NCBI GenBank assembly: GCA_017433125.1
Contig: JAFRHT010000135.1
Span: forward strand, 1 to 43,818
Source of the DNA: Solobacterium sp.
Lineage (GTDB): Bacteria; Bacillota_I; Bacilli_A; Erysipelotrichales; Erysipelotrichaceae
Length of the DNA stretch: 43,818 nt
Direction of reading: 5' to 3'
Position 1 is the stretch's first letter. Every line of letters begins with the position of its first letter. The notes under the pieces were generated by a model. It did not search any database. It was not told where the DNA came from and was given only the letters and a program-made list of their open reading frames with translations. The position numbers were made by a program, and so were the translations under genes. This document shows, piece by piece, positions 1-43,818 of the stretch.

Positions 1-37
1 AGCATGTTATTGTTAAAAAAACAGGAGGAACGAAACA

Positions 38-388
38 ATGCTGTTTGTATGGTACCCGAAATGCTCCACCAGCCTGAAGGCGAAGAAATGGCTGGATGCG
101 CACAATATCCCGTATGAGGAAAGAAATATCAGGGAAGATAATCCGACCGCGGCGGAACTGAAGCAGTGGCATGAGAAAAGCGGGCTGCCGCTGAAGAAGT
201 TCTTTAATACATCCGGCATGCTGTACCGGGAGATGAAACTGTCCGAAAAACTGCCGCAGATGTCAGAAGAAGAACAGATCGAACTGCTGGCGACGGACGG
301 CATGCTGGTGAAGCGGCCGGTACTGGTTGATGGGGACCTGGTGCTGACCGGCTTCCGGGAAGCGGAATATCAAAAACTGCTGAAATAG
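38..388 (+). CDS. ArsC/Spx-family thioredoxin-fold protein
   Basis: A 116-residue protein of the ArsC/Spx/YffB type. The N-terminal strand WYPKC leads into a CSTS motif (Cys9 to Ser12), the place of the redox-active cysteine in arsenate-reductase-like proteins. The Spx-type second cysteine (CxxC) is absent, so a simple YffB- or ArsC-like thiol enzyme is more likely than a disulfide-sensing Spx regulator. The C-terminal part ([15 protein letters not shown]) matches the family ending, in which the strand before GF carries substrate-facing residues. Length is normal for the family (about 115-120). The start is set by AGGAGGA about 8 bases upstream of ATG 38. It lies directly before rubrerythrin, which suggests a shared thiol/oxidative-stress setting, but the substrate is unknown. 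The promoter is outside the window or in the first 37 bases. Confidence 0.85.
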
Positions 389-429
389 ACAGAGAACCTG
401 CTATGATGAACACAGGAGGTATTACCATC

Positions 430-972
430 ATGAAAGACATCAAGGGAACGCAGACCGAGAAGAATCTGGCCGCGGCGTTCGCGGGAGAAAGCCAGGCCCG
501 CAACAAGTATGACTACTGGGCAAGCAAGGCCAAGAAGGAAGGCTACGAGCAGATCGCTGCCATCTTCGCCGAAACAGCCCTGAACGAAAAAGAACATGCC
601 AAGATGTGGTTCAAACTGCTGCAGGGCGGCGCGATCCACGATACAGTTGACAACCTGAAACAGGCTGCGGCCGGTGAAAACGAAGAATGGACATCCATGT
701 ACAAGGAATTCGCCGAGACAGCCGATGCGGAAGGCTTCCCGGAGATTGCCGCGCAGTTCAGGGGTGTCGGCGGGATCGAGAAGGAACACGAAGAGCGTTA
801 TCTGAAGCTGCTGGCCAACATCGAAGACAAGACTGTTTTTGCCAAGGCAGACGAAGTCGTATGGCAGTGCCGCAACTGCGGTTACACTGTCACCGCCAAG
901 GAAGCACCGGCAATCTGCCCGGTATGCGCGCATCCGCAGGCTTACTTCGAAGTCAAGAAGAACAACTTCTGA
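430..972 (+). CDS. rbr: Rubrerythrin
   Basis: Cytoplasmic non-haem iron peroxidase of anaerobes that reduces hydrogen peroxide using electrons from rubredoxin-like donors. 180 residues when started at ATG 430, which is placed by the strong site ACAGGAGGT at 411-420; an upstream in-frame ATG at 403 would bury that site inside the coding sequence. Residues 1-140 form the four-helix ferritin-like di-iron domain, with Glu20, the EKEH segment at 53-56 and the second EKEH at 117-120 as iron ligands. Residues 145-180 form the C-terminal rubredoxin-like FeS4 domain with Cys147/Cys150 and Cys163/Cys166. Length and domain order are those of classical rubrerythrin. A terminator follows at once, so it ends the transcript begun with the ArsC-like gene or its own unit. 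Confidence 0.97.
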
Positions 973-980
973 ACCAGGTA

Positions 981-1006
981 AAACCCGTGAAAACACGGGT
1001 TTTTTC
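981..1006 (+). terminator. Rho-independent terminator after rubrerythrin
   Basis: AACCCGTG and CACGGGTT form a stem around a four-base AAAA loop, followed by a run of T. It sits 9 bases after the rubrerythrin stop codon. Confidence 0.9.
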
Positions 1007-1014
1007 GTGCCGTC

Positions 1015-1023
1015 TGGTATAAT
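1015..1023 (+). promoter_or_regulatory. Extended -10 promoter of thpR
   Basis: TGGTATAAT is a perfect -10 (TATAAT at 1018-1023) with the TG extension. It lies just behind the preceding terminator; no good -35 is visible. The predicted start of transcription is within one or two bases of the ATG at 1032, so the thpR mRNA may be leaderless or nearly so. Confidence 0.6.
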
Positions 1024-1031
1024 CTGAGACG

Positions 1032-1544
1032 ATGAGACTGTTTATCGCAATCCTGCCGGATGAAACGATGCGGCAGAGCCTGGCGGATCTGCAGCAGGCA
1101 ATGAAGGAAAAAGGCATCCGCGGCCGGTACACGGATCCTTTCAACCTGCATGTTACCCTCGCGTTTATCGGGGATTACCAGCCGGAACCGGTCATGGATG
1201 TACTGGCAGAAATTCCGTTTGAAGCCATGGAACTGGTGCCGGAAGGCATCCTGCGTTTCCGCGACCTGTATGCCTGCGAACTGCGGGAACCGCCGGAACT
1301 GTCGGCATATGTCCGCCGGCTGCGCCATGCCCTGGCGGAACAGGGCATCCCCTTTGACCGCAAGGCCTTCCGTCCGCATATCACGCTGGTACGCAGGGCA
1401 GATGCAAAACGGCAGGAATATCCGCTGCTGGATATCCCGGCCACGGTCATGAAGGCGGAACGGGTCTCCCTGATGCGCTCACAGCCGGGCAGGAACGGCA
1501 TGGTATATACCGAAATCGGGGCAGTGCCGGACGGAAACGGATGA
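1032..1544 (+). CDS. thpR: RNA 2',3'-cyclic phosphodiesterase
   Basis: Member of the 2H phosphoesterase superfamily (LigT/ThpR) that opens 2',3'-cyclic phosphates on RNA ends. Both catalytic HxTx motifs are present: HVTL at residues 40-43 and HITL at 116-119, with the usual spacing. The N-terminal RLFIAILPD strand and 170-residue length are typical. The start ATG at 1032 gives the canonical N-terminus, yet no ribosome-binding site precedes it and a TATAAT box lies only 8 bases upstream, pointing to a very short leader. The stop is followed by another TATAAT box (1564-1569) for the next gene, so thpR probably forms a single-gene unit. Confidence 0.93.
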   Translation: MRLFIAILPDETMRQSLADLQQAMKEKGIRGRYTDPFNLHVTLAFIGDYQPEPVMDVLAEIPFEAMELVPEGILRFRDLYACELREPPELSAYVRRLRHALAEQGIPFDRKAFRPHITLVRRADAKRQEYPLLDIPATVMKAERVSLMRSQPGRNGMVYTEIGAVPDGNG

Positions 1545-1563
1545 GTCGCACGAAAAGTTCCGA

Positions 1564-1569
1564 TATAAT
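1564..1569 (+). promoter_or_regulatory. -10 box of the psuK-psuG unit
   Basis: TATAAT lies 30 bases before the psuK ATG, with the ribosome-binding site AAGGAG at 1585-1590 in between. No convincing -35 is seen 16-18 bases upstream. Confidence 0.5.
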
Positions 1570-1599
1570 GAAAGAGTATTACCGAAGGAGACAGAGCAG

Positions 1600-2529
1600 A
1601 TGAGCAGAGCGTATGCAGTCGGCATCGGCGCCGCCAATATTGATATCTACGGACGCAGTCTTCTGCCGATCCGGGAAAAGACCGACCACCCGGCGGAAAT
1701 CTTCACCGGGGCCGGCGGGGTAACCCGGAATATTCTGGACAACCTGCAGCGGCTGGATGTCCCGGTATCCCTGATCAGCGCGGTCGGCGATGACATGTTC
1801 GGGGAGATGCTGCTGAAGATGTGCCGGGAACAGGGCATGGATGTCAGCCAGGTGCTGACCGTGCCCGGGGAAAAGACCAGTGTGTTCATGCAGGTGCAGA
1901 ACGATGATCATGATATGTACATGGCGCTGTGCGACATGAGCGTCATGCGGCACATTGACACAGCCTGCCTGCAGGCCAGAAAACAGCTGCTGGACGGTGC
2001 GGCACTGATCATCATGGATCCTTCCCTGCCGGTTGAAAGCCTGGAATATCTTGTGTCCGCATACGGGAACAAAATTGTGGTTGATCCCGTATCGGATATC
2101 TACGCGGAGAAAATGATTGTATATGCCGGAAGGATCTTTGCCCTGAAGCCGAACCGGACCGAACTGGAAGTACTCAGCGGGATGAAGATCACAGATGAGG
2201 ACAGCCTGGAACAGGCCGGAAAGAAACTGATTGAGAAAGGGCTGAAAACGCTGTATATTTCTTTGGGCAGGGACGGATGTCTTTATATGGACGAAAAACG
2301 GACAATCCGGCGGAAAATGAAGCCCGTGGAAACGATGGTAAACGCTTCCGGGGCCGGGGACAGTTTCCTGGCCGGTATCCTCAGCGGCATCCTGCATGAC
2401 GGCAGCATCGAAGAGGTGCTGGATTATGGTCTGGCAGCCGGGCGGCTGGCAGTGCAGAGCAAAGAGGCAATCAGTCCCGATCTGAATCTGGAAACCCTGA
2501 AGAAAATCATAAAGGAGAACATAACATGA
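1600..2529 (+). CDS. psuK: PfkB-family sugar kinase, probable pseudouridine kinase
   Basis: 309-residue ribokinase-like (PfkB) kinase. The N-terminal PfkB signature (GAGGVTRNILDNLQRL, from residue 37) and the C-terminal anion-hole/catalytic motif NASGAGDSF (GAGD 251-254, Asp254 as base) are intact. The specific assignment to pseudouridine phosphorylation rests on context: its last four bases overlap the start codon of psuG (ATGA), the enzyme that takes pseudouridine 5'-phosphate. Together they convert pseudouridine to uracil and ribose 5-phosphate. Residues after NP/G in the family that choose the sugar cannot be read with certainty, so another nucleoside or sugar is possible. The start has AAGGAG nine bases upstream. 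Confidence 0.88.
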   Translation: MSRAYAVGIGAANIDIYGRSLLPIREKTDHPAEIFTGAGGVTRNILDNLQRLDVPVSLISAVGDDMFGEMLLKMCREQGMDVSQVLTVPGEKTSVFMQVQNDDHDMYMALCDMSVMRHIDTACLQARKQLLDGAALIIMDPSLPVESLEYLVSAYGNKIVVDPVSDIYAEKMIVYAGRIFALKPNRTELEVLSGMKITDEDSLEQAGKKLIEKGLKTLYISLGRDGCLYMDEKRTIRRKMKPVETMVNASGAGDSFLAGILSGILHDGSIEEVLDYGLAAGRLAVQSKEAISPDLNLETLKKIIKENIT

Positions 2530-3446
2530 ATATCGAAAAGTATCTGGACATTCAGCCGGAAATCGCGGAAGCAATCGCTGCCGGCAAGCCGGTTGTGGCC
2601 CTGGAGAGCACGATCCTCTCCCATGGCATGCCGTTCCCGGAGAACATGGAATTCGCGCACAACGTGGAAAAGATCATCCGGGCGGAAGGCGCCATCCCGG
2701 CAACAACCGCCATTATCGGCGGCAAGCTGAAGGTCGGCCTGAGTTCGGAAGAACTGGACCTCATGTGCAAGGCTGACAATGTCGGCAAGGTATCCCGGCG
2801 GGATGTGGCCGTATACCTGGCGACGGGCAAGACCGGCGCGACAACGGTTGCGACAACCATGCTCATCGCGTCACTGGCCGGCATCCGGGTCTTTGCGACC
2901 GGCGGGATCGGCGGGGTTCACCGCGGCGCCGAGCACAGCATGGATATTTCCGCTGACCTGCAGGAACTGGCCAATACACCGGTTGCGGTTGTCTGTGCCG
3001 GGGCAAAGATGATCCTGGACCTTGGTCTGACCCTGGAATATCTGGAAACACAGGGGGTTCCGGTACTGGGCTATCAGACTGATGAATTCCCGTCCTTCTA
3101 CTGCCGGACCAGCGGCTTCAAGCTGGACTTCCGGGCTGATACACCGGAAATGATCGCGAAGATCATGAAGGCCAAGTGGGAAGTCGGCCTCAAGGGCGGC
3201 ATGGTCATCGGCAACCCGATTCCGGAAGAATACGCGCTGGATTATGACTACATGAGCGGCATTATCAACGAAGCCCTGAAGAAGGCGGAGGAGAAGGGCG
3301 TCCGCGGCAAGAACATCACCCCGTTCCTGCTGGCCGAGATCAAGGATCTGACCGGCGGTGTGGCCCTGGCTTCCAACCTGCAGCTGGCCTACAACAACGC
3401 CCGCCTGGCAAGTAAAATCGCCGTTGCGTACGCAGACGAAAAGTAA
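2526..3446 (+). CDS. psuG: Pseudouridine-5'-phosphate glycosidase
   Basis: Breaks the C-C glycosidic bond of pseudouridine 5'-phosphate to uracil and ribose 5-phosphate (reversible). 306 residues, the normal length. The conserved N-terminal block ALESTILSHGMPFP (Glu27 corresponds to the essential glutamate), GGxHRGAEHSMDISADLQEL and the lysine in CAGAKMILD (Lys161, expected Schiff-base lysine) are present. Start codon overlaps the psuK stop as ATGA and is preceded by AAAGGAGAA, giving translational coupling. A terminator follows. Cytoplasmic RNA-turnover salvage is the likely role. Confidence 0.96.
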   Translation: MNIEKYLDIQPEIAEAIAAGKPVVALESTILSHGMPFPENMEFAHNVEKIIRAEGAIPATTAIIGGKLKVGLSSEELDLMCKADNVGKVSRRDVAVYLATGKTGATTVATTMLIASLAGIRVFATGGIGGVHRGAEHSMDISADLQELANTPVAVVCAGAKMILDLGLTLEYLETQGVPVLGYQTDEFPSFYCRTSGFKLDFRADTPEMIAKIMKAKWEVGLKGGMVIGNPIPEEYALDYDYMSGIINEALKKAEEKGVRGKNITPFLLAEIKDLTGGVALASNLQLAYNNARLASKIAVAYADEK

Positions 3447-3460
3447 GCAGAATCCAAAGA

Positions 3461-3500
3461 CCGGATCTGTTCCTCAGACGGGAGCTGATCCGGTTTTTTT
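3461..3500 (+). terminator. Terminator after psuG
   Basis: CCGGATC at 3461-3467 pairs with GATCCGG at 3487-3493, followed by seven T. It closes the psuK-psuG unit. Confidence 0.88.
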
Positions 3501-3535
3501 CATCTGTCTGACCAGGCTGTGTCCGCCTGTTGGCG

Positions 3536-3564
3536 TTGACGGTTTGTGCAGAAACGTGTAAATT
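3536..3564 (+). promoter_or_regulatory. Promoter of the ribozyme-nagB transcript
   Basis: TTGACG at 3536-3541, 17-base spacer, then TAAATT at 3559-3564. Transcription would start near 3571, giving about 80 bases before the ribozyme cleavage site. In that leader AACAGC (3610-3615) can pair with GCTGTT (3644-3649) around an inner stem CCTCA/TGAGG, placing a hairpin directly before the cleavage site. Confidence 0.55.
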
Positions 3565-3649
3565 TTTTACTATAGGGATTCGATAAAACAATACGGACCC
3601 TATCATTAAAACAGCCTCATGGCCGTGCGTGAGGAACGGAGAAGCTGTT

Positions 3650-3790
3650 AGCGCCAGGCCCGCAGAAGGGTGACGAGGATTGGCAGTTGTCGAAAGACTC
3701 GGCGGATGCTGCCACGGTAATGTGTGGATCGTAAAAGAGAAAAGAAAAAGCGGAATCAAAACCGTAACAGAGGTTCTCTTGACACATAAT
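3650..3790 (+). ncRNA. glmS ribozyme: glmS-type self-cleaving ribozyme in the nagB leader
   Basis: Glucosamine-6-phosphate-activated ribozyme. Predicted cleavage falls between A3650 and G3651. The core elements follow in the known order: AGCGCC, GACGAGG (3672-3678), TCGGCGGATGC (3699-3709). Pairings read from the sequence: short P1 GCCC/GGGT (3658-3661 with 3668-3671); P2 TGGCAG/CTGCCA (3681-3686 with 3709-3714); GCGCC with GGCG (3651-3655 with 3701-3704); P3 CGGT/ATCG (3715-3718 with 3728-3731); pseudoknot P3.1 ATGTGT/ACACAT (3720-3725 with 3782-3787); P4 AAGAGAA/TTCTCTT (3735-3741 with 3774-3780) with inner CGG/CCG. All helices of the family are accounted for. The gene downstream is nagB rather than glmS. 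A further imperfect hairpin with four T follows at 3813-3838. Confidence 0.92.
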
Positions 3791-3884
3791 ACATATCCGG
3801 ATCCGGGCAAAGGCAGGGGATTCATCCTGTCTGCTTTTCGGCACGGGTGCGGACAGAAAAAAGAAAGAGAGAATAGAAATTAAT

Positions 3885-4688
3885 ATGCGTGTAGTCATTC
3901 AGGATAACTATGAAAAAATGAGCAAGTGGGCAGCTGATTATATTGCCAAGAAGATCAACGCCCACAACAATGGTCCGGAAGCCGGATGTCCGTTCGTTCT
4001 CGGTCTGCCGACCGGTTCTTCCCCGATCGGTGTCTATAAAGAACTGGCCCGCATGAACCAGGCCGGTGAGCTGTCCTTCGCCAATGTTGTCACCTTCAAC
4101 ATGGATGAATATCTGGGTCTGCCGCATGAACATGACCAGTCCTACTGGTATTTCATGCATGACAACTTCTTTGATCACCTGGTCGACATGAAGCCGGAGA
4201 ACATCAACATTCTCAACGGCATGACCGATGATCCGGAAAAGGAGTGCGCAGACTATGAGGCCAAGATCGCTTCCTACGGCGGCATTGACCTGTTCATGGG
4301 CGGCATCGGCGTTGACGGCCACCTGGCTTTCAACGAACCGTATACATCCCTGACCTCCAGAACCGGTGTCAGAAACCTGACAACGGACACCAGAATCGTC
4401 AACAGCCGCTTCTTCGGCAACGATCCGGAAAAGGTTCCGGCGCAGGCCCTGTCCGTCGGCATTGGCACAGTCACCGATTCCAAGGAAGTCCTGGTGCTGA
4501 TCTCCGGCCACAACAAGGCACGGGCGCTGGCTGCCACCGTCGAGGGCGGGGTTTCCCAGAAGTGGACCTGCTCGGCCCTGCAGATGCATAACGGCGCGAT
4601 CATTGCCTGTGATGAGGAAGCCTGCGGCGAACTGATGGTCGATACCTACAAGTACTTCCTCGATATCGAACGGGGTGAACGGCTTTAA
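3885..4688 (+). CDS. nagB: Glucosamine-6-phosphate deaminase
   Basis: Interconverts glucosamine 6-phosphate and fructose 6-phosphate plus ammonia. 267 residues, full length. Phosphate-binding GLPTGSSPIGVY (40-51) and the catalytic set Asp74 in FNMDEY, Asp144 and His146 in GVDGHLAFNEP, and Glu151 match the E. coli enzyme (Asp72, Asp141, His143, Glu148). Its mRNA begins with a glmS ribozyme, which would cut the message when glucosamine 6-phosphate is high; that is the logic expected for a biosynthetic enzyme. The next gene, an acyltransferase, overlaps by one base. A purely catabolic NagB would be expected to be induced, not repressed, by this ligand, so direction of flux is an open question. 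The leader just before ATG contains AAAGAAAGAGAG as a weak ribosome-binding site. Confidence 0.96.
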   Translation: MRVVIQDNYEKMSKWAADYIAKKINAHNNGPEAGCPFVLGLPTGSSPIGVYKELARMNQAGELSFANVVTFNMDEYLGLPHEHDQSYWYFMHDNFFDHLVDMKPENINILNGMTDDPEKECADYEAKIASYGGIDLFMGGIGVDGHLAFNEPYTSLTSRTGVRNLTTDTRIVNSRFFGNDPEKVPAQALSVGIGTVTDSKEVLVLISGHNKARALAATVEGGVSQKWTCSALQMHNGAIIACDEEACGELMVDTYKYFLDIERGERL

Positions 4689-5353
4689 TGTATACGATCA
4701 AAGACCTGTATGATCTGGAACATACCCAGGCCAGGAAATATCTGGAAAAATATACCTATCCGTGGGAAGCGCTGAAAGGGATCAAGGAACTGATTGTTGA
4801 AATCGGCCAGTCCCTGGATCCGGAAGAATACACGGAAGTATCCGAGCATGTCTGGGTGCACAAGACAGCGACGGTCTTCCCGTCCGCATACCTGGGGGCA
4901 CCGTGCATCATCGGCCCGGAAACGGAAGTCCGCCACTGCGCGTTCATCCGCGGTTCGGCCCTGGTCGGCGCCAACTGCGTGGTCGGCAATTCCTGTGAAC
5001 TGAAGAATGTCATCCTGTTTGACCATGTGCAGACCCCGCACTACAACTACGTCGGTGACAGCATCCTCGGCTATTACGCGCACATGGGGGCCGGTTCGGT
5101 CACATCCAACGTCAAGAGTGACAAGAAACTGGTTGTTGTCCACGGCGGCGATGAGAATGTGGAAACCGGACTGAAGAAGTTCGGAGCCATGCTGGGTGAC
5201 CATGTGGAAGTCGGCTGCAATTCCGTGCTGAATCCGGGCACGGTTGTGGGCCGCAACAGCCGGGTTTATCCGACCAGCTGCGTACGGGGCGTTGTGCCGG
5301 CCGACAGCATCTACAAGGACAACGGCACGATTGTCCGGCAGAAAGAGGACTGA
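4688..5353 (+). CDS. Hexapeptide-repeat (left-handed beta-helix) acyltransferase
   Basis: 221 residues. The central part (about 50-205) shows imperfect hexapeptide repeats such as AYLGAPCIIGPETEV, ALVGANCVVGNSCELKNVI and YVGDSILGYYAHMGAGS, typical of the left-handed beta-helix of GlmU C-terminal-like N-acetyltransferases and sugar-phosphate acyltransferases. The N-terminal 50 residues are helical and have no nucleotidyltransferase motif, so this is a stand-alone acyltransferase module. The ATG shares its A with the nagB stop (TAATG), so both proteins come from one ribozyme-controlled message. A role in acetylating glucosamine phosphate toward UDP-GlcNAc is an attractive inference but unproven; any acyl acceptor is possible. 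A terminator follows at 5377. Confidence 0.85.
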   Translation: MYTIKDLYDLEHTQARKYLEKYTYPWEALKGIKELIVEIGQSLDPEEYTEVSEHVWVHKTATVFPSAYLGAPCIIGPETEVRHCAFIRGSALVGANCVVGNSCELKNVILFDHVQTPHYNYVGDSILGYYAHMGAGSVTSNVKSDKKLVVVHGGDENVETGLKKFGAMLGDHVEVGCNSVLNPGTVVGRNSRVYPTSCVRGVVPADSIYKDNGTIVRQKED

Positions 5354-5376
5354 GCATACCGACTGGTATGGGAATA

Positions 5377-5403
5377 AAAGAGGACAGGTCATGTCCTCTT
5401 TTG
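5377..5403 (+). terminator. Terminator after the nagB-acyltransferase operon
   Basis: AAAGAGGACA and TGTCCTCTTT pair around GGTCA, ending in a T run. Very strong stem. Confidence 0.92.
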
Positions 5404-5458
5404 CGTATTCTCCGGATATTTATAAAAGAAAAAGCTCCGGATCGGCCGGAGCGGCGAA

Positions 5459-5546
5459 AATGTAAACTGCCGTGTTACATTCTGCACAGGAGAATTTCTT
5501 GCTGGACAGGGAAAAAGGACATTACAATGAGCCTGTACATGTACAG
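5459..5546. promoter_or_regulatory. Two palindromes before the XRE gene, candidate operators
   Basis: AATGTAA at 5459-5465 is inverted at 5475-5481 (TTACATT). CTGTACATGTACAG at 5533-5546 is a perfect 14-base palindrome ending 16 bases before the preferred ATG of the regulator. Symmetric sites so close to an XRE gene suggest autoregulation. No clear -35/-10 pair was found in the 150-base gap. Confidence 0.45.
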
Positions 5547-5562
5547 AAAGGAATCCGTAACC

Positions 5563-6009
5563 ATGAATGAACTCGGAAACAAAATAGCGAAGAAAAGAAA
5601 AGACCTCGGGCTGACCCAGACAGACTTTGCGGACCGGCTCAATGTCACCAGGCAGACAGTATCCCGCTGGGAGGCAGGCACGGTACTGCCGGATATCGAT
5701 AAGATCACCGATATTGCCGGTATTCTGGGTGTCAGCTGTGATTATCTGCTGAAGGATGACTATGCCGGGGAGGAACCGGCTGCGGCCGGCAGCGTCAGCC
5801 GGCTGCTGCAGAATGCCGTGGGGAAAACCATAAGATTCAATTTCTTTGAGGATGAAGGGGATTTTGACCTGATCAACACAGACTGCAGGATTACCGCGTT
5901 TGAGGGCAGCTGGATGAAGGTGGAGGCTGATACCCGCACCGGCAAGATTGAGAAACTGATCCCGGTATCCTCCGTCCTGTCGGTTGAATTTGTGAAGGAG
6001 GCGGAATAA
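5563..6009 (+). CDS. XRE-family regulator with a C-terminal beta-rich domain
   Basis: 148 residues. Residues 3-63 form a helix-turn-helix of the Cro/C1 type (KIAKKRKDLGLTQTDFADRLNVTRQTVSRWEAG). After a linker rich in Gly/Ala, residues 80-146 make a small beta-strand-rich domain (GKTIRFNFFEDEGDFDLI ending PVSSVLSVEFV) that resembles the C-terminal half of the next gene product. ATG 5563 is chosen since it gives the usual N-terminus and has AGAAAGGA upstream; an ATG at 5527 with AAAAAGGA is possible and would add 12 residues and place the palindrome inside the gene. The next gene starts directly after its stop. Target genes unknown; autoregulation is likely. Confidence 0.85.
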   Translation: MNELGNKIAKKRKDLGLTQTDFADRLNVTRQTVSRWEAGTVLPDIDKITDIAGILGVSCDYLLKDDYAGEEPAAAGSVSRLLQNAVGKTIRFNFFEDEGDFDLINTDCRITAFEGSWMKVEADTRTGKIEKLIPVSSVLSVEFVKEAE

Positions 6010-6387
6010 ATGCAGTATTTCGGACTGATATTCGGCATCTTCGGCCTGATGGCCTATATGCAGGTCTTCGAACTGAAAAAAAGGGTCCAGGCAATGGAAA
6101 GAGAAATGTCGAAGATGAAGGGCACATCCTTCCACGATGACCGCAGGGCACTGCTGCAGGCTGCCCGTCAGCTGATCGGCCGGAAAGTTGAAATTGAAAT
6201 GAAGGAAGATCACATGGATGCGGATATCATCAGTTACGGAAACACCCGCTACGGGGCCAATACGATCCTTGACGCGGATGATGACTGGCTGCTGATCCAC
6301 ATTGACAGCCCGAAGGAAAGCAAGGACAAGCTGATCCGGCTGGAGTCGGTGAAACGGATCGGCCTTGGCCAGGAAAAGAAACAGTAA
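6010..6387 (+). CDS. Membrane-anchored protein sharing the XRE protein's C-terminal domain
   Basis: 125 residues, not recognised as a named family. Residues 2-19 (QYFGLIFGIFGLMAYMQV) are a single membrane segment, 20-38 a short charged helix probably forming a coiled coil, and 52-118 a beta-rich domain (GRKVEIEMKEDHMDADII through KLIRLESVKRIG). That domain aligns by eye with residues 84-144 of the upstream regulator: both start GK/GR plus alternating hydrophobics, have an ED..D.D(L/I)I stretch, a tryptophan, and end in L-I-x-V/L-x-S-V. The ATG follows the preceding TAA with no gap and GAAGGAGG-like GGAGGCGGA upstream. It may be the membrane partner of the regulator. Confidence 0.75.
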   Translation: MQYFGLIFGIFGLMAYMQVFELKKRVQAMEREMSKMKGTSFHDDRRALLQAARQLIGRKVEIEMKEDHMDADIISYGNTRYGANTILDADDDWLLIHIDSPKESKDKLIRLESVKRIGLGQEKKQ

Positions 6388-6412
6388 ACACAGCACAGAA
6401 GGAGGACACATC

Positions 6413-6751
6413 ATGCCGTACGCAAGACTCGACACATCCTGTTCCCTGGATGAAACTGCCCGGGAACAGATCCATGACCGCCTCTGGTCACTGCTGCAGG
6501 AAGTATACGGAGTAAACAAGGCCCTGATGGAAATCAGCGGGGACCATGAATTCTTCTACAACGACAGAAAACCGTGTGCCTATCTAGAAGTCAAACTGAT
6601 GGACCGGTTTCCGGCGGAGAAGCATGATCTGTTCATAGAACGGGCATATGCGTGTCTGTGTGAGGTCCTGAACCTGCCGGCAGAAGATATTGTGATCAAT
6701 GTGATTGCCTTGCCGGTATGGGGCAAAGACGGCAAAGTGCTGCATATCTGA
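6413..6751 (+). CDS. Tautomerase/MIF-like protein
   Basis: 112 residues starting Met-Pro, the hallmark of the tautomerase superfamily where Pro1 after Met removal is the catalytic base. The MPYARLDTS strand, the central helix, and the second half with IERAYACLCEVLNLPAEDIVINVIALPVWGKDGK fit the MIF-sized (about 115 residues) subgroup better than the 62-residue 4-oxalocrotonate tautomerases. ATG 6413 is set by AGAAGGAGGACAC; an earlier in-frame ATG at 6365 overlaps the upstream gene and would destroy Pro1. It is the last gene of the XRE operon and is followed by a terminator. Substrate unknown; a link to the regulator pair is only positional. Confidence 0.75.
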   Translation: MPYARLDTSCSLDETAREQIHDRLWSLLQEVYGVNKALMEISGDHEFFYNDRKPCAYLEVKLMDRFPAEKHDLFIERAYACLCEVLNLPAEDIVINVIALPVWGKDGKVLHI

Positions 6752-6762
6752 AGCTGATCAGA

Positions 6763-6790
6763 AGACATCCGAAAGGATGTTTTCTTTTTT
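6763..6790 (+). terminator. Terminator after the tautomerase-like gene
   Basis: ACATCC-GAAA-GGATGT stem-loop with a GNRA-type loop, followed by TTTCTTTTTT. Confidence 0.92.
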
Positions 6791-6814
6791 AATAATCGTT
6801 CGGTTCCGAATGAA

Positions 6815-6843
6815 TTGACAGGCTCTGCCTATGGCATTAAGAT
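6815..6843 (+). promoter_or_regulatory. Promoter of the marR-ABC operon
   Basis: Perfect -35 TTGACA at 6815-6820, 17-base spacer, TAAGAT at 6838-6843. Ribosome-binding site AGGAGGGG follows before ATG 6882. Confidence 0.7.
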
Positions 6844-6881
6844 GGAGCATGTACGCATGAAAACAGGAGGGGTCTGACGGT

Positions 6882-7337
6882 ATGAAACGGAATATCGACA
6901 GGGAACTGAATGATGAGATCCGTCGGCTTGGCAGGCATATGCGGGAAGGCCGGATGTTTTCGTGCGCCGCTGCGGAAAAGAAGTCAGTAAAGGAAAAAAA
7001 TTCACTGGCCAAGGCTTACCAGCGGGAAAGAATTCTGGATGTGCTCAGCGAACGGCCGGAAGGCATGCGGCAGAAGGAACTGGCAGCTTATCTGCAGATC
7101 AGTTCCTCCACGCTGTCCGAGATGATCCACCATCTGGTCGCGGCCGGCTATGTGGAACAGCACACCCTGCCGGATGACCGCCGGGTCCAGATACTGACCC
7201 TGACGGAAAAGGGCACCTGCGAGACAGCGGACATCAACACCCGCCATGTCGGCGTGATCCGCCACGTTTTCCGCAATCTGGAAACAGCGGACAAGCAGGA
7301 ACTCATCCGGCTGATCCGGAAGATGATCGGAGAATAA
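6882..7337 (+). CDS. MarR-family transcriptional regulator
   Basis: 151 residues with a winged helix: recognition region KELAAYLQISSSTLSEMIHHLVAAGYVEQHTLPDDRRVQILTLTEKG at about 63-110 carries the MarR wing signature DDRR. Flanking helices at both ends would form the dimer interface. It is preceded by its own promoter and followed six bases later by a large ABC export protein, an arrangement in which the regulator usually represses the transporter and itself and is released by the transported toxic compound. The ligand is not evident. AGGAGGGG lies about 9 bases before the ATG. Confidence 0.92.
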   Translation: MKRNIDRELNDEIRRLGRHMREGRMFSCAAAEKKSVKEKNSLAKAYQRERILDVLSERPEGMRQKELAAYLQISSSTLSEMIHHLVAAGYVEQHTLPDDRRVQILTLTEKGTCETADINTRHVGVIRHVFRNLETADKQELIRLIRKMIGE

Positions 7338-7343
7338 AAAAGA

Positions 7344-10300
7344 ATGCTTCAGATTCAGGATATCTGCAAGGAATACAGGACCGGCACACTGGTACAGAAA
7401 GCACTGGACCACGTGAGCCTGGCGCTGCGCGATAATGAATTCGTGGCCATCCTCGGACCCAGCGGTTCGGGCAAGACCACGCTTTTGAACATTATCGGCG
7501 GCCTGGACCGGTATGACAGCGGTGACCTGATCATCAACGGGATCTCCACAAAACGCTATAAGGACCGGGACTGGGATTCCTACCGGAACCACACAATCGG
7601 CTTTGTCTTCCAGAGTTACAATCTGATTCCCCACCAGTCTGTGCTGGCCAATGTCGAACTCGCCCTGACCATCAGCGGCATCTCCGGCAGTGAACGCCGG
7701 CAGCGGGCGGCGGAAGCCCTGCGTAAGGTCGGTCTGGGCGACCAGATGCACAAGAAACCGAACCAGATGTCCGGCGGCCAGATGCAGCGGGTTGCGATTG
7801 CCCGGGCGCTGGTCAATGATCCGGATATCCTGCTGGCGGATGAACCGACCGGGGCGCTCGATACGGCAACCTCGGTGCAGGTCATGGAACTGCTCAAGGA
7901 AGTGGCAAATGACCGCCTGGTTGTCATGGTTACCCATAACCCCGAACTGGCAGAACAGTATGCGACCCGTACCGTACAGCTGCGTGACGGGCATATTATC
8001 AGTGATACGGCCCCGGTGGCAGAGTCGGAACTGGATACAACTCCGCCGGTGCACAAGAACATGGGACGCTCCTCGATGTCCTATCTGACCGCGCTGTCAC
8101 TGAGTTTCAACAATCTGCGCACCAAACTGGCCCGCACCATCCTAGTCGCGGCGGCCGGTTCCATCGGCATCATCGGCATTGCGCTGATCATGTCACTGTC
8201 GGCCGGGGTCAATCAGTATATCGAGGACATCGAAGAGGAAACCCTGCAGGAATATCCGCTGGAAATACAGAACAGCAGCATCTCCCTGTCCTCGTTCATA
8301 GAACTGCCGGAAGTGACGGAAGAATACAGGACGGCCGAGGTCAAGGAACGAAGAGTCGTGGCGAATATGTTCTCCCGGGTCAGTTCGAACGACCTGGCGT
8401 CCCTCAGGGATTACTTTGAAGGCCCGGACAGCCATATTTATGACCACGCCAGGACCATTGAATATAAGTACAATGTCACGCCGCTGATCTACCGGATCGA
8501 GGGCGACAACATCCGCCAGGTGAACCCTGACAAATCCTTTGCGGCCCTGGGGTTCGGCGGCAGCGGTTCGTTTTTCATGTCCTCTGCCTTCAGCACGGAT
8601 GTCTTCAATCCGCTGCCGCGGGACACAAGCCTGTATCTGGATTCCTATGAGATCAAGGCCGGGCACTGGCCGGAAAACCGCAATGAATGTGTACTGGTAA
8701 TTTCCCAGTCCGGCCGGATTACTGACCTGCTGCTGTATACCGTAGGACTCAAGGACAGCAGTGAACTGGACAGAATGGTAGAGAGTTTCTCGGCCGGCGA
8801 GGATGTGGAGGAACTGACCACCCCGCTGACCAGTTACAGTTACCAGGATTTTGTCGGTATCCGTTTCAAGCGGATCGACAGCGCCGACTGCTATCAGTAT
8901 GATGCCCAGTACAATGTCTGGACCGACAAGACGGATGACCGGAAGTTCATGTATAACCTGGTGTCCAACGGTGAAGACCTGGTGATTTCCGGGGTTGTTT
9001 CCATGAAGGAAAACGCCGATTCAGGCATGCTGGCACCGGGCATCTGGTATCCGGAGGAACTGACCCGGCATGTCATGAGCGCATCCCGCAGTCATGAAAT
9101 TACCCGGCTGCAGCTGGGCAATTCAAACGTTGATGTCTTTACCGGGCGGCCGTTCAACGAACAGTCTGATGATCCGGCCATGGACCTCAGCACCCTGTTT
9201 ACGGTCAATGAATCGGAACTGGCCAAGGTCTTCTCCTTTGATGCCAGCAAGCTCACAATTGACACCTCGCTGTTCACCGATATGGATATGAGTGACATTG
9301 ATCTTTCCGGGATGGATTTTTCTTCCCTGAATCCGGATTTGTCCCAGGTGGATATCGGTGCCGCATTAAGCAATATCAACGTTGATGTGAATACACAGAA
9401 TCTCATGCAGATGTTCCGGAATGTCATGTCCGGATATGAAGAATACCGTGGCGATGACCCGGAAACTGACGCGTCCAAACTGGGGGAATCCGTGCGGGAA
9501 TACCTGGGGACACCGGAAGGCAGCGCCCTGCTGACCCAGGACCTGACGGAACTGCTCAACGAAAGCGGGATCATGGATATCACCCCTGAGCAGATCCAGC
9601 AGGTGGTCACAGACGTCATGTCCGGCTATCCGGAATTTGTGATTGCCAACGGGCTGGATCCGGAAGACTTTCAGAACAACCTGCCGCAGTACCTGCAGAG
9701 TGAGCAGGGACAGGCCGGTATTTCCCGGGCAATGGCCACGTTTACGGAGATTACCGCGGATGTGGAAATCACCCCGGAACAGGTGCAGAAAATTGCGGCG
9801 GACATCGCGCAGGGTTATCAGGACTACGCGGATGAAAACGAAGAAATGCCGAATCCCGAAAAGATCGTGAAATCGTTCCAGGATTACCTGCAGAGCGATG
9901 AAGGCAGGAAAGTCCTCATGGCCGGCATTGAGGCCAGTGTCAACACGGAAGAGCTGGAAAAACAGCTGCAGGCAGCTATGGGCAGCATATTTGCTGATGT
10001 GGCGGGATCCATGTCCGGTTCCATCCAGGATATGATGTCTTCGGTCATGAACCAGGTCGGCAACAAGATCGCTAATGCCATGACCACGGCCATGAGCCAG
10101 ATGGCCGACGGCATGAACCAGGCTTTCAGCATCCATCCGGAAGCCTTTGCCAACGCGATTTCCATGAATATGACGGAAACCGAACTGTCTGAGCTGATGT
10201 CCTCGCTCATGTCCCGGAATGTGTCTTCCTATGACGGCAACCTGCGGACCCTGGGTTACGCGGACGAAAGAAAACCGTTCTCCATCATCATCTACCCGAA

Positions 10301-10844
10301 GAATTTTGAAGATAAGCAGAAGATCATCGAAATCCTTGACAGTTACAACGAACGGATGGAAGCAGAGGATGAAGACAAGGTCATCACTTATACGGATACC
10401 GTGGGCCTGCTCATGTCCTCAGTTACTGACATCATCAATGCGATCAGCGCGATGCTCATTGCGTTTGTGGCAATTTCCCTGGTGGTTTCCTCGATCATGA
10501 TCGGGGTCATCACATATATCAGCGTGCTGGAGCGCAAGAAGGAGATCGGCATCCTGCGGGCCATCGGTGCCTCGAAGCGGAACATTTCCTCCGTCTTCAA
10601 CGCGGAAACGTTTATTATCGGCCTGCTGGCCGGCCTGATCGGCATCGGGACAAGCCTGCTGCTGCTCATCCCGGGCAACATGATCATTCATCATTTCACG
10701 GACGCCAACATCGTCGCAAGGCTCCCGGTCAGGGGCGGCATCATGCTGGTGCTGCTCAGTACGGTGCTGACCATGATCGGCGGCCTGATCCCATCCCGCA
10801 AGGCAGCCAAGAGCGATCCGGTAACAGCCCTGCGGACAGAGTAG
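7344..10844 (+). CDS. ABC transporter, ATPase fused to FtsX-type permease with repeated extracytoplasmic domain
   Basis: 1166 residues, MacB-like. The N-terminal ATPase (1-225) has Walker A GPSGSGKT at 38-45, signature SGGQMQR from 143, Walker B ILLADE ending at Glu167, and the H-loop THN. A first membrane helix lies near 268-290, then a very large extracytoplasmic part to about 1025, and three FtsX helices at the C-terminus with the family motif (ERKKEIGILRAIGASKRNI). Within the outer part three tandem repeats begin near residues 686, 751 and 814, each with a GY.(E/D)(Y/F) core, a P-E-x-Q-like end and YL..xEG. It is followed by an amphipathic Met/Ser-rich stretch. Likely a drug or peptide efflux, or envelope mechanotransmission, system under the upstream MarR protein. 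Ribosome-binding site GGAGA is modest. Confidence 0.92.
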   Translation: MLQIQDICKEYRTGTLVQKALDHVSLALRDNEFVAILGPSGSGKTTLLNIIGGLDRYDSGDLIINGISTKRYKDRDWDSYRNHTIGFVFQSYNLIPHQSVLANVELALTISGISGSERRQRAAEALRKVGLGDQMHKKPNQMSGGQMQRVAIARALVNDPDILLADEPTGALDTATSVQVMELLKEVANDRLVVMVTHNPELAEQYATRTVQLRDGHIISDTAPVAESELDTTPPVHKNMGRSSMSYLTALSLSFNNLRTKLARTILVAAAGSIGIIGIALIMSLSAGVNQYIEDIEEETLQEYPLEIQNSSISLSSFIELPEVTEEYRTAEVKERRVVANMFSRVSSNDLASLRDYFEGPDSHIYDHARTIEYKYNVTPLIYRIEGDNIRQVNPDKSFAALGFGGSGSFFMSSAFSTDVFNPLPRDTSLYLDSYEIKAGHWPENRNECVLVISQSGRITDLLLYTVGLKDSSELDRMVESFSAGEDVEELTTPLTSYSYQDFVGIRFKRIDSADCYQYDAQYNVWTDKTDDRKFMYNLVSNGEDLVISGVVSMKENADSGMLAPGIWYPEELTRHVMSASRSHEITRLQLGNSNVDVFTGRPFNEQSDDPAMDLSTLFTVNESELAKVFSFDASKLTIDTSLFTDMDMSDIDLSGMDFSSLNPDLSQVDIGAALSNINVDVNTQNLMQMFRNVMSGYEEYRGDDPETDASKLGESVREYLGTPEGSALLTQDLTELLNESGIMDITPEQIQQVVTDVMSGYPEFVIANGLDPEDFQNNLPQYLQSEQGQAGISRAMATFTEITADVEITPEQVQKIAADIAQGYQDYADENEEMPNPEKIVKSFQDYLQSDEGRKVLMAGIEASVNTEELEKQLQAAMGSIFADVAGSMSGSIQDMMSSVMNQVGNKIANAMTTAMSQMADGMNQAFSIHPEAFANAISMNMTETELSELMSSLMSRNVSSYDGNLRTLGYADERKPFSIIIYPKNFEDKQKIIEILDSYNERMEAEDEDKVITYTDTVGLLMSSVTDIINAISAMLIAFVAISLVVSSIMIGVITYISVLERKKEIGILRAIGASKRNISSVFNAETFIIGLLAGLIGIGTSLLLLIPGNMIIHHFTDANIVARLPVRGGIMLVLLSTVLTMIGGLIPSRKAAKSDPVTALRTE

Positions 10845-10990
10845 CAGCCGGCTCCGGCGTACCCGTCCGGAAAGAATACAAAATGCATTCTGTAAACTTT
10901 ATGCATGCATACTGATTGCCTTATCAGAAAAGAAAGTTATATTATAACTATGCTGTTTTTTATAGAAAAAGTGGTATGGAGGCAGCGTTT

Positions 10991-11635
10991 ATGACAGAAA
11001 AAAGAAATCTGAAGCAATATGTCTATAACGCAATTCTTGAGGATATTTTCGAACTGCGGCTGAAACCCGGTGATATTCTGAATGAGAAGACTCTGGTGGA
11101 GCGCTTCGGCTGCAGCAAGTCACCCGTGCGGGAGGCGCTGCTGACCCTGTGCAACGAGAATGTCCTCCGCAGTATGCCGCGGTATGGCTATGAAGTTATC
11201 AGGCTGACCTCTCAGGATATCCGGGAGATGATGGAGCTGCGCATGACCCTGGAGACGGGGTTCCTGCAGAGGTATTACAAGACCATCACCGAAGAGCAGA
11301 TTGCGCAGCTGGAAGAGATCAACAGGAAGTGCATGGATGACCGGTACAATGCCTGGGAACACTGGGAATATAATATGCAGTTTCACCAGCAGCTGATGGA
11401 TTTCTGGAATAACGCCTATGCTTCGGGAGCCCTGCAGATCTGTCTGCTCAGCCAGAAGCGGGCTTATGTACAGTCCTATTGGGAAAAAGATAAAAACGCC
11501 CGGTATTCGATTGATACCCGGCATCACGAAGCAATTATAAAAGCGCTGCGGGAAAAGGATCTGGAAGCCCTGATGGAAGCGTTCAGAAAGGACTATCACG
11601 ATTTCGGCGGTCCGGATTCCTTCACGCTGAGCTGA
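10991..11635 (+). CDS. GntR-family regulator, FadR/FCD subgroup
   Basis: 214 residues from ATG 10991, chosen because GGAGG at 10978-10982 lies 8 bases upstream. Residues 8-70 form the GntR winged helix (DIFELRLKPGDILNEKTLVERFGCSKSPVREALLTL). Residues 76-210 are the all-helical FCD ligand domain; His/Asp residues in the EHWEYNMQFHQQL stretch and the DTRHHEAIIKAL stretch would bind a metal with a carboxylate ligand. The next genes downstream encode a CyuA-like enzyme and an amino-acid symporter, and a long inverted repeat (11723-11757) lies between, so it probably controls them. A terminator directly follows its stop. Confidence 0.9.
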   Translation: MTEKRNLKQYVYNAILEDIFELRLKPGDILNEKTLVERFGCSKSPVREALLTLCNENVLRSMPRYGYEVIRLTSQDIREMMELRMTLETGFLQRYYKTITEEQIAQLEEINRKCMDDRYNAWEHWEYNMQFHQQLMDFWNNAYASGALQICLLSQKRAYVQSYWEKDKNARYSIDTRHHEAIIKALREKDLEALMEAFRKDYHDFGGPDSFTLS

Positions 11636-11643
11636 CTGTTTAC

Positions 11644-11678
11644 AAAAACAAGGTTATGTTAAATACCCTTGTTTTTTT
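11644..11678 (+). terminator. Terminator after the GntR gene
   Basis: AAAACAAGG pairs with CCTTGTTTT across a 13-base loop, ending in T7. Confidence 0.88.
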
Positions 11679-11722
11679 GTGTGAAAATTGTGTGATTGCT
11701 ACTTGTACTGTGATGAAAGCGA

Positions 11723-11759
11723 TGATATGATCTCTCATGTAATCACTGATCATATCAGT
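11723..11759. promoter_or_regulatory. Inverted repeat before the cyuA-like gene, candidate GntR operator
   Basis: TGATATGATC at 11723-11732 is exactly inverted at 11748-11757 (GATCATATCA). Overlapping it, ACTGAT-CAT-ATCAGT at 11745-11759 is a perfect palindrome. The site lies 50-90 bases before the start of the cyuA-like gene and just after the GntR gene terminator. Confidence 0.5.
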
Positions 11760-11810
11760 AATAATATTTGTCAGGACGCTGCCAGTCATGCGTCTCAGGA
11801 GGAAAATCAA

Positions 11811-13112
11811 ATGAGTCTGAAGAAAGAAGATTATGTGAATTACACCGCGATTTTGAAGGAAGAACTGATCCCGGCAATGGGCTGCACGGAGCCGATCGCT
11901 GTCGCTTATGCGGCCGCCAAAGCCGGACAGGTGCTCGGTGAAGAACCGACCCACCTGAATGTCAGATGTTCCGGCAACATCATTAAGAATGTCAAGGGGG
12001 TTACTGTCCCGAACTCCGGCAACCAGCGCGGCATCGAAGTCGCTGCCACTCTGGGCATTGTCGGCGGAGATGCGGACAGGGAACTGGAAGTCATTGCCAA
12101 TGTGACAGACGCTGACAGAAAGAAGGCAGGCGAAATGGTCGCTGCCGGCTTCTGCGAAGTTGATCTGGAAGAAGGCGTTCCGAACCTGTACATCAAGGCA
12201 ACTGCCACCGGTGCACATCACACAGCTGTCGTGCTGATTGAAGACAATCACACCAACATCACAAGAATCGAAAAAGACGGTGAGGTCACCTACACCGCCA
12301 AGGCCCATGACGATGACCCGGCTGTCATCAAGGGCAACCGGACAAAGATGTCTCTGAAGGGCATTCTGGAATATGCCGATACCGTTGATCTGGACGCTGT
12401 CCGCGAAACCCTGGAAAAGCAGATTGCCTGCAATACAGCGATTTCCCAGGAAGGTCTGGATAATCCGTGGGGCGCCTGTGTCGGCAAGACCCTGCTGGAA
12501 AACTGGGGCAGTGATGTCAAGATCCGGGCCTGCGCAAGAGCGGCTGCCGGTTCTGACGCCAGAATGAGCGGCTGCCCGCTTCCGGTTGTCATCAACTCCG
12601 GCAGCGGCAACCAGGGCATTACCGTTACCATGCCGGTTCTGACCTATGCTGAGGAATGGGGTGTTTCTCACGACAAGACCCTGCGGGCCCTGCTGGTCAG
12701 CAACCTGGTATCTGTTTACATCAAGCACTACATCGGCGCTCTGTCTGCTTTCTGCGGTGCGGTCAGTGCCGGTACAGCTGCCGGCGCGGCCATCACATAC
12801 ATGGCCGGCGGGGATTACGACACCATCGCACAGACTATCACCAACACCCTGGGCAATGTCGGCGGCATCATCTGCGACGGTGCAAAGTCCAGCTGCGGCG
12901 CCAAGATCGCTTCAGCTGTCAACGCAGCCCTGATGGCCCATCACATGGCGATGAGCCAGCGCGGTTTCAAGAATGGTGAAGGCTTCGTTGCTGAAAATGT
13001 CGAAAAGACCATCAAGAACATGGGCTATATCGGCAAGGTCGGCATGGCCGGTACCGATATCGAAATTCTGAATGTCATGATCGACAAAGTCGATGTCGAC
13101 AAGAGTCTGTGA
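11811..13112 (+). CDS. cyuA: CyuA/YhaM-like L-cysteine desulfidase (L-serine dehydratase alpha family)
   Basis: 433 residues of the UPF0597/CyuA family, which in characterised members are iron-sulfur enzymes degrading cysteine to pyruvate, sulfide and ammonia; relatives act on serine. The family motif PAMGCTEP at 22-29 with Cys25 is present, as are further conserved cysteines expected to ligate the cluster (ICDGAKSSCGAK and RMSGCPLP). The ATG has AGGAGG nine bases upstream. The next gene is a symporter of the dicarboxylate/amino-acid type, suggesting uptake and breakdown of an amino acid, perhaps induced through the GntR regulator. Distinguishing cysteine from serine or another amino acid is not possible here. 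Confidence 0.88.
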   Translation: MSLKKEDYVNYTAILKEELIPAMGCTEPIAVAYAAAKAGQVLGEEPTHLNVRCSGNIIKNVKGVTVPNSGNQRGIEVAATLGIVGGDADRELEVIANVTDADRKKAGEMVAAGFCEVDLEEGVPNLYIKATATGAHHTAVVLIEDNHTNITRIEKDGEVTYTAKAHDDDPAVIKGNRTKMSLKGILEYADTVDLDAVRETLEKQIACNTAISQEGLDNPWGACVGKTLLENWGSDVKIRACARAAAGSDARMSGCPLPVVINSGSGNQGITVTMPVLTYAEEWGVSHDKTLRALLVSNLVSVYIKHYIGALSAFCGAVSAGTAAGAAITYMAGGDYDTIAQTITNTLGNVGGIICDGAKSSCGAKIASAVNAALMAHHMAMSQRGFKNGEGFVAENVEKTIKNMGYIGKVGMAGTDIEILNVMIDKVDVDKSL

Positions 13113-13203
13113 GACCGGAACCTTTCTTCCGTAAGGAAAGACATCCGATCCGTAGATAAAAAACTATTTATAGAATCTGTTTTAGGAGGGAAATCCAAAT
13201 ATT

Positions 13204-14430
13204 ATGAAAAAGAACAGCTTCTTCAGCAGTCTGCCGTTTAAGCTGCTGGTTGCCCTGGCAGCCGGCATTGCGATCGGTCTGTGGCTGAATGCCATCGACG
13301 GTTCGCCGCTGTGCAATGCTCTGCTGAACATCATCGTCACCGTCAAATTCATTGTCGGTCAGTTCATCAGTTTCTGCGTACCGCTGATTGTTATCGGCTT
13401 CATCGCGCCTTCCATCACAAGACTGGGCAAGAACGCCTCTACTATGCTGGGTGTCGCTCTGGTTCTGGCTTATGTTTCTTCCATCGGTGCAGCGTTCTTC
13501 GCCACCGGTGCCGGCTTTACGATTCTGCCTAACCTGCATATCAGCCCGGAAGTTGACGGCCTGAAGGATCTGCCGCCGGTTCTGTTCGAACTGACAATTC
13601 CGCAGATCATGCCGGTTATGTCCGCTCTGTTCTTCTCTGTCATGATTGGCCTGGCCGCTACATGGAACAATAGCAAGACCATCACAGCAGTCCTGGAAGA
13701 ATTCCAGAAGATCGTTCTGTCGATCGTTACAAAGTTTGTTATTCCGGTTCTTCCGCTGCTGATCGGTACAACCTTCATTGGCCTGGCTTATGAAGGCACC
13801 ATCACAAAGCAGCTGCCGATCTTCCTGGTTATCATCCTGATCGTCATGCTCGGCCACTACATCTGGCTGGCTCTGCTGTACGGCGTTGCCGGTGCATACT
13901 CCGGAAGAAACCCGATGAACATCCTGAAGAACTATGGTCCGGCTTACATGACAGCTGTCGGCACCATGTCCAGTGCTGCGACCCTGTCTGTCGCGCTTGA
14001 ATGCGCAAGAAAGTCTGAACCGACTCTGCGTGACGATCTGGTCAACTTCGGTATTCCGCTGTTTGCCAACATCCACCTGTGCGGTTCGGTCATGACAGAA
14101 ACATTCTTTGTCATGGCAGTCTCCATGATGCTGTACGGCGAATTCCCGTCCGTCGGCAAGATGATTCTGTTCTGCCTGCTGCTTGGTGTCTTCGCGATCG
14201 GTGCTCCGGGCGTTCCCGGCGGCACAGTCATGGCATCTTTGGGTCTGATTACAGGTGTCCTGGGCTTTGATGCCACAGGAACAGCCCTGATGCTGACAAT
14301 CTTCGCTCTGCAGGATTCCTTCGGTACAGCCTGCAACGTTACCGGTGACGGGGCGCTGACACTGTTCCTGACCGGCTATGCAGAAAAGCACGGCATCAAG
14401 GAAACCAACATCGGCGACATCCTCGGCTGA
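13204..14430 (+). CDS. Dicarboxylate/amino acid:cation symporter (DAACS family)
   Basis: 408 residues, eight membrane helices plus two re-entrant hairpins in the GltP/SstT fold. The hairpin-1 serine motif is SSAATLSVAL; hairpin-2 is GAPGVPGGTVMASL; the last helix carries the cation and substrate site TACNVTGDGALTLFL (Asn and Asp of the NxxxD type). AGGAGGG is at 13184-13190, 13 bases before ATG. It sits 90 bases after the cyuA-like gene without a terminator between (a weak CTTTC/GAAAG hairpin only), so both are probably co-transcribed and import the amino acid used by that enzyme. Substrate may be serine, threonine, glutamate or cysteine. Confidence 0.93.
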   Translation: MKKNSFFSSLPFKLLVALAAGIAIGLWLNAIDGSPLCNALLNIIVTVKFIVGQFISFCVPLIVIGFIAPSITRLGKNASTMLGVALVLAYVSSIGAAFFATGAGFTILPNLHISPEVDGLKDLPPVLFELTIPQIMPVMSALFFSVMIGLAATWNNSKTITAVLEEFQKIVLSIVTKFVIPVLPLLIGTTFIGLAYEGTITKQLPIFLVIILIVMLGHYIWLALLYGVAGAYSGRNPMNILKNYGPAYMTAVGTMSSAATLSVALECARKSEPTLRDDLVNFGIPLFANIHLCGSVMTETFFVMAVSMMLYGEFPSVGKMILFCLLLGVFAIGAPGVPGGTVMASLGLITGVLGFDATGTALMLTIFALQDSFGTACNVTGDGALTLFLTGYAEKHGIKETNIGDILG

Positions 14431-14472
14431 TATCCCGGACGACACAAGTTATTCTCCCGAATACAAAACAGA

Positions 14473-14504
14473 AACCCCGCTGATTACGGAGCAGCGGGGT
14501 TTTC
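14473..14504. terminator. Bidirectional terminator between symporter and malic enzyme
   Basis: AACCCCGCTG and CAGCGGGGTT pair around ATTACGGAG; T-rich on both outer sides (TTTTC right, AAAC left), so it can end both convergent units. Confidence 0.88.
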
Positions 14505-14564
14505 TGTATTCATGCATAAGAAAGGGACAGGCATTGCCTGTCCCTGTATTTCCTGAAGCAGAGA

Positions 14565-15740
14565 TTACTTCCGGACTGCGCCGCTCTTGACAGCAGCTTC
14601 GGCGACCGCCTTGGCAACTGTCGGGGCACATCTTTCGTCAAACAGCGAAGTGATGATGTGCTCGCTGTTGAGTTCCTCATCCGAAACAAGGCTCGCGATG
14701 GCATATGCCGCGGCGATCTTCATATCATAGTTGATATCACGCGCCTGGGCATCGAGGGCACCGCGGAAGATGCCCGGGAAAGCCAGAACGTTGTTGATCT
14801 GGTTCGGCATGTCACTGCGGCCGGTGCCCATGACGGCAACACCGGCAGCCTTGGCTTCGTCATACATGATTTCCGGAACCGGATTGGCCATGGCGAAGAC
14901 GATCGGATCCTTGGCCATGCCCTTGATCATTTCCGGCTTCAGTACGCCCGGGACGGAGACACCGATGAAGACATCGGCACCTTCCAGCGCTTCCTTCAGG
15001 CCGCCGCGCTTGTCGGTCAGGTTCGTGATCTCGCACAGATCCTTCTTGTGATCCTTGATGCCCTGTTCGCGTTCCTTGTACAGGATGCCGAATTCATCGA
15101 CGGCGATGACGTCCTTGACACCGAGGTTCAGAAGCATCTTGATAATGGCTGTGCCGGCAGCGCCCGGGCCGTTCAGGACGACCTTGATGTCTTCCATCTT
15201 CTTGCCGACAACCTTAAGCGCGTTGATCAGGGCTGCGGAAACGACAATGGCTGTACCATGCTGGTCATCGTGGAAGACCGGGATGTCCATTTCCTTTTCC
15301 AGCCGGGCTTCAATTTCGAAGCAGCGCGGAGAGGAAATGTCTTCCAGGTTGACGCCGCCGAAGGTCGGGCCGAGCAGTTTGACGGTGCGGATGATTTCCT
15401 CGGTATCCTGGGTATCCAGGCAGATCGGGAACGCATCGACATCGGCAAATTCCTTGAACAGAATGGACTTGCCTTCCATAACCGGCATGGCCGCTTCCGG
15501 ACCGATGTTGCCAAGACCCAGGACCGCAGAACCGTCAGAGACGACCGCGACCAGGTTGCCCTTTGCGGTGTACTTGTAGACCAGGCTCTTGTCCTTGTGG
15601 ATTTCCACACACGGAGCGCCGACACCCGGGGTGTAGGCAGTGCTCAGCTGATCCCTGTTTTTGACTTCGACCTTTGACTTAATGGCGACTTTGCCTTTGT
15701 TGGCGGCGTGCATTTCTAGTGCTGCTTTGTTGTAATCCAT
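14565..15740 (-). CDS. NAD(P)-dependent malic enzyme
   Basis: 391 residues, the short bacterial type. Oxidative decarboxylation of malate to pyruvate and CO2. Conserved signatures: YTPGVGAPC near 36, the metal/catalytic VFHDDQHGTA, the nucleotide-binding LNGPGAAGTAI, and FAMANPVPEI with MGTGRSDMPNQINN. The ribosome-binding site is CAGGAGGGA upstream on the minus strand. It is transcribed away from a LysR regulator at 15825 across an 84-base gap, the classic arrangement for LysR control. Pyruvate formation fits the neighbouring amino-acid catabolism. Cofactor choice cannot be decided; the LNGPGAAG loop is compatible with NAD. Confidence 0.95.
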   Translation of the reverse strand: MDYNKAALEMHAANKGKVAIKSKVEVKNRDQLSTAYTPGVGAPCVEIHKDKSLVYKYTAKGNLVAVVSDGSAVLGLGNIGPEAAMPVMEGKSILFKEFADVDAFPICLDTQDTEEIIRTVKLLGPTFGGVNLEDISSPRCFEIEARLEKEMDIPVFHDDQHGTAIVVSAALINALKVVGKKMEDIKVVLNGPGAAGTAIIKMLLNLGVKDVIAVDEFGILYKEREQGIKDHKKDLCEITNLTDKRGGLKEALEGADVFIGVSVPGVLKPEMIKGMAKDPIVFAMANPVPEIMYDEAKAAGVAVMGTGRSDMPNQINNVLAFPGIFRGALDAQARDINYDMKIAAAYAIASLVSDEELNSEHIITSLFDERCAPTVAKAVAEAAVKSGAVRK

Positions 15741-15824
15741 CTTTTTCCCTCCTGATTGTATTGTGTGAATATTGATGAATTTTACTTTTTTTCCTAAGAT
15801 TTAATTGTTAGAGAGGACTGAATC

Positions 15825-16712
15825 ATGCGTCTGACACAGCTGCAGTATTTTATCCGCGTAGCAGAACTCGGAAGCATCAATGCGGCTTCCCGGGACCTGC
15901 ACGTAACCCAGCCGGCCATATCCACGGCCATCCGGAGTCTCGAGGAAGAGCTCGGGGTACATCTTTTCAGCCGTTCCCACCAGCGGATGGAACTGACGGA
16001 TGCAGGTATCCTGTTTTACAGCCGGGTCCGCGAGGCACTGCGGATTCTGGATGATGCCCAGGACGAACTGCAGGGTTATGCCGCCGGGCAGGAGACGATC
16101 CGCTTCGGCATACCGCCCATGATCGGGCTCATGTATGTTCCTGCCATCGTCAGGAAATTCTATCTTAAACATCCGGAGATCCGGGTGAAACTGACCGAAG
16201 CCAATACCAGGGAGCTGAGCCAGATGCTCAACAGCCGGGAACTGGACTTCGCGCTGATGATCGGCCAGAGTCCGTACAGCACCGGGTTTGAGCGGCGCAT
16301 CCTGCTGGAAACCAGTTACAGCTTCTACGTCGGCCCGGACAACCCGCTGAGCAGTGCCGACATGGTTACCCTCGATGAGTTGGCGGAAGTCCCGCTGATT
16401 CTGTTTGATACCGGCCTGTATCTGAACCGCTATATTTCGCAGGCGTTTGAACAGCGGACGAAACGGCCGACCGTAGCTTTTGCGAGCAGCCAGATCAATT
16501 CGGTGAAGAAGTATGTACAGCAGTCCTCCGGGGGGACATTCCTGATCCGGGAATGCGTGCATCCGGAGGATGAACTGACAGAAGTGGCAACCGAGATCAC
16601 ACCGGAAATATCGATTATTGCGGCATGGCTGAAAGGCACATCTCTCAGTTCATCGGCAAGAACACTGCTGCACTTTCTGCAGAAACAGTATTCTGAAAGC
16701 ACTTCCAATTAA
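15825..16712 (+). CDS. LysR-family transcriptional regulator
   Basis: 295 residues with the standard LysR layout: winged helix at 1-60 (RLTQLQYFIRVAELGSINAASRDLHVTQPAISTAIRSLEEELG), linker helix to about 90, and a periplasmic-binding-like ligand domain to the end. Divergent from malic enzyme and convergent with the YfcC-M20 operon; any of these may be a target. GAGAGGA precedes ATG 15825. The A/T-rich 84-base intergenic region should hold its operator; no single T-N11-A site stands out. A 16-bp perfect terminator stem follows. Confidence 0.94.
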   Translation: MRLTQLQYFIRVAELGSINAASRDLHVTQPAISTAIRSLEEELGVHLFSRSHQRMELTDAGILFYSRVREALRILDDAQDELQGYAAGQETIRFGIPPMIGLMYVPAIVRKFYLKHPEIRVKLTEANTRELSQMLNSRELDFALMIGQSPYSTGFERRILLETSYSFYVGPDNPLSSADMVTLDELAEVPLILFDTGLYLNRYISQAFEQRTKRPTVAFASSQINSVKKYVQQSSGGTFLIRECVHPEDELTEVATEITPEISIIAAWLKGTSLSSSARTLLHFLQKQYSESTSN

Positions 16713-16787
16713 ACTATACTGTAAGCGCAGTCATTCGTGAACAGAGATTAAAACAATGTTTCTTATTAGATATAAATAATAATTAAC

Positions 16788-16822
16788 GAAAAGAAAATGC
16801 TGTAAAACAGCATTTTCTTTTC
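16788..16822. terminator. Bidirectional terminator between lysR and yfcC
   Basis: GAAAAGAAAATGCTGT at 16788-16803 is perfectly inverted at 16807-16822, loop of three bases. The A run on one side and T run on the other let it serve both strands. Confidence 0.93.
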
Positions 16823-16836
16823 GCATAATCTGTTGC

Positions 16837-18219
16837 TTAGCCGACGTAACCGATGGAAGCAAGGAAGGCAACCATGGCGCAGGAAATCACGGAGAGGATT
16901 CCCATCAGCGGGGCAGCGTACTTGAACCACTGGTCATAACTGACATCGGCAAGACCCAGAGCACCGACCAGCGGTCCGGACATCGGGGTCAGAGTGTTGG
17001 TGATGGAGTCACCATACTGGTAAGCAAGAGAGACAACCTGACGGGACAGACCCAGAACGTCGCCGATCGGGATCAGAACCGGGAACATAACCGCCATCTT
17101 GGATGTACGGGACGGAATGAACAGGTTGAAGATCAGAGTGAAGATGAACAGACCGGCACCTGCCATAGCCAGACCGGAACCGCCGATGATGTTGGCAGCG
17201 CCGTTGGCCAGTGTGTGCATGATCTTGCCCTGGGTCAGAACGAAGCCGATGACTCTGGCACAGCCCATGACCAGGGAGATGCCGCCCATCGAGCAGGCAC
17301 CCTTGAAGAATTCCTTGGAGCAGGCATTCATGCTCTTGCCGTAGATGGCGAAGGAGACGAATGCGAGAACGATCTGGCAGGCAACCAGGTAGCTCTGATC
17401 CCAGCCGATATGGTTGGCAGCCCAGGCATAGAATGCGTAGATACCGAACATGATGGCAACAACCAGGATACCCTTGAGCGGGAACGGAGCTTCCTTGATT
17501 TCTTCCATGTCCTCATCAGCGTGCAGAATCTCACCGCAGTAGCTCTTGGACGGATCCTTTGTGATCTTGATGGCATAACGTCTGCACCACCATGTGTTCA
17601 GACCGACGAAGATCAGGAACATGATGATACGGATACCCATACCTGTCATCGGTTCAACTTCAGCCATCAGCTGCATGGTGATCATACCGGTGAAGGTAGC
17701 ACCCATACCCATCAGGTAGCCGAGGTAGAACATGCCCATGGCACAGATTCTGTCCAGGTTCAGACGCTTGCAGATAACCAGACCGACAGTAACGAAGGCG
17801 ATCATGGAGTCAGTACCGGCGAAGGCACCCAGCAGGCCCATCAGCGCTGTAATGGCCGGAACCAGAACAGTTGTGGACTTGTCCTGCAGCTTGTAGACGC
17901 CGAAGTTCAGAATGTCGTCAAATGCGCCGGAGGCAACGATGCAGCCGATGGAACCACCGCCGATGAGCATCAGCGAGATCATGGATGCAGCGTTTTCAAT
18001 ACCTCTCTTGACCCAGAGCAGGGCCTGGAGCGGGCTGACCGGAACACGTTCAACAGCGTGATATGTACCGGCGATGGCGTTGCCGCTGGCATCGAGATCG
18101 AACTCGCCTGCCGGAGCGACGTAGGTCAGCAGACATGCAAATAATGCGATGCCGGCGATGATGAGAAGAATATGAGGAACCTCAAACTTCTTCTTCGGCT
18201 TGGCAGCCTGTGCAGTCAT
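16837..18219 (-). CDS. YfcC-type membrane carrier (C4-dicarboxylate/basic amino acid carrier superfamily)
   Basis: 460 residues with about 11-12 hydrophobic helices. The N-terminal VPHILLIIAGIALFACLLTYVAPAGEFD, the two inverted halves, and the FNLFIPSRTSKMAVMFPVLIPIGDVLGLSRQ and GDSITNTLTPMSGPLVGAL motifs are those of the YfcC family, which is close to DcuC and ArcD-like exchangers. Substrate is not known for most members. It follows an M20 peptidase by 27 bases on the same strand, suggesting the carrier imports an acylated amino acid or small peptide and the peptidase hydrolyses it, or that it exports the product. Ribosome-binding site AAAGGGGG. Confidence 0.9.
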   Translation of the reverse strand: MTAQAAKPKKKFEVPHILLIIAGIALFACLLTYVAPAGEFDLDASGNAIAGTYHAVERVPVSPLQALLWVKRGIENAASMISLMLIGGGSIGCIVASGAFDDILNFGVYKLQDKSTTVLVPAITALMGLLGAFAGTDSMIAFVTVGLVICKRLNLDRICAMGMFYLGYLMGMGATFTGMITMQLMAEVEPMTGMGIRIIMFLIFVGLNTWWCRRYAIKITKDPSKSYCGEILHADEDMEEIKEAPFPLKGILVVAIMFGIYAFYAWAANHIGWDQSYLVACQIVLAFVSFAIYGKSMNACSKEFFKGACSMGGISLVMGCARVIGFVLTQGKIMHTLANGAANIIGGSGLAMAGAGLFIFTLIFNLFIPSRTSKMAVMFPVLIPIGDVLGLSRQVVSLAYQYGDSITNTLTPMSGPLVGALGLADVSYDQWFKYAAPLMGILSVISCAMVAFLASIGYVG

Positions 18220-18246
18220 AACAATTTACCCCCTTTAACCAAATTG

Positions 18247-19425
18247 TTATTTCATTGTGCCGAGAACGACACAGAACAGTTCTGTCTTTTCCTTGACAGA
18301 GGACAGACGCATATGCTCGTCATAGCTGTGGATCTTGTACATGTACGGGCCCAGGGCATCAACAGACGGGACACCCTTGTAGGAGAACCAGCTGACGTCT
18401 CCGCCGCCGCCGGTCTGCTGTTCAACCAGGTCATAACCCAGCAGCTTGCCGGCTTCCCAGACCGTCTTGTAGAGACCGATGTTCTTTTCATTCCGTTCCA
18501 TCGGAACGCCGATCCGGTCGATGGTGACAGTCTTTTCACAGCCGTCGATGTAGATATCCTTTTCAACTCTGGCAACGATTTCCTTGACGGTGTCAATGTC
18601 AGCCTGGTTGGCAACCCGGACACCGACAGCAGCGGAAGCCTTGTCAGCGACAACACCTGTGCCGTCTTCGCCGCCGTACAGCTTGGCAACGTTGAACTGG
18701 ATACCGCGCTCATTGATGTTGGACTCATACAGCTTCATGATCGTGTAGGCCAGTTCGACAGTAGCGCTTCTGCCTTCCAGATAGTTGATACCGGAGTGCG
18801 CTTTCTTGCCCTTGACGTTGATGGTGATGCCGCAGGCACCCTTACGGGCTGTCAGGACACCATTTTCCAGACGGGACGGTTCAAAGACATACGCAGCGTC
18901 CAGACCCGGGATTTCCATGTCGAAGACCTGGTGGCCGGTCGGGGAACCGATTTCTTCATCGCAGTTGAAGATGAAGACGATTTCCTTGTTCGGCAGCATC
19001 CCGGCTTCCTGCATGGCGCGGACAGCATAGATGGCAACCAGAACACCGCCCTTGCAGTCTACGATGCCAAGGCCGTAAGCCTTGTCATTCTCATAGTCCA
19101 GACGGAACGGATACTTTTCTGTGTCACCGGGGTGGAAGACAGTATCCAGATGGGCATTCAGAACGATCTTGCCATCCGGATTTTCCGGCTTCAGGCGGGC
19201 AACGATGTTGATGCCGTAGCCTTCAAAGTAGTGATGCTGAATGTCAATTCCCTTGATTTCCTTCAGCAGGCCGTCAACGATCTCAACGATCTTGGCATTG
19301 CCTTCTTCATCACGGGAGCCGCAGTCGATCGAGCAGAATTTCTTCAGCACTTCGAACTGTTCTGCTTCGTACTTCGCAGCACCTTCAGCAGCGGCTTTCA
19401 GGATTTCTTCAGTAGTAAAAGTCAT
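18247..19425 (-). CDS. M20-family metallopeptidase (ArgE/DapE/CPG2-like)
   Basis: 392 residues. Di-zinc amidohydrolase: AHLDTV with His92 and catalytic Asp94, bridging Asp123 in GIVDCKGG, catalytic base Glu157 and ligand Glu158 in NCDEEIGS, ligand Glu182, and a late His in KIHSYDEHM. The middle insert (from about 200) is the dimerisation domain with GKKAHSGINYLEGRSA. This resembles glutamate carboxypeptidase/M20A-type enzymes that cleave N-acyl amino acids or dipeptides. First gene of an operon with the YfcC carrier; GAAAGGGGA precedes the ATG. Two A/T-rich direct repeats lie upstream. Exact substrate unknown. Confidence 0.93.
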   Translation of the reverse strand: MTFTTEEILKAAAEGAAKYEAEQFEVLKKFCSIDCGSRDEEGNAKIVEIVDGLLKEIKGIDIQHHYFEGYGINIVARLKPENPDGKIVLNAHLDTVFHPGDTEKYPFRLDYENDKAYGLGIVDCKGGVLVAIYAVRAMQEAGMLPNKEIVFIFNCDEEIGSPTGHQVFDMEIPGLDAAYVFEPSRLENGVLTARKGACGITINVKGKKAHSGINYLEGRSATVELAYTIMKLYESNINERGIQFNVAKLYGGEDGTGVVADKASAAVGVRVANQADIDTVKEIVARVEKDIYIDGCEKTVTIDRIGVPMERNEKNIGLYKTVWEAGKLLGYDLVEQQTGGGGDVSWFSYKGVPSVDALGPYMYKIHSYDEHMRLSSVKEKTELFCVVLGTMK

Positions 19426-19478
19426 GCTTTTCCCCTTTCTGGCTGTACCGCTCCTGAAAGCGATATCAACCCATGTAT

Positions 19479-19509
19479 ATTAAATATATATGCATAATTA
19501 TTAAATATA
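19479..19509. promoter_or_regulatory. Direct repeats upstream of the M20-yfcC operon
   Basis: ATTAAATATA occurs at 19479-19488 and 19500-19509, exactly 21 bases apart, so on the same face of the helix. The segment TGCATAATTATTAA between and over the second copy is close to an arginine-box half (one mismatch to TGNATWWWWATNCA), but the first half fits poorly. The region is also simply A/T-rich promoter DNA. Confidence 0.35.
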
Positions 19510-19626
19510 GAATTAAAAGAAATTATACGCTATAAATGTTTCTTAACACCTGCAGTTAAAAAGCGTTTTATCCGTACCCGTTACATAGTGATTGAGACAG
19601 GGCAGGCAATCTGCTAAAATACCAAA

Positions 19627-19646
19627 TAGTTAGAAACCTCTAACTA
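19627..19646. promoter_or_regulatory. Palindromic operator-like site before the unknown membrane protein
   Basis: TAGTTAGA and TCTAACTA are perfect inverted arms with the spacer AACC, directly after a -10-like TAAAAT at 19615-19620. Such a site just past the start of transcription would suit a repressor of MarR or TetR type. It lies 110 bases before the gene. Confidence 0.5.
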
Positions 19647-19757
19647 ATTGGCTCGTGAAATACTGTTATGCGGTTTGGTGAAACTGAGGTGCTGCCGGCT
19701 GTGAACAGACGTGTGTTGCTGCAGTGTCCGGAAGTGCTGTAAAAAGGAGGATGCGGT

Positions 19758-20243
19758 ATGGCTGCTGTATTGATTGAAGGTGTTGTCCTTTGTTTTATTC
19801 TTCTGCTGGTCTGCGTCGTCAACATCCGAAATGGCCCGGTCGGCGGGGTTCATTACTATGAGGCACCGGTAAAGGAACGGGCTGCCGCACTGGGCCTGAT
19901 TACCGAAGAACAGATCCGAAGAAACCGGAGAATATCGGGAACAGTTCTGGCGGCCGGCCTGGTTATCCTTGCGCCCTGGATGGTTTTTGCAGTTAACGGG
20001 GCGCGTTCTTTCCGGGAAGGTTTTATCCAGCTGACAGTGATGTTTCTGGAGTGCGGGATCTTTGACCGGGTTTTCATTGACTGGTACTGGGTCGGTCATA
20101 CAAAGGCCTGGATCATTCCCGGAACCGAGGACCTGATGCCGTATATCAGCAGACGGTCATGGATCAGGAAGATTGTACTGACAGTGATCCTGTATCCGGT
20201 GCTGGCAGCGCTTCTGTCATGGCTCTGCACAAAGACGATGTAA
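19758..20243 (+). CDS. Unknown integral membrane protein
   Basis: 161 residues, no family recognised. Four probable membrane helices: about 3-22 (VLIEGVVLCFILLLVCVV), 60-80 (GTVLAAGLVILAPWMVFAV), 86-106, and 138-156 (IVLTVILYPVLAALLSWL). A soluble segment with YYEAPVKERAAALGLITEEQIRRNRR lies between the first two. Between helices 3 and 4 the stretch DWYWVGHTKAWIIPGTEDLMPYI is unusual and may be conserved. AAAAAGGAGG gives a strong ribosome-binding site. It stands alone behind a palindromic operator, so it is likely controlled by a dedicated repressor encoded elsewhere. No function is proposed. Confidence 0.72.
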   Translation: MAAVLIEGVVLCFILLLVCVVNIRNGPVGGVHYYEAPVKERAAALGLITEEQIRRNRRISGTVLAAGLVILAPWMVFAVNGARSFREGFIQLTVMFLECGIFDRVFIDWYWVGHTKAWIIPGTEDLMPYISRRSWIRKIVLTVILYPVLAALLSWLCTKTM

Positions 20244-20283
20244 ACGAAGGCTTTATGTTTTTGAGAAAAAATTAAAAAACCAC

Positions 20284-20313
20284 TTGTCATAACACAACAA
20301 AAAGGACTAAAAT
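20284..20313 (+). promoter_or_regulatory. Candidate promoter of pyrG
   Basis: TTGTCA at 20284-20289, 18-base spacer, TAAAAT at 20308-20313. A second -10-like TATAAA is at 20329-20334. Both lie upstream of the terminator in the leader; no promoter is seen between that terminator and the pyrG ATG. Confidence 0.45.
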
Positions 20314-20349
20314 TAATACTGTATTTTTTATAAATACGGAAAGAAATAC

Positions 20350-20405
20350 AAGAGGCGATAAAAAAAACGGCGCCCGGCGCCGGATGGTTTATCAGCCTCT
20401 TTTTT
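20350..20405 (+). terminator. Terminator in the pyrG leader, candidate attenuator
   Basis: AAGAGGC-GATAAA (20350-20362) pairs with TTTATC-A-GCCTCT (20388-20400), enclosing a second hairpin CGGCG/CGCCG (20368-20372 with 20378-20382), and ends in a T run. It finishes only 23 bases before the pyrG ATG. GCCTC at 20395-20399 can alternatively pair with GAGGC at 20410-20414 next to the ribosome-binding site. Confidence 0.8.
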
Positions 20406-20428
20406 CGTGGAGGCAGGGAGGAGAAAGC

Positions 20429-22036
20429 ATGAAATTCATCTTTATTACCGGCGGAGTTGTCTCCGGACTTGGCAAGGGGATCACGGCCGCATCACTGGGC
20501 AGACTGCTGAAACAGCGCGGCCTGAAGGTCATTTCACAGAAACTGGACCCGTACATCAATGTCGATCCCGGCACGATGTCCCCGTACCAGCACGGCGAGG
20601 TGTTCGTGACGGAAGACGGCGCGGAAACCGATCTGGACCTGGGGCATTATGAGCGGTTTATTGATGAAGATCTGAACCGGTTCAGCAACCTTACCACCGG
20701 CAAGGTGTACTGGAATGTCCTGCATAAGGAAAGACGGGGCGAATACCTTGGGGAAACCGTGCAGATCATTCCGCATATCACAGATGAAATCAAGCGGTTT
20801 ATCTATTCGGTCGGTGATCATGCCGAAGCGGATGTGGTCGTGACCGAGATCGGCGGCACCGTCGGTGACATTGAGTCGCAGCCGTTTATCGAAGCGATCC
20901 GGCAGGTAGGCCGGGAACAGGGAAAAGAGAACACGGTATATATTCATGTATCACTGGTTCCGTTTATTTCCGGCAGTAACGAATACAAAACCAAGCCGAC
21001 CCAGCACTCGGTCAGGGAACTGCAGGGCTGCGGCATTGCGCCGGATATCATCATTGCCCGCTGCGACGGGCATATGCCGGAAGATGTGAAGCAGAAGATC
21101 TCACACTTCTGCAATGTGCAGGAAGACTGTGTGATTGAAAACACGACTGTGGAGTCACTGTACGATGCCCCGGTCATGCTGGAAAAACAGAATTTCTCCG
21201 GGATTGTCTGCCGGCTGCTGCATCTGGATGTGCCGGCAATTGACATGTCGGAATGGGATGACATGCTCGGGCGGATTCATAACCGGAGCCGGTATGTGAC
21301 CATTGCCCTGGTCGGAAAATACGTCCGCCTGCATGATGCCTATCTGTCCGTCAAGGAATCCCTGCACCATGGCGGATACGAGAATGATGCCCATGTCCGC
21401 ATCCGCTGGATTGAGTCCGAGGATGTCACACCCGAAACAGCAGATGAACTGTTTAAGGATGTGCAGGGAATTGTCGTGCCGGGCGGCTTTGGCGGCCGGG
21501 GCATCGAAGGCAAGATCGAAACGGCAAAATACGCGCGGACCCACAATATTCCGTATCTGGGCCTGTGCCTGGGCATGCAGATTGCGGCCATAGAGTTTGC
21601 CCGCAATGTCCTGGGCTATACAGATGCCAATTCGCATGAATTTGATGAGACCAGCACCCACAAGATCATTCATTTCATGGCGGATCAGAGCGACGACATC
21701 GACAAGGGCGGCACGATGCGGCTGGGGGCTTACCCATGCGTCATTACAAAGGGCACATTGTTTGAGAAATGCTATGGAACTGATCATATTTCCGAGCGGC
21801 ACCGGCACCGGTACGAGTTTAACAACAGCTTCCGTCAGGAATGTGAGGAACACGGCCTGATCATTGCCGGCACATCGCCGGACGGACATCTGGTGGAAGC
21901 GGTGGAAAACAGAAACTGCCGGTTCTTCATCGGCGTGCAGTTCCATCCGGAATTCAAGAGCCGGCCGTACAAGGCCCACCCGCTGTTCCGGGAATTCATC
22001 AAGGCTTCCCTGGAAACTGGTGCCGCAGATGAGTAA
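20429..22036 (+). CDS. pyrG: CTP synthase
   Basis: Makes CTP from UTP, ATP and glutamine. 535 residues, full length, from ATG 20429 placed by GGGAGGAG. N-terminal amidoligase domain with the P-loop-like [19 protein letters not shown], the UTP/CTP region [14 protein letters not shown] and [24 protein letters not shown]-terminal class I glutamine amidotransferase with YLGLCLGMQ (nucleophile Cys) and QFHPEF. The terminator in the leader implies transcription control, in Firmicutes usually by CTP level. Eight bases overlap with guaA, tying CTP and GMP synthesis together. Confidence 0.98.
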
Positions 22037-23564
22037 CCGGATTATCGTGCTGGATTTCGGCAGTCAGTACAACGAACTGATTGCCCGGAGGATCCGGGAA
22101 TTCGGGGTATACAGTGAACTGCTGCCCGGAAACACCACCCTGGCGGAAATACAGGCTATGCCGGATGTCAAAGGGATTATCTTTTCGGGCGGCCCGAATT
22201 CGGTCTATGAACCGGGAGCCCCGCTGTGTGACCCGGCCCTCCTGGCGGCCGGGATCCCGGTGCTGGGAATCTGTTACGGCATGCAGATGGTGCACCATAT
22301 GCTGGGAGGTGAAGTAACCGGCAGTGACCGGAAGGAATACGGGCGGACAAAGATTCACATGGAAAAAAGCGCTCTGTCCGGAAACCTTCCGGCAGAACAG
22401 ACGGTGTGGATGAGCCACGGGGACCAGGTGACTAGACTGGCCCCCGGGTTCTCCGGCTTTGCGTACAGCAATACCTGTCCGTACGCCGGCAGTGTGGATG
22501 CGGAGCGCCGGATCTATACGCTGCAGTTTCATCCGGAGGTCCGGCACACGGAATATGGTCTGGATCTGCTCAGAAACTTTGTGTTTGAGATCTGTCATGC
22601 GGAAGCTGACTGGAGCATGTCTGATTTCATCACACAGCAGTGTGAAAAGATCCGGGCAGAGGTCGGCAGCGGCCGGGTGCTGCTGGGACTCTCCGGCGGG
22701 GTGGACAGCGCGGTGACGGCGGCCCTTCTGCACAAGGCGATCGGCGATCAGCTCATCTGCATGTTTATTGACCACGGCCTGCTCAGGAAGAACGAAGCAG
22801 AAACCGTGGTGGAAACGTTCAGCCGGCTGATCCCGGTGCAGCTGGTGCATGTCAAGGCGTCAGACCGTTTTCTGCAGGCCCTGCGCGGGGTGAAGGATCC
22901 GGAAGAAAAGCGGAAGATCATCGGCCGGGAATTCATCCGGACATTCCATGAAGAAACGCTGAAACTGCAGGCGGCCGAAAAGATTTCCTGGCTGGCCCAG
23001 GGCACGTTGTACACAGATGTCATTGAAAGCGGTACAAAGACAGCGGAGACCATCAAGTCCCATCACAATGTCGGCGGCCTGCCGGCAGATATGCCGTTTC
23101 AGCTGTTGGAACCCCTGAACCGGCTGTTCAAGGATGAAGTGCGGCAGCTGGGCAGGGAACTTGGCCTGCCTGATGAGATTGTCTGGCGGCAGCCGTTCCC
23201 CGGTCCGGGACTCGGCATCCGGGTGACCGGTGAAGTCACGGCAGAGAGGCTGCAGATGGCCCGGGAAGCAGACGCAATCCTGCGGGAAGAAATAAAAAAG
23301 GCCGGGTTAACGGATATCTGGCAGTACTTTGTATGTCTGACAGACACAAAAACGGTCGGGGTTATGGGCGATCAGAGAACGTATGAATATGCCGCGGCGG
23401 TCCGGGCGGTAACATCCATTGACGGCATGACAGCCGACTGGGCACGAATCCCGTATGATGTCCTGGACCGGATCTCCAACCGAATCGTCAACGAAGTGAC
23501 AGGGATCAACCGGGTGGTCTATGACATTACATCAAAGCCTCCGGGGACAATCGAGTGGGAATGA
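22029..23564 (+). CDS. guaA: GMP synthase (glutamine-hydrolysing)
   Basis: Converts XMP to GMP. 511 residues, normal length. Amidotransferase domain 1-190 with Cys82 in GICYG and His168/Glu170 in QFHPE; ATP pyrophosphatase P-loop SGGVDS at 222-227; C-terminal dimerisation domain ending in the invariant KPPGTIEWE. The ATG at 22029 overlaps the pyrG stop by eight bases in another frame, so translation is coupled. A long in-frame extension upstream inside pyrG is not coding for this product. A strong terminator follows. Confidence 0.98.
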
Positions 23565-23584
23565 TGATCCCCGGCTGACAAGTT

Positions 23585-23630
23585 CCCGCAAATCCTTTAT
23601 TTTCAAGGGTTTGCGGGTTTGTTTTGTTTT
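23585..23630 (+). terminator. Terminator after guaA
   Basis: CCCGCAAATCCTT (23585-23597) pairs with AAGGGTTTGCGGG (23605-23617) with one mismatch, loop TATTTTC-like, followed by TTTGTTTTGTTTT. Confidence 0.93.
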
Positions 23631-23807
23631 TGCAACACGTTTTCCCGAAAAAAGTGTTTTGCAACAGATGGAATAGTACCGCGAGGCTTTGATGAAGAGC
23701 CCGGTTTTGGGCGTGTACCTAAGAGTCAGCTTCCTTTTTTAGACAAGCTGGATCTTTTTGCTTTTTTCAAGTGATCCCGACAATGAAGCCTGTCGACTTA
23801 TAAAGCT
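23631..23807. other. Non-coding junction between guaA and the esterase cassette
   Basis: Contains a loose inverted repeat TTGCAACAC / GTGTTTTGCAA (about 23630-23667), a hairpin AGCCC-GGTTTT-GGGC near 23699 and T-rich stretches that may end the minus-strand TetR transcript. The short GTACCGCGAG resembles a T-box core but nothing else of a T-box is seen. Base composition turns A/T-rich here, marking the edge of the probably acquired cassette. Confidence 0.4.
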
Positions 23808-24320
23808 TTATGACGGCTTGGCAAGCTTAAAAAGCGTAAGCAGCTCTTTACCGCTTTCCTTCATACCTCTTTTTATCCATTCAAGCATCCAGCCATATAT
23901 GCCATAGGCCCAAAATGATTTCATGTATGCCTCAAGATTCTGCATTTCAGGTGTGATCTGAATGGTGCCTATGATGGTTTCCATCATGACGAAAGACATA
24001 CCGGCATTATAGAGCGTAGTGTAGAAATCCCTGTGATCCCGGTAGAAGTCAAACAAAGATGGAAACAAGGTCTCCGGTGCTGATTCAGGATTCGACTCAT
24101 ATAGCTTGCCCCATTCCTTGATGAGCCGGTCCGATTCTTCTTTCAGAATATCCTCTTTGCTCTGATAGTTCCGATAGAAAGAAACACGGCCGATGCCTGC
24201 CCTGCTTGTCAGTTCACTGATGGAAATATCCGAGAGAGGCTTTTCCTTTAAAAGAGAAAGAAGCGCTGCTGTGATCTGCTTTTTTACATATGTATTTTTC
24301 TGTTCGTTGTTCATATTCAT
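23808..24320 (-). CDS. TetR-family regulator of the esterase pair
   Basis: 170 residues starting at ATG 24320 (TTG 24332 and ATG 24314 are alternatives; GGGAGGGAGG precedes all of them). Residues 10-55 form the TetR helix-turn-helix (KPLSDISISELTSRAGIGRVSFYRNYQSKEDIL); the rest is the helical ligand and dimer domain. It is divergent from two membrane-anchored esterases, and the shared intergenic region carries a long inverted repeat (24357-24404) as its probable operator. Codon and base use are A/T-richer than the surrounding chromosome, as in the two esterases. Confidence 0.88.
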   Translation of the reverse strand: MNMNNEQKNTYVKKQITAALLSLLKEKPLSDISISELTSRAGIGRVSFYRNYQSKEDILKEESDRLIKEWGKLYESNPESAPETLFPSLFDFYRDHRDFYTTLYNAGMSFVMMETIIGTIQITPEMQNLEAYMKSFWAYGIYGWMLEWIKRGMKESGKELLTLFKLAKPS

Positions 24321-24356
24321 GCGATGAAACAAACCTCCCTCCCATGTATCATTTTT

Positions 24357-24404
24357 GCTGAAACACTTGTATCTTCGCCTCTTTTATGACACAAATGTTT
24401 CAGC
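24357..24404. promoter_or_regulatory. Inverted repeat operator between tetR and the esterases
   Basis: GCTGAAACACTTGT at 24357-24370 and ACAAATGTTTCAGC at 24391-24404 are inverted with 13 of 14 matches, 20 bases apart. TGAAACA/TGTTTCA arms are typical of TetR-family operators. The site lies between the two divergent start regions. Confidence 0.65.
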
Positions 24405-24424
24405 GGCTTGTCAAGGAGGTAATC

Positions 24425-25387
24425 TTGAAAAAATTCATGAAAGTCATTTTGATCCTATTGGGGATTGTTCTCGTACTGGCTGTCGCTGTATTTTGTTACA
24501 TCAAGACCATGTTGCCCGGCGGCGGAGGGAACAACGACATCGCAGAAGGTTATTACAAGAACTTCAAATCCGATGCTCCGCTGGAGATGAAATATTCTCA
24601 GCTTGGCTCTTATGAGATATCCTGCAATGAATTTGCTTCCGATAATGAGTCTATCGGCAAGATCCGGGTTTGGTACCCAAAGGACTTGGAAACCGCTGAC
24701 AAGGCATGGCCTGTGATCATGGTGGTCAACGCCAGCGGCACGCCAGCTGCCTCCTATGAGCCGTTCTTCCCGCGCTTAGCCTCCTGGGGCTTTATCGTGG
24801 TCGGCAACGAGGATCCGCAGACCGGCAATGGCGAAACAGCATCCATCACACTGGACTTCGTGCTGAATGTACCGGCTGACAGCGTGCTTTCCGGCAAAAT
24901 AGATTATGAAAGCATGGGCATCCTGGGATATTCCCAAGGCGGTGCGGGAGCGATCTGCGCGCTGACAAATTATGAAAACGGAAAGCACTACAAGACCATT
25001 TTCACCGGGAGCGCAGCTTATCCTGCACTGGCTAAAAACATGGGCTGGGAGTATGACACGGCCAAAGTCACGGTGCCCTATTTCATGTGTGCCGGAACCG
25101 GAAAATCAGACGACTCCGGCGCCGACCCCGAGAATGGCTTCGGCGGCGTTTCACCTTTATCCGCTCTTGTCGAAAATTACAGCAAGATTACCGACAGCGT
25201 CACGAAAATCCGCGGCAGAGCCGTTGGTGCAGAGCACGAACAGATGCTCGCGCGCTCGGACGGCTACATGACGGCGTGGATGCTGTGGCAGCTCTGCGGG
25301 GACGAGGATGCTGCAGCGGTCTTTATCGGCGAGAACGCGGAGATCCTTCATAACAATAACTGGCAGGATGTGGAGAAGAACAAATGA
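24425..25387 (+). CDS. Membrane-anchored alpha/beta hydrolase (esterase), first of a pair
   Basis: 320 residues from a TTG start at 24425, chosen because AAGGAGG lies five bases upstream; ATG 24437 would also keep the membrane segment. Residues 1-27 are a signal anchor (KVILILLGIVLVLAVAVFC). The extracytoplasmic alpha/beta hydrolase domain has the nucleophile elbow GYSQGG with Ser170, and a likely catalytic His in GAEHEQM. The fold resembles chlorophyllase- or polyester-hydrolase-like dienelactone hydrolase relatives. It overlaps the next esterase by ATGA. Under control of the divergent TetR regulator. Substrate unknown, possibly a plant or dietary ester. Confidence 0.85.
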   Translation: MKKFMKVILILLGIVLVLAVAVFCYIKTMLPGGGGNNDIAEGYYKNFKSDAPLEMKYSQLGSYEISCNEFASDNESIGKIRVWYPKDLETADKAWPVIMVVNASGTPAASYEPFFPRLASWGFIVVGNEDPQTGNGETASITLDFVLNVPADSVLSGKIDYESMGILGYSQGGAGAICALTNYENGKHYKTIFTGSAAYPALAKNMGWEYDTAKVTVPYFMCAGTGKSDDSGADPENGFGGVSPLSALVENYSKITDSVTKIRGRAVGAEHEQMLARSDGYMTAWMLWQLCGDEDAAAVFIGENAEILHNNNWQDVEKNK

Positions 25388-26415
25388 GTGGACAAAAGAA
25401 GAAAAAGAAACATACTATTCTGATCATTTTTGCAATTGTACTGACTGTGCCGGCAATAACCGCTTTAATCCTTATGACACATACGCAGATCATCGTAGGT
25501 ACGATCCAAAAACTGGCGGCTGGTACGGTGAACACCATAAACTCTTATGAACCGCTTGGCGATCCGATGGAAGGGATAAAGGACAACAGTCAGTACATCA
25601 TTACCGAAATCAAATATTCCGATAATTATCCGAACAGTTTCCTGGATATTACCTACCCAAATGAAGACAGGGAGATGCCGCGGCCTACGCTTATCTACTT
25701 TCACGGCGGCGGATTCTTCGGCGGCAGCAAGAGTGTTGGAGACCCCCTCGCCGGCAGTGACGCGACGGCATTGCTGGATGATATCTGTGCGGAAGGTTTT
25801 AATCTTGTCAATATTGATTATGTGCTGGTTCCCGAATACCATTTTCCGGCTCCGCTGATTCAGGCAGACGAAGCCTTCAGGTTTCTGATGGATCATGCGG
25901 AAGAATACCATCTGGACATGGAACGAGTGGTGATCATGGGGTCGTCTGCGGGAGCAATCATGACGAGCCAGCTGGGAAGCATGATTACCAATCCGGATTA
26001 TGCGGAAGCCCTGGGCGTTTCGCCTGTGCTGAAGCCGGAGCAGGTCAAAGCAGTCGTGCTCGATGACGCGCCTCTTGTTTACGATAAGTTCTCTTTAGGA
26101 ACCAAAGTTCTTGTAGGCAACTATGTAAAAGGATCTGTTTTCCTCAGTCGAGAGGAAAAGCAAAAATACAACAACATCCTGTGGGTAGACGAGAACTATC
26201 CTGAGGCGTTCTTGCTGGGCAGTGAGTATTACATAGATATGCGAGAAATGGATGCTGCCTTAACAGGCGCAAATGTGAATCATGCTTTGGTTGACCCTCT
26301 TGTCGAACGCAACCTGCAAATGCAGCATTGTTTTGTTGCATCGGAACGAGTTGACGAGGTGGCAAAAGATGCATTTGACAGAATGATGGTATTCATAAAA
26401 CAACTGACGAAATAA
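25384..26415 (+). CDS. Membrane-anchored alpha/beta hydrolase of the hormone-sensitive-lipase type
   Basis: 343 residues. Lysine-rich cytoplasmic end, membrane anchor at about 11-33 (ILIIFAIVLTVPAITALILM), then an extracytoplasmic esterase with oxyanion motif HGGG at 107-110 and nucleophile elbow GSSAG (Ser188). This HGGG plus GxSAG pair defines the hormone-sensitive lipase/acetylesterase group. Its start overlaps the stop of the first esterase (ATGA), so the two are made together. A terminator follows. The A/T-richer composition is shared with the whole cassette. Confidence 0.87.
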   Translation: MSGQKKKKKHTILIIFAIVLTVPAITALILMTHTQIIVGTIQKLAAGTVNTINSYEPLGDPMEGIKDNSQYIITEIKYSDNYPNSFLDITYPNEDREMPRPTLIYFHGGGFFGGSKSVGDPLAGSDATALLDDICAEGFNLVNIDYVLVPEYHFPAPLIQADEAFRFLMDHAEEYHLDMERVVIMGSSAGAIMTSQLGSMITNPDYAEALGVSPVLKPEQVKAVVLDDAPLVYDKFSLGTKVLVGNYVKGSVFLSREEKQKYNNILWVDENYPEAFLLGSEYYIDMREMDAALTGANVNHALVDPLVERNLQMQHCFVASERVDEVAKDAFDRMMVFIKQLTK

Positions 26416-26460
26416 GTGATGCAGCAAAAACTCACATCCGAAAGAGGAAAGCATGAAAAA

Positions 26461-26500
26461 AAGAGTCGGCAGGCTGTCTGGCACAGCCGCTGACTCTTTT
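26461..26500. terminator. Bidirectional terminator between esterase pair and aldo-keto reductase
   Basis: AAGAGTC/GACTCTT outer stem and GGCTGT/ACAGCC inner stem, T4 on the right and an A run on the left, so it can end both convergent units. Confidence 0.85.
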
Positions 26501-26504
26501 GTGT

Positions 26505-27695
26505 TTATCCGTTTTCTTCGGCCCGGGCTTTCTTTTCGGCTTCGGCGCGGGCTTTGCAGATATCAGCCCAGCGCGGCAGCTGGTTCAGCTGTTCGGTAAA
26601 GTCGGACAGCGCCCCCGGGATATCAATCCGCTGCGGGCAGACCGCGGCGCAGGCACCGCAGCCGATGCAGGCTGACGGCAGCTTGTCTTCCGGGAAGGCA
26701 TCCAGCTGCATGGCAATGGTGCTGCCGCTGCCGCCCCGGAGCTGGTTGTACTTGTGCAGCAGGTCCGGAATGTCAAGTTCCATCGGGCAGCCGTCACAGC
26801 AGTACCGGCAGGCGGTGCAGGGCACGGAATCCTTCATGCCTTCGGCAATTTCCATGACCGCCGCGTTTTCTGCGTCGGACAGCGGGTCCGGATGGTCAAA
26901 CGTTGCCACATTGGCCTGCATCTGGGCCATATCGGACATACCGGACAGGACCATGGTCACATTGTCGAACTGCTGCAGCCAGCGGAAGCCGAACGAAGCA
27001 GCGTCCGCTTCCGGCCGGAACCCGTGCAGCACATCCATGGCCGCGTCATCCAGTGAAGCGAGCTTGCCGCCGCGGACCGGCTCCATGACCCAGACCGGAA
27101 TGCCCCGTTCACTCAGCAGGGCATACTTCTCATCGGCCTTCTGCAGGGTCCAGTCCAGATAATTCATCTGGATCTGGCAGAATTCCATCGCGTCCCCGTA
27201 TTCATCCAGGAACTGCTTCAGCAGCGGGACATCCCCGTGGCAGGAGAAGCCCAGATGCTTAATGCGGCCCAGTTTCTTCTGTTCGATAAAATAATCAATG
27301 ATGCCCCAGCGCGGATCCTTGTAGACCTGGATGGAGTTTTCATAGACATTGTGGAGCAGATAGAAATCAAAGTAATCTGTCTGACATTTCTTCAGCTGGC
27401 GTTCGAAGATATCGGCCGGGTCGTAGGTTTCAGCGATCATGTGTCCGGGATACTTCGTGGCCAGATAGAAGCTGTCCCGCGGATACTTCTGCAGCACCCG
27501 GCCCATGACGGCTTCCGAACGGTTGTTCATGTACGGCCAGGCTGTGTCGATATAATTGATCCCGTGGCTCAGGGCATAGTCGGTCATCTCCGCCACCAGT
27601 TCCTCATCGATGGACTGGTCTTCCTTCAGGGGCAGCCGCATAGTGCCGAACCCCAGCATGGAAAGCTTCAGATCCTTGAAATCTCTGTAAATCAT
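26505..27695 (-). CDS. Aldo-keto reductase with C-terminal ferredoxin domain
   Basis: 396 residues. An NAD(P)H-linked (alpha/beta)8 barrel with the AKR tetrad Asp50, Tyr55 (DTAWPY), Lys81 (ATKYP) and His115 (LLHN). The C-terminal 100 residues carry two 4Fe-4S clusters: CTACRYCCDGCP from Cys293 and CIGCGACAAVCP from Cys343. Such ferredoxin-tailed aldo-keto reductases are common in clostridia and presumably pass electrons between iron-sulfur donors and a carbonyl substrate, which is unknown. GGAGG lies before ATG 27695 on the minus strand; an extended -10 is at 27728-27736. Divergent from the ADA-like gene. Confidence 0.93.
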   Translation of the reverse strand: MIYRDFKDLKLSMLGFGTMRLPLKEDQSIDEELVAEMTDYALSHGINYIDTAWPYMNNRSEAVMGRVLQKYPRDSFYLATKYPGHMIAETYDPADIFERQLKKCQTDYFDFYLLHNVYENSIQVYKDPRWGIIDYFIEQKKLGRIKHLGFSCHGDVPLLKQFLDEYGDAMEFCQIQMNYLDWTLQKADEKYALLSERGIPVWVMEPVRGGKLASLDDAAMDVLHGFRPEADAASFGFRWLQQFDNVTMVLSGMSDMAQMQANVATFDHPDPLSDAENAAVMEIAEGMKDSVPCTACRYCCDGCPMELDIPDLLHKYNQLRGGSGSTIAMQLDAFPEDKLPSACIGCGACAAVCPQRIDIPGALSDFTEQLNQLPRWADICKARAEAEKKARAEENG

Positions 27696-27727
27696 TGTCC
27701 TACCTCCGTTTTTTACTGATTACACTT

Positions 27728-27736
27728 ATTATAACA
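27728..27736 (-). promoter_or_regulatory. Extended -10 promoter of the aldo-keto reductase gene
   Basis: On the minus strand TGTTATAAT, a perfect TATAAT with TG extension, 33 bases before the ATG. No good -35. Confidence 0.6.
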
Positions 27737-27768
27737 AAACAGATTTTACGGAAGCGGGCAGTTACGGC

Positions 27769-27798
27769 TTGAACCGGCAGGATATCCTGTGCTATCCT
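27769..27798 (+). promoter_or_regulatory. Candidate promoter of the ADA-like gene
   Basis: TTGAAC at 27769-27774, 18-base spacer, TATCCT at 27793-27798, followed by AGGAGGCGG before ATG 27822. Confidence 0.4.
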
Positions 27799-27821
27799 CT
27801 CCGTTAATCAGGAGGCGGTAT

Positions 27822-30314
27822 ATGACATATTTCGGACAGTTTTATCTGGATGAGGAAAAAGACATCATCGTTGATCTGGACATGGATCAGGGCGAACTTT
27901 CCTATACCCTGAAGACACCGAACCACCATACCGGGAACCTGATTACCAACCTGGCCGGGCTGTGTGACCTGCCGTTAAGTGAAGATGAAAACGGGCTGAA
28001 GGTCATCCGCGGGAAGGTGCCGTGCTACATTGACGCGCAGAACCGGGAAATCTATATCTTCCGGCTCGGCGGCACAAAGACCGCCAACATTTTTCCGGAC
28101 GGGACAATCGAGATGAAAGCCTCAATCCCGGCCGTATCCAAAACCCTGATGAGTCAGACCAAGGATTACCGGCTCGATATCCAGCGAACCATTATCAAGA
28201 GTTATATACCCCGGGAATACAAGTTCCGGACTGACCTTCATACGCATATGAATGCCAACCTGCGGCCGGATATCCTGATCGCGCTTGGAATATATCATCA
28301 GATCCGCTACCCCCTGTACTATGTGCGCAAGCTGGGACTGCGGCTGAGCGCTTCCCAGGCGGAAGAACTGGCCCGGCAGCGGGAACTGACCGCCCGGCAG
28401 TTTGCGGACAGCGGGCTGACCGGCAAGTATCTGGAGCGGAAGGTTGATGACCATACCTTTATCAATTTCGCGGCCCTGATCCTGCAGAACCTTGACAACG
28501 CGGCGTACAACATTCCGCGGATCAGGACATCCCTGGCTATCCTGAAGGATGGTCAGGCCGTCTTTACAAACCTCGAAAAGGTCTATCTGTACCGGTATGT
28601 CTTCACCAAGGGACAGCCCCACGAACAGCCGGTTGCACTGCGGGACATCGGGCAGATTCCCGACCGGGACATTGCCGCAGCCGTGAAGCAGATGCAGGCG
28701 GATCATGCCGGCATCTACGCGGACAACACACTGTTTCAGGACAAACTGCTCTGGACAGCCCGGGGCTACCGGCGTCAGGGCATTGACTATGCCGAGATCA
28801 GCGATACGACACTGGTGAAACGGCACCAGGCGGTGGAAATGCTCCGGCAGGTCCATGCCGTCATGCCGAAGATCGAGCGGGAAACAGGGGTCCTGCTCAG
28901 ATTTCTGGCGGCGATCCGCAGAATTCCGCTGACCATCGTCCGGGATAATATAACTGCGGCCGACTACCTGGAAGAGAATATCCGGGTGCTGCGGGGGATT
29001 GCAAGGGATCCGTATGTGGCCGGCGCAGACATCGTCGGTGAAGAGATCAACAGTATCCTTGAACTGCGTCCGGTCATCCGGGAACTGGTGAAAATCGCGG
29101 CAGATGACAATACATTTGTAATCCGCATCCATGCCGGGGAAAACGACAGCATGAAGGACAATGTAGCTGACAGTATCCGCTGCGTCAGGGAAGCCCTGGC
29201 CCCCGGGCAGCCGATGCCGAAAGTGCGCATCGGGCACGGTCTGTATACGGCATCCCTGCGCAGCGTGAAGGGCCGTCAGCTGATCAGTGATCTGAAGGAA
29301 AGCGGTGCTGTCCTCGAATTCCAGATCACTTCCAATGTCCGGCTCAATAACCTGAACAATCTGAAAAGCCATCCGTTGAAACAGTATCTGCGGGCGGGGA
29401 TCCGCTGTGTCCAGGGGACTGACGGCGGGGCGCTGTACGGGACGGCGAGCATGGACGAACAGCTGGCCCTGGAAAAACTGCTGGCATTAAGCCGTGAGGA
29501 TCTGCTGAAGATGCGGCAGACCGAAGAGGAAATCCTGGGGGAAAGCCGGCAGGCCATGGCCCGCAAACAGGAAGCGTTTGCGGAACTGTCAGGGACACTG
29601 GCACTGGAAGAAATCCTGGCAGCGGAACCGGCGGTAAATGAAACACGGAAGAAACCGGCGGGCAGACCCGTGCATCTTGAGGCGGCGCGGGAACTGGCCG
29701 GGCAGGTGCAGGATATGCCCTGGAACCGGTTTCCGGTTGTGGTGGCCGGCGGCAGTTTCAACAACAAAGGCCGGCACACCCGCATGAGTGCAGCCGGCAA
29801 AGCAGCGGTGGATGCCCTGCTGCGGCTGGATCCGGGGGAAGTGTTCTTCATCATCGGACACACATTGAGCGGGTATGAAAAATACCTGCTGGAGCATAAT
29901 GACAGGGGTTTCCGGATCTTTGCGATTGTCCCGGCAGAACTGCAGCCGGAGGAAGTCAGACGGCTGAAACAGGCCGGCGTTGAAGTCCGGATTGCCATTG
30001 AAGCCTCACCGATGGGTCTGTACAAGAGTTTCAATTATGAGATCTTCGAGCGCAGACCGTTTGTGCTGGCGGCCCTGGACGGCAATTCGGCGGGTGCCAA
30101 TCTGATGCAGGAAGCCCGCAACAGCAAGGGTCACGGCCGTATTTACGTCAATCCGGGCTGCGCACCCCTGCGGATCAAAGCGGCTTCTCTGCGCGGGTAC
30201 GTCACCCTGCTGGAAGATCCGGAACAGATGGCGGCAGACATCCGGCAGATCGTATCAGACCCGGCTTCCATGGGACGCATGAAAGGGCAGGAAAACAGGA
30301 AATCCATGCAATAA
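27822..30314 (+). CDS. Adenosine-deaminase-like protein fused to a Rossmann-like C-terminal domain
   Basis: 830 residues from ATG 27822 (AGGAGG seven bases upstream). Three parts. 1-130: a novel-looking beta-rich N-terminal domain. 131-560: a divergent adenosine/AMP-deaminase barrel with metal motif TDLHTHMN (His140, His142), HAGE (His437, Glu440), GHG (His472), TSN (503-505) and TDGG (Asp534); the usual second Asp of the TDD motif is replaced by Gly. A long insert (about 165-330) separates the first strand from the rest. 635-800: an alpha/beta domain beginning VVVAGGSF with IIGHTLSGYE and further GN..GAN and NPGC turns, reminiscent of SLOG/Rossmann nucleotide-sensing domains. Size is much larger than metabolic deaminases (about 330-350). 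The combination suggests nucleotide signalling or defence rather than salvage; function unknown. Confidence 0.75.
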   Translation: MTYFGQFYLDEEKDIIVDLDMDQGELSYTLKTPNHHTGNLITNLAGLCDLPLSEDENGLKVIRGKVPCYIDAQNREIYIFRLGGTKTANIFPDGTIEMKASIPAVSKTLMSQTKDYRLDIQRTIIKSYIPREYKFRTDLHTHMNANLRPDILIALGIYHQIRYPLYYVRKLGLRLSASQAEELARQRELTARQFADSGLTGKYLERKVDDHTFINFAALILQNLDNAAYNIPRIRTSLAILKDGQAVFTNLEKVYLYRYVFTKGQPHEQPVALRDIGQIPDRDIAAAVKQMQADHAGIYADNTLFQDKLLWTARGYRRQGIDYAEISDTTLVKRHQAVEMLRQVHAVMPKIERETGVLLRFLAAIRRIPLTIVRDNITAADYLEENIRVLRGIARDPYVAGADIVGEEINSILELRPVIRELVKIAADDNTFVIRIHAGENDSMKDNVADSIRCVREALAPGQPMPKVRIGHGLYTASLRSVKGRQLISDLKESGAVLEFQITSNVRLNNLNNLKSHPLKQYLRAGIRCVQGTDGGALYGTASMDEQLALEKLLALSREDLLKMRQTEEEILGESRQAMARKQEAFAELSGTLALEEILAAEPAVNETRKKPAGRPVHLEAARELAGQVQDMPWNRFPVVVAGGSFNNKGRHTRMSAAGKAAVDALLRLDPGEVFFIIGHTLSGYEKYLLEHNDRGFRIFAIVPAELQPEEVRRLKQAGVEVRIAIEASPMGLYKSFNYEIFERRPFVLAALDGNSAGANLMQEARNSKGHGRIYVNPGCAPLRIKAASLRGYVTLLEDPEQMAADIRQIVSDPASMGRMKGQENRKSMQ

Positions 30315-30349
30315 TACTATGGAGGCTGTATAAAAGGAGATTCTGGTTC

Positions 30350-30910
30350 ATGTTGCGTAGATATGTTGCAGGGTTTATTGCCATGCGGTATGTACTGGCT
30401 GAGTTTGTTCTGGCTGTTTCTGTTCTGATTCTGGCATACATCAATGACAGGCTGTTTCCGGACAGGCTCCGCTATGGGATTCCGGCCTGTATAGCGGGGG
30501 CCGCGGTAATTCTGATCATGTATGTCCGGGACCGGATCCGTACCGCCCGGCAGCTTGGCAATATTAAAAATCAGGGCGAATACGAACACGCCGTAGTGCT
30601 GGGATATGCATTTTTTCTGGAGAACCGGGTTGCGGCATATGCCCGGGGTGATGTCATAGAGGATGATTATACCGGCATTACGGACGCAGGACAGCTGACC
30701 GGCAGGAAAGGCAGGCGGATTGTCCGGCTGACCATCAGGGGAAAGACATATAACACACAGGTGGAAACCCCGCAGCAGGCGGAACGGCTGGCGGCCTTCC
30801 TGAAAAAGAAAAACCCGGAGATCCGGCTTCATGATCTGAAGGCCAAGGGTCCGGGCACATGGAAATCCATTGACCCGGTACCGGCCGAACGGGCCGCACA
30901 GGGTATCTGA
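30350..30910 (+). CDS. Small two-helix membrane protein of unknown function
   Basis: 186 residues. Two membrane helices near 12-31 and 43-60, then a soluble C-terminal domain (about 66-186). The domain shows a helix with EYEHAVVLGYAFFLENRVAAY and a later beta/helix part KGRRIVRLTIRGKTYNTQVETPQQAERLAAFL. No family recognised. ATG 30350 has AGGAG ten bases upstream. It begins 35 bases after the ADA-like gene without a terminator between, so the two are probably co-transcribed, which makes it the best candidate partner. A terminator follows. Confidence 0.65.
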   Translation: MLRRYVAGFIAMRYVLAEFVLAVSVLILAYINDRLFPDRLRYGIPACIAGAAVILIMYVRDRIRTARQLGNIKNQGEYEHAVVLGYAFFLENRVAAYARGDVIEDDYTGITDAGQLTGRKGRRIVRLTIRGKTYNTQVETPQQAERLAAFLKKKNPEIRLHDLKAKGPGTWKSIDPVPAERAAQGI

Positions 30911-30916
30911 GCAAAG

Positions 30917-30944
30917 AAATAACCGGGGAACCGGTTATTTTTTT
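30917..30944 (+). terminator. Terminator after the ADA-like/membrane protein unit
   Basis: AAATAACCGG and CCGGTTATTT pair around a GGAA loop; ends in seven T. Confidence 0.93.
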
Positions 30945-31047
30945 CGATAGATTGATTCGGGAGGACGAAAGTCCTCCTGTTTGCGTCCGATGCATTTTTA
31001 TTTTCGTGCGTGATAATATAAATCCAGAAAAAATACGGAGGGAAACC

Positions 31048-32322
31048 ATGAAAGAAAAGATCGAAGCACTGCGGGACAGCGCGAAGGTACAGAAAGCCCT
31101 GCAGTTCATCCGGGAAGATGCGGATCACATTGTGGAACAGCAGATCAAGCTGGCGCTGATACCGGCGTATTCCAACCACGAGGAAAAGAAAGCGGCCCGT
31201 TTCCGGGAAATGATTGATGAAATGGGCTATGACACCATCCAGGACGAAGTGCACAATACCTTTGCAGTGATTCCGGGGCCGGAAGGCAGCCCGGTGGTCA
31301 TGGTCAGTGCCCATCTGGATACCGTATTCCCGCTGGATACGGAACTGCGGCTGAAGTATGATGGTCCGCGGATCTGCCTGCCGGGCATCTGTGATGATAC
31401 CCGTGGCTGTGCTGAAGTGCTTGGCATCCTCAGGGCGATGAAGGCAGCGGACATCAAACCGGCCTGCACCCTGCTGATCGGCGGTGACGTCGGTGAAGAA
31501 GGCGTGGGCAACTTCCGCGGCATGCGGCATATCTTCAATGTGCAGGAAAAGAAAGTCGACGCGTTCGTCTCCATTGACGGCTGCGGGAACAGCCTGACCT
31601 ACGGCGGGGTTTCGGATACCCAGTTCCGGATCATCTTCCGTGGCCCGGGCGGCCATTCCATGGGCGCCTTCGGCATTGTCAACCCGATCATGTGCATGGG
31701 CCGTACAATTGCCCGGATTGCCGAAGAGAGAGAACCGGAGGATCCTTTTACAATCTTCAACGTATCCACGGTAAAAGGCGGCACCGGGGTGACCTCGATT
31801 GCCAGTGAATGCTCCTTCACCATGGATGTGCGCAGCGCCGATGCGGATGTCATGCGGAACTTCCGTACCAGGTGCCTGGAGATTGCGCATGAATGCGCCG
31901 AAGAAGAATATGCCCGCTGGGAAGAAGAAAGAAATCGGCTGGGAAAGAAAAGCTCTGCCAGACGGTTTGACTATGAAGCGAAGATTTCCCTGGATTACGA
32001 GGAGATCGGCGGCTCCATCGGCGGTGTACAGGATGAAAACTGCGAGATCGTGACGATTCTCCGCAGTGCCTTTGCGGCAGCCGGCATTGAACCGGAAATG
32101 CGGGCCCTGTCCAGCACGGACGCCAATATCCCGCTCTCCGTCGGGATTCCGGCCGCGACGATTTCCTGCGGCGGCGCCAGCGGCGGCACCCACGACATCA
32201 GCGAATGGTACGATCCGACCGGCGCTTACCATGGCGCGCAGAAGAACCTGCTGTGCGTCCTGGCCCTGACCGGGGTGGAAGGCCTGGCTGAACCGCTGAT
32301 CTCAAAGACCCAGACAGCGTAA
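31048..32322 (+). CDS. M20-family metallopeptidase
   Basis: 424 residues from ATG 31048 (CGGAGGGA upstream). Di-zinc peptidase core: SAHLDTV with His89 and Asp91, GICDDTRG with Asp116/Asp117, GDVGEEG with Glu150 and Glu151. The middle dimerisation domain contains FRGPGGHSMGAFG, and the C-terminal His is in GGTHDISEW. It differs from the M20 protein at 18247 in length and in the GEEG loop, and is nearer to tripeptidase/PepT-like or M20F aminopeptidases. No partner transporter is adjacent. Probably single-gene unit, with a strong terminator after it. Confidence 0.92.
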   Translation: MKEKIEALRDSAKVQKALQFIREDADHIVEQQIKLALIPAYSNHEEKKAARFREMIDEMGYDTIQDEVHNTFAVIPGPEGSPVVMVSAHLDTVFPLDTELRLKYDGPRICLPGICDDTRGCAEVLGILRAMKAADIKPACTLLIGGDVGEEGVGNFRGMRHIFNVQEKKVDAFVSIDGCGNSLTYGGVSDTQFRIIFRGPGGHSMGAFGIVNPIMCMGRTIARIAEEREPEDPFTIFNVSTVKGGTGVTSIASECSFTMDVRSADADVMRNFRTRCLEIAHECAEEEYARWEEERNRLGKKSSARRFDYEAKISLDYEEIGGSIGGVQDENCEIVTILRSAFAAAGIEPEMRALSSTDANIPLSVGIPAATISCGGASGGTHDISEWYDPTGAYHGAQKNLLCVLALTGVEGLAEPLISKTQTA

Positions 32323-32339
32323 AGCGGATGAACAGACGA

Positions 32340-32378
32340 AACAGCGGACGCCACGGCTGCGGCCCGCTGTTTTTTTTC
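32340..32378 (+). terminator. Terminator after the second M20 peptidase gene
   Basis: AACAGCGG (32340-32347) pairs with CCGCTGTT (32363-32370), followed by T8. Confidence 0.9.
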
Positions 32379-32650
32379 TGCCGCATTGTATGCCTGCATG
32401 AACGCATATCAAAGAGTTCTGGAACGGAACATGTTCATGCAGGCATATGAAAAGGTTATCAAAGATAACAGCGTGTATGATATTCAGTTCCCACGCATAA
32501 AATGTAAAGCAAAATATTGCGCATATTAAACTAGAATTTCATATATATGAACAGGGTGCGTATAAATAATGATCAGGTGTGTGCCCCGCAGAAAACAGCA
32601 GAAAGTGAGCTGGTTTTCTTTTTCCGCCGGTACCGGAAAGGAAAAGAGAA
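32379..32650. other. Intergenic region before the second TetR gene
   Basis: Besides the 15-bp inverted repeat the stretch 32450-32575 is A/T-rich and contains probable promoter DNA (TATATATGAACAGGG and TATAAATAATG near 32540-32570). No other gene is supported. Confidence 0.5.
32389..32447. repeat. Perfect 15-bp inverted repeat
   Basis: TATGCCTGCATGAAC at 32389-32403 is exactly inverted at 32433-32447, 29 bases apart. The spacer contains a smaller palindrome GTTC-TG-GAAC (32416-32425). No T run follows, so it is not a terminator. An ATG-initiated 43-codon frame (32399-32530, MNAYQRVLER...) runs through it but has no ribosome-binding site. Confidence 0.6.
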
Positions 32651-33142
32651 ATGAAACAGAAAACATGGCTGCGGCTGCGGCATGCGCTGCAGGAAATACT
32701 GGAGGAATATCCGGCAGACGAGGTTACGGTTGACATTCTGACCCGGCAGGCGGGCCTGACCAGACAGGGCTTCTATTACTACTATCATTCCCTGCCGGAA
32801 TATGTGGGCGGTCTGCTCAGGCAGGAACTGCAGGACCTGCCGGCTGTCCGTGACTCCGCGGCTGAACTGCTCATCTGCCTGCTGAACAAAGAAGCGGAGC
32901 TGCACGGTATTCTGAAAAAACTGTACGGCTCATCATTTGAACCTGAGACAGACTGCATCATCAGGGACTGCCTGCACAGGGCGGTACAGCATCATGACGG
33001 GCCGCAGATCCGGCGGACCTGTCTGGAATATATTCTGTACGGCCTGCTGAAAGACCGCATCGGGGAAAGGAATACTGATCCGGCAGAGACGGTTTACCTG
33101 CAGTATGCCGGGGCAGTCAGCACGCTTCTCCGGATGCTGTGA
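32651..33142 (+). CDS. TetR/AcrR-family regulator
   Basis: 163 residues. The N-terminal 50 residues form a helix-turn-helix (ILEEYPADEVTVDILTRQAGLTRQGFYYYYHSL) with the aromatic-rich recognition helix of the TetR family. The remainder is helical, with Cys-rich patches (CIIRDCLHRA, RRTCLEYI). No transporter or enzyme gene sits beside it; the nearest unusual DNA is the perfect inverted repeat 200 bases upstream, which could be its operator. GGAAAAGAG is a weak ribosome-binding site. Confidence 0.85.
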   Translation: MKQKTWLRLRHALQEILEEYPADEVTVDILTRQAGLTRQGFYYYYHSLPEYVGGLLRQELQDLPAVRDSAAELLICLLNKEAELHGILKKLYGSSFEPETDCIIRDCLHRAVQHHDGPQIRRTCLEYILYGLLKDRIGERNTDPAETVYLQYAGAVSTLLRML

Positions 33143-33188
33143 AACCGGATCCGATATGCCGGACAGGGGTCATGCCGGCCCTTTTGCA

Positions 33189-33197
33189 TGGTATAGT
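33189..33197 (+). promoter_or_regulatory. Extended -10 promoter of mnmE
   Basis: TGGTATAGT, an extended -10 with one mismatch to TATAAT, 58 bases before the mnmE ATG. It heads the five-gene housekeeping run mnmE to ispE. Confidence 0.5.
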
Positions 33198-33254
33198 ATA
33201 GACAGGACACGAACAGTGTCTGTTTCATGATTTCTTTATCAGGAGGACTAAGCC

Positions 33255-34580
33255 ATGGCAGCGGATACCATAGTTGCGATTTCAACCGCCCTGGGTGTCG
33301 GAGCGATTTCCATCATCCGGCTGAGCGGAGATGAGGCATTGCCGATTGTTTCCCGGCTGACAGGGAAGGATCTGACAAAAGCTGAAGGATATACCATCCA
33401 TTACGGCACGATTAAGGAAAATGATGAACCGGTGGACGAAGTGCTGATCAGTGTGTTCCACGGTCCGCGCTCCTATACCGGTGAGGATATGGCGGAGATC
33501 AACTGCCACGGCGGTATTTTCGTTACCCGCAAGGTATTGAGTCTCTGCATAGCGGCCGGGGCAAGGCTGGCCCGGCGGGGTGAGTTTACCGAACGGGCAT
33601 TCCTCAACGGACGCATGGACCTGGCCCAGGCCGAAGGGGTCAATGACCTGATCTTTGCCCAGGACAGGGTCAATGCCCGCAGCGCCATGCATTCCCTTAA
33701 GGGCAGCGTCACGAAGCTGATCGATCCGCTGGTAGATGAAATCGTGCAGATCCTGGCACATATTGAAGTCAATATCGACTATCCGGAATATGAGGATGTG
33801 CATCAGCTGACCGATGAGGAAATCCTGCCGGCGGCTTATAAGTGGCTGGAAGAAATCGACACGATCATCGAGAAAGCCCAGCAGGCTGTCCTGATCCGCA
33901 GCGGTATTGATACGGTCATCCTGGGCAAGCCCAATGTCGGCAAGTCCTCTTTGCTCAACGCCCTGCTGGAGGAAGACAAGGCGATTGTGACGGACATTGC
34001 CGGTACGACCCGTGACCTGGTGGAAGGCAGTGTCAGACTGGGCAACGTAACCCTGAACCTGATTGACACCGCCGGTATCCACGAAGCCGGGGACAAGATC
34101 GAAAAGATGGGTATTGAACGTTCCCTGCAGGCCCTGGAAAAGGCTGAACTGGTCCTGCTCGTGCTGGACAGCTCCTCCGGGGTTACTGCGGAAGATCAGC
34201 GCCTGCTCGACCTGACCGAAGGCCGCAACCGCATTATTCTCTACAACAAGAAGGACCAGGTAGAACTGCCGGATACCATTGCGATCAGTGCCAAGGAAAA
34301 GGATCTGGATGCCCTGGTGAAGGCCATCGAAGAGAAATACGACAGCGAAATCCATGCGGCCAACGAAGACACCCTGAACAACGAGCGCCAGATCGGTCTG
34401 GCCATACAGGCAAAAAATGCCATGCAGGATGTCATCCGCTCCCTGGAAGCCGGCCTGGAGCTTGACCTGGTCACCCTTGACCTGCAGGCGGCCCACAATG
34501 CCCTGAAGGAAATCACCGGGGAAGCGACCCGGGAAGGCCTGCTCGATGAGATCTTCTCGCGGTTCTGTCTGGGAAAGTAG
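33255..34580 (+). CDS. mnmE: tRNA uridine-5-carboxymethylaminomethyl modification GTPase
   Basis: 441 residues, complete. Works with MnmG (and folate) to modify U34 of tRNAs reading split codon boxes. N-terminal formyl-folate-binding domain (1-115), helical domain, and an inserted GTPase domain with G1 GKPNVGKS at 224-231, switch TTRD at 251-254, G3 DTAG at 271-274 and G4 NKKD; the C-terminal Cys motif CLGK is intact (Cys438). AGGAGGA precedes ATG 33255. Heads the run mnmE-tatD-rnmV-rsmA-ispE. Confidence 0.98.
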   Translation: MAADTIVAISTALGVGAISIIRLSGDEALPIVSRLTGKDLTKAEGYTIHYGTIKENDEPVDEVLISVFHGPRSYTGEDMAEINCHGGIFVTRKVLSLCIAAGARLARRGEFTERAFLNGRMDLAQAEGVNDLIFAQDRVNARSAMHSLKGSVTKLIDPLVDEIVQILAHIEVNIDYPEYEDVHQLTDEEILPAAYKWLEEIDTIIEKAQQAVLIRSGIDTVILGKPNVGKSSLLNALLEEDKAIVTDIAGTTRDLVEGSVRLGNVTLNLIDTAGIHEAGDKIEKMGIERSLQALEKAELVLLVLDSSSGVTAEDQRLLDLTEGRNRIILYNKKDQVELPDTIAISAKEKDLDALVKAIEEKYDSEIHAANEDTLNNERQIGLAIQAKNAMQDVIRSLEAGLELDLVTLDLQAAHNALKEITGEATREGLLDEIFSRFCLGK

Positions 34581-34587
34581 GCAGAAT

Positions 34588-35355
34588 ATGAGATATCTTG
34601 ATTCCCACGCCCATATCCTTTCCGAAGAATTCCGGGATGATTTTGATGCGGTGCTGCAGCGGGCAGAGGAAGCCGGGGTGGAACGGATGGTCATCATCAC
34701 CACCCAGCCGGACGAAGCCCGCAAAGCCATGGCTTTGGCGGCCGCGGATCCCCGGCGTTTTCAGGCGGCCTACGGCATCCATCCGGAAGATATCCGGACG
34801 GTAACGGAAGACAGCCTGAAGGAAATGGCCGAAATCGCGGCTGATCCCCGGCTCAGCTTTGTCGGGGAAATCGGTCTTGATTACCACTGGGAAAAGGAAA
34901 TGGCCGAAGCCCAGAAGGAACTCTTTGTCCGGCAGATAGAAATTGCCCGGCAGGTCGGCAAACCGGTCATGGTGCACTCCCGGGACGCGCATCAGGACAC
35001 GTTTGATATTCTGAAGGAACATCATGTGCCCGGGGTACTGCACTGTTTCTCCGGCAGCGCCGAACTGGCCCGGGAATATGTAAAGCTGGGTTACTATATT
35101 GCCCTGGGCGGGGCGGTTACTTTCAAGAATGCCCGGCATGCGAAGGAAGTCTGCGCGGCCATTGACCCGGCTTACCTGCTCAGTGAGACGGATTGCCCGT
35201 ACATGTCTCCGGAACCGGTCCGCGGCACCCGCAATGAACCGGCCAACATCCCGCATATCGTGCGGGTGATGGCCCAGGTGCGGCAGGTCAGTGAGGACGA
35301 CATGGCAGAACAGATCTGGCAGAACGGGCAGCGGTTTCTCGGGGTGACCGGATGA
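34588..35355 (+). CDS. tatD: TatD-family metal-dependent hydrolase
   Basis: 255 residues. TIM-barrel DNase/hydrolase; metal ligands HAH at residues 7-9, GEIGLDYHW, the HSRDAH segment, LHCFSG, and the terminal LLSETDCPYM. ATG 34588 is seven bases after the mnmE stop. Member of a widely conserved Firmicute cluster tatD-rnmV-rsmA (ksgA). Ribosome-binding site is weak (TAGGCAG), so coupling to mnmE is likely. Overlaps rnmV by ATGA. Confidence 0.96.
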   Translation: MRYLDSHAHILSEEFRDDFDAVLQRAEEAGVERMVIITTQPDEARKAMALAAADPRRFQAAYGIHPEDIRTVTEDSLKEMAEIAADPRLSFVGEIGLDYHWEKEMAEAQKELFVRQIEIARQVGKPVMVHSRDAHQDTFDILKEHHVPGVLHCFSGSAELAREYVKLGYYIALGGAVTFKNARHAKEVCAAIDPAYLLSETDCPYMSPEPVRGTRNEPANIPHIVRVMAQVRQVSEDDMAEQIWQNGQRFLGVTG

Positions 35356-35885
35356 GGAGAATACAGGAAGTCATTGTCGTCGAGGGCCGCCACGATACAG
35401 CCCGGCTGAAAAAATGGTTTGACTGCGATACGATCGAAACCGGCGGGACGTCGCTGTCAGATGCAGTGCTGGCGGAAATCCGGATCATGCAGAAGGAGCG
35501 GGGGGTTATCATACTCACCGATCCCGACGCCCCCGGAAACATGATCCGTCAGCGCATCAACGCCGCCGTGCCCGGCTGCCGGAATGCCTATGTGCAGAAG
35601 GAAGATGCCCGCACGTCCCGCAAGGTCGGGGTGGAACACGCTGATGAAGCAGCGGTGCGGGAAGCCCTGGAGAACCTCATCACCATGGATGAAAACCGGC
35701 CGGATACACTGCGCATGCAGGACATGTTCGCGCTCGGCCTGATCGGGGCGGACAACAGCACGGACCGACGCCGGAAAGCGGCCCGGAAGCTGCATATCGG
35801 CTACGGCAGCGCCAAAACAATGCACCGCCGGCTCAATGCGCTGGGCCTTTCAAAAGAACAGCTTCAGGAGATACTGGATGAATAA
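35352..35885 (+). CDS. rnmV: Ribonuclease M5
   Basis: 177 residues. Toprim-domain endonuclease that matures 5S rRNA precursors in low-G+C Gram-positives. Toprim acid Glu11 in VVEGRHD, then TDPDAPG with the paired aspartates. Start overlaps tatD (ATGA). Followed by rsmA with an eight-base overlap. Presence of RNase M5 supports a Firmicute origin. Confidence 0.96.
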   Translation: MRRIQEVIVVEGRHDTARLKKWFDCDTIETGGTSLSDAVLAEIRIMQKERGVIILTDPDAPGNMIRQRINAAVPGCRNAYVQKEDARTSRKVGVEHADEAAVREALENLITMDENRPDTLRMQDMFALGLIGADNSTDRRRKAARKLHIGYGSAKTMHRRLNALGLSKEQLQEILDE

Positions 35886-36726
35886 ACCGATCGCTTCCGT
35901 GGCCAGGACCCGGGAGATACTCAAAACCTATGATCTGCGGGCCCGCAAGGGATACGGGCAGAATTTCCTTGTGGATGTGTCCGTTGTAGCCCGCTGCGCG
36001 GAGGCGGCGCACGCGGAACAGGCTGTAATTGAAATCGGCCCGGGCATCGGGGCCCTGACCGAACAGCTGGCCCTGCGCTCTGCCCATGTGCGGGCTTATG
36101 AAGTGGATGAACGGCTTCTGCTGGTGCTGCGTGATACGCTGCAGGACTATACGAACGTTGAAATAATCCTGCAGGATTTTCTGACTTGTGACATTGCGGC
36201 CTCGGTGCGGGAACTGAAGGAAACGTACGGCGGCGTCAGTGTGGCGGCCAACCTGCCGTATTACATCACTACCCCGGTCCTGTTCTCCCTGTTTGCACAA
36301 GGCCGGGATATCGAGTGGATTACCGTCATGGTGCAGAAGGAAGTCGCCGACCGTTTCGCAGCCCCGGTGAACGCACCGGACTACGGCACGCTGAGCGTGG
36401 AAAGCCAGTATCTTTATGAAGTGGAGAGACTGTTCAATGTGCCCCGCACGGCGTTTAATCCTGCCCCGAAGGTGGACAGCGCGATTGTCCGCTTCCACCG
36501 CCGGCCGGAAACCCCGCAGGATGAAGAACTGACAGACTACTTTGACCTCGTCAAAGCCTGTTTCAAACAGCGCCGCAAGACGATCTACAACAATCTGAAA
36601 GAATATCTGCAGGACGCGCAGCAGACGGAACAGGTGCTGCAGCGGGCCGGGATTGATCCGGGCCAGCGGGCCCAGGAATGTTCCCCGGGACAGTTTGCCG
36701 TCCTGCTGAAGGAGATCCGGGGATGA
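35878..36726 (+). CDS. rsmA: 16S rRNA (adenine1518-N6/adenine1519-N6)-dimethyltransferase
   Basis: 282 residues from ATG 35878 (a 14-codon in-frame extension upstream lies inside rnmV and is not counted). Motif GQNFLVD at 27-33, SAM-binding EIGPGIGALT at 52-61 and catalytic NLPYYITTPV are those of KsgA/RsmA. Dimethylates two adjacent adenines of helix 45. Translationally coupled: eight-base overlap with rnmV and ATGA overlap with ispE. Confidence 0.97.
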   Translation: MNKPIASVARTREILKTYDLRARKGYGQNFLVDVSVVARCAEAAHAEQAVIEIGPGIGALTEQLALRSAHVRAYEVDERLLLVLRDTLQDYTNVEIILQDFLTCDIAASVRELKETYGGVSVAANLPYYITTPVLFSLFAQGRDIEWITVMVQKEVADRFAAPVNAPDYGTLSVESQYLYEVERLFNVPRTAFNPAPKVDSAIVRFHRRPETPQDEELTDYFDLVKACFKQRRKTIYNNLKEYLQDAQQTEQVLQRAGIDPGQRAQECSPGQFAVLLKEIRG

Positions 36727-37577
36727 AAGAAAGAGCCTATGCGAAAATCAACCTGTGCCTGGATGTGGTCCGGCGCCGGGAAGACGGCTATCATGACCTG
36801 AAGATGATCATGGTGCCGGTGGATTTCTATGACCTGCTCGATATTGTGCCGGCTGCCGAGACAACCCTGAAACTGAACCGGTCGTATCTTCCGGTCAATG
36901 AGAAAAACACGGTGATCAAGGCCATCCAGGTCATGCGTGAGCGTTTTGGTTTCCGCGAAGAGTTTGCCTGCACCCTGGCCAAGCATATTCCCACCCAGGC
37001 CGGCCTGGCCGGGGGAAGCGCGGATGCGGCAGCGGCGATCCGGATTCTCAACCGGATGCTGAAGCTGAACCTGACTATCGGGGAGATGGCGGAGATCGGC
37101 CGGCAGGTCGGCTCGGATGTCCCGTTCTGTGTCATCAATAAACCGGCATTGGTTGAAGGCACCGGGGAAATCATTACCCCGTTTACCTGCCCGGCGGACT
37201 TCCTGATCCTGCTGGTCAAACCGCGCCGTGGCATATCCACCAAGGTTGCCTTCGAGAATCTTGACATCGCTGCGGCCGATCATCCCGACTGTGAAAAGAT
37301 GCGCGCGGCTCTGATCAGCGGGGACTACGGCGGGGTGATTGCCGCCCTGGGCAACACGCTGGAGGAAATCAGCCTGAAGCTGGTCCCGGAGATCCGGCAG
37401 ATCAAGGAAGAACTGACAGAAATGGGGTTTGACGGCGTCCTGATGTCCGGCAGCGGCTCCACGGTCTTCGCCATTACCAGGAACGGGAAACTGGTCGAAA
37501 GAGCCCGGAATATCATGTGGAACAGACGGTATTTTGTCCGGGTTACCAGAATTCTGAACGGCAAGGAAGAAAAATGA
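36723..37577 (+). CDS. ispE: 4-diphosphocytidyl-2-C-methyl-D-erythritol kinase
   Basis: 284 residues. GHMP-superfamily kinase of the MEP isoprenoid pathway. AYAKINLCLDV (Lys8) N-terminal substrate motif, ATP motif AGLAGGSADAAAA around 93-105 and C-terminal MSGSGSTVF. ATGA overlap with rsmA, as in many Firmicutes. Implies isoprenoid synthesis by the MEP route. A terminator follows. Confidence 0.97.
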   Translation: MKERAYAKINLCLDVVRRREDGYHDLKMIMVPVDFYDLLDIVPAAETTLKLNRSYLPVNEKNTVIKAIQVMRERFGFREEFACTLAKHIPTQAGLAGGSADAAAAIRILNRMLKLNLTIGEMAEIGRQVGSDVPFCVINKPALVEGTGEIITPFTCPADFLILLVKPRRGISTKVAFENLDIAAADHPDCEKMRAALISGDYGGVIAALGNTLEEISLKLVPEIRQIKEELTEMGFDGVLMSGSGSTVFAITRNGKLVERARNIMWNRRYFVRVTRILNGKEEK

Positions 37578-37580
37578 CAG

Positions 37581-37605
37581 CGGCGTTCACAACGGACGCC
37601 GTTTT
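37581..37605 (+). terminator. Terminator after ispE
   Basis: CGGCGT and ACGCCG pair around a nine-base loop, then TTTTCCT. Four bases after the ispE stop. Confidence 0.82.
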
Positions 37606-37663
37606 CCTGTTATGATCAAATCAGGAAGAATGGGAGCATCTGCTCCGGAAAGGATAATTTGAT

Positions 37664-38593
37664 ATGCTGCATGAAGTGAAGTTTACATCATTCGACGAGC
37701 GCGACCAGGTTTACGGCTGGATCTATGTCCCGGCCTGTGAACCGGAAGGCATCATTCAGCTGATTCACGGCTTCGGCGAGCATTCCCGGCGTTATCTGCA
37801 CATGATCACCAGTTTCATGGAGGCCGGCTATATCGTGGCTGCCGATGACCATGTCGGTCACGGCAAGACCGCGGTGGAAAACAACACCTGGGGCGACTGG
37901 GGTGACAAGGGCTTCACAACCATGGTCGAAGATGAAAAGAAGCTCCATGACCTGGTCTGTGAAAAGTATCCGGACCTGCCGTACTTCATGTTCGGTCACA
38001 GCATGGGTTCCTTCATTACCAGACAGTATATTGCCCGCTATGGCAAAGACCTTGACGGCGCCGTGATCTGCGGCACAGCCGGCACCTGGGCCCTGGATCT
38101 TGATGAAAACATTGCCTTGGTGCAGAAACTCGTCGATGAAGGCAAGGGCGCGGAAGCCGATCCGACCCTCGGCGGGAAGTTCATGGGCTGGATGTTTGCC
38201 CGCTGTGAGGAAGGTGTTACCCTCGGCAATGAATGGATCTGTGATGATCCGTGGGTCCAGAAGGATCATGCCGAAGATCCGTTTGATGCCTTTACAAAAC
38301 CGACCAGCAACCGGGCATGGCTGTATTTCCTGCAGATGATGAAGGACATCACCGGAGAAGAATGGGCGAAGAAGGTTCCGGCAGACCTGCCGATTTACAA
38401 CATCGCCGGTGACCAGGACCCGGTCGGCGGCTACGGCACAGGCGTCTACCAGGTTGCCAACTGGCTGATTGACACCGGCCACGAAGTCACAACCGAACTG
38501 TACACCGGCTACCGTCATGAGATTCATAACTACGATGATATCCGTGACGAGGTGGAGCAGGGCATCATCGCGTTCTTCGATTACTGCCACTGA
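37664..38593 (+). CDS. Alpha/beta hydrolase of the monoglyceride-lipase type
   Basis: 309 residues, cytoplasmic (no signal). Serine aminopeptidase S33/monoacylglycerol-lipase-like: IQLIHGFGEHSRRY (oxyanion loop HGF), DDHVGHGKT, nucleophile elbow GHSMGS with Ser113, acidic residue in NIAGDQDPVG and catalytic His in GYRHEIHNYD. Such enzymes hydrolyse monoacylglycerols or lysophospholipids. GAAAGGATAA gives a modest ribosome-binding site. Single-gene unit between terminators. Confidence 0.9.
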   Translation: MLHEVKFTSFDERDQVYGWIYVPACEPEGIIQLIHGFGEHSRRYLHMITSFMEAGYIVAADDHVGHGKTAVENNTWGDWGDKGFTTMVEDEKKLHDLVCEKYPDLPYFMFGHSMGSFITRQYIARYGKDLDGAVICGTAGTWALDLDENIALVQKLVDEGKGAEADPTLGGKFMGWMFARCEEGVTLGNEWICDDPWVQKDHAEDPFDAFTKPTSNRAWLYFLQMMKDITGEEWAKKVPADLPIYNIAGDQDPVGGYGTGVYQVANWLIDTGHEVTTELYTGYRHEIHNYDDIRDEVEQGIIAFFDYCH

Positions 38594-38630
38594 TCCGGCG
38601 GGACCGGTGACGGCAGCGTTCAAAATCAGA

Positions 38631-38663
38631 AACACATGGGTACGCAAAAGCCCATGTGTTTTC
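38631..38663 (+). terminator. Terminator after the lipase-like gene
   Basis: AACACATGGG (38631-38640) and CCCATGTGTT (38651-38660), T run partly within the stem end. Confidence 0.9.
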
Positions 38664-38724
38664 AATCTGCCGGTCTGAAACCGCAGGTTATCTGTTATGA
38701 TGCGGAAGAGGAGGGCATCAGTTT

Positions 38725-39054
38725 ATGAGTATTACAGTTAATATCCGGTACCACGGCACCGGTGACAATGCCCGCCGGTTCGCGGCGGAGATGACCGCAA
38801 GCGGTACGGTTGATAAAATCCGCAGGGTTCCCGGCAACCTGCGTTATGAATACTACCTGCCGCTGGAAGACGCGGAAACCGTCCTGCTGATTGACAGCTG
38901 GGAGAACCAGGAAGCCATAGACCGCCACCACGCCTCGGAAATGATGGGAGTCATCGCTGCCCTGCGGGAGAAATACGACCTGCATATGGAAGTGGAGCGT
39001 TATGTCTCAGATGACGGCATGCCGGAACACGACCGGGAGTTTATCAGAACGTGA
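38725..39054 (+). CDS. ABM-domain protein (putative quinol monooxygenase-like)
   Basis: 109 residues with one antibiotic-biosynthesis-monooxygenase fold: ITVNIRYHGTG start, PGNLRYEYYLPLEDAETVLLIDSWENQEAIDRHHAS, the core of YgiN-like proteins. The conserved beta-alpha-beta-alpha-beta order and the DSW(E)xQEAID(R/A)H signature are clear. Role unknown: members oxidise quinols or act as small aromatic-compound binding proteins. Ribosome-binding site AGAGGAGGG. Terminator follows at 39096. Confidence 0.82.
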   Translation: MSITVNIRYHGTGDNARRFAAEMTASGTVDKIRRVPGNLRYEYYLPLEDAETVLLIDSWENQEAIDRHHASEMMGVIAALREKYDLHMEVERYVSDDGMPEHDREFIRT

Positions 39055-39095
39055 ACCGGTAACGGCAGCGGATTATCAAAAACCGAAATGAATGC

Positions 39096-39120
39096 AAAAT
39101 ACGGCCTGAAGCCGTATTTT
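39096..39120 (+). terminator. Terminator before the first MFS gene
   Basis: AAAATACGGC (39096-39105) and GCCGTATTTT (39111-39120) around CTGAA. A TATAAT box for the next gene follows at 39125-39130. Confidence 0.9.
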
Positions 39121-39124
39121 CGCT

Positions 39125-39130
39125 TATAAT
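39125..39130 (+). promoter_or_regulatory. -10 box of the first MFS gene
   Basis: TATAAT five bases after the terminator, 24 bases before ATG 39154. Confidence 0.5.
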
Positions 39131-39153
39131 AAAACCATTGTCTGAGGCAAAAA

Positions 39154-40317
39154 ATGTTCAGTATTCTGCTCGCTGTTATTTATCTTGCATTTATCAGTCT
39201 CGGTCTGCCGGACGCGCTGCTGGGCTCGGTGTGGCCGGTCATCCATCCGCAGATGCATGTGCCGATGTCCTGGTCGGGCATTGTTTTCATGATTATTTCG
39301 TTCGGGACGATGATTTCGGCGATGAACAGCGACCGGCTTAACCGGCGCTTCGGCACCGGTCTGGTGACAGCGTGTTCCACAGCCATGACAGCGTTTGCCC
39401 TGTTCGGGTTCTCCGTCAGCCGTTCATTTGTGTCCCTGTGCCTGTTTGCCATTCCCTACGGGCTGGGCGCCGGATCAATTGACGCGGCCCTGAACAACTA
39501 TGTGGCCCTGCACTACGCAAGCCGGCACATGAGCTGGCTGCACTGCATGTGGGGGCTGGGAGCGTCAATCGGCCCGTATATCATGAGTTTTGCGCTGCTG
39601 CATCATCAGTCAGACTGGCATATGGGTTACCGGTACGTCTGTATCCTGCAGAGCCTGCTGGCCGCAGCGCTGTTTGCCAGCCTGGGTCTCTGGAAGCGGG
39701 ATGGTACGGCAGAAACCGCGAAGGGAACCCCGCTGCGTCTGGGAGAAATCCTGCGGATCCCCGGAACCAGGGAGATGATCGCGGCATTCTTCCTGTACTG
39801 CGCTGTGGAGCAGACAGCCGGGCTGTGGGCCTCAAGCTGGATGGTCAGTGCCCGCGGCATAGATGAGATTACCGCAGCCCGGTTTGCCAGCCTGTTCTAT
39901 ATGGGCATTACACTGGGCCGGGCGGTCAGTGGTTTTATCACGCTGAAACTGAATGATGCGCAGATGATCCGTCTGGGCGAAGGTATTGTCCTGACCGGGC
40001 TGGCCTGCCTGATTCAGCCGTTCAGCCGGACCCTGGTGCTGGCCGGGCTTGTCATGGTCGGGTGCGGGTGCGCGCCGATTTTCCCGTCGATGATCCATTC
40101 CGTGCCGCATCTGTTCGGGGCAGACCGGTCCCAGGCCATTGTCGGTGTGATGATGACCGGGGCGTATGCCGGTATCAGCGCTATGCCGCCGCTGTTCGGG
40201 TTTTTGGCAGATCAACTGGGCATCACGCTGTATCCGTTCTATCTGCTCGCAGCCGCAATACTGATGTGCGTCATGGGAGAGCGCCTGCAGCAGCGGACCG
40301 GGAAGCAGGGGCATTGA
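39154..40317 (+). CDS. MFS transporter (fucose-permease-like)
   Basis: 387 residues, twelve hydrophobic helices in two halves. The N-terminal FISLGLPDALLGSVWP and the loop NSDRLNRRFGTG after helix 2 are typical of the FucP/NarK-like subset of the major facilitator superfamily. GAGG at 39143-39146 is the ribosome-binding site. Substrate unknown, probably a sugar or related small molecule. Convergent with the cupin gene, separated by a hairpin. Confidence 0.9.
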   Translation: MFSILLAVIYLAFISLGLPDALLGSVWPVIHPQMHVPMSWSGIVFMIISFGTMISAMNSDRLNRRFGTGLVTACSTAMTAFALFGFSVSRSFVSLCLFAIPYGLGAGSIDAALNNYVALHYASRHMSWLHCMWGLGASIGPYIMSFALLHHQSDWHMGYRYVCILQSLLAAALFASLGLWKRDGTAETAKGTPLRLGEILRIPGTREMIAAFFLYCAVEQTAGLWASSWMVSARGIDEITAARFASLFYMGITLGRAVSGFITLKLNDAQMIRLGEGIVLTGLACLIQPFSRTLVLAGLVMVGCGCAPIFPSMIHSVPHLFGADRSQAIVGVMMTGAYAGISAMPPLFGFLADQLGITLYPFYLLAAAILMCVMGERLQQRTGKQGH

Positions 40318-40320
40318 AAA

Positions 40321-40347
40321 CAGGCGCAGCTCATATGGCTGCGCCTG
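40321..40347 (-). terminator. Terminator of the minus-strand cupin unit
   Basis: CAGGCGCAGC and GCTGCGCCTG form a perfect 10-bp stem; on the minus strand it is followed by TTTTC, so it chiefly ends the cupin/acetyltransferase transcript. Confidence 0.75.
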
Positions 40348-40383
40348 CTCTGTATGCAAGTGGTATTTCGCCTGATCCGCAGA

Positions 40384-40743
40384 TTATTCGGTAAGATAAT
40401 CACCGGGATCGAATGCCGGAACCGTCAGAACCCAGAATTCTGTATCCTCCAGGGCTTCAAGAATTTCGTGCGCATCACCGGTCTCCGCAACCAGCAGATC
40501 GCCGGCCGAAAAACATTCCTCTTTGCCGTTGATTTTCATCCGGCAGCTGCCGGCAGTGAACATATATACTTCTTCTGTAACCGCGTGGCGGTGTTTCTCT
40601 TCCGCGGCACCTTTGCGCAGTTTTGTTTTAGCCACGGCATATGCACAGCGCCGGATGCCGGTTTCCCGGCCGATGAACTCCGCCAGCGCGCTGCCGCCGC
40701 CCTTATCAATATACAAGGCTTCATTTCCCCGTACTGCTTTCAT
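40384..40743 (-). CDS. Cupin-domain protein
   Basis: 119 residues from ATG 40743, which has GGAGGA upstream; a longer frame from 40800 lacks such a site. Cupin motifs: EKHRHAVTEEVYMFTAGSCRMKING and GDLLVAETGDAHEILEA, giving the metal-binding HxH..E and the second His. Small single-domain cupins often bind sugars or act as isomerases; here the role is unknown. It starts 17 bases after a sugar O-acetyltransferase gene on the same strand, so the two are likely co-transcribed. Confidence 0.87.
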   Translation of the reverse strand: MKAVRGNEALYIDKGGGSALAEFIGRETGIRRCAYAVAKTKLRKGAAEEKHRHAVTEEVYMFTAGSCRMKINGKEECFSAGDLLVAETGDAHEILEALEDTEFWVLTVPAFDPGDYLTE

Positions 40744-40759
40744 ACTTCCTCCGGTTACA

Positions 40760-41350
40760 TCATTCAGGACAGAACGGATACTTGTCCCTGTCCTTTTCAT
40801 TTACTTCCCTGATCACCCGGCAGGGAACCCCGGCGGCGAGGCAGTTTGCAGGAATGTCGCGGGTCACGACACTGCCGGCGGCGATCACGGTATTATCCCC
40901 GATTGTGACCCCGCCGAGCACCGTCACCCCGGCCCCGAACCAGACGTTGTTTCCAACCGTAACCGGCAGGAAGATCTCCAGGCCTTCCAGCCGCTGCCCG
41001 GGATCAAGGGGATGGGAAGGGGTAACGAATGTGCAGTCCGGGCCGACCAGGACATCGTTGCCGAATGTTACCTTCCCGCCGTCAAGGATTTTGCAGTTGT
41101 AGTTCATGAAAAAGTTGTCACCGACCGCAATGAACTCCCCGTAGTCGCAGAAGAAGGGGGAAATAATCAGGCAGTTTTCACCTTTGCGGTTGAGCAGTTC
41201 ATCCATGACAGCGGTCCGGTTCTCCGCGTCAGAGGGCAGCAGGCTGTTGTAGCGGAAGCACAGGTCCTTGGCCCGCATCCGCTTTTCTGCCAGGACTTCG
41301 TTTCCCCGTTTGAAGACATAACCGGACATTGCTTTTTCGTAATTGTTCAT
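40760..41350 (-). CDS. Sugar O-acetyltransferase (maltose/galactoside acetyltransferase type)
   Basis: 196 residues from ATG 41350 with CGGAGGGA upstream (a longer upstream frame is not supported). The N-terminal helical part MNNYEKAMSGYVFKRGNEVLAEKRMRAKDL is the Maa/LacA signature; the rest is left-handed beta-helix with the catalytic His in VTPSHPLDPGQR and GNNVWFGAGVTVLGGVTIGDNTVIAAGSVVTRDIP. Transfers acetyl from acetyl-CoA to a sugar hydroxyl. Co-transcribed with a cupin. Confidence 0.95.
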   Translation of the reverse strand: MNNYEKAMSGYVFKRGNEVLAEKRMRAKDLCFRYNSLLPSDAENRTAVMDELLNRKGENCLIISPFFCDYGEFIAVGDNFFMNYNCKILDGGKVTFGNDVLVGPDCTFVTPSHPLDPGQRLEGLEIFLPVTVGNNVWFGAGVTVLGGVTIGDNTVIAAGSVVTRDIPANCLAAGVPCRVIREVNEKDRDKYPFCPE

Positions 41351-41384
41351 AAATCCCTCCGATGCATGTGTATCGTTTTCCGTG

Positions 41385-42389
41385 TTATTGGCTGACAATG
41401 TCGATAATTCCCTGAATGATTTCAGGATTCGGATAACCCTTCTGGTCTTTGCCGTTAATGCCGTACAGCATGGCAAGCATGAAGTTGTCTGCCATGCATT
41501 CCTCAGGATCAATGACATACCCGGTGTTGGTGCCAAAGACTTCATCAAAGTTCGCTGCCTGTTCCGGCGTGTAATATACGTCGGTCCCGTCTGTCGGGAT
41601 CAGTGCCGTCGTGCCGCAGGAGAAAAAATCCGACTGCGCCTCTTCATATTTCATCGTCGTGACAAAAGCGGTGAAGCAGTCAATATCCCTGCCGTCAATG
41701 CTGAAGGTTGCAAAAGAATCATGGTGTTCCACATCCGGATTACTTATGTAATACTCCCGCACACCGGGCGGCAGTTCAAAATCGGAATCAGTGACGGTGA
41801 AATGAATGAGGCTGTACATCTGTGACCGGAAATCAGGATTGCACCTGGTCAGGCAATGAAACAGTTCGTGCCATAACAGTTCATCCGCATAATTGCCAAC
41901 GCCCGGAACGAAATGCAGCAGGCTGTATACCATGATGACTTTGGAGTTCAGATAAATCTGTGTGCCGTGTGTATAGCCGGAAGCGCCTGCCTCCGTTTCC
42001 ATGTCAGTCTTTATGAACACGATCTCATCAAGCGGCGGAAGTTCATAACCGTTCTTCTCAAGTGTCCGGGCCATTTTGGCCAGACGGCTGTCAATGAACA
42101 GTTTTTCCAGGAAAGAAAAACTCCTGACCTCCTGCCCGGCTGATACAAGCAGTTCATCGAGCGCGGCTCCGCTTTTCGCCATCCTGAAATCGATATCATT
42201 CTGAGAGAAATTTTCGTAATACGCACGGTTGGCAAGCAGCAGTTCACGGCCTTCTTCAGCGGAAGCGTAGTGATGGGAAATATTCCGGGCATTGATTTCT
42301 GTCACAACAGCGGAAAATACCGCCATGATCAGAATGACTGCGGCCAGAACCGGGAAGATTCTCTTTTTGGATTTTTGTTTCATCTGCAT
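41385..42389 (-). CDS. Membrane-anchored HExxH putative metallopeptidase
   Basis: 334 residues. Residues 11-30 (FPVLAAVILIMAVFSAVVT-like) form a signal anchor; the rest lies outside the cell. HELFH at 174-178 is the zinc and catalytic motif of gluzincin-like peptidases, inside LLWHELFHCLTR; Glu296 or Glu297 in DPEECMADNF is the likely third ligand. No named family recognised with certainty. Start uncertain (ATG 42389 or 42383); no strong ribosome-binding site is visible. Unlike typical secreted peptidases it has no signal cleavage site, so it is probably tethered. Substrate unknown. Confidence 0.78.
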   Translation of the reverse strand: MQMKQKSKKRIFPVLAAVILIMAVFSAVVTEINARNISHHYASAEEGRELLLANRAYYENFSQNDIDFRMAKSGAALDELLVSAGQEVRSFSFLEKLFIDSRLAKMARTLEKNGYELPPLDEIVFIKTDMETEAGASGYTHGTQIYLNSKVIMVYSLLHFVPGVGNYADELLWHELFHCLTRCNPDFRSQMYSLIHFTVTDSDFELPPGVREYYISNPDVEHHDSFATFSIDGRDIDCFTAFVTTMKYEEAQSDFFSCGTTALIPTDGTDVYYTPEQAANFDEVFGTNTGYVIDPEECMADNFMLAMLYGINGKDQKGYPNPEIIQGIIDIVSQ

Positions 42390-42420
42390 TCTTATTGAAT
42401 TCTGAATATTCTGTATCTTT

Positions 42421-42535
42421 TCAGGCGGGAATTGACTGGTCCGCGAATTTCTTCAGTTCCGTTTTTACCCGCTCCGGATCACTGCAGGATAATAACGCTA
42501 TCAGGCAGCTGAAACTGCGGCAGAATCCATGCAGG
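42421..42535 (-). pseudogene. Possible gene remnant in the MFS-metallopeptidase gap
   Basis: On the minus strand an open frame without ATG ends in TGA at 42421-42423 and reads ...FCRSFSCLIALLSCSDPERVKTELKKFADQSIPA. The amphipathic, protein-like C-terminal character suggests the tail of a lost gene. Could also be chance; about 45 codons only. Confidence 0.25.
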
Positions 42536-43681
42536 TCAGGCCCGGTGTCCGGGCTTCATGCATAAAAAGACAATCAGTGCGCCCAGGGCAGCCAGCAGGG
42601 CTGCAGTTACGCTCAGCGCCTGCACCGAAAGGGCATCAATGAGCCAGCCGCCGGCAAATGAACCGATGACCGTTGCCAGGGCCAAGGCCGATGTAAACAG
42701 GGACTGGCCGCGGACAGCATCTGCCGGCGCGATGACTTCGTTCACATAATAGACCGATGCCACCTGGATCATGCCCCAGCCGGTCAGCTGCATCACCATG
42801 GCGGCATAGTAGCCGGTCATGGACGAAGCCAGCGTGATGATCAGGGCCTTGAGAAAGAAGGAAAAGCCGCAGATCCGGACCCAGAACGAAGCCGGACGCT
42901 TCTGCAGAAACCGGGCAAAGAAGAACATGACCGGCAGTTCGAACAAGGCCGCTATGGACCCGCCTGTCCCGTAGGCCGCGCTGTCACCGCCCTTGCTCAG
43001 GACGATCTGGTAACCGTAGTTGCCCAGGAACACATGGCTGATATACAGGAACAGCACACCGCCAAGTACCAGCATGAATGACCGGTAGCGGGTCAGGAAC
43101 GGTGTATGTTCTGCTGTCTGTTTTTCCGGTTCAGCCGGGACAAACCCGGCGGCCGGGAACAGGTGCACAAAGACCGCCGTGCCGATAAAGGTCAGTACCG
43201 CCGACAGCACAGCCGCATCCGGTTTCCACCAGGCGCTCAGCCAGCCGATGATCGGGAAGATCACCGCGTAGCCCAATGAACCGACACCACGGGCAATGCC
43301 GAAGTCCGTGTCGGCGTTTTCCGCCGCCAGGGAGTTCACCAGCGGCGCGGCCAGCTGCAGAAGCCCGGCTGAAAGCCCGAACAGCATGCCGGCCGGAGGC
43401 TGCGGAATGACCAACAGGGCAATGCACAAGCCGGCACTGGCCAGGCACAGCAGAATGATGCAGGGCTTCAGGTACCGGTGCTGTGTGCGGTCCATCAGCC
43501 CGGCCAGCAGGGGCTGCACCAGCGCAGAAGCCAGCGAACAGATCCCCATGACAATGCCGATGCGGAAACTCGAAAGCCCGGCAGCCAGCAGATATGCGCT
43601 GGCATAGCCGAACATGGCGGCCCAGGCACTCCAGAAACAGGCCTGCAGCAGGGAATAAATCAGGGTGGCCCGATTTTTCAT
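42536..43681 (-). CDS. MFS transporter (MFS_1-like / nucleoside permease-like)
   Basis: 381 residues, twelve membrane helices. The first helix region FWSAWAAMFGYASAYLLAAGLSSFRIGIVMG and loop AGLMDRTQHRYLKP are those of LacY/NupG-like MFS members. Its ATG overlaps the stop of argH (ATGA on the minus strand), so it is co-transcribed and translationally coupled to arginine biosynthesis. GGAAAGCG precedes the start. Substrate unknown, perhaps an amino acid or nucleoside exported or imported with argH. Confidence 0.9.
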   Translation of the reverse strand: MKNRATLIYSLLQACFWSAWAAMFGYASAYLLAAGLSSFRIGIVMGICSLASALVQPLLAGLMDRTQHRYLKPCIILLCLASAGLCIALLVIPQPPAGMLFGLSAGLLQLAAPLVNSLAAENADTDFGIARGVGSLGYAVIFPIIGWLSAWWKPDAAVLSAVLTFIGTAVFVHLFPAAGFVPAEPEKQTAEHTPFLTRYRSFMLVLGGVLFLYISHVFLGNYGYQIVLSKGGDSAAYGTGGSIAALFELPVMFFFARFLQKRPASFWVRICGFSFFLKALIITLASSMTGYYAAMVMQLTGWGMIQVASVYYVNEVIAPADAVRGQSLFTSALALATVIGSFAGGWLIDALSVQALSVTAALLAALGALIVFLCMKPGHRA

Positions 43682-43818
43682 CGGACGCTTTCCAGCCAGG
43701 TACGGCCGACACTGATCTGCCGGCGGACTTCATCCGGGGCCGTGCCGCCGAACGAGTTTCTGGCATTGACGCACGCAGGAATACTGATGTCCCCGAGCAG
43801 TTCCTTTGTGATGCGCGG
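43678..43818 (-). CDS. argH: Argininosuccinate lyase, C-terminal end (partial)
   Basis: The last 46 codons on the minus strand, cut by the window edge. Reads PRITKELLGDISIPACVNARNSFGGTAPDEV and continues to RTWLESVR. The RxSxGGTAPxxVxxQI ending is that of argininosuccinate lyase, the last step of arginine synthesis. The upstream (5') part lies beyond 43818. Stop overlaps the MFS start. Confidence 0.8.
   Translation of the reverse strand, partial: PRITKELLGDISIPACVNARNSFGGTAPDEVRRQISVGRTWLESVR

What the first reader, a model, noticed from the sequence alone, without database searches (positions are those of the whole stretch)
27822..30314. Large adenosine-deaminase-like fusion protein with a Rossmann/SLOG-like tail
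An 830-residue protein joins a novel N-terminal domain, a divergent deaminase barrel with a long insert, and a C-terminal alpha/beta domain starting VVVAGGSF. Metal-binding motifs are kept but TDD is TDGG. Large ADA-like proteins such as RdrB of the RADAR anti-phage system are known; SLOG-type domains sense nucleotides. No RdrA ATPase is adjacent.
Basis: partly seen in the sequence, partly recalled or inferred. Interest (0 to 1): 0.78.

Follow-up and report, generated by a model that had tools for sequence, protein, structure and literature searches.

The report
Deaminase fused to nucleotide-sensing SLOG domain
A gut or rumen bacterium carries a single large protein that joins a nucleotide-altering enzyme (an adenosine-deaminase barrel with a changed active site) to a domain of a family known for binding nucleotide signals; it looks like a self-contained, signal-controlled nucleotide deaminase, but what it senses, what it deaminates and whether it defends against viruses are untested.

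Summary
An 830-residue ORF (27822-30314, +, AGGAGG ribosome site) encodes an uncharacterised beta-rich N-terminal domain, an adenosine-deaminase (ADA) barrel with a long insert, and a C-terminal SLOG domain. The barrel matches solved ADAs at Z 29. The C-terminal domain, predicted alone (pLDDT 94), matches mainly SLOG proteins (Moco carrier protein, DprA, TRPM2, PpnN, LOG). Metal ligands and catalytic residues are invariant in 38 homologues. Two substrate-binding residues are changed: mouse Asp19 becomes Asn/Ala/Ser and Asp296 becomes Gly. The same two positions are changed in the ATP deaminase Cad1, while 25 single-domain ADAs keep Asp/Glu at the first. The likely substrate is therefore a 5'-phosphorylated purine nucleotide, not adenosine. 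The domains were found only together, with no conserved partner gene. The gene is nearly fixed in some gut and rumen Bacillota genera, rare elsewhere, and moves horizontally. No relatives were found in phages, plasmids or viral contigs. Best reading: a stand-alone, SLOG-gated nucleotide deaminase, working like CARF-ADA Cad1 with another sensor. It is not RdrB, Cad1 or ThsA by membership tests. Defence is possible but unsupported by context; a metabolic role is about equally likely. No description of the fusion was found in the papers available here.

The parts
27810..27815 (+). ribosome-binding site AGGAGG, 6 bases before the ATG
   Evidence: sequence printed
27822..30314 (+). ADA-SLOG fusion gene, 830 aa
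   Evidence: full-length homologues at 50-63% identity
27822..28196 (+). N-terminal domain (residues about 1-125), beta-rich, no known match; among the most conserved parts (mean column identity 68%)
   Evidence: found only inside this architecture
28197..29621 (+). ADA-type metal-dependent barrel (residues about 126-600)
   Evidence: Pfam; fold Z 29 to ADA, Z 25 to Cad1
28239..28247 (+). HxH metal ligands H140, H142
   Evidence: invariant in 38
28251..28253 (+). N144 at the mouse ADA Asp19 position (ribose hydroxyl binding), N/A/S in the family, D/E in 25 single-domain ADAs
   Evidence: role of Asp19 from PMC12669630
28338..28721 (+). long, mainly helical insert between strand 1 and strand 2 of the barrel (approximate limits), containing the conserved DGQAVFTNLEKVYLYRYVFTKG stretch
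   Evidence: shorter in the distant relative L084
29130..29141 (+). HAGE: metal ligand H437 and catalytic E440
   Evidence: invariant in 38
29235..29237 (+). catalytic H472
   Evidence: invariant in 38
29418..29429 (+). TDGG: metal ligand D534 kept, Asp296-equivalent replaced by G535
   Evidence: G535 invariant in 38; D/N in 25 single-domain ADAs
29727..30266 (+). SLOG domain (residues about 636-815), binding type: LOG motif PGGxGTxxE is replaced by DGNSAxxNxxQEA
   Evidence: Pfam LSDAT weakly in distant relatives

Best explanation
A stand-alone, ligand-gated purine-nucleotide deaminase. Shown by sequence, homologues and predicted structure: three domains (new N-terminal domain, ADA barrel, SLOG) that were found only together; an intact deaminase metal and acid/base centre; loss of the two Asp residues that canonical nucleoside ADAs use in substrate binding and catalysis; a SLOG domain without the LOG catalytic motif; no obligate partner gene; horizontal transfer among gut and rumen Bacillota. 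Inferred: the SLOG domain binds a nucleotide-derived ligand (ADP-ribose-like, alarmone-like or another small nucleotide). Binding changes the oligomer or barrel so that a 5'-phosphorylated adenine nucleotide (ATP, ADP, AMP or a modified AMP) is deaminated to the inosine nucleotide. The N-terminal domain and the insert probably build the oligomer, as the insertions of RdrB do. The cell thereby shifts its purine nucleotide pool in response to a signal, either to stop growth under attack or to adjust metabolism under stress. Mechanistically this is Cad1 logic with SLOG in place of CARF.
For: ADA fold and catalytic set: Pfam 4.6e-16; Z 29.4, rmsd 3.2 over 316 residues to 6n9m and Z about 25 to Cad1; H140, H142, H437, E440, H472, D534 invariant in 38. 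Altered substrate pocket: D19 to N/A/S and D296 to G, against D/E and D/N in 25 single-domain ADAs. The same two positions are changed in TaqCad1, which deaminates ATP and lacks adenosine deamination activity (PMC12669630). SLOG: C-terminal model pLDDT 94.4; leading matches Moco carrier Z 14.2, DprA 13.3, TRPM2-ADPRP 13.3, PpnN about 12, LOG 11.4; LSDAT SLOG Pfam matches in two distant relatives, 8.5e-4 and 1.4e-3. SLOG as an allosteric switch for a linked enzyme has precedent in ThsA (PMC11204291). Domains found only together. Lone gene. Horizontally spread.
Against: No biochemical evidence; ligand and substrate are unknown. SLOG Pfam scores are below curated cut-offs, so the SLOG call rests mainly on fold. 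Loss of Asp296 could also mean low or lost activity: mutating Asp296 impairs mouse ADA (Sideraki 1996, cited in PMC12669630), although restoring Asp at this position in TaqCad1 (N549D) did not give ATP deamination either. A TIR-type messenger source is not consistently present in genomes with the gene.
Confidence: 0.5

Rival explanations
1. A metabolic, non-defence enzyme: an alarmone- or nucleotide-regulated adenine-nucleotide (AMP-like) deaminase that tunes purine pools in anaerobic gut and rumen bacteria, its SLOG domain acting as the allosteric site (compare PpnN, which appears among the fold matches in pppGpp-bound form).
For: Nearly fixed in some genera: 29 of 36 genomes in the own genus and most of the nearest relatives of Bilifractor. 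High conservation (58-63% across classes). Flanked by housekeeping genes. No phage, plasmid or viral copies. PpnN with pppGpp at Z about 12.
Against: Scattered insertion sites and horizontal transfer between families, and rarity outside certain genera (5 of 296 in the class), are unusual for core metabolism.
Confidence: 0.4
2. [quoted passage not shown]
For: Same enzyme superfamily and the same two active-site positions altered as in Cad1; SLOG sensor as in ThsA; patchy, horizontally spread, stand-alone gene.
Against: No defence-island pattern in 129 neighbouring proteins (only the top 25 of 79 families are visible, and most of these are generic helicase or HTH models). No RdrA, CRISPR or TIR gene in the immediate flanks of the window gene. 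Genus-wide presence and strong conservation are atypical of immune genes. The PADLOC Cad1 match reflects only the ADA domain, since ordinary ADAs score higher with it.
Confidence: 0.3
3. A bifunctional enzyme for modified nucleotides: the barrel deaminates an N6-substituted AMP (Asn at the Asp19 position, as in N6-methyl-AMP deaminase from own knowledge) and the SLOG domain then cleaves the N-glycosidic bond like LOG or PpnN.
For: N6-methyl-AMP deaminase and LOG/PpnN structures are among the fold matches; Asn144.
Against: The LOG catalytic motif PGGxGTxxE is absent; Asp296 is lost.
Confidence: 0.12
4. A pseudo-deaminase: the barrel binds metal and nucleotide but no longer deaminates, serving as a sensor or scaffold.
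For: Asp296 replaced by Gly in all members.
Against: All metal ligands, the catalytic Glu and the catalytic His are invariant across members only 25% identical.
Confidence: 0.1

Closest known systems
Cad1 / CAAD (CARF-fused adenosine deaminase of type III CRISPR systems)
   Same: Sensor domain fused to an ADA barrel (Z about 25); the same two substrate positions changed (D19 to G, D296 to N in TaqCad1; N/A/S and G here)
   Different: Sensor is SLOG at the C terminus, not CARF at the N terminus; extra N-terminal domain and insert; no CRISPR genes alongside; not closer by profile than ordinary ADAs
RdrB of RADAR
   Same: Large ADA with an N-terminal extension and a big insert in the barrel (PMC9994260)
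   Different: No RdrA partner; C-terminal SLOG domain; no sequence match to RdrB in the PDB searches run
ThsA (SIR2-SLOG effector of Thoeris)
   Same: Effector enzyme controlled by a SLOG domain that binds a nucleotide (PMC11204291)
   Different: Effector is ADA instead of SIR2; no adjacent ThsB/TIR gene
SLOG superfamily: LSDAT/TRPM, DprA, Moco carrier protein, LOG, PpnN
   Same: Fold of the C-terminal domain; weak LSDAT Pfam matches in relatives
   Different: Its own sequence branch; LOG catalytic motif absent
Bacterial adenosine deaminase (add), PF00962
   Same: Barrel, metal ligands, catalytic Glu and His
   Different: 830 aa in three domains; ribose-binding Asp and the second Asp of TDD lost; two conventional copies exist elsewhere in the genome

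Membership tests
Adenosine deaminase superfamily (PF00962) | profile match above curated cut-off and barrel fold | tested here: met
   59.2 bits against cut-off 27; Z 29
Adenosine deaminase superfamily (PF00962) | four metal ligands plus catalytic Glu and His | tested here: met
   H140 H142 H437 D534 E440 H472 invariant in 38
Canonical nucleoside adenosine deaminase (add) | Asp/Glu at the Asp19 position and TD[DN] after the barrel strand | tested here: not met
   N144 and G535 against D/E and D/N in 25 single-domain ADAs; NCBIfam equivalog scores far below cut-offs
SLOG superfamily | SLOG Rossmannoid fold | tested here: met
   C-terminal model pLDDT 94.4; leading fold matches are SLOG members, Z 11-14
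SLOG superfamily | Pfam SLOG profile above cut-off | tested here: inconclusive
   only sub-threshold LSDAT matches, and only in distant relatives: 19.1 bits against 25.4 and 18.5 against 25.7; a divergent member can fall below a curated cut-off
LOG-type phosphoribohydrolase | PGGxGTxxE motif | tested here: not met
   DGNSAxxNxxQEA instead
RADAR RdrB | adjacent RdrA AAA+ ATPase | tested here: not met
   window flanks and about 40 homologous loci hold no shared ATPase partner
RADAR RdrB | sequence or fold match to RdrB (8FNV) | tested here: inconclusive
   not among listed rows; absence from the list does not exclude it
RADAR RdrB | dodecameric shell | not testable with these tools
   needs purified protein or complex prediction
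Cad1 | N-terminal CARF domain | tested here: not met
   PADLOC CARF_ADA match covers only the ADA part (317-564 on 344-571 of the profile); the predicted N-terminal domain is mainly beta; it was not folded separately
Cad1 | type III CRISPR locus alongside | tested here: not met
   window flanks are aldo-keto reductase, esterase-like, small membrane protein, M20 peptidase, TetR, TrmE; the whole genome was not searched for cas10
Thoeris ThsA | SIR2 domain and adjacent ThsB TIR gene | tested here: not met
   effector is ADA; no TIR neighbour in the window; the gene occurs in genomes without any PF13676 match

The most novel reading that the evidence does not exclude
SLOG-ADA proteins are a new class of single-gene, nucleotide-gated deaminase effectors: the SLOG domain senses an infection- or stress-derived nucleotide (ADP-ribose-like or alarmone-like) and unleashes ATP-to-ITP conversion without any partner protein, making them a one-component counterpart of Cad1 and RADAR shared horizontally among gut and rumen Bacillota.
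Probability: 0.25. Interest if true: 0.82.

Novelty: new variant of a known kind. Interest (0 to 1): 0.6.

Why it matters
Nucleotide deaminases controlled by a fused or bound sensor (Cad1, RdrB) are a recent kind of immune effector that corrupts the ATP pool. A version with a SLOG sensor, no partner gene and occurrence in culturable gut bacteria (for example Bilifractor porci) would show that this logic also exists outside CRISPR and RADAR. It would also give a simple one-protein system in which the ligand of a SLOG domain can be found by adding nucleotides and reading deamination. If metabolic instead, it would be a new allosterically controlled purine deaminase with an uncharacterised extra domain.

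Tried and rejected
Ordinary salvage ADA: rejected, because of the changed pocket, the three-domain architecture and two separate conventional ADAs in the genome. PADLOC CARF_ADA match as evidence for Cad1: rejected, because single-domain ADAs score up to 211 bits with the same model against 23.8 bits here. Conserved operon partner: searched by clustering ORFs around about 37 loci and inspecting 12 more; none found. Defence island: PADLOC on 129 neighbours gave only scattered, mostly generic matches. Obligate TIR partner: not supported. Viral, phage or plasmid relatives: none (the two weak plasmid matches cover only the ADA part, and the one inspected is an annotated ordinary ADA). Viral structure library: no meaningful match. 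Profile search of PDB sequences with the SLOG alignment gave nothing; only the fold search resolved it. RdrB was not among listed fold matches, which does not exclude kinship. Foreign base composition: none (gene GC 57%, window 54%). The 2015 SLOG survey (doi 10.1093/nar/gkv1267, named from memory) was not in the library, so an earlier mention there cannot be ruled out.

Full report
Observation. The reading frame 27822-30314 on the + strand encodes 830 residues. The ATG is preceded by AGGAGG and homologues start at the same residue. Pfam finds only A_deaminase (4.6e-16).

Deaminase barrel. A full-length model built on 38 homologues (pLDDT 86.9, pTM 0.83) aligns over residues 120-581 with solved adenosine deaminases. 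The best match is 6n9m, Z 29.4, rmsd 3.2 over 316 residues; Cad1 follows at Z about 25. H140, H142, H437 and D534 (metal), E440 and H472 (catalysis) are invariant in 38 sequences, including a relative only 25% identical. Two other positions are not canonical. The Asp19 position of mouse ADA, which binds the 5' and 3' hydroxyls of adenosine, is Asn in 36, Ala in one and Ser in one. The Asp296 position is Gly in all 38. In 25 single-domain ADAs fetched here these positions are always D/E and D/N. The same two positions are changed (Gly, Asn) in TaqCad1, which deaminates ATP but not AMP or ADP and lacks adenosine deamination activity (PMC12669630). The inference that the substrate carries a 5' phosphate follows from this, but it is not a measurement.

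C-terminal domain. Predicted alone it is a high-confidence alpha/beta domain (pLDDT 94.4, pTM 0.90). Its leading Foldseek and VIA-align matches are SLOG superfamily members: molybdenum cofactor carrier protein (Z 14.2), DprA (13.3), TRPM2 with an ADP-ribose derivative (13.3), TRPM8, PpnN with alarmones (about 12) and LOG (11.4). Independently, two distant relatives (L084, L086) give sub-threshold Pfam matches to the LSDAT SLOG families (8.5e-4 and 1.4e-3). The LOG catalytic motif is replaced by DGNSAxxNxxQEA, so a binding role is more likely than catalysis.

N-terminal domain and insert. Residues 1-125 are mainly beta strands and among the most conserved parts of the protein (mean column identity 68%), with no convincing profile match in Pfam or PDB sequences. 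The insert between strands 1 and 2 carries the conserved stretch DGQAVFTNLEKVYLYRYVFTKG. In the 60 relatives searched with the N-terminal profile and 116 genomes searched with the SLOG profile, neither domain was found outside the full architecture except on contigs too short to tell, and each positive genome gave one match. The three parts therefore probably work as one machine.

Distribution and movement. Homologues occur in 29 of 36 genomes of the own genus (fragments counted) and 3 of 24 of a sister family, 5 of 296 in a wider class sample, 7 of 392 in the phylum, 12 of 391 in the class of Bilifractor (one of these the distant form L084) and 18 of 116 of Bilifractor's relatives. Named records include rumen and gut bacteria. 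Identity within the own genus (mostly 53-64%, leaving out near-identical species and fragments) is no higher than to the sister family (54-60%) or Lachnospiraceae (61%). The neighbouring TrmE shows 59-73% within the genus but only 47-52% to the sister family. The gene tree mixes genera and classes: at least four label changes are forced by well-supported branches for the own genus. In 15 congener stretches around TrmE, ADA-SLOG was not found; in eight of them a relative (24-36% identity) of the small downstream gene at 30350-30910 still lies near TrmE, and several of these genomes carry ADA-SLOG on another contig. The gene is thus horizontally spread, though it has no recognisable vehicle: no relatives in phages, plasmids or viral contigs.

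Context. Around about 49 loci there is no recurrent partner. Neighbours are mostly housekeeping or transport genes, and PADLOC on 129 of them shows no defence-island pattern (top 25 of 79 families visible). TIR proteins are common in the genus, but many genomes with ADA-SLOG lack any PF13676 match, so an obligate TIR messenger source is not supported.

Explanation. The most economical reading is a ligand-gated nucleotide deaminase in one polypeptide: SLOG as switch, ADA as output. Precedents are Cad1 (CARF controls ADA, ATP to ITP; PMC11645235, PMC12669630), RdrB (ATP to ITP, insertions building the oligomer; PMC9994260) and ThsA (SLOG controls an effector; PMC11204291). Shown here: architecture, catalytic set, altered pocket, predicted fold, distribution. 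Inferred: ligand, substrate, gating, biological role. Defence is suggested by analogy and mobility, metabolism by genus-wide retention, conservation and neighbours; I rate them near 0.3 and 0.4 (these roles overlap with the main mechanism statement and are not exclusive of it).

Novelty. Searches of the open-access library for adenosine deaminase with SLOG or LSDAT found no description of this fusion; the main SLOG survey paper was not held. I rate it a new variant of a known kind: a sensor-deaminase fusion with a different sensor, an extra domain and no partner genes.

Noticed in passing
window 30350-30910: Small putative membrane protein of 186 aa directly downstream; relatives at 24-36% identity lie near TrmE in eight congeners, so it is part of the old local gene order while ADA-SLOG is not.
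   Followed up: partly
window 26505-27695 (-): Aldo/keto reductase with C-terminal 4Fe-4S ferredoxin domain, divergently oriented next to the ADA-SLOG gene; aldo/keto reductases also lie near a few other homologues, probably by chance.
   Followed up: partly
window 28122-29372 (-) and 29276-30034 (-): Long antisense ORFs (416 and 252 aa) opposite the ADA-SLOG gene; explained by G+C-rich third codon positions (GC3 0.70), not evidence of genes.
   Followed up: no
L084:907-3255 and L086:1486-3837 (small genomes of about 1.2-1.3 Mb): A separate, distant clade of the same fusion with a shorter insert and a clearer LSDAT-type SLOG tail (GGGxIVSDxIQ); possibly the better entry point for finding the ligand.
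   Followed up: partly
genomes G004 and G015 (same genus): Unusually many TIR-domain matches (15 and 45) in single genomes of the genus; G015 is a large bin with 10% contamination.
   Followed up: no
L023 (93% identical copy, Solobacterium sp. MAG) and G006:C307: Close copies with an in-frame stop; in L023 it lies near the C terminus, shortening the poorly conserved tail after the SLOG domain.
   Followed up: no
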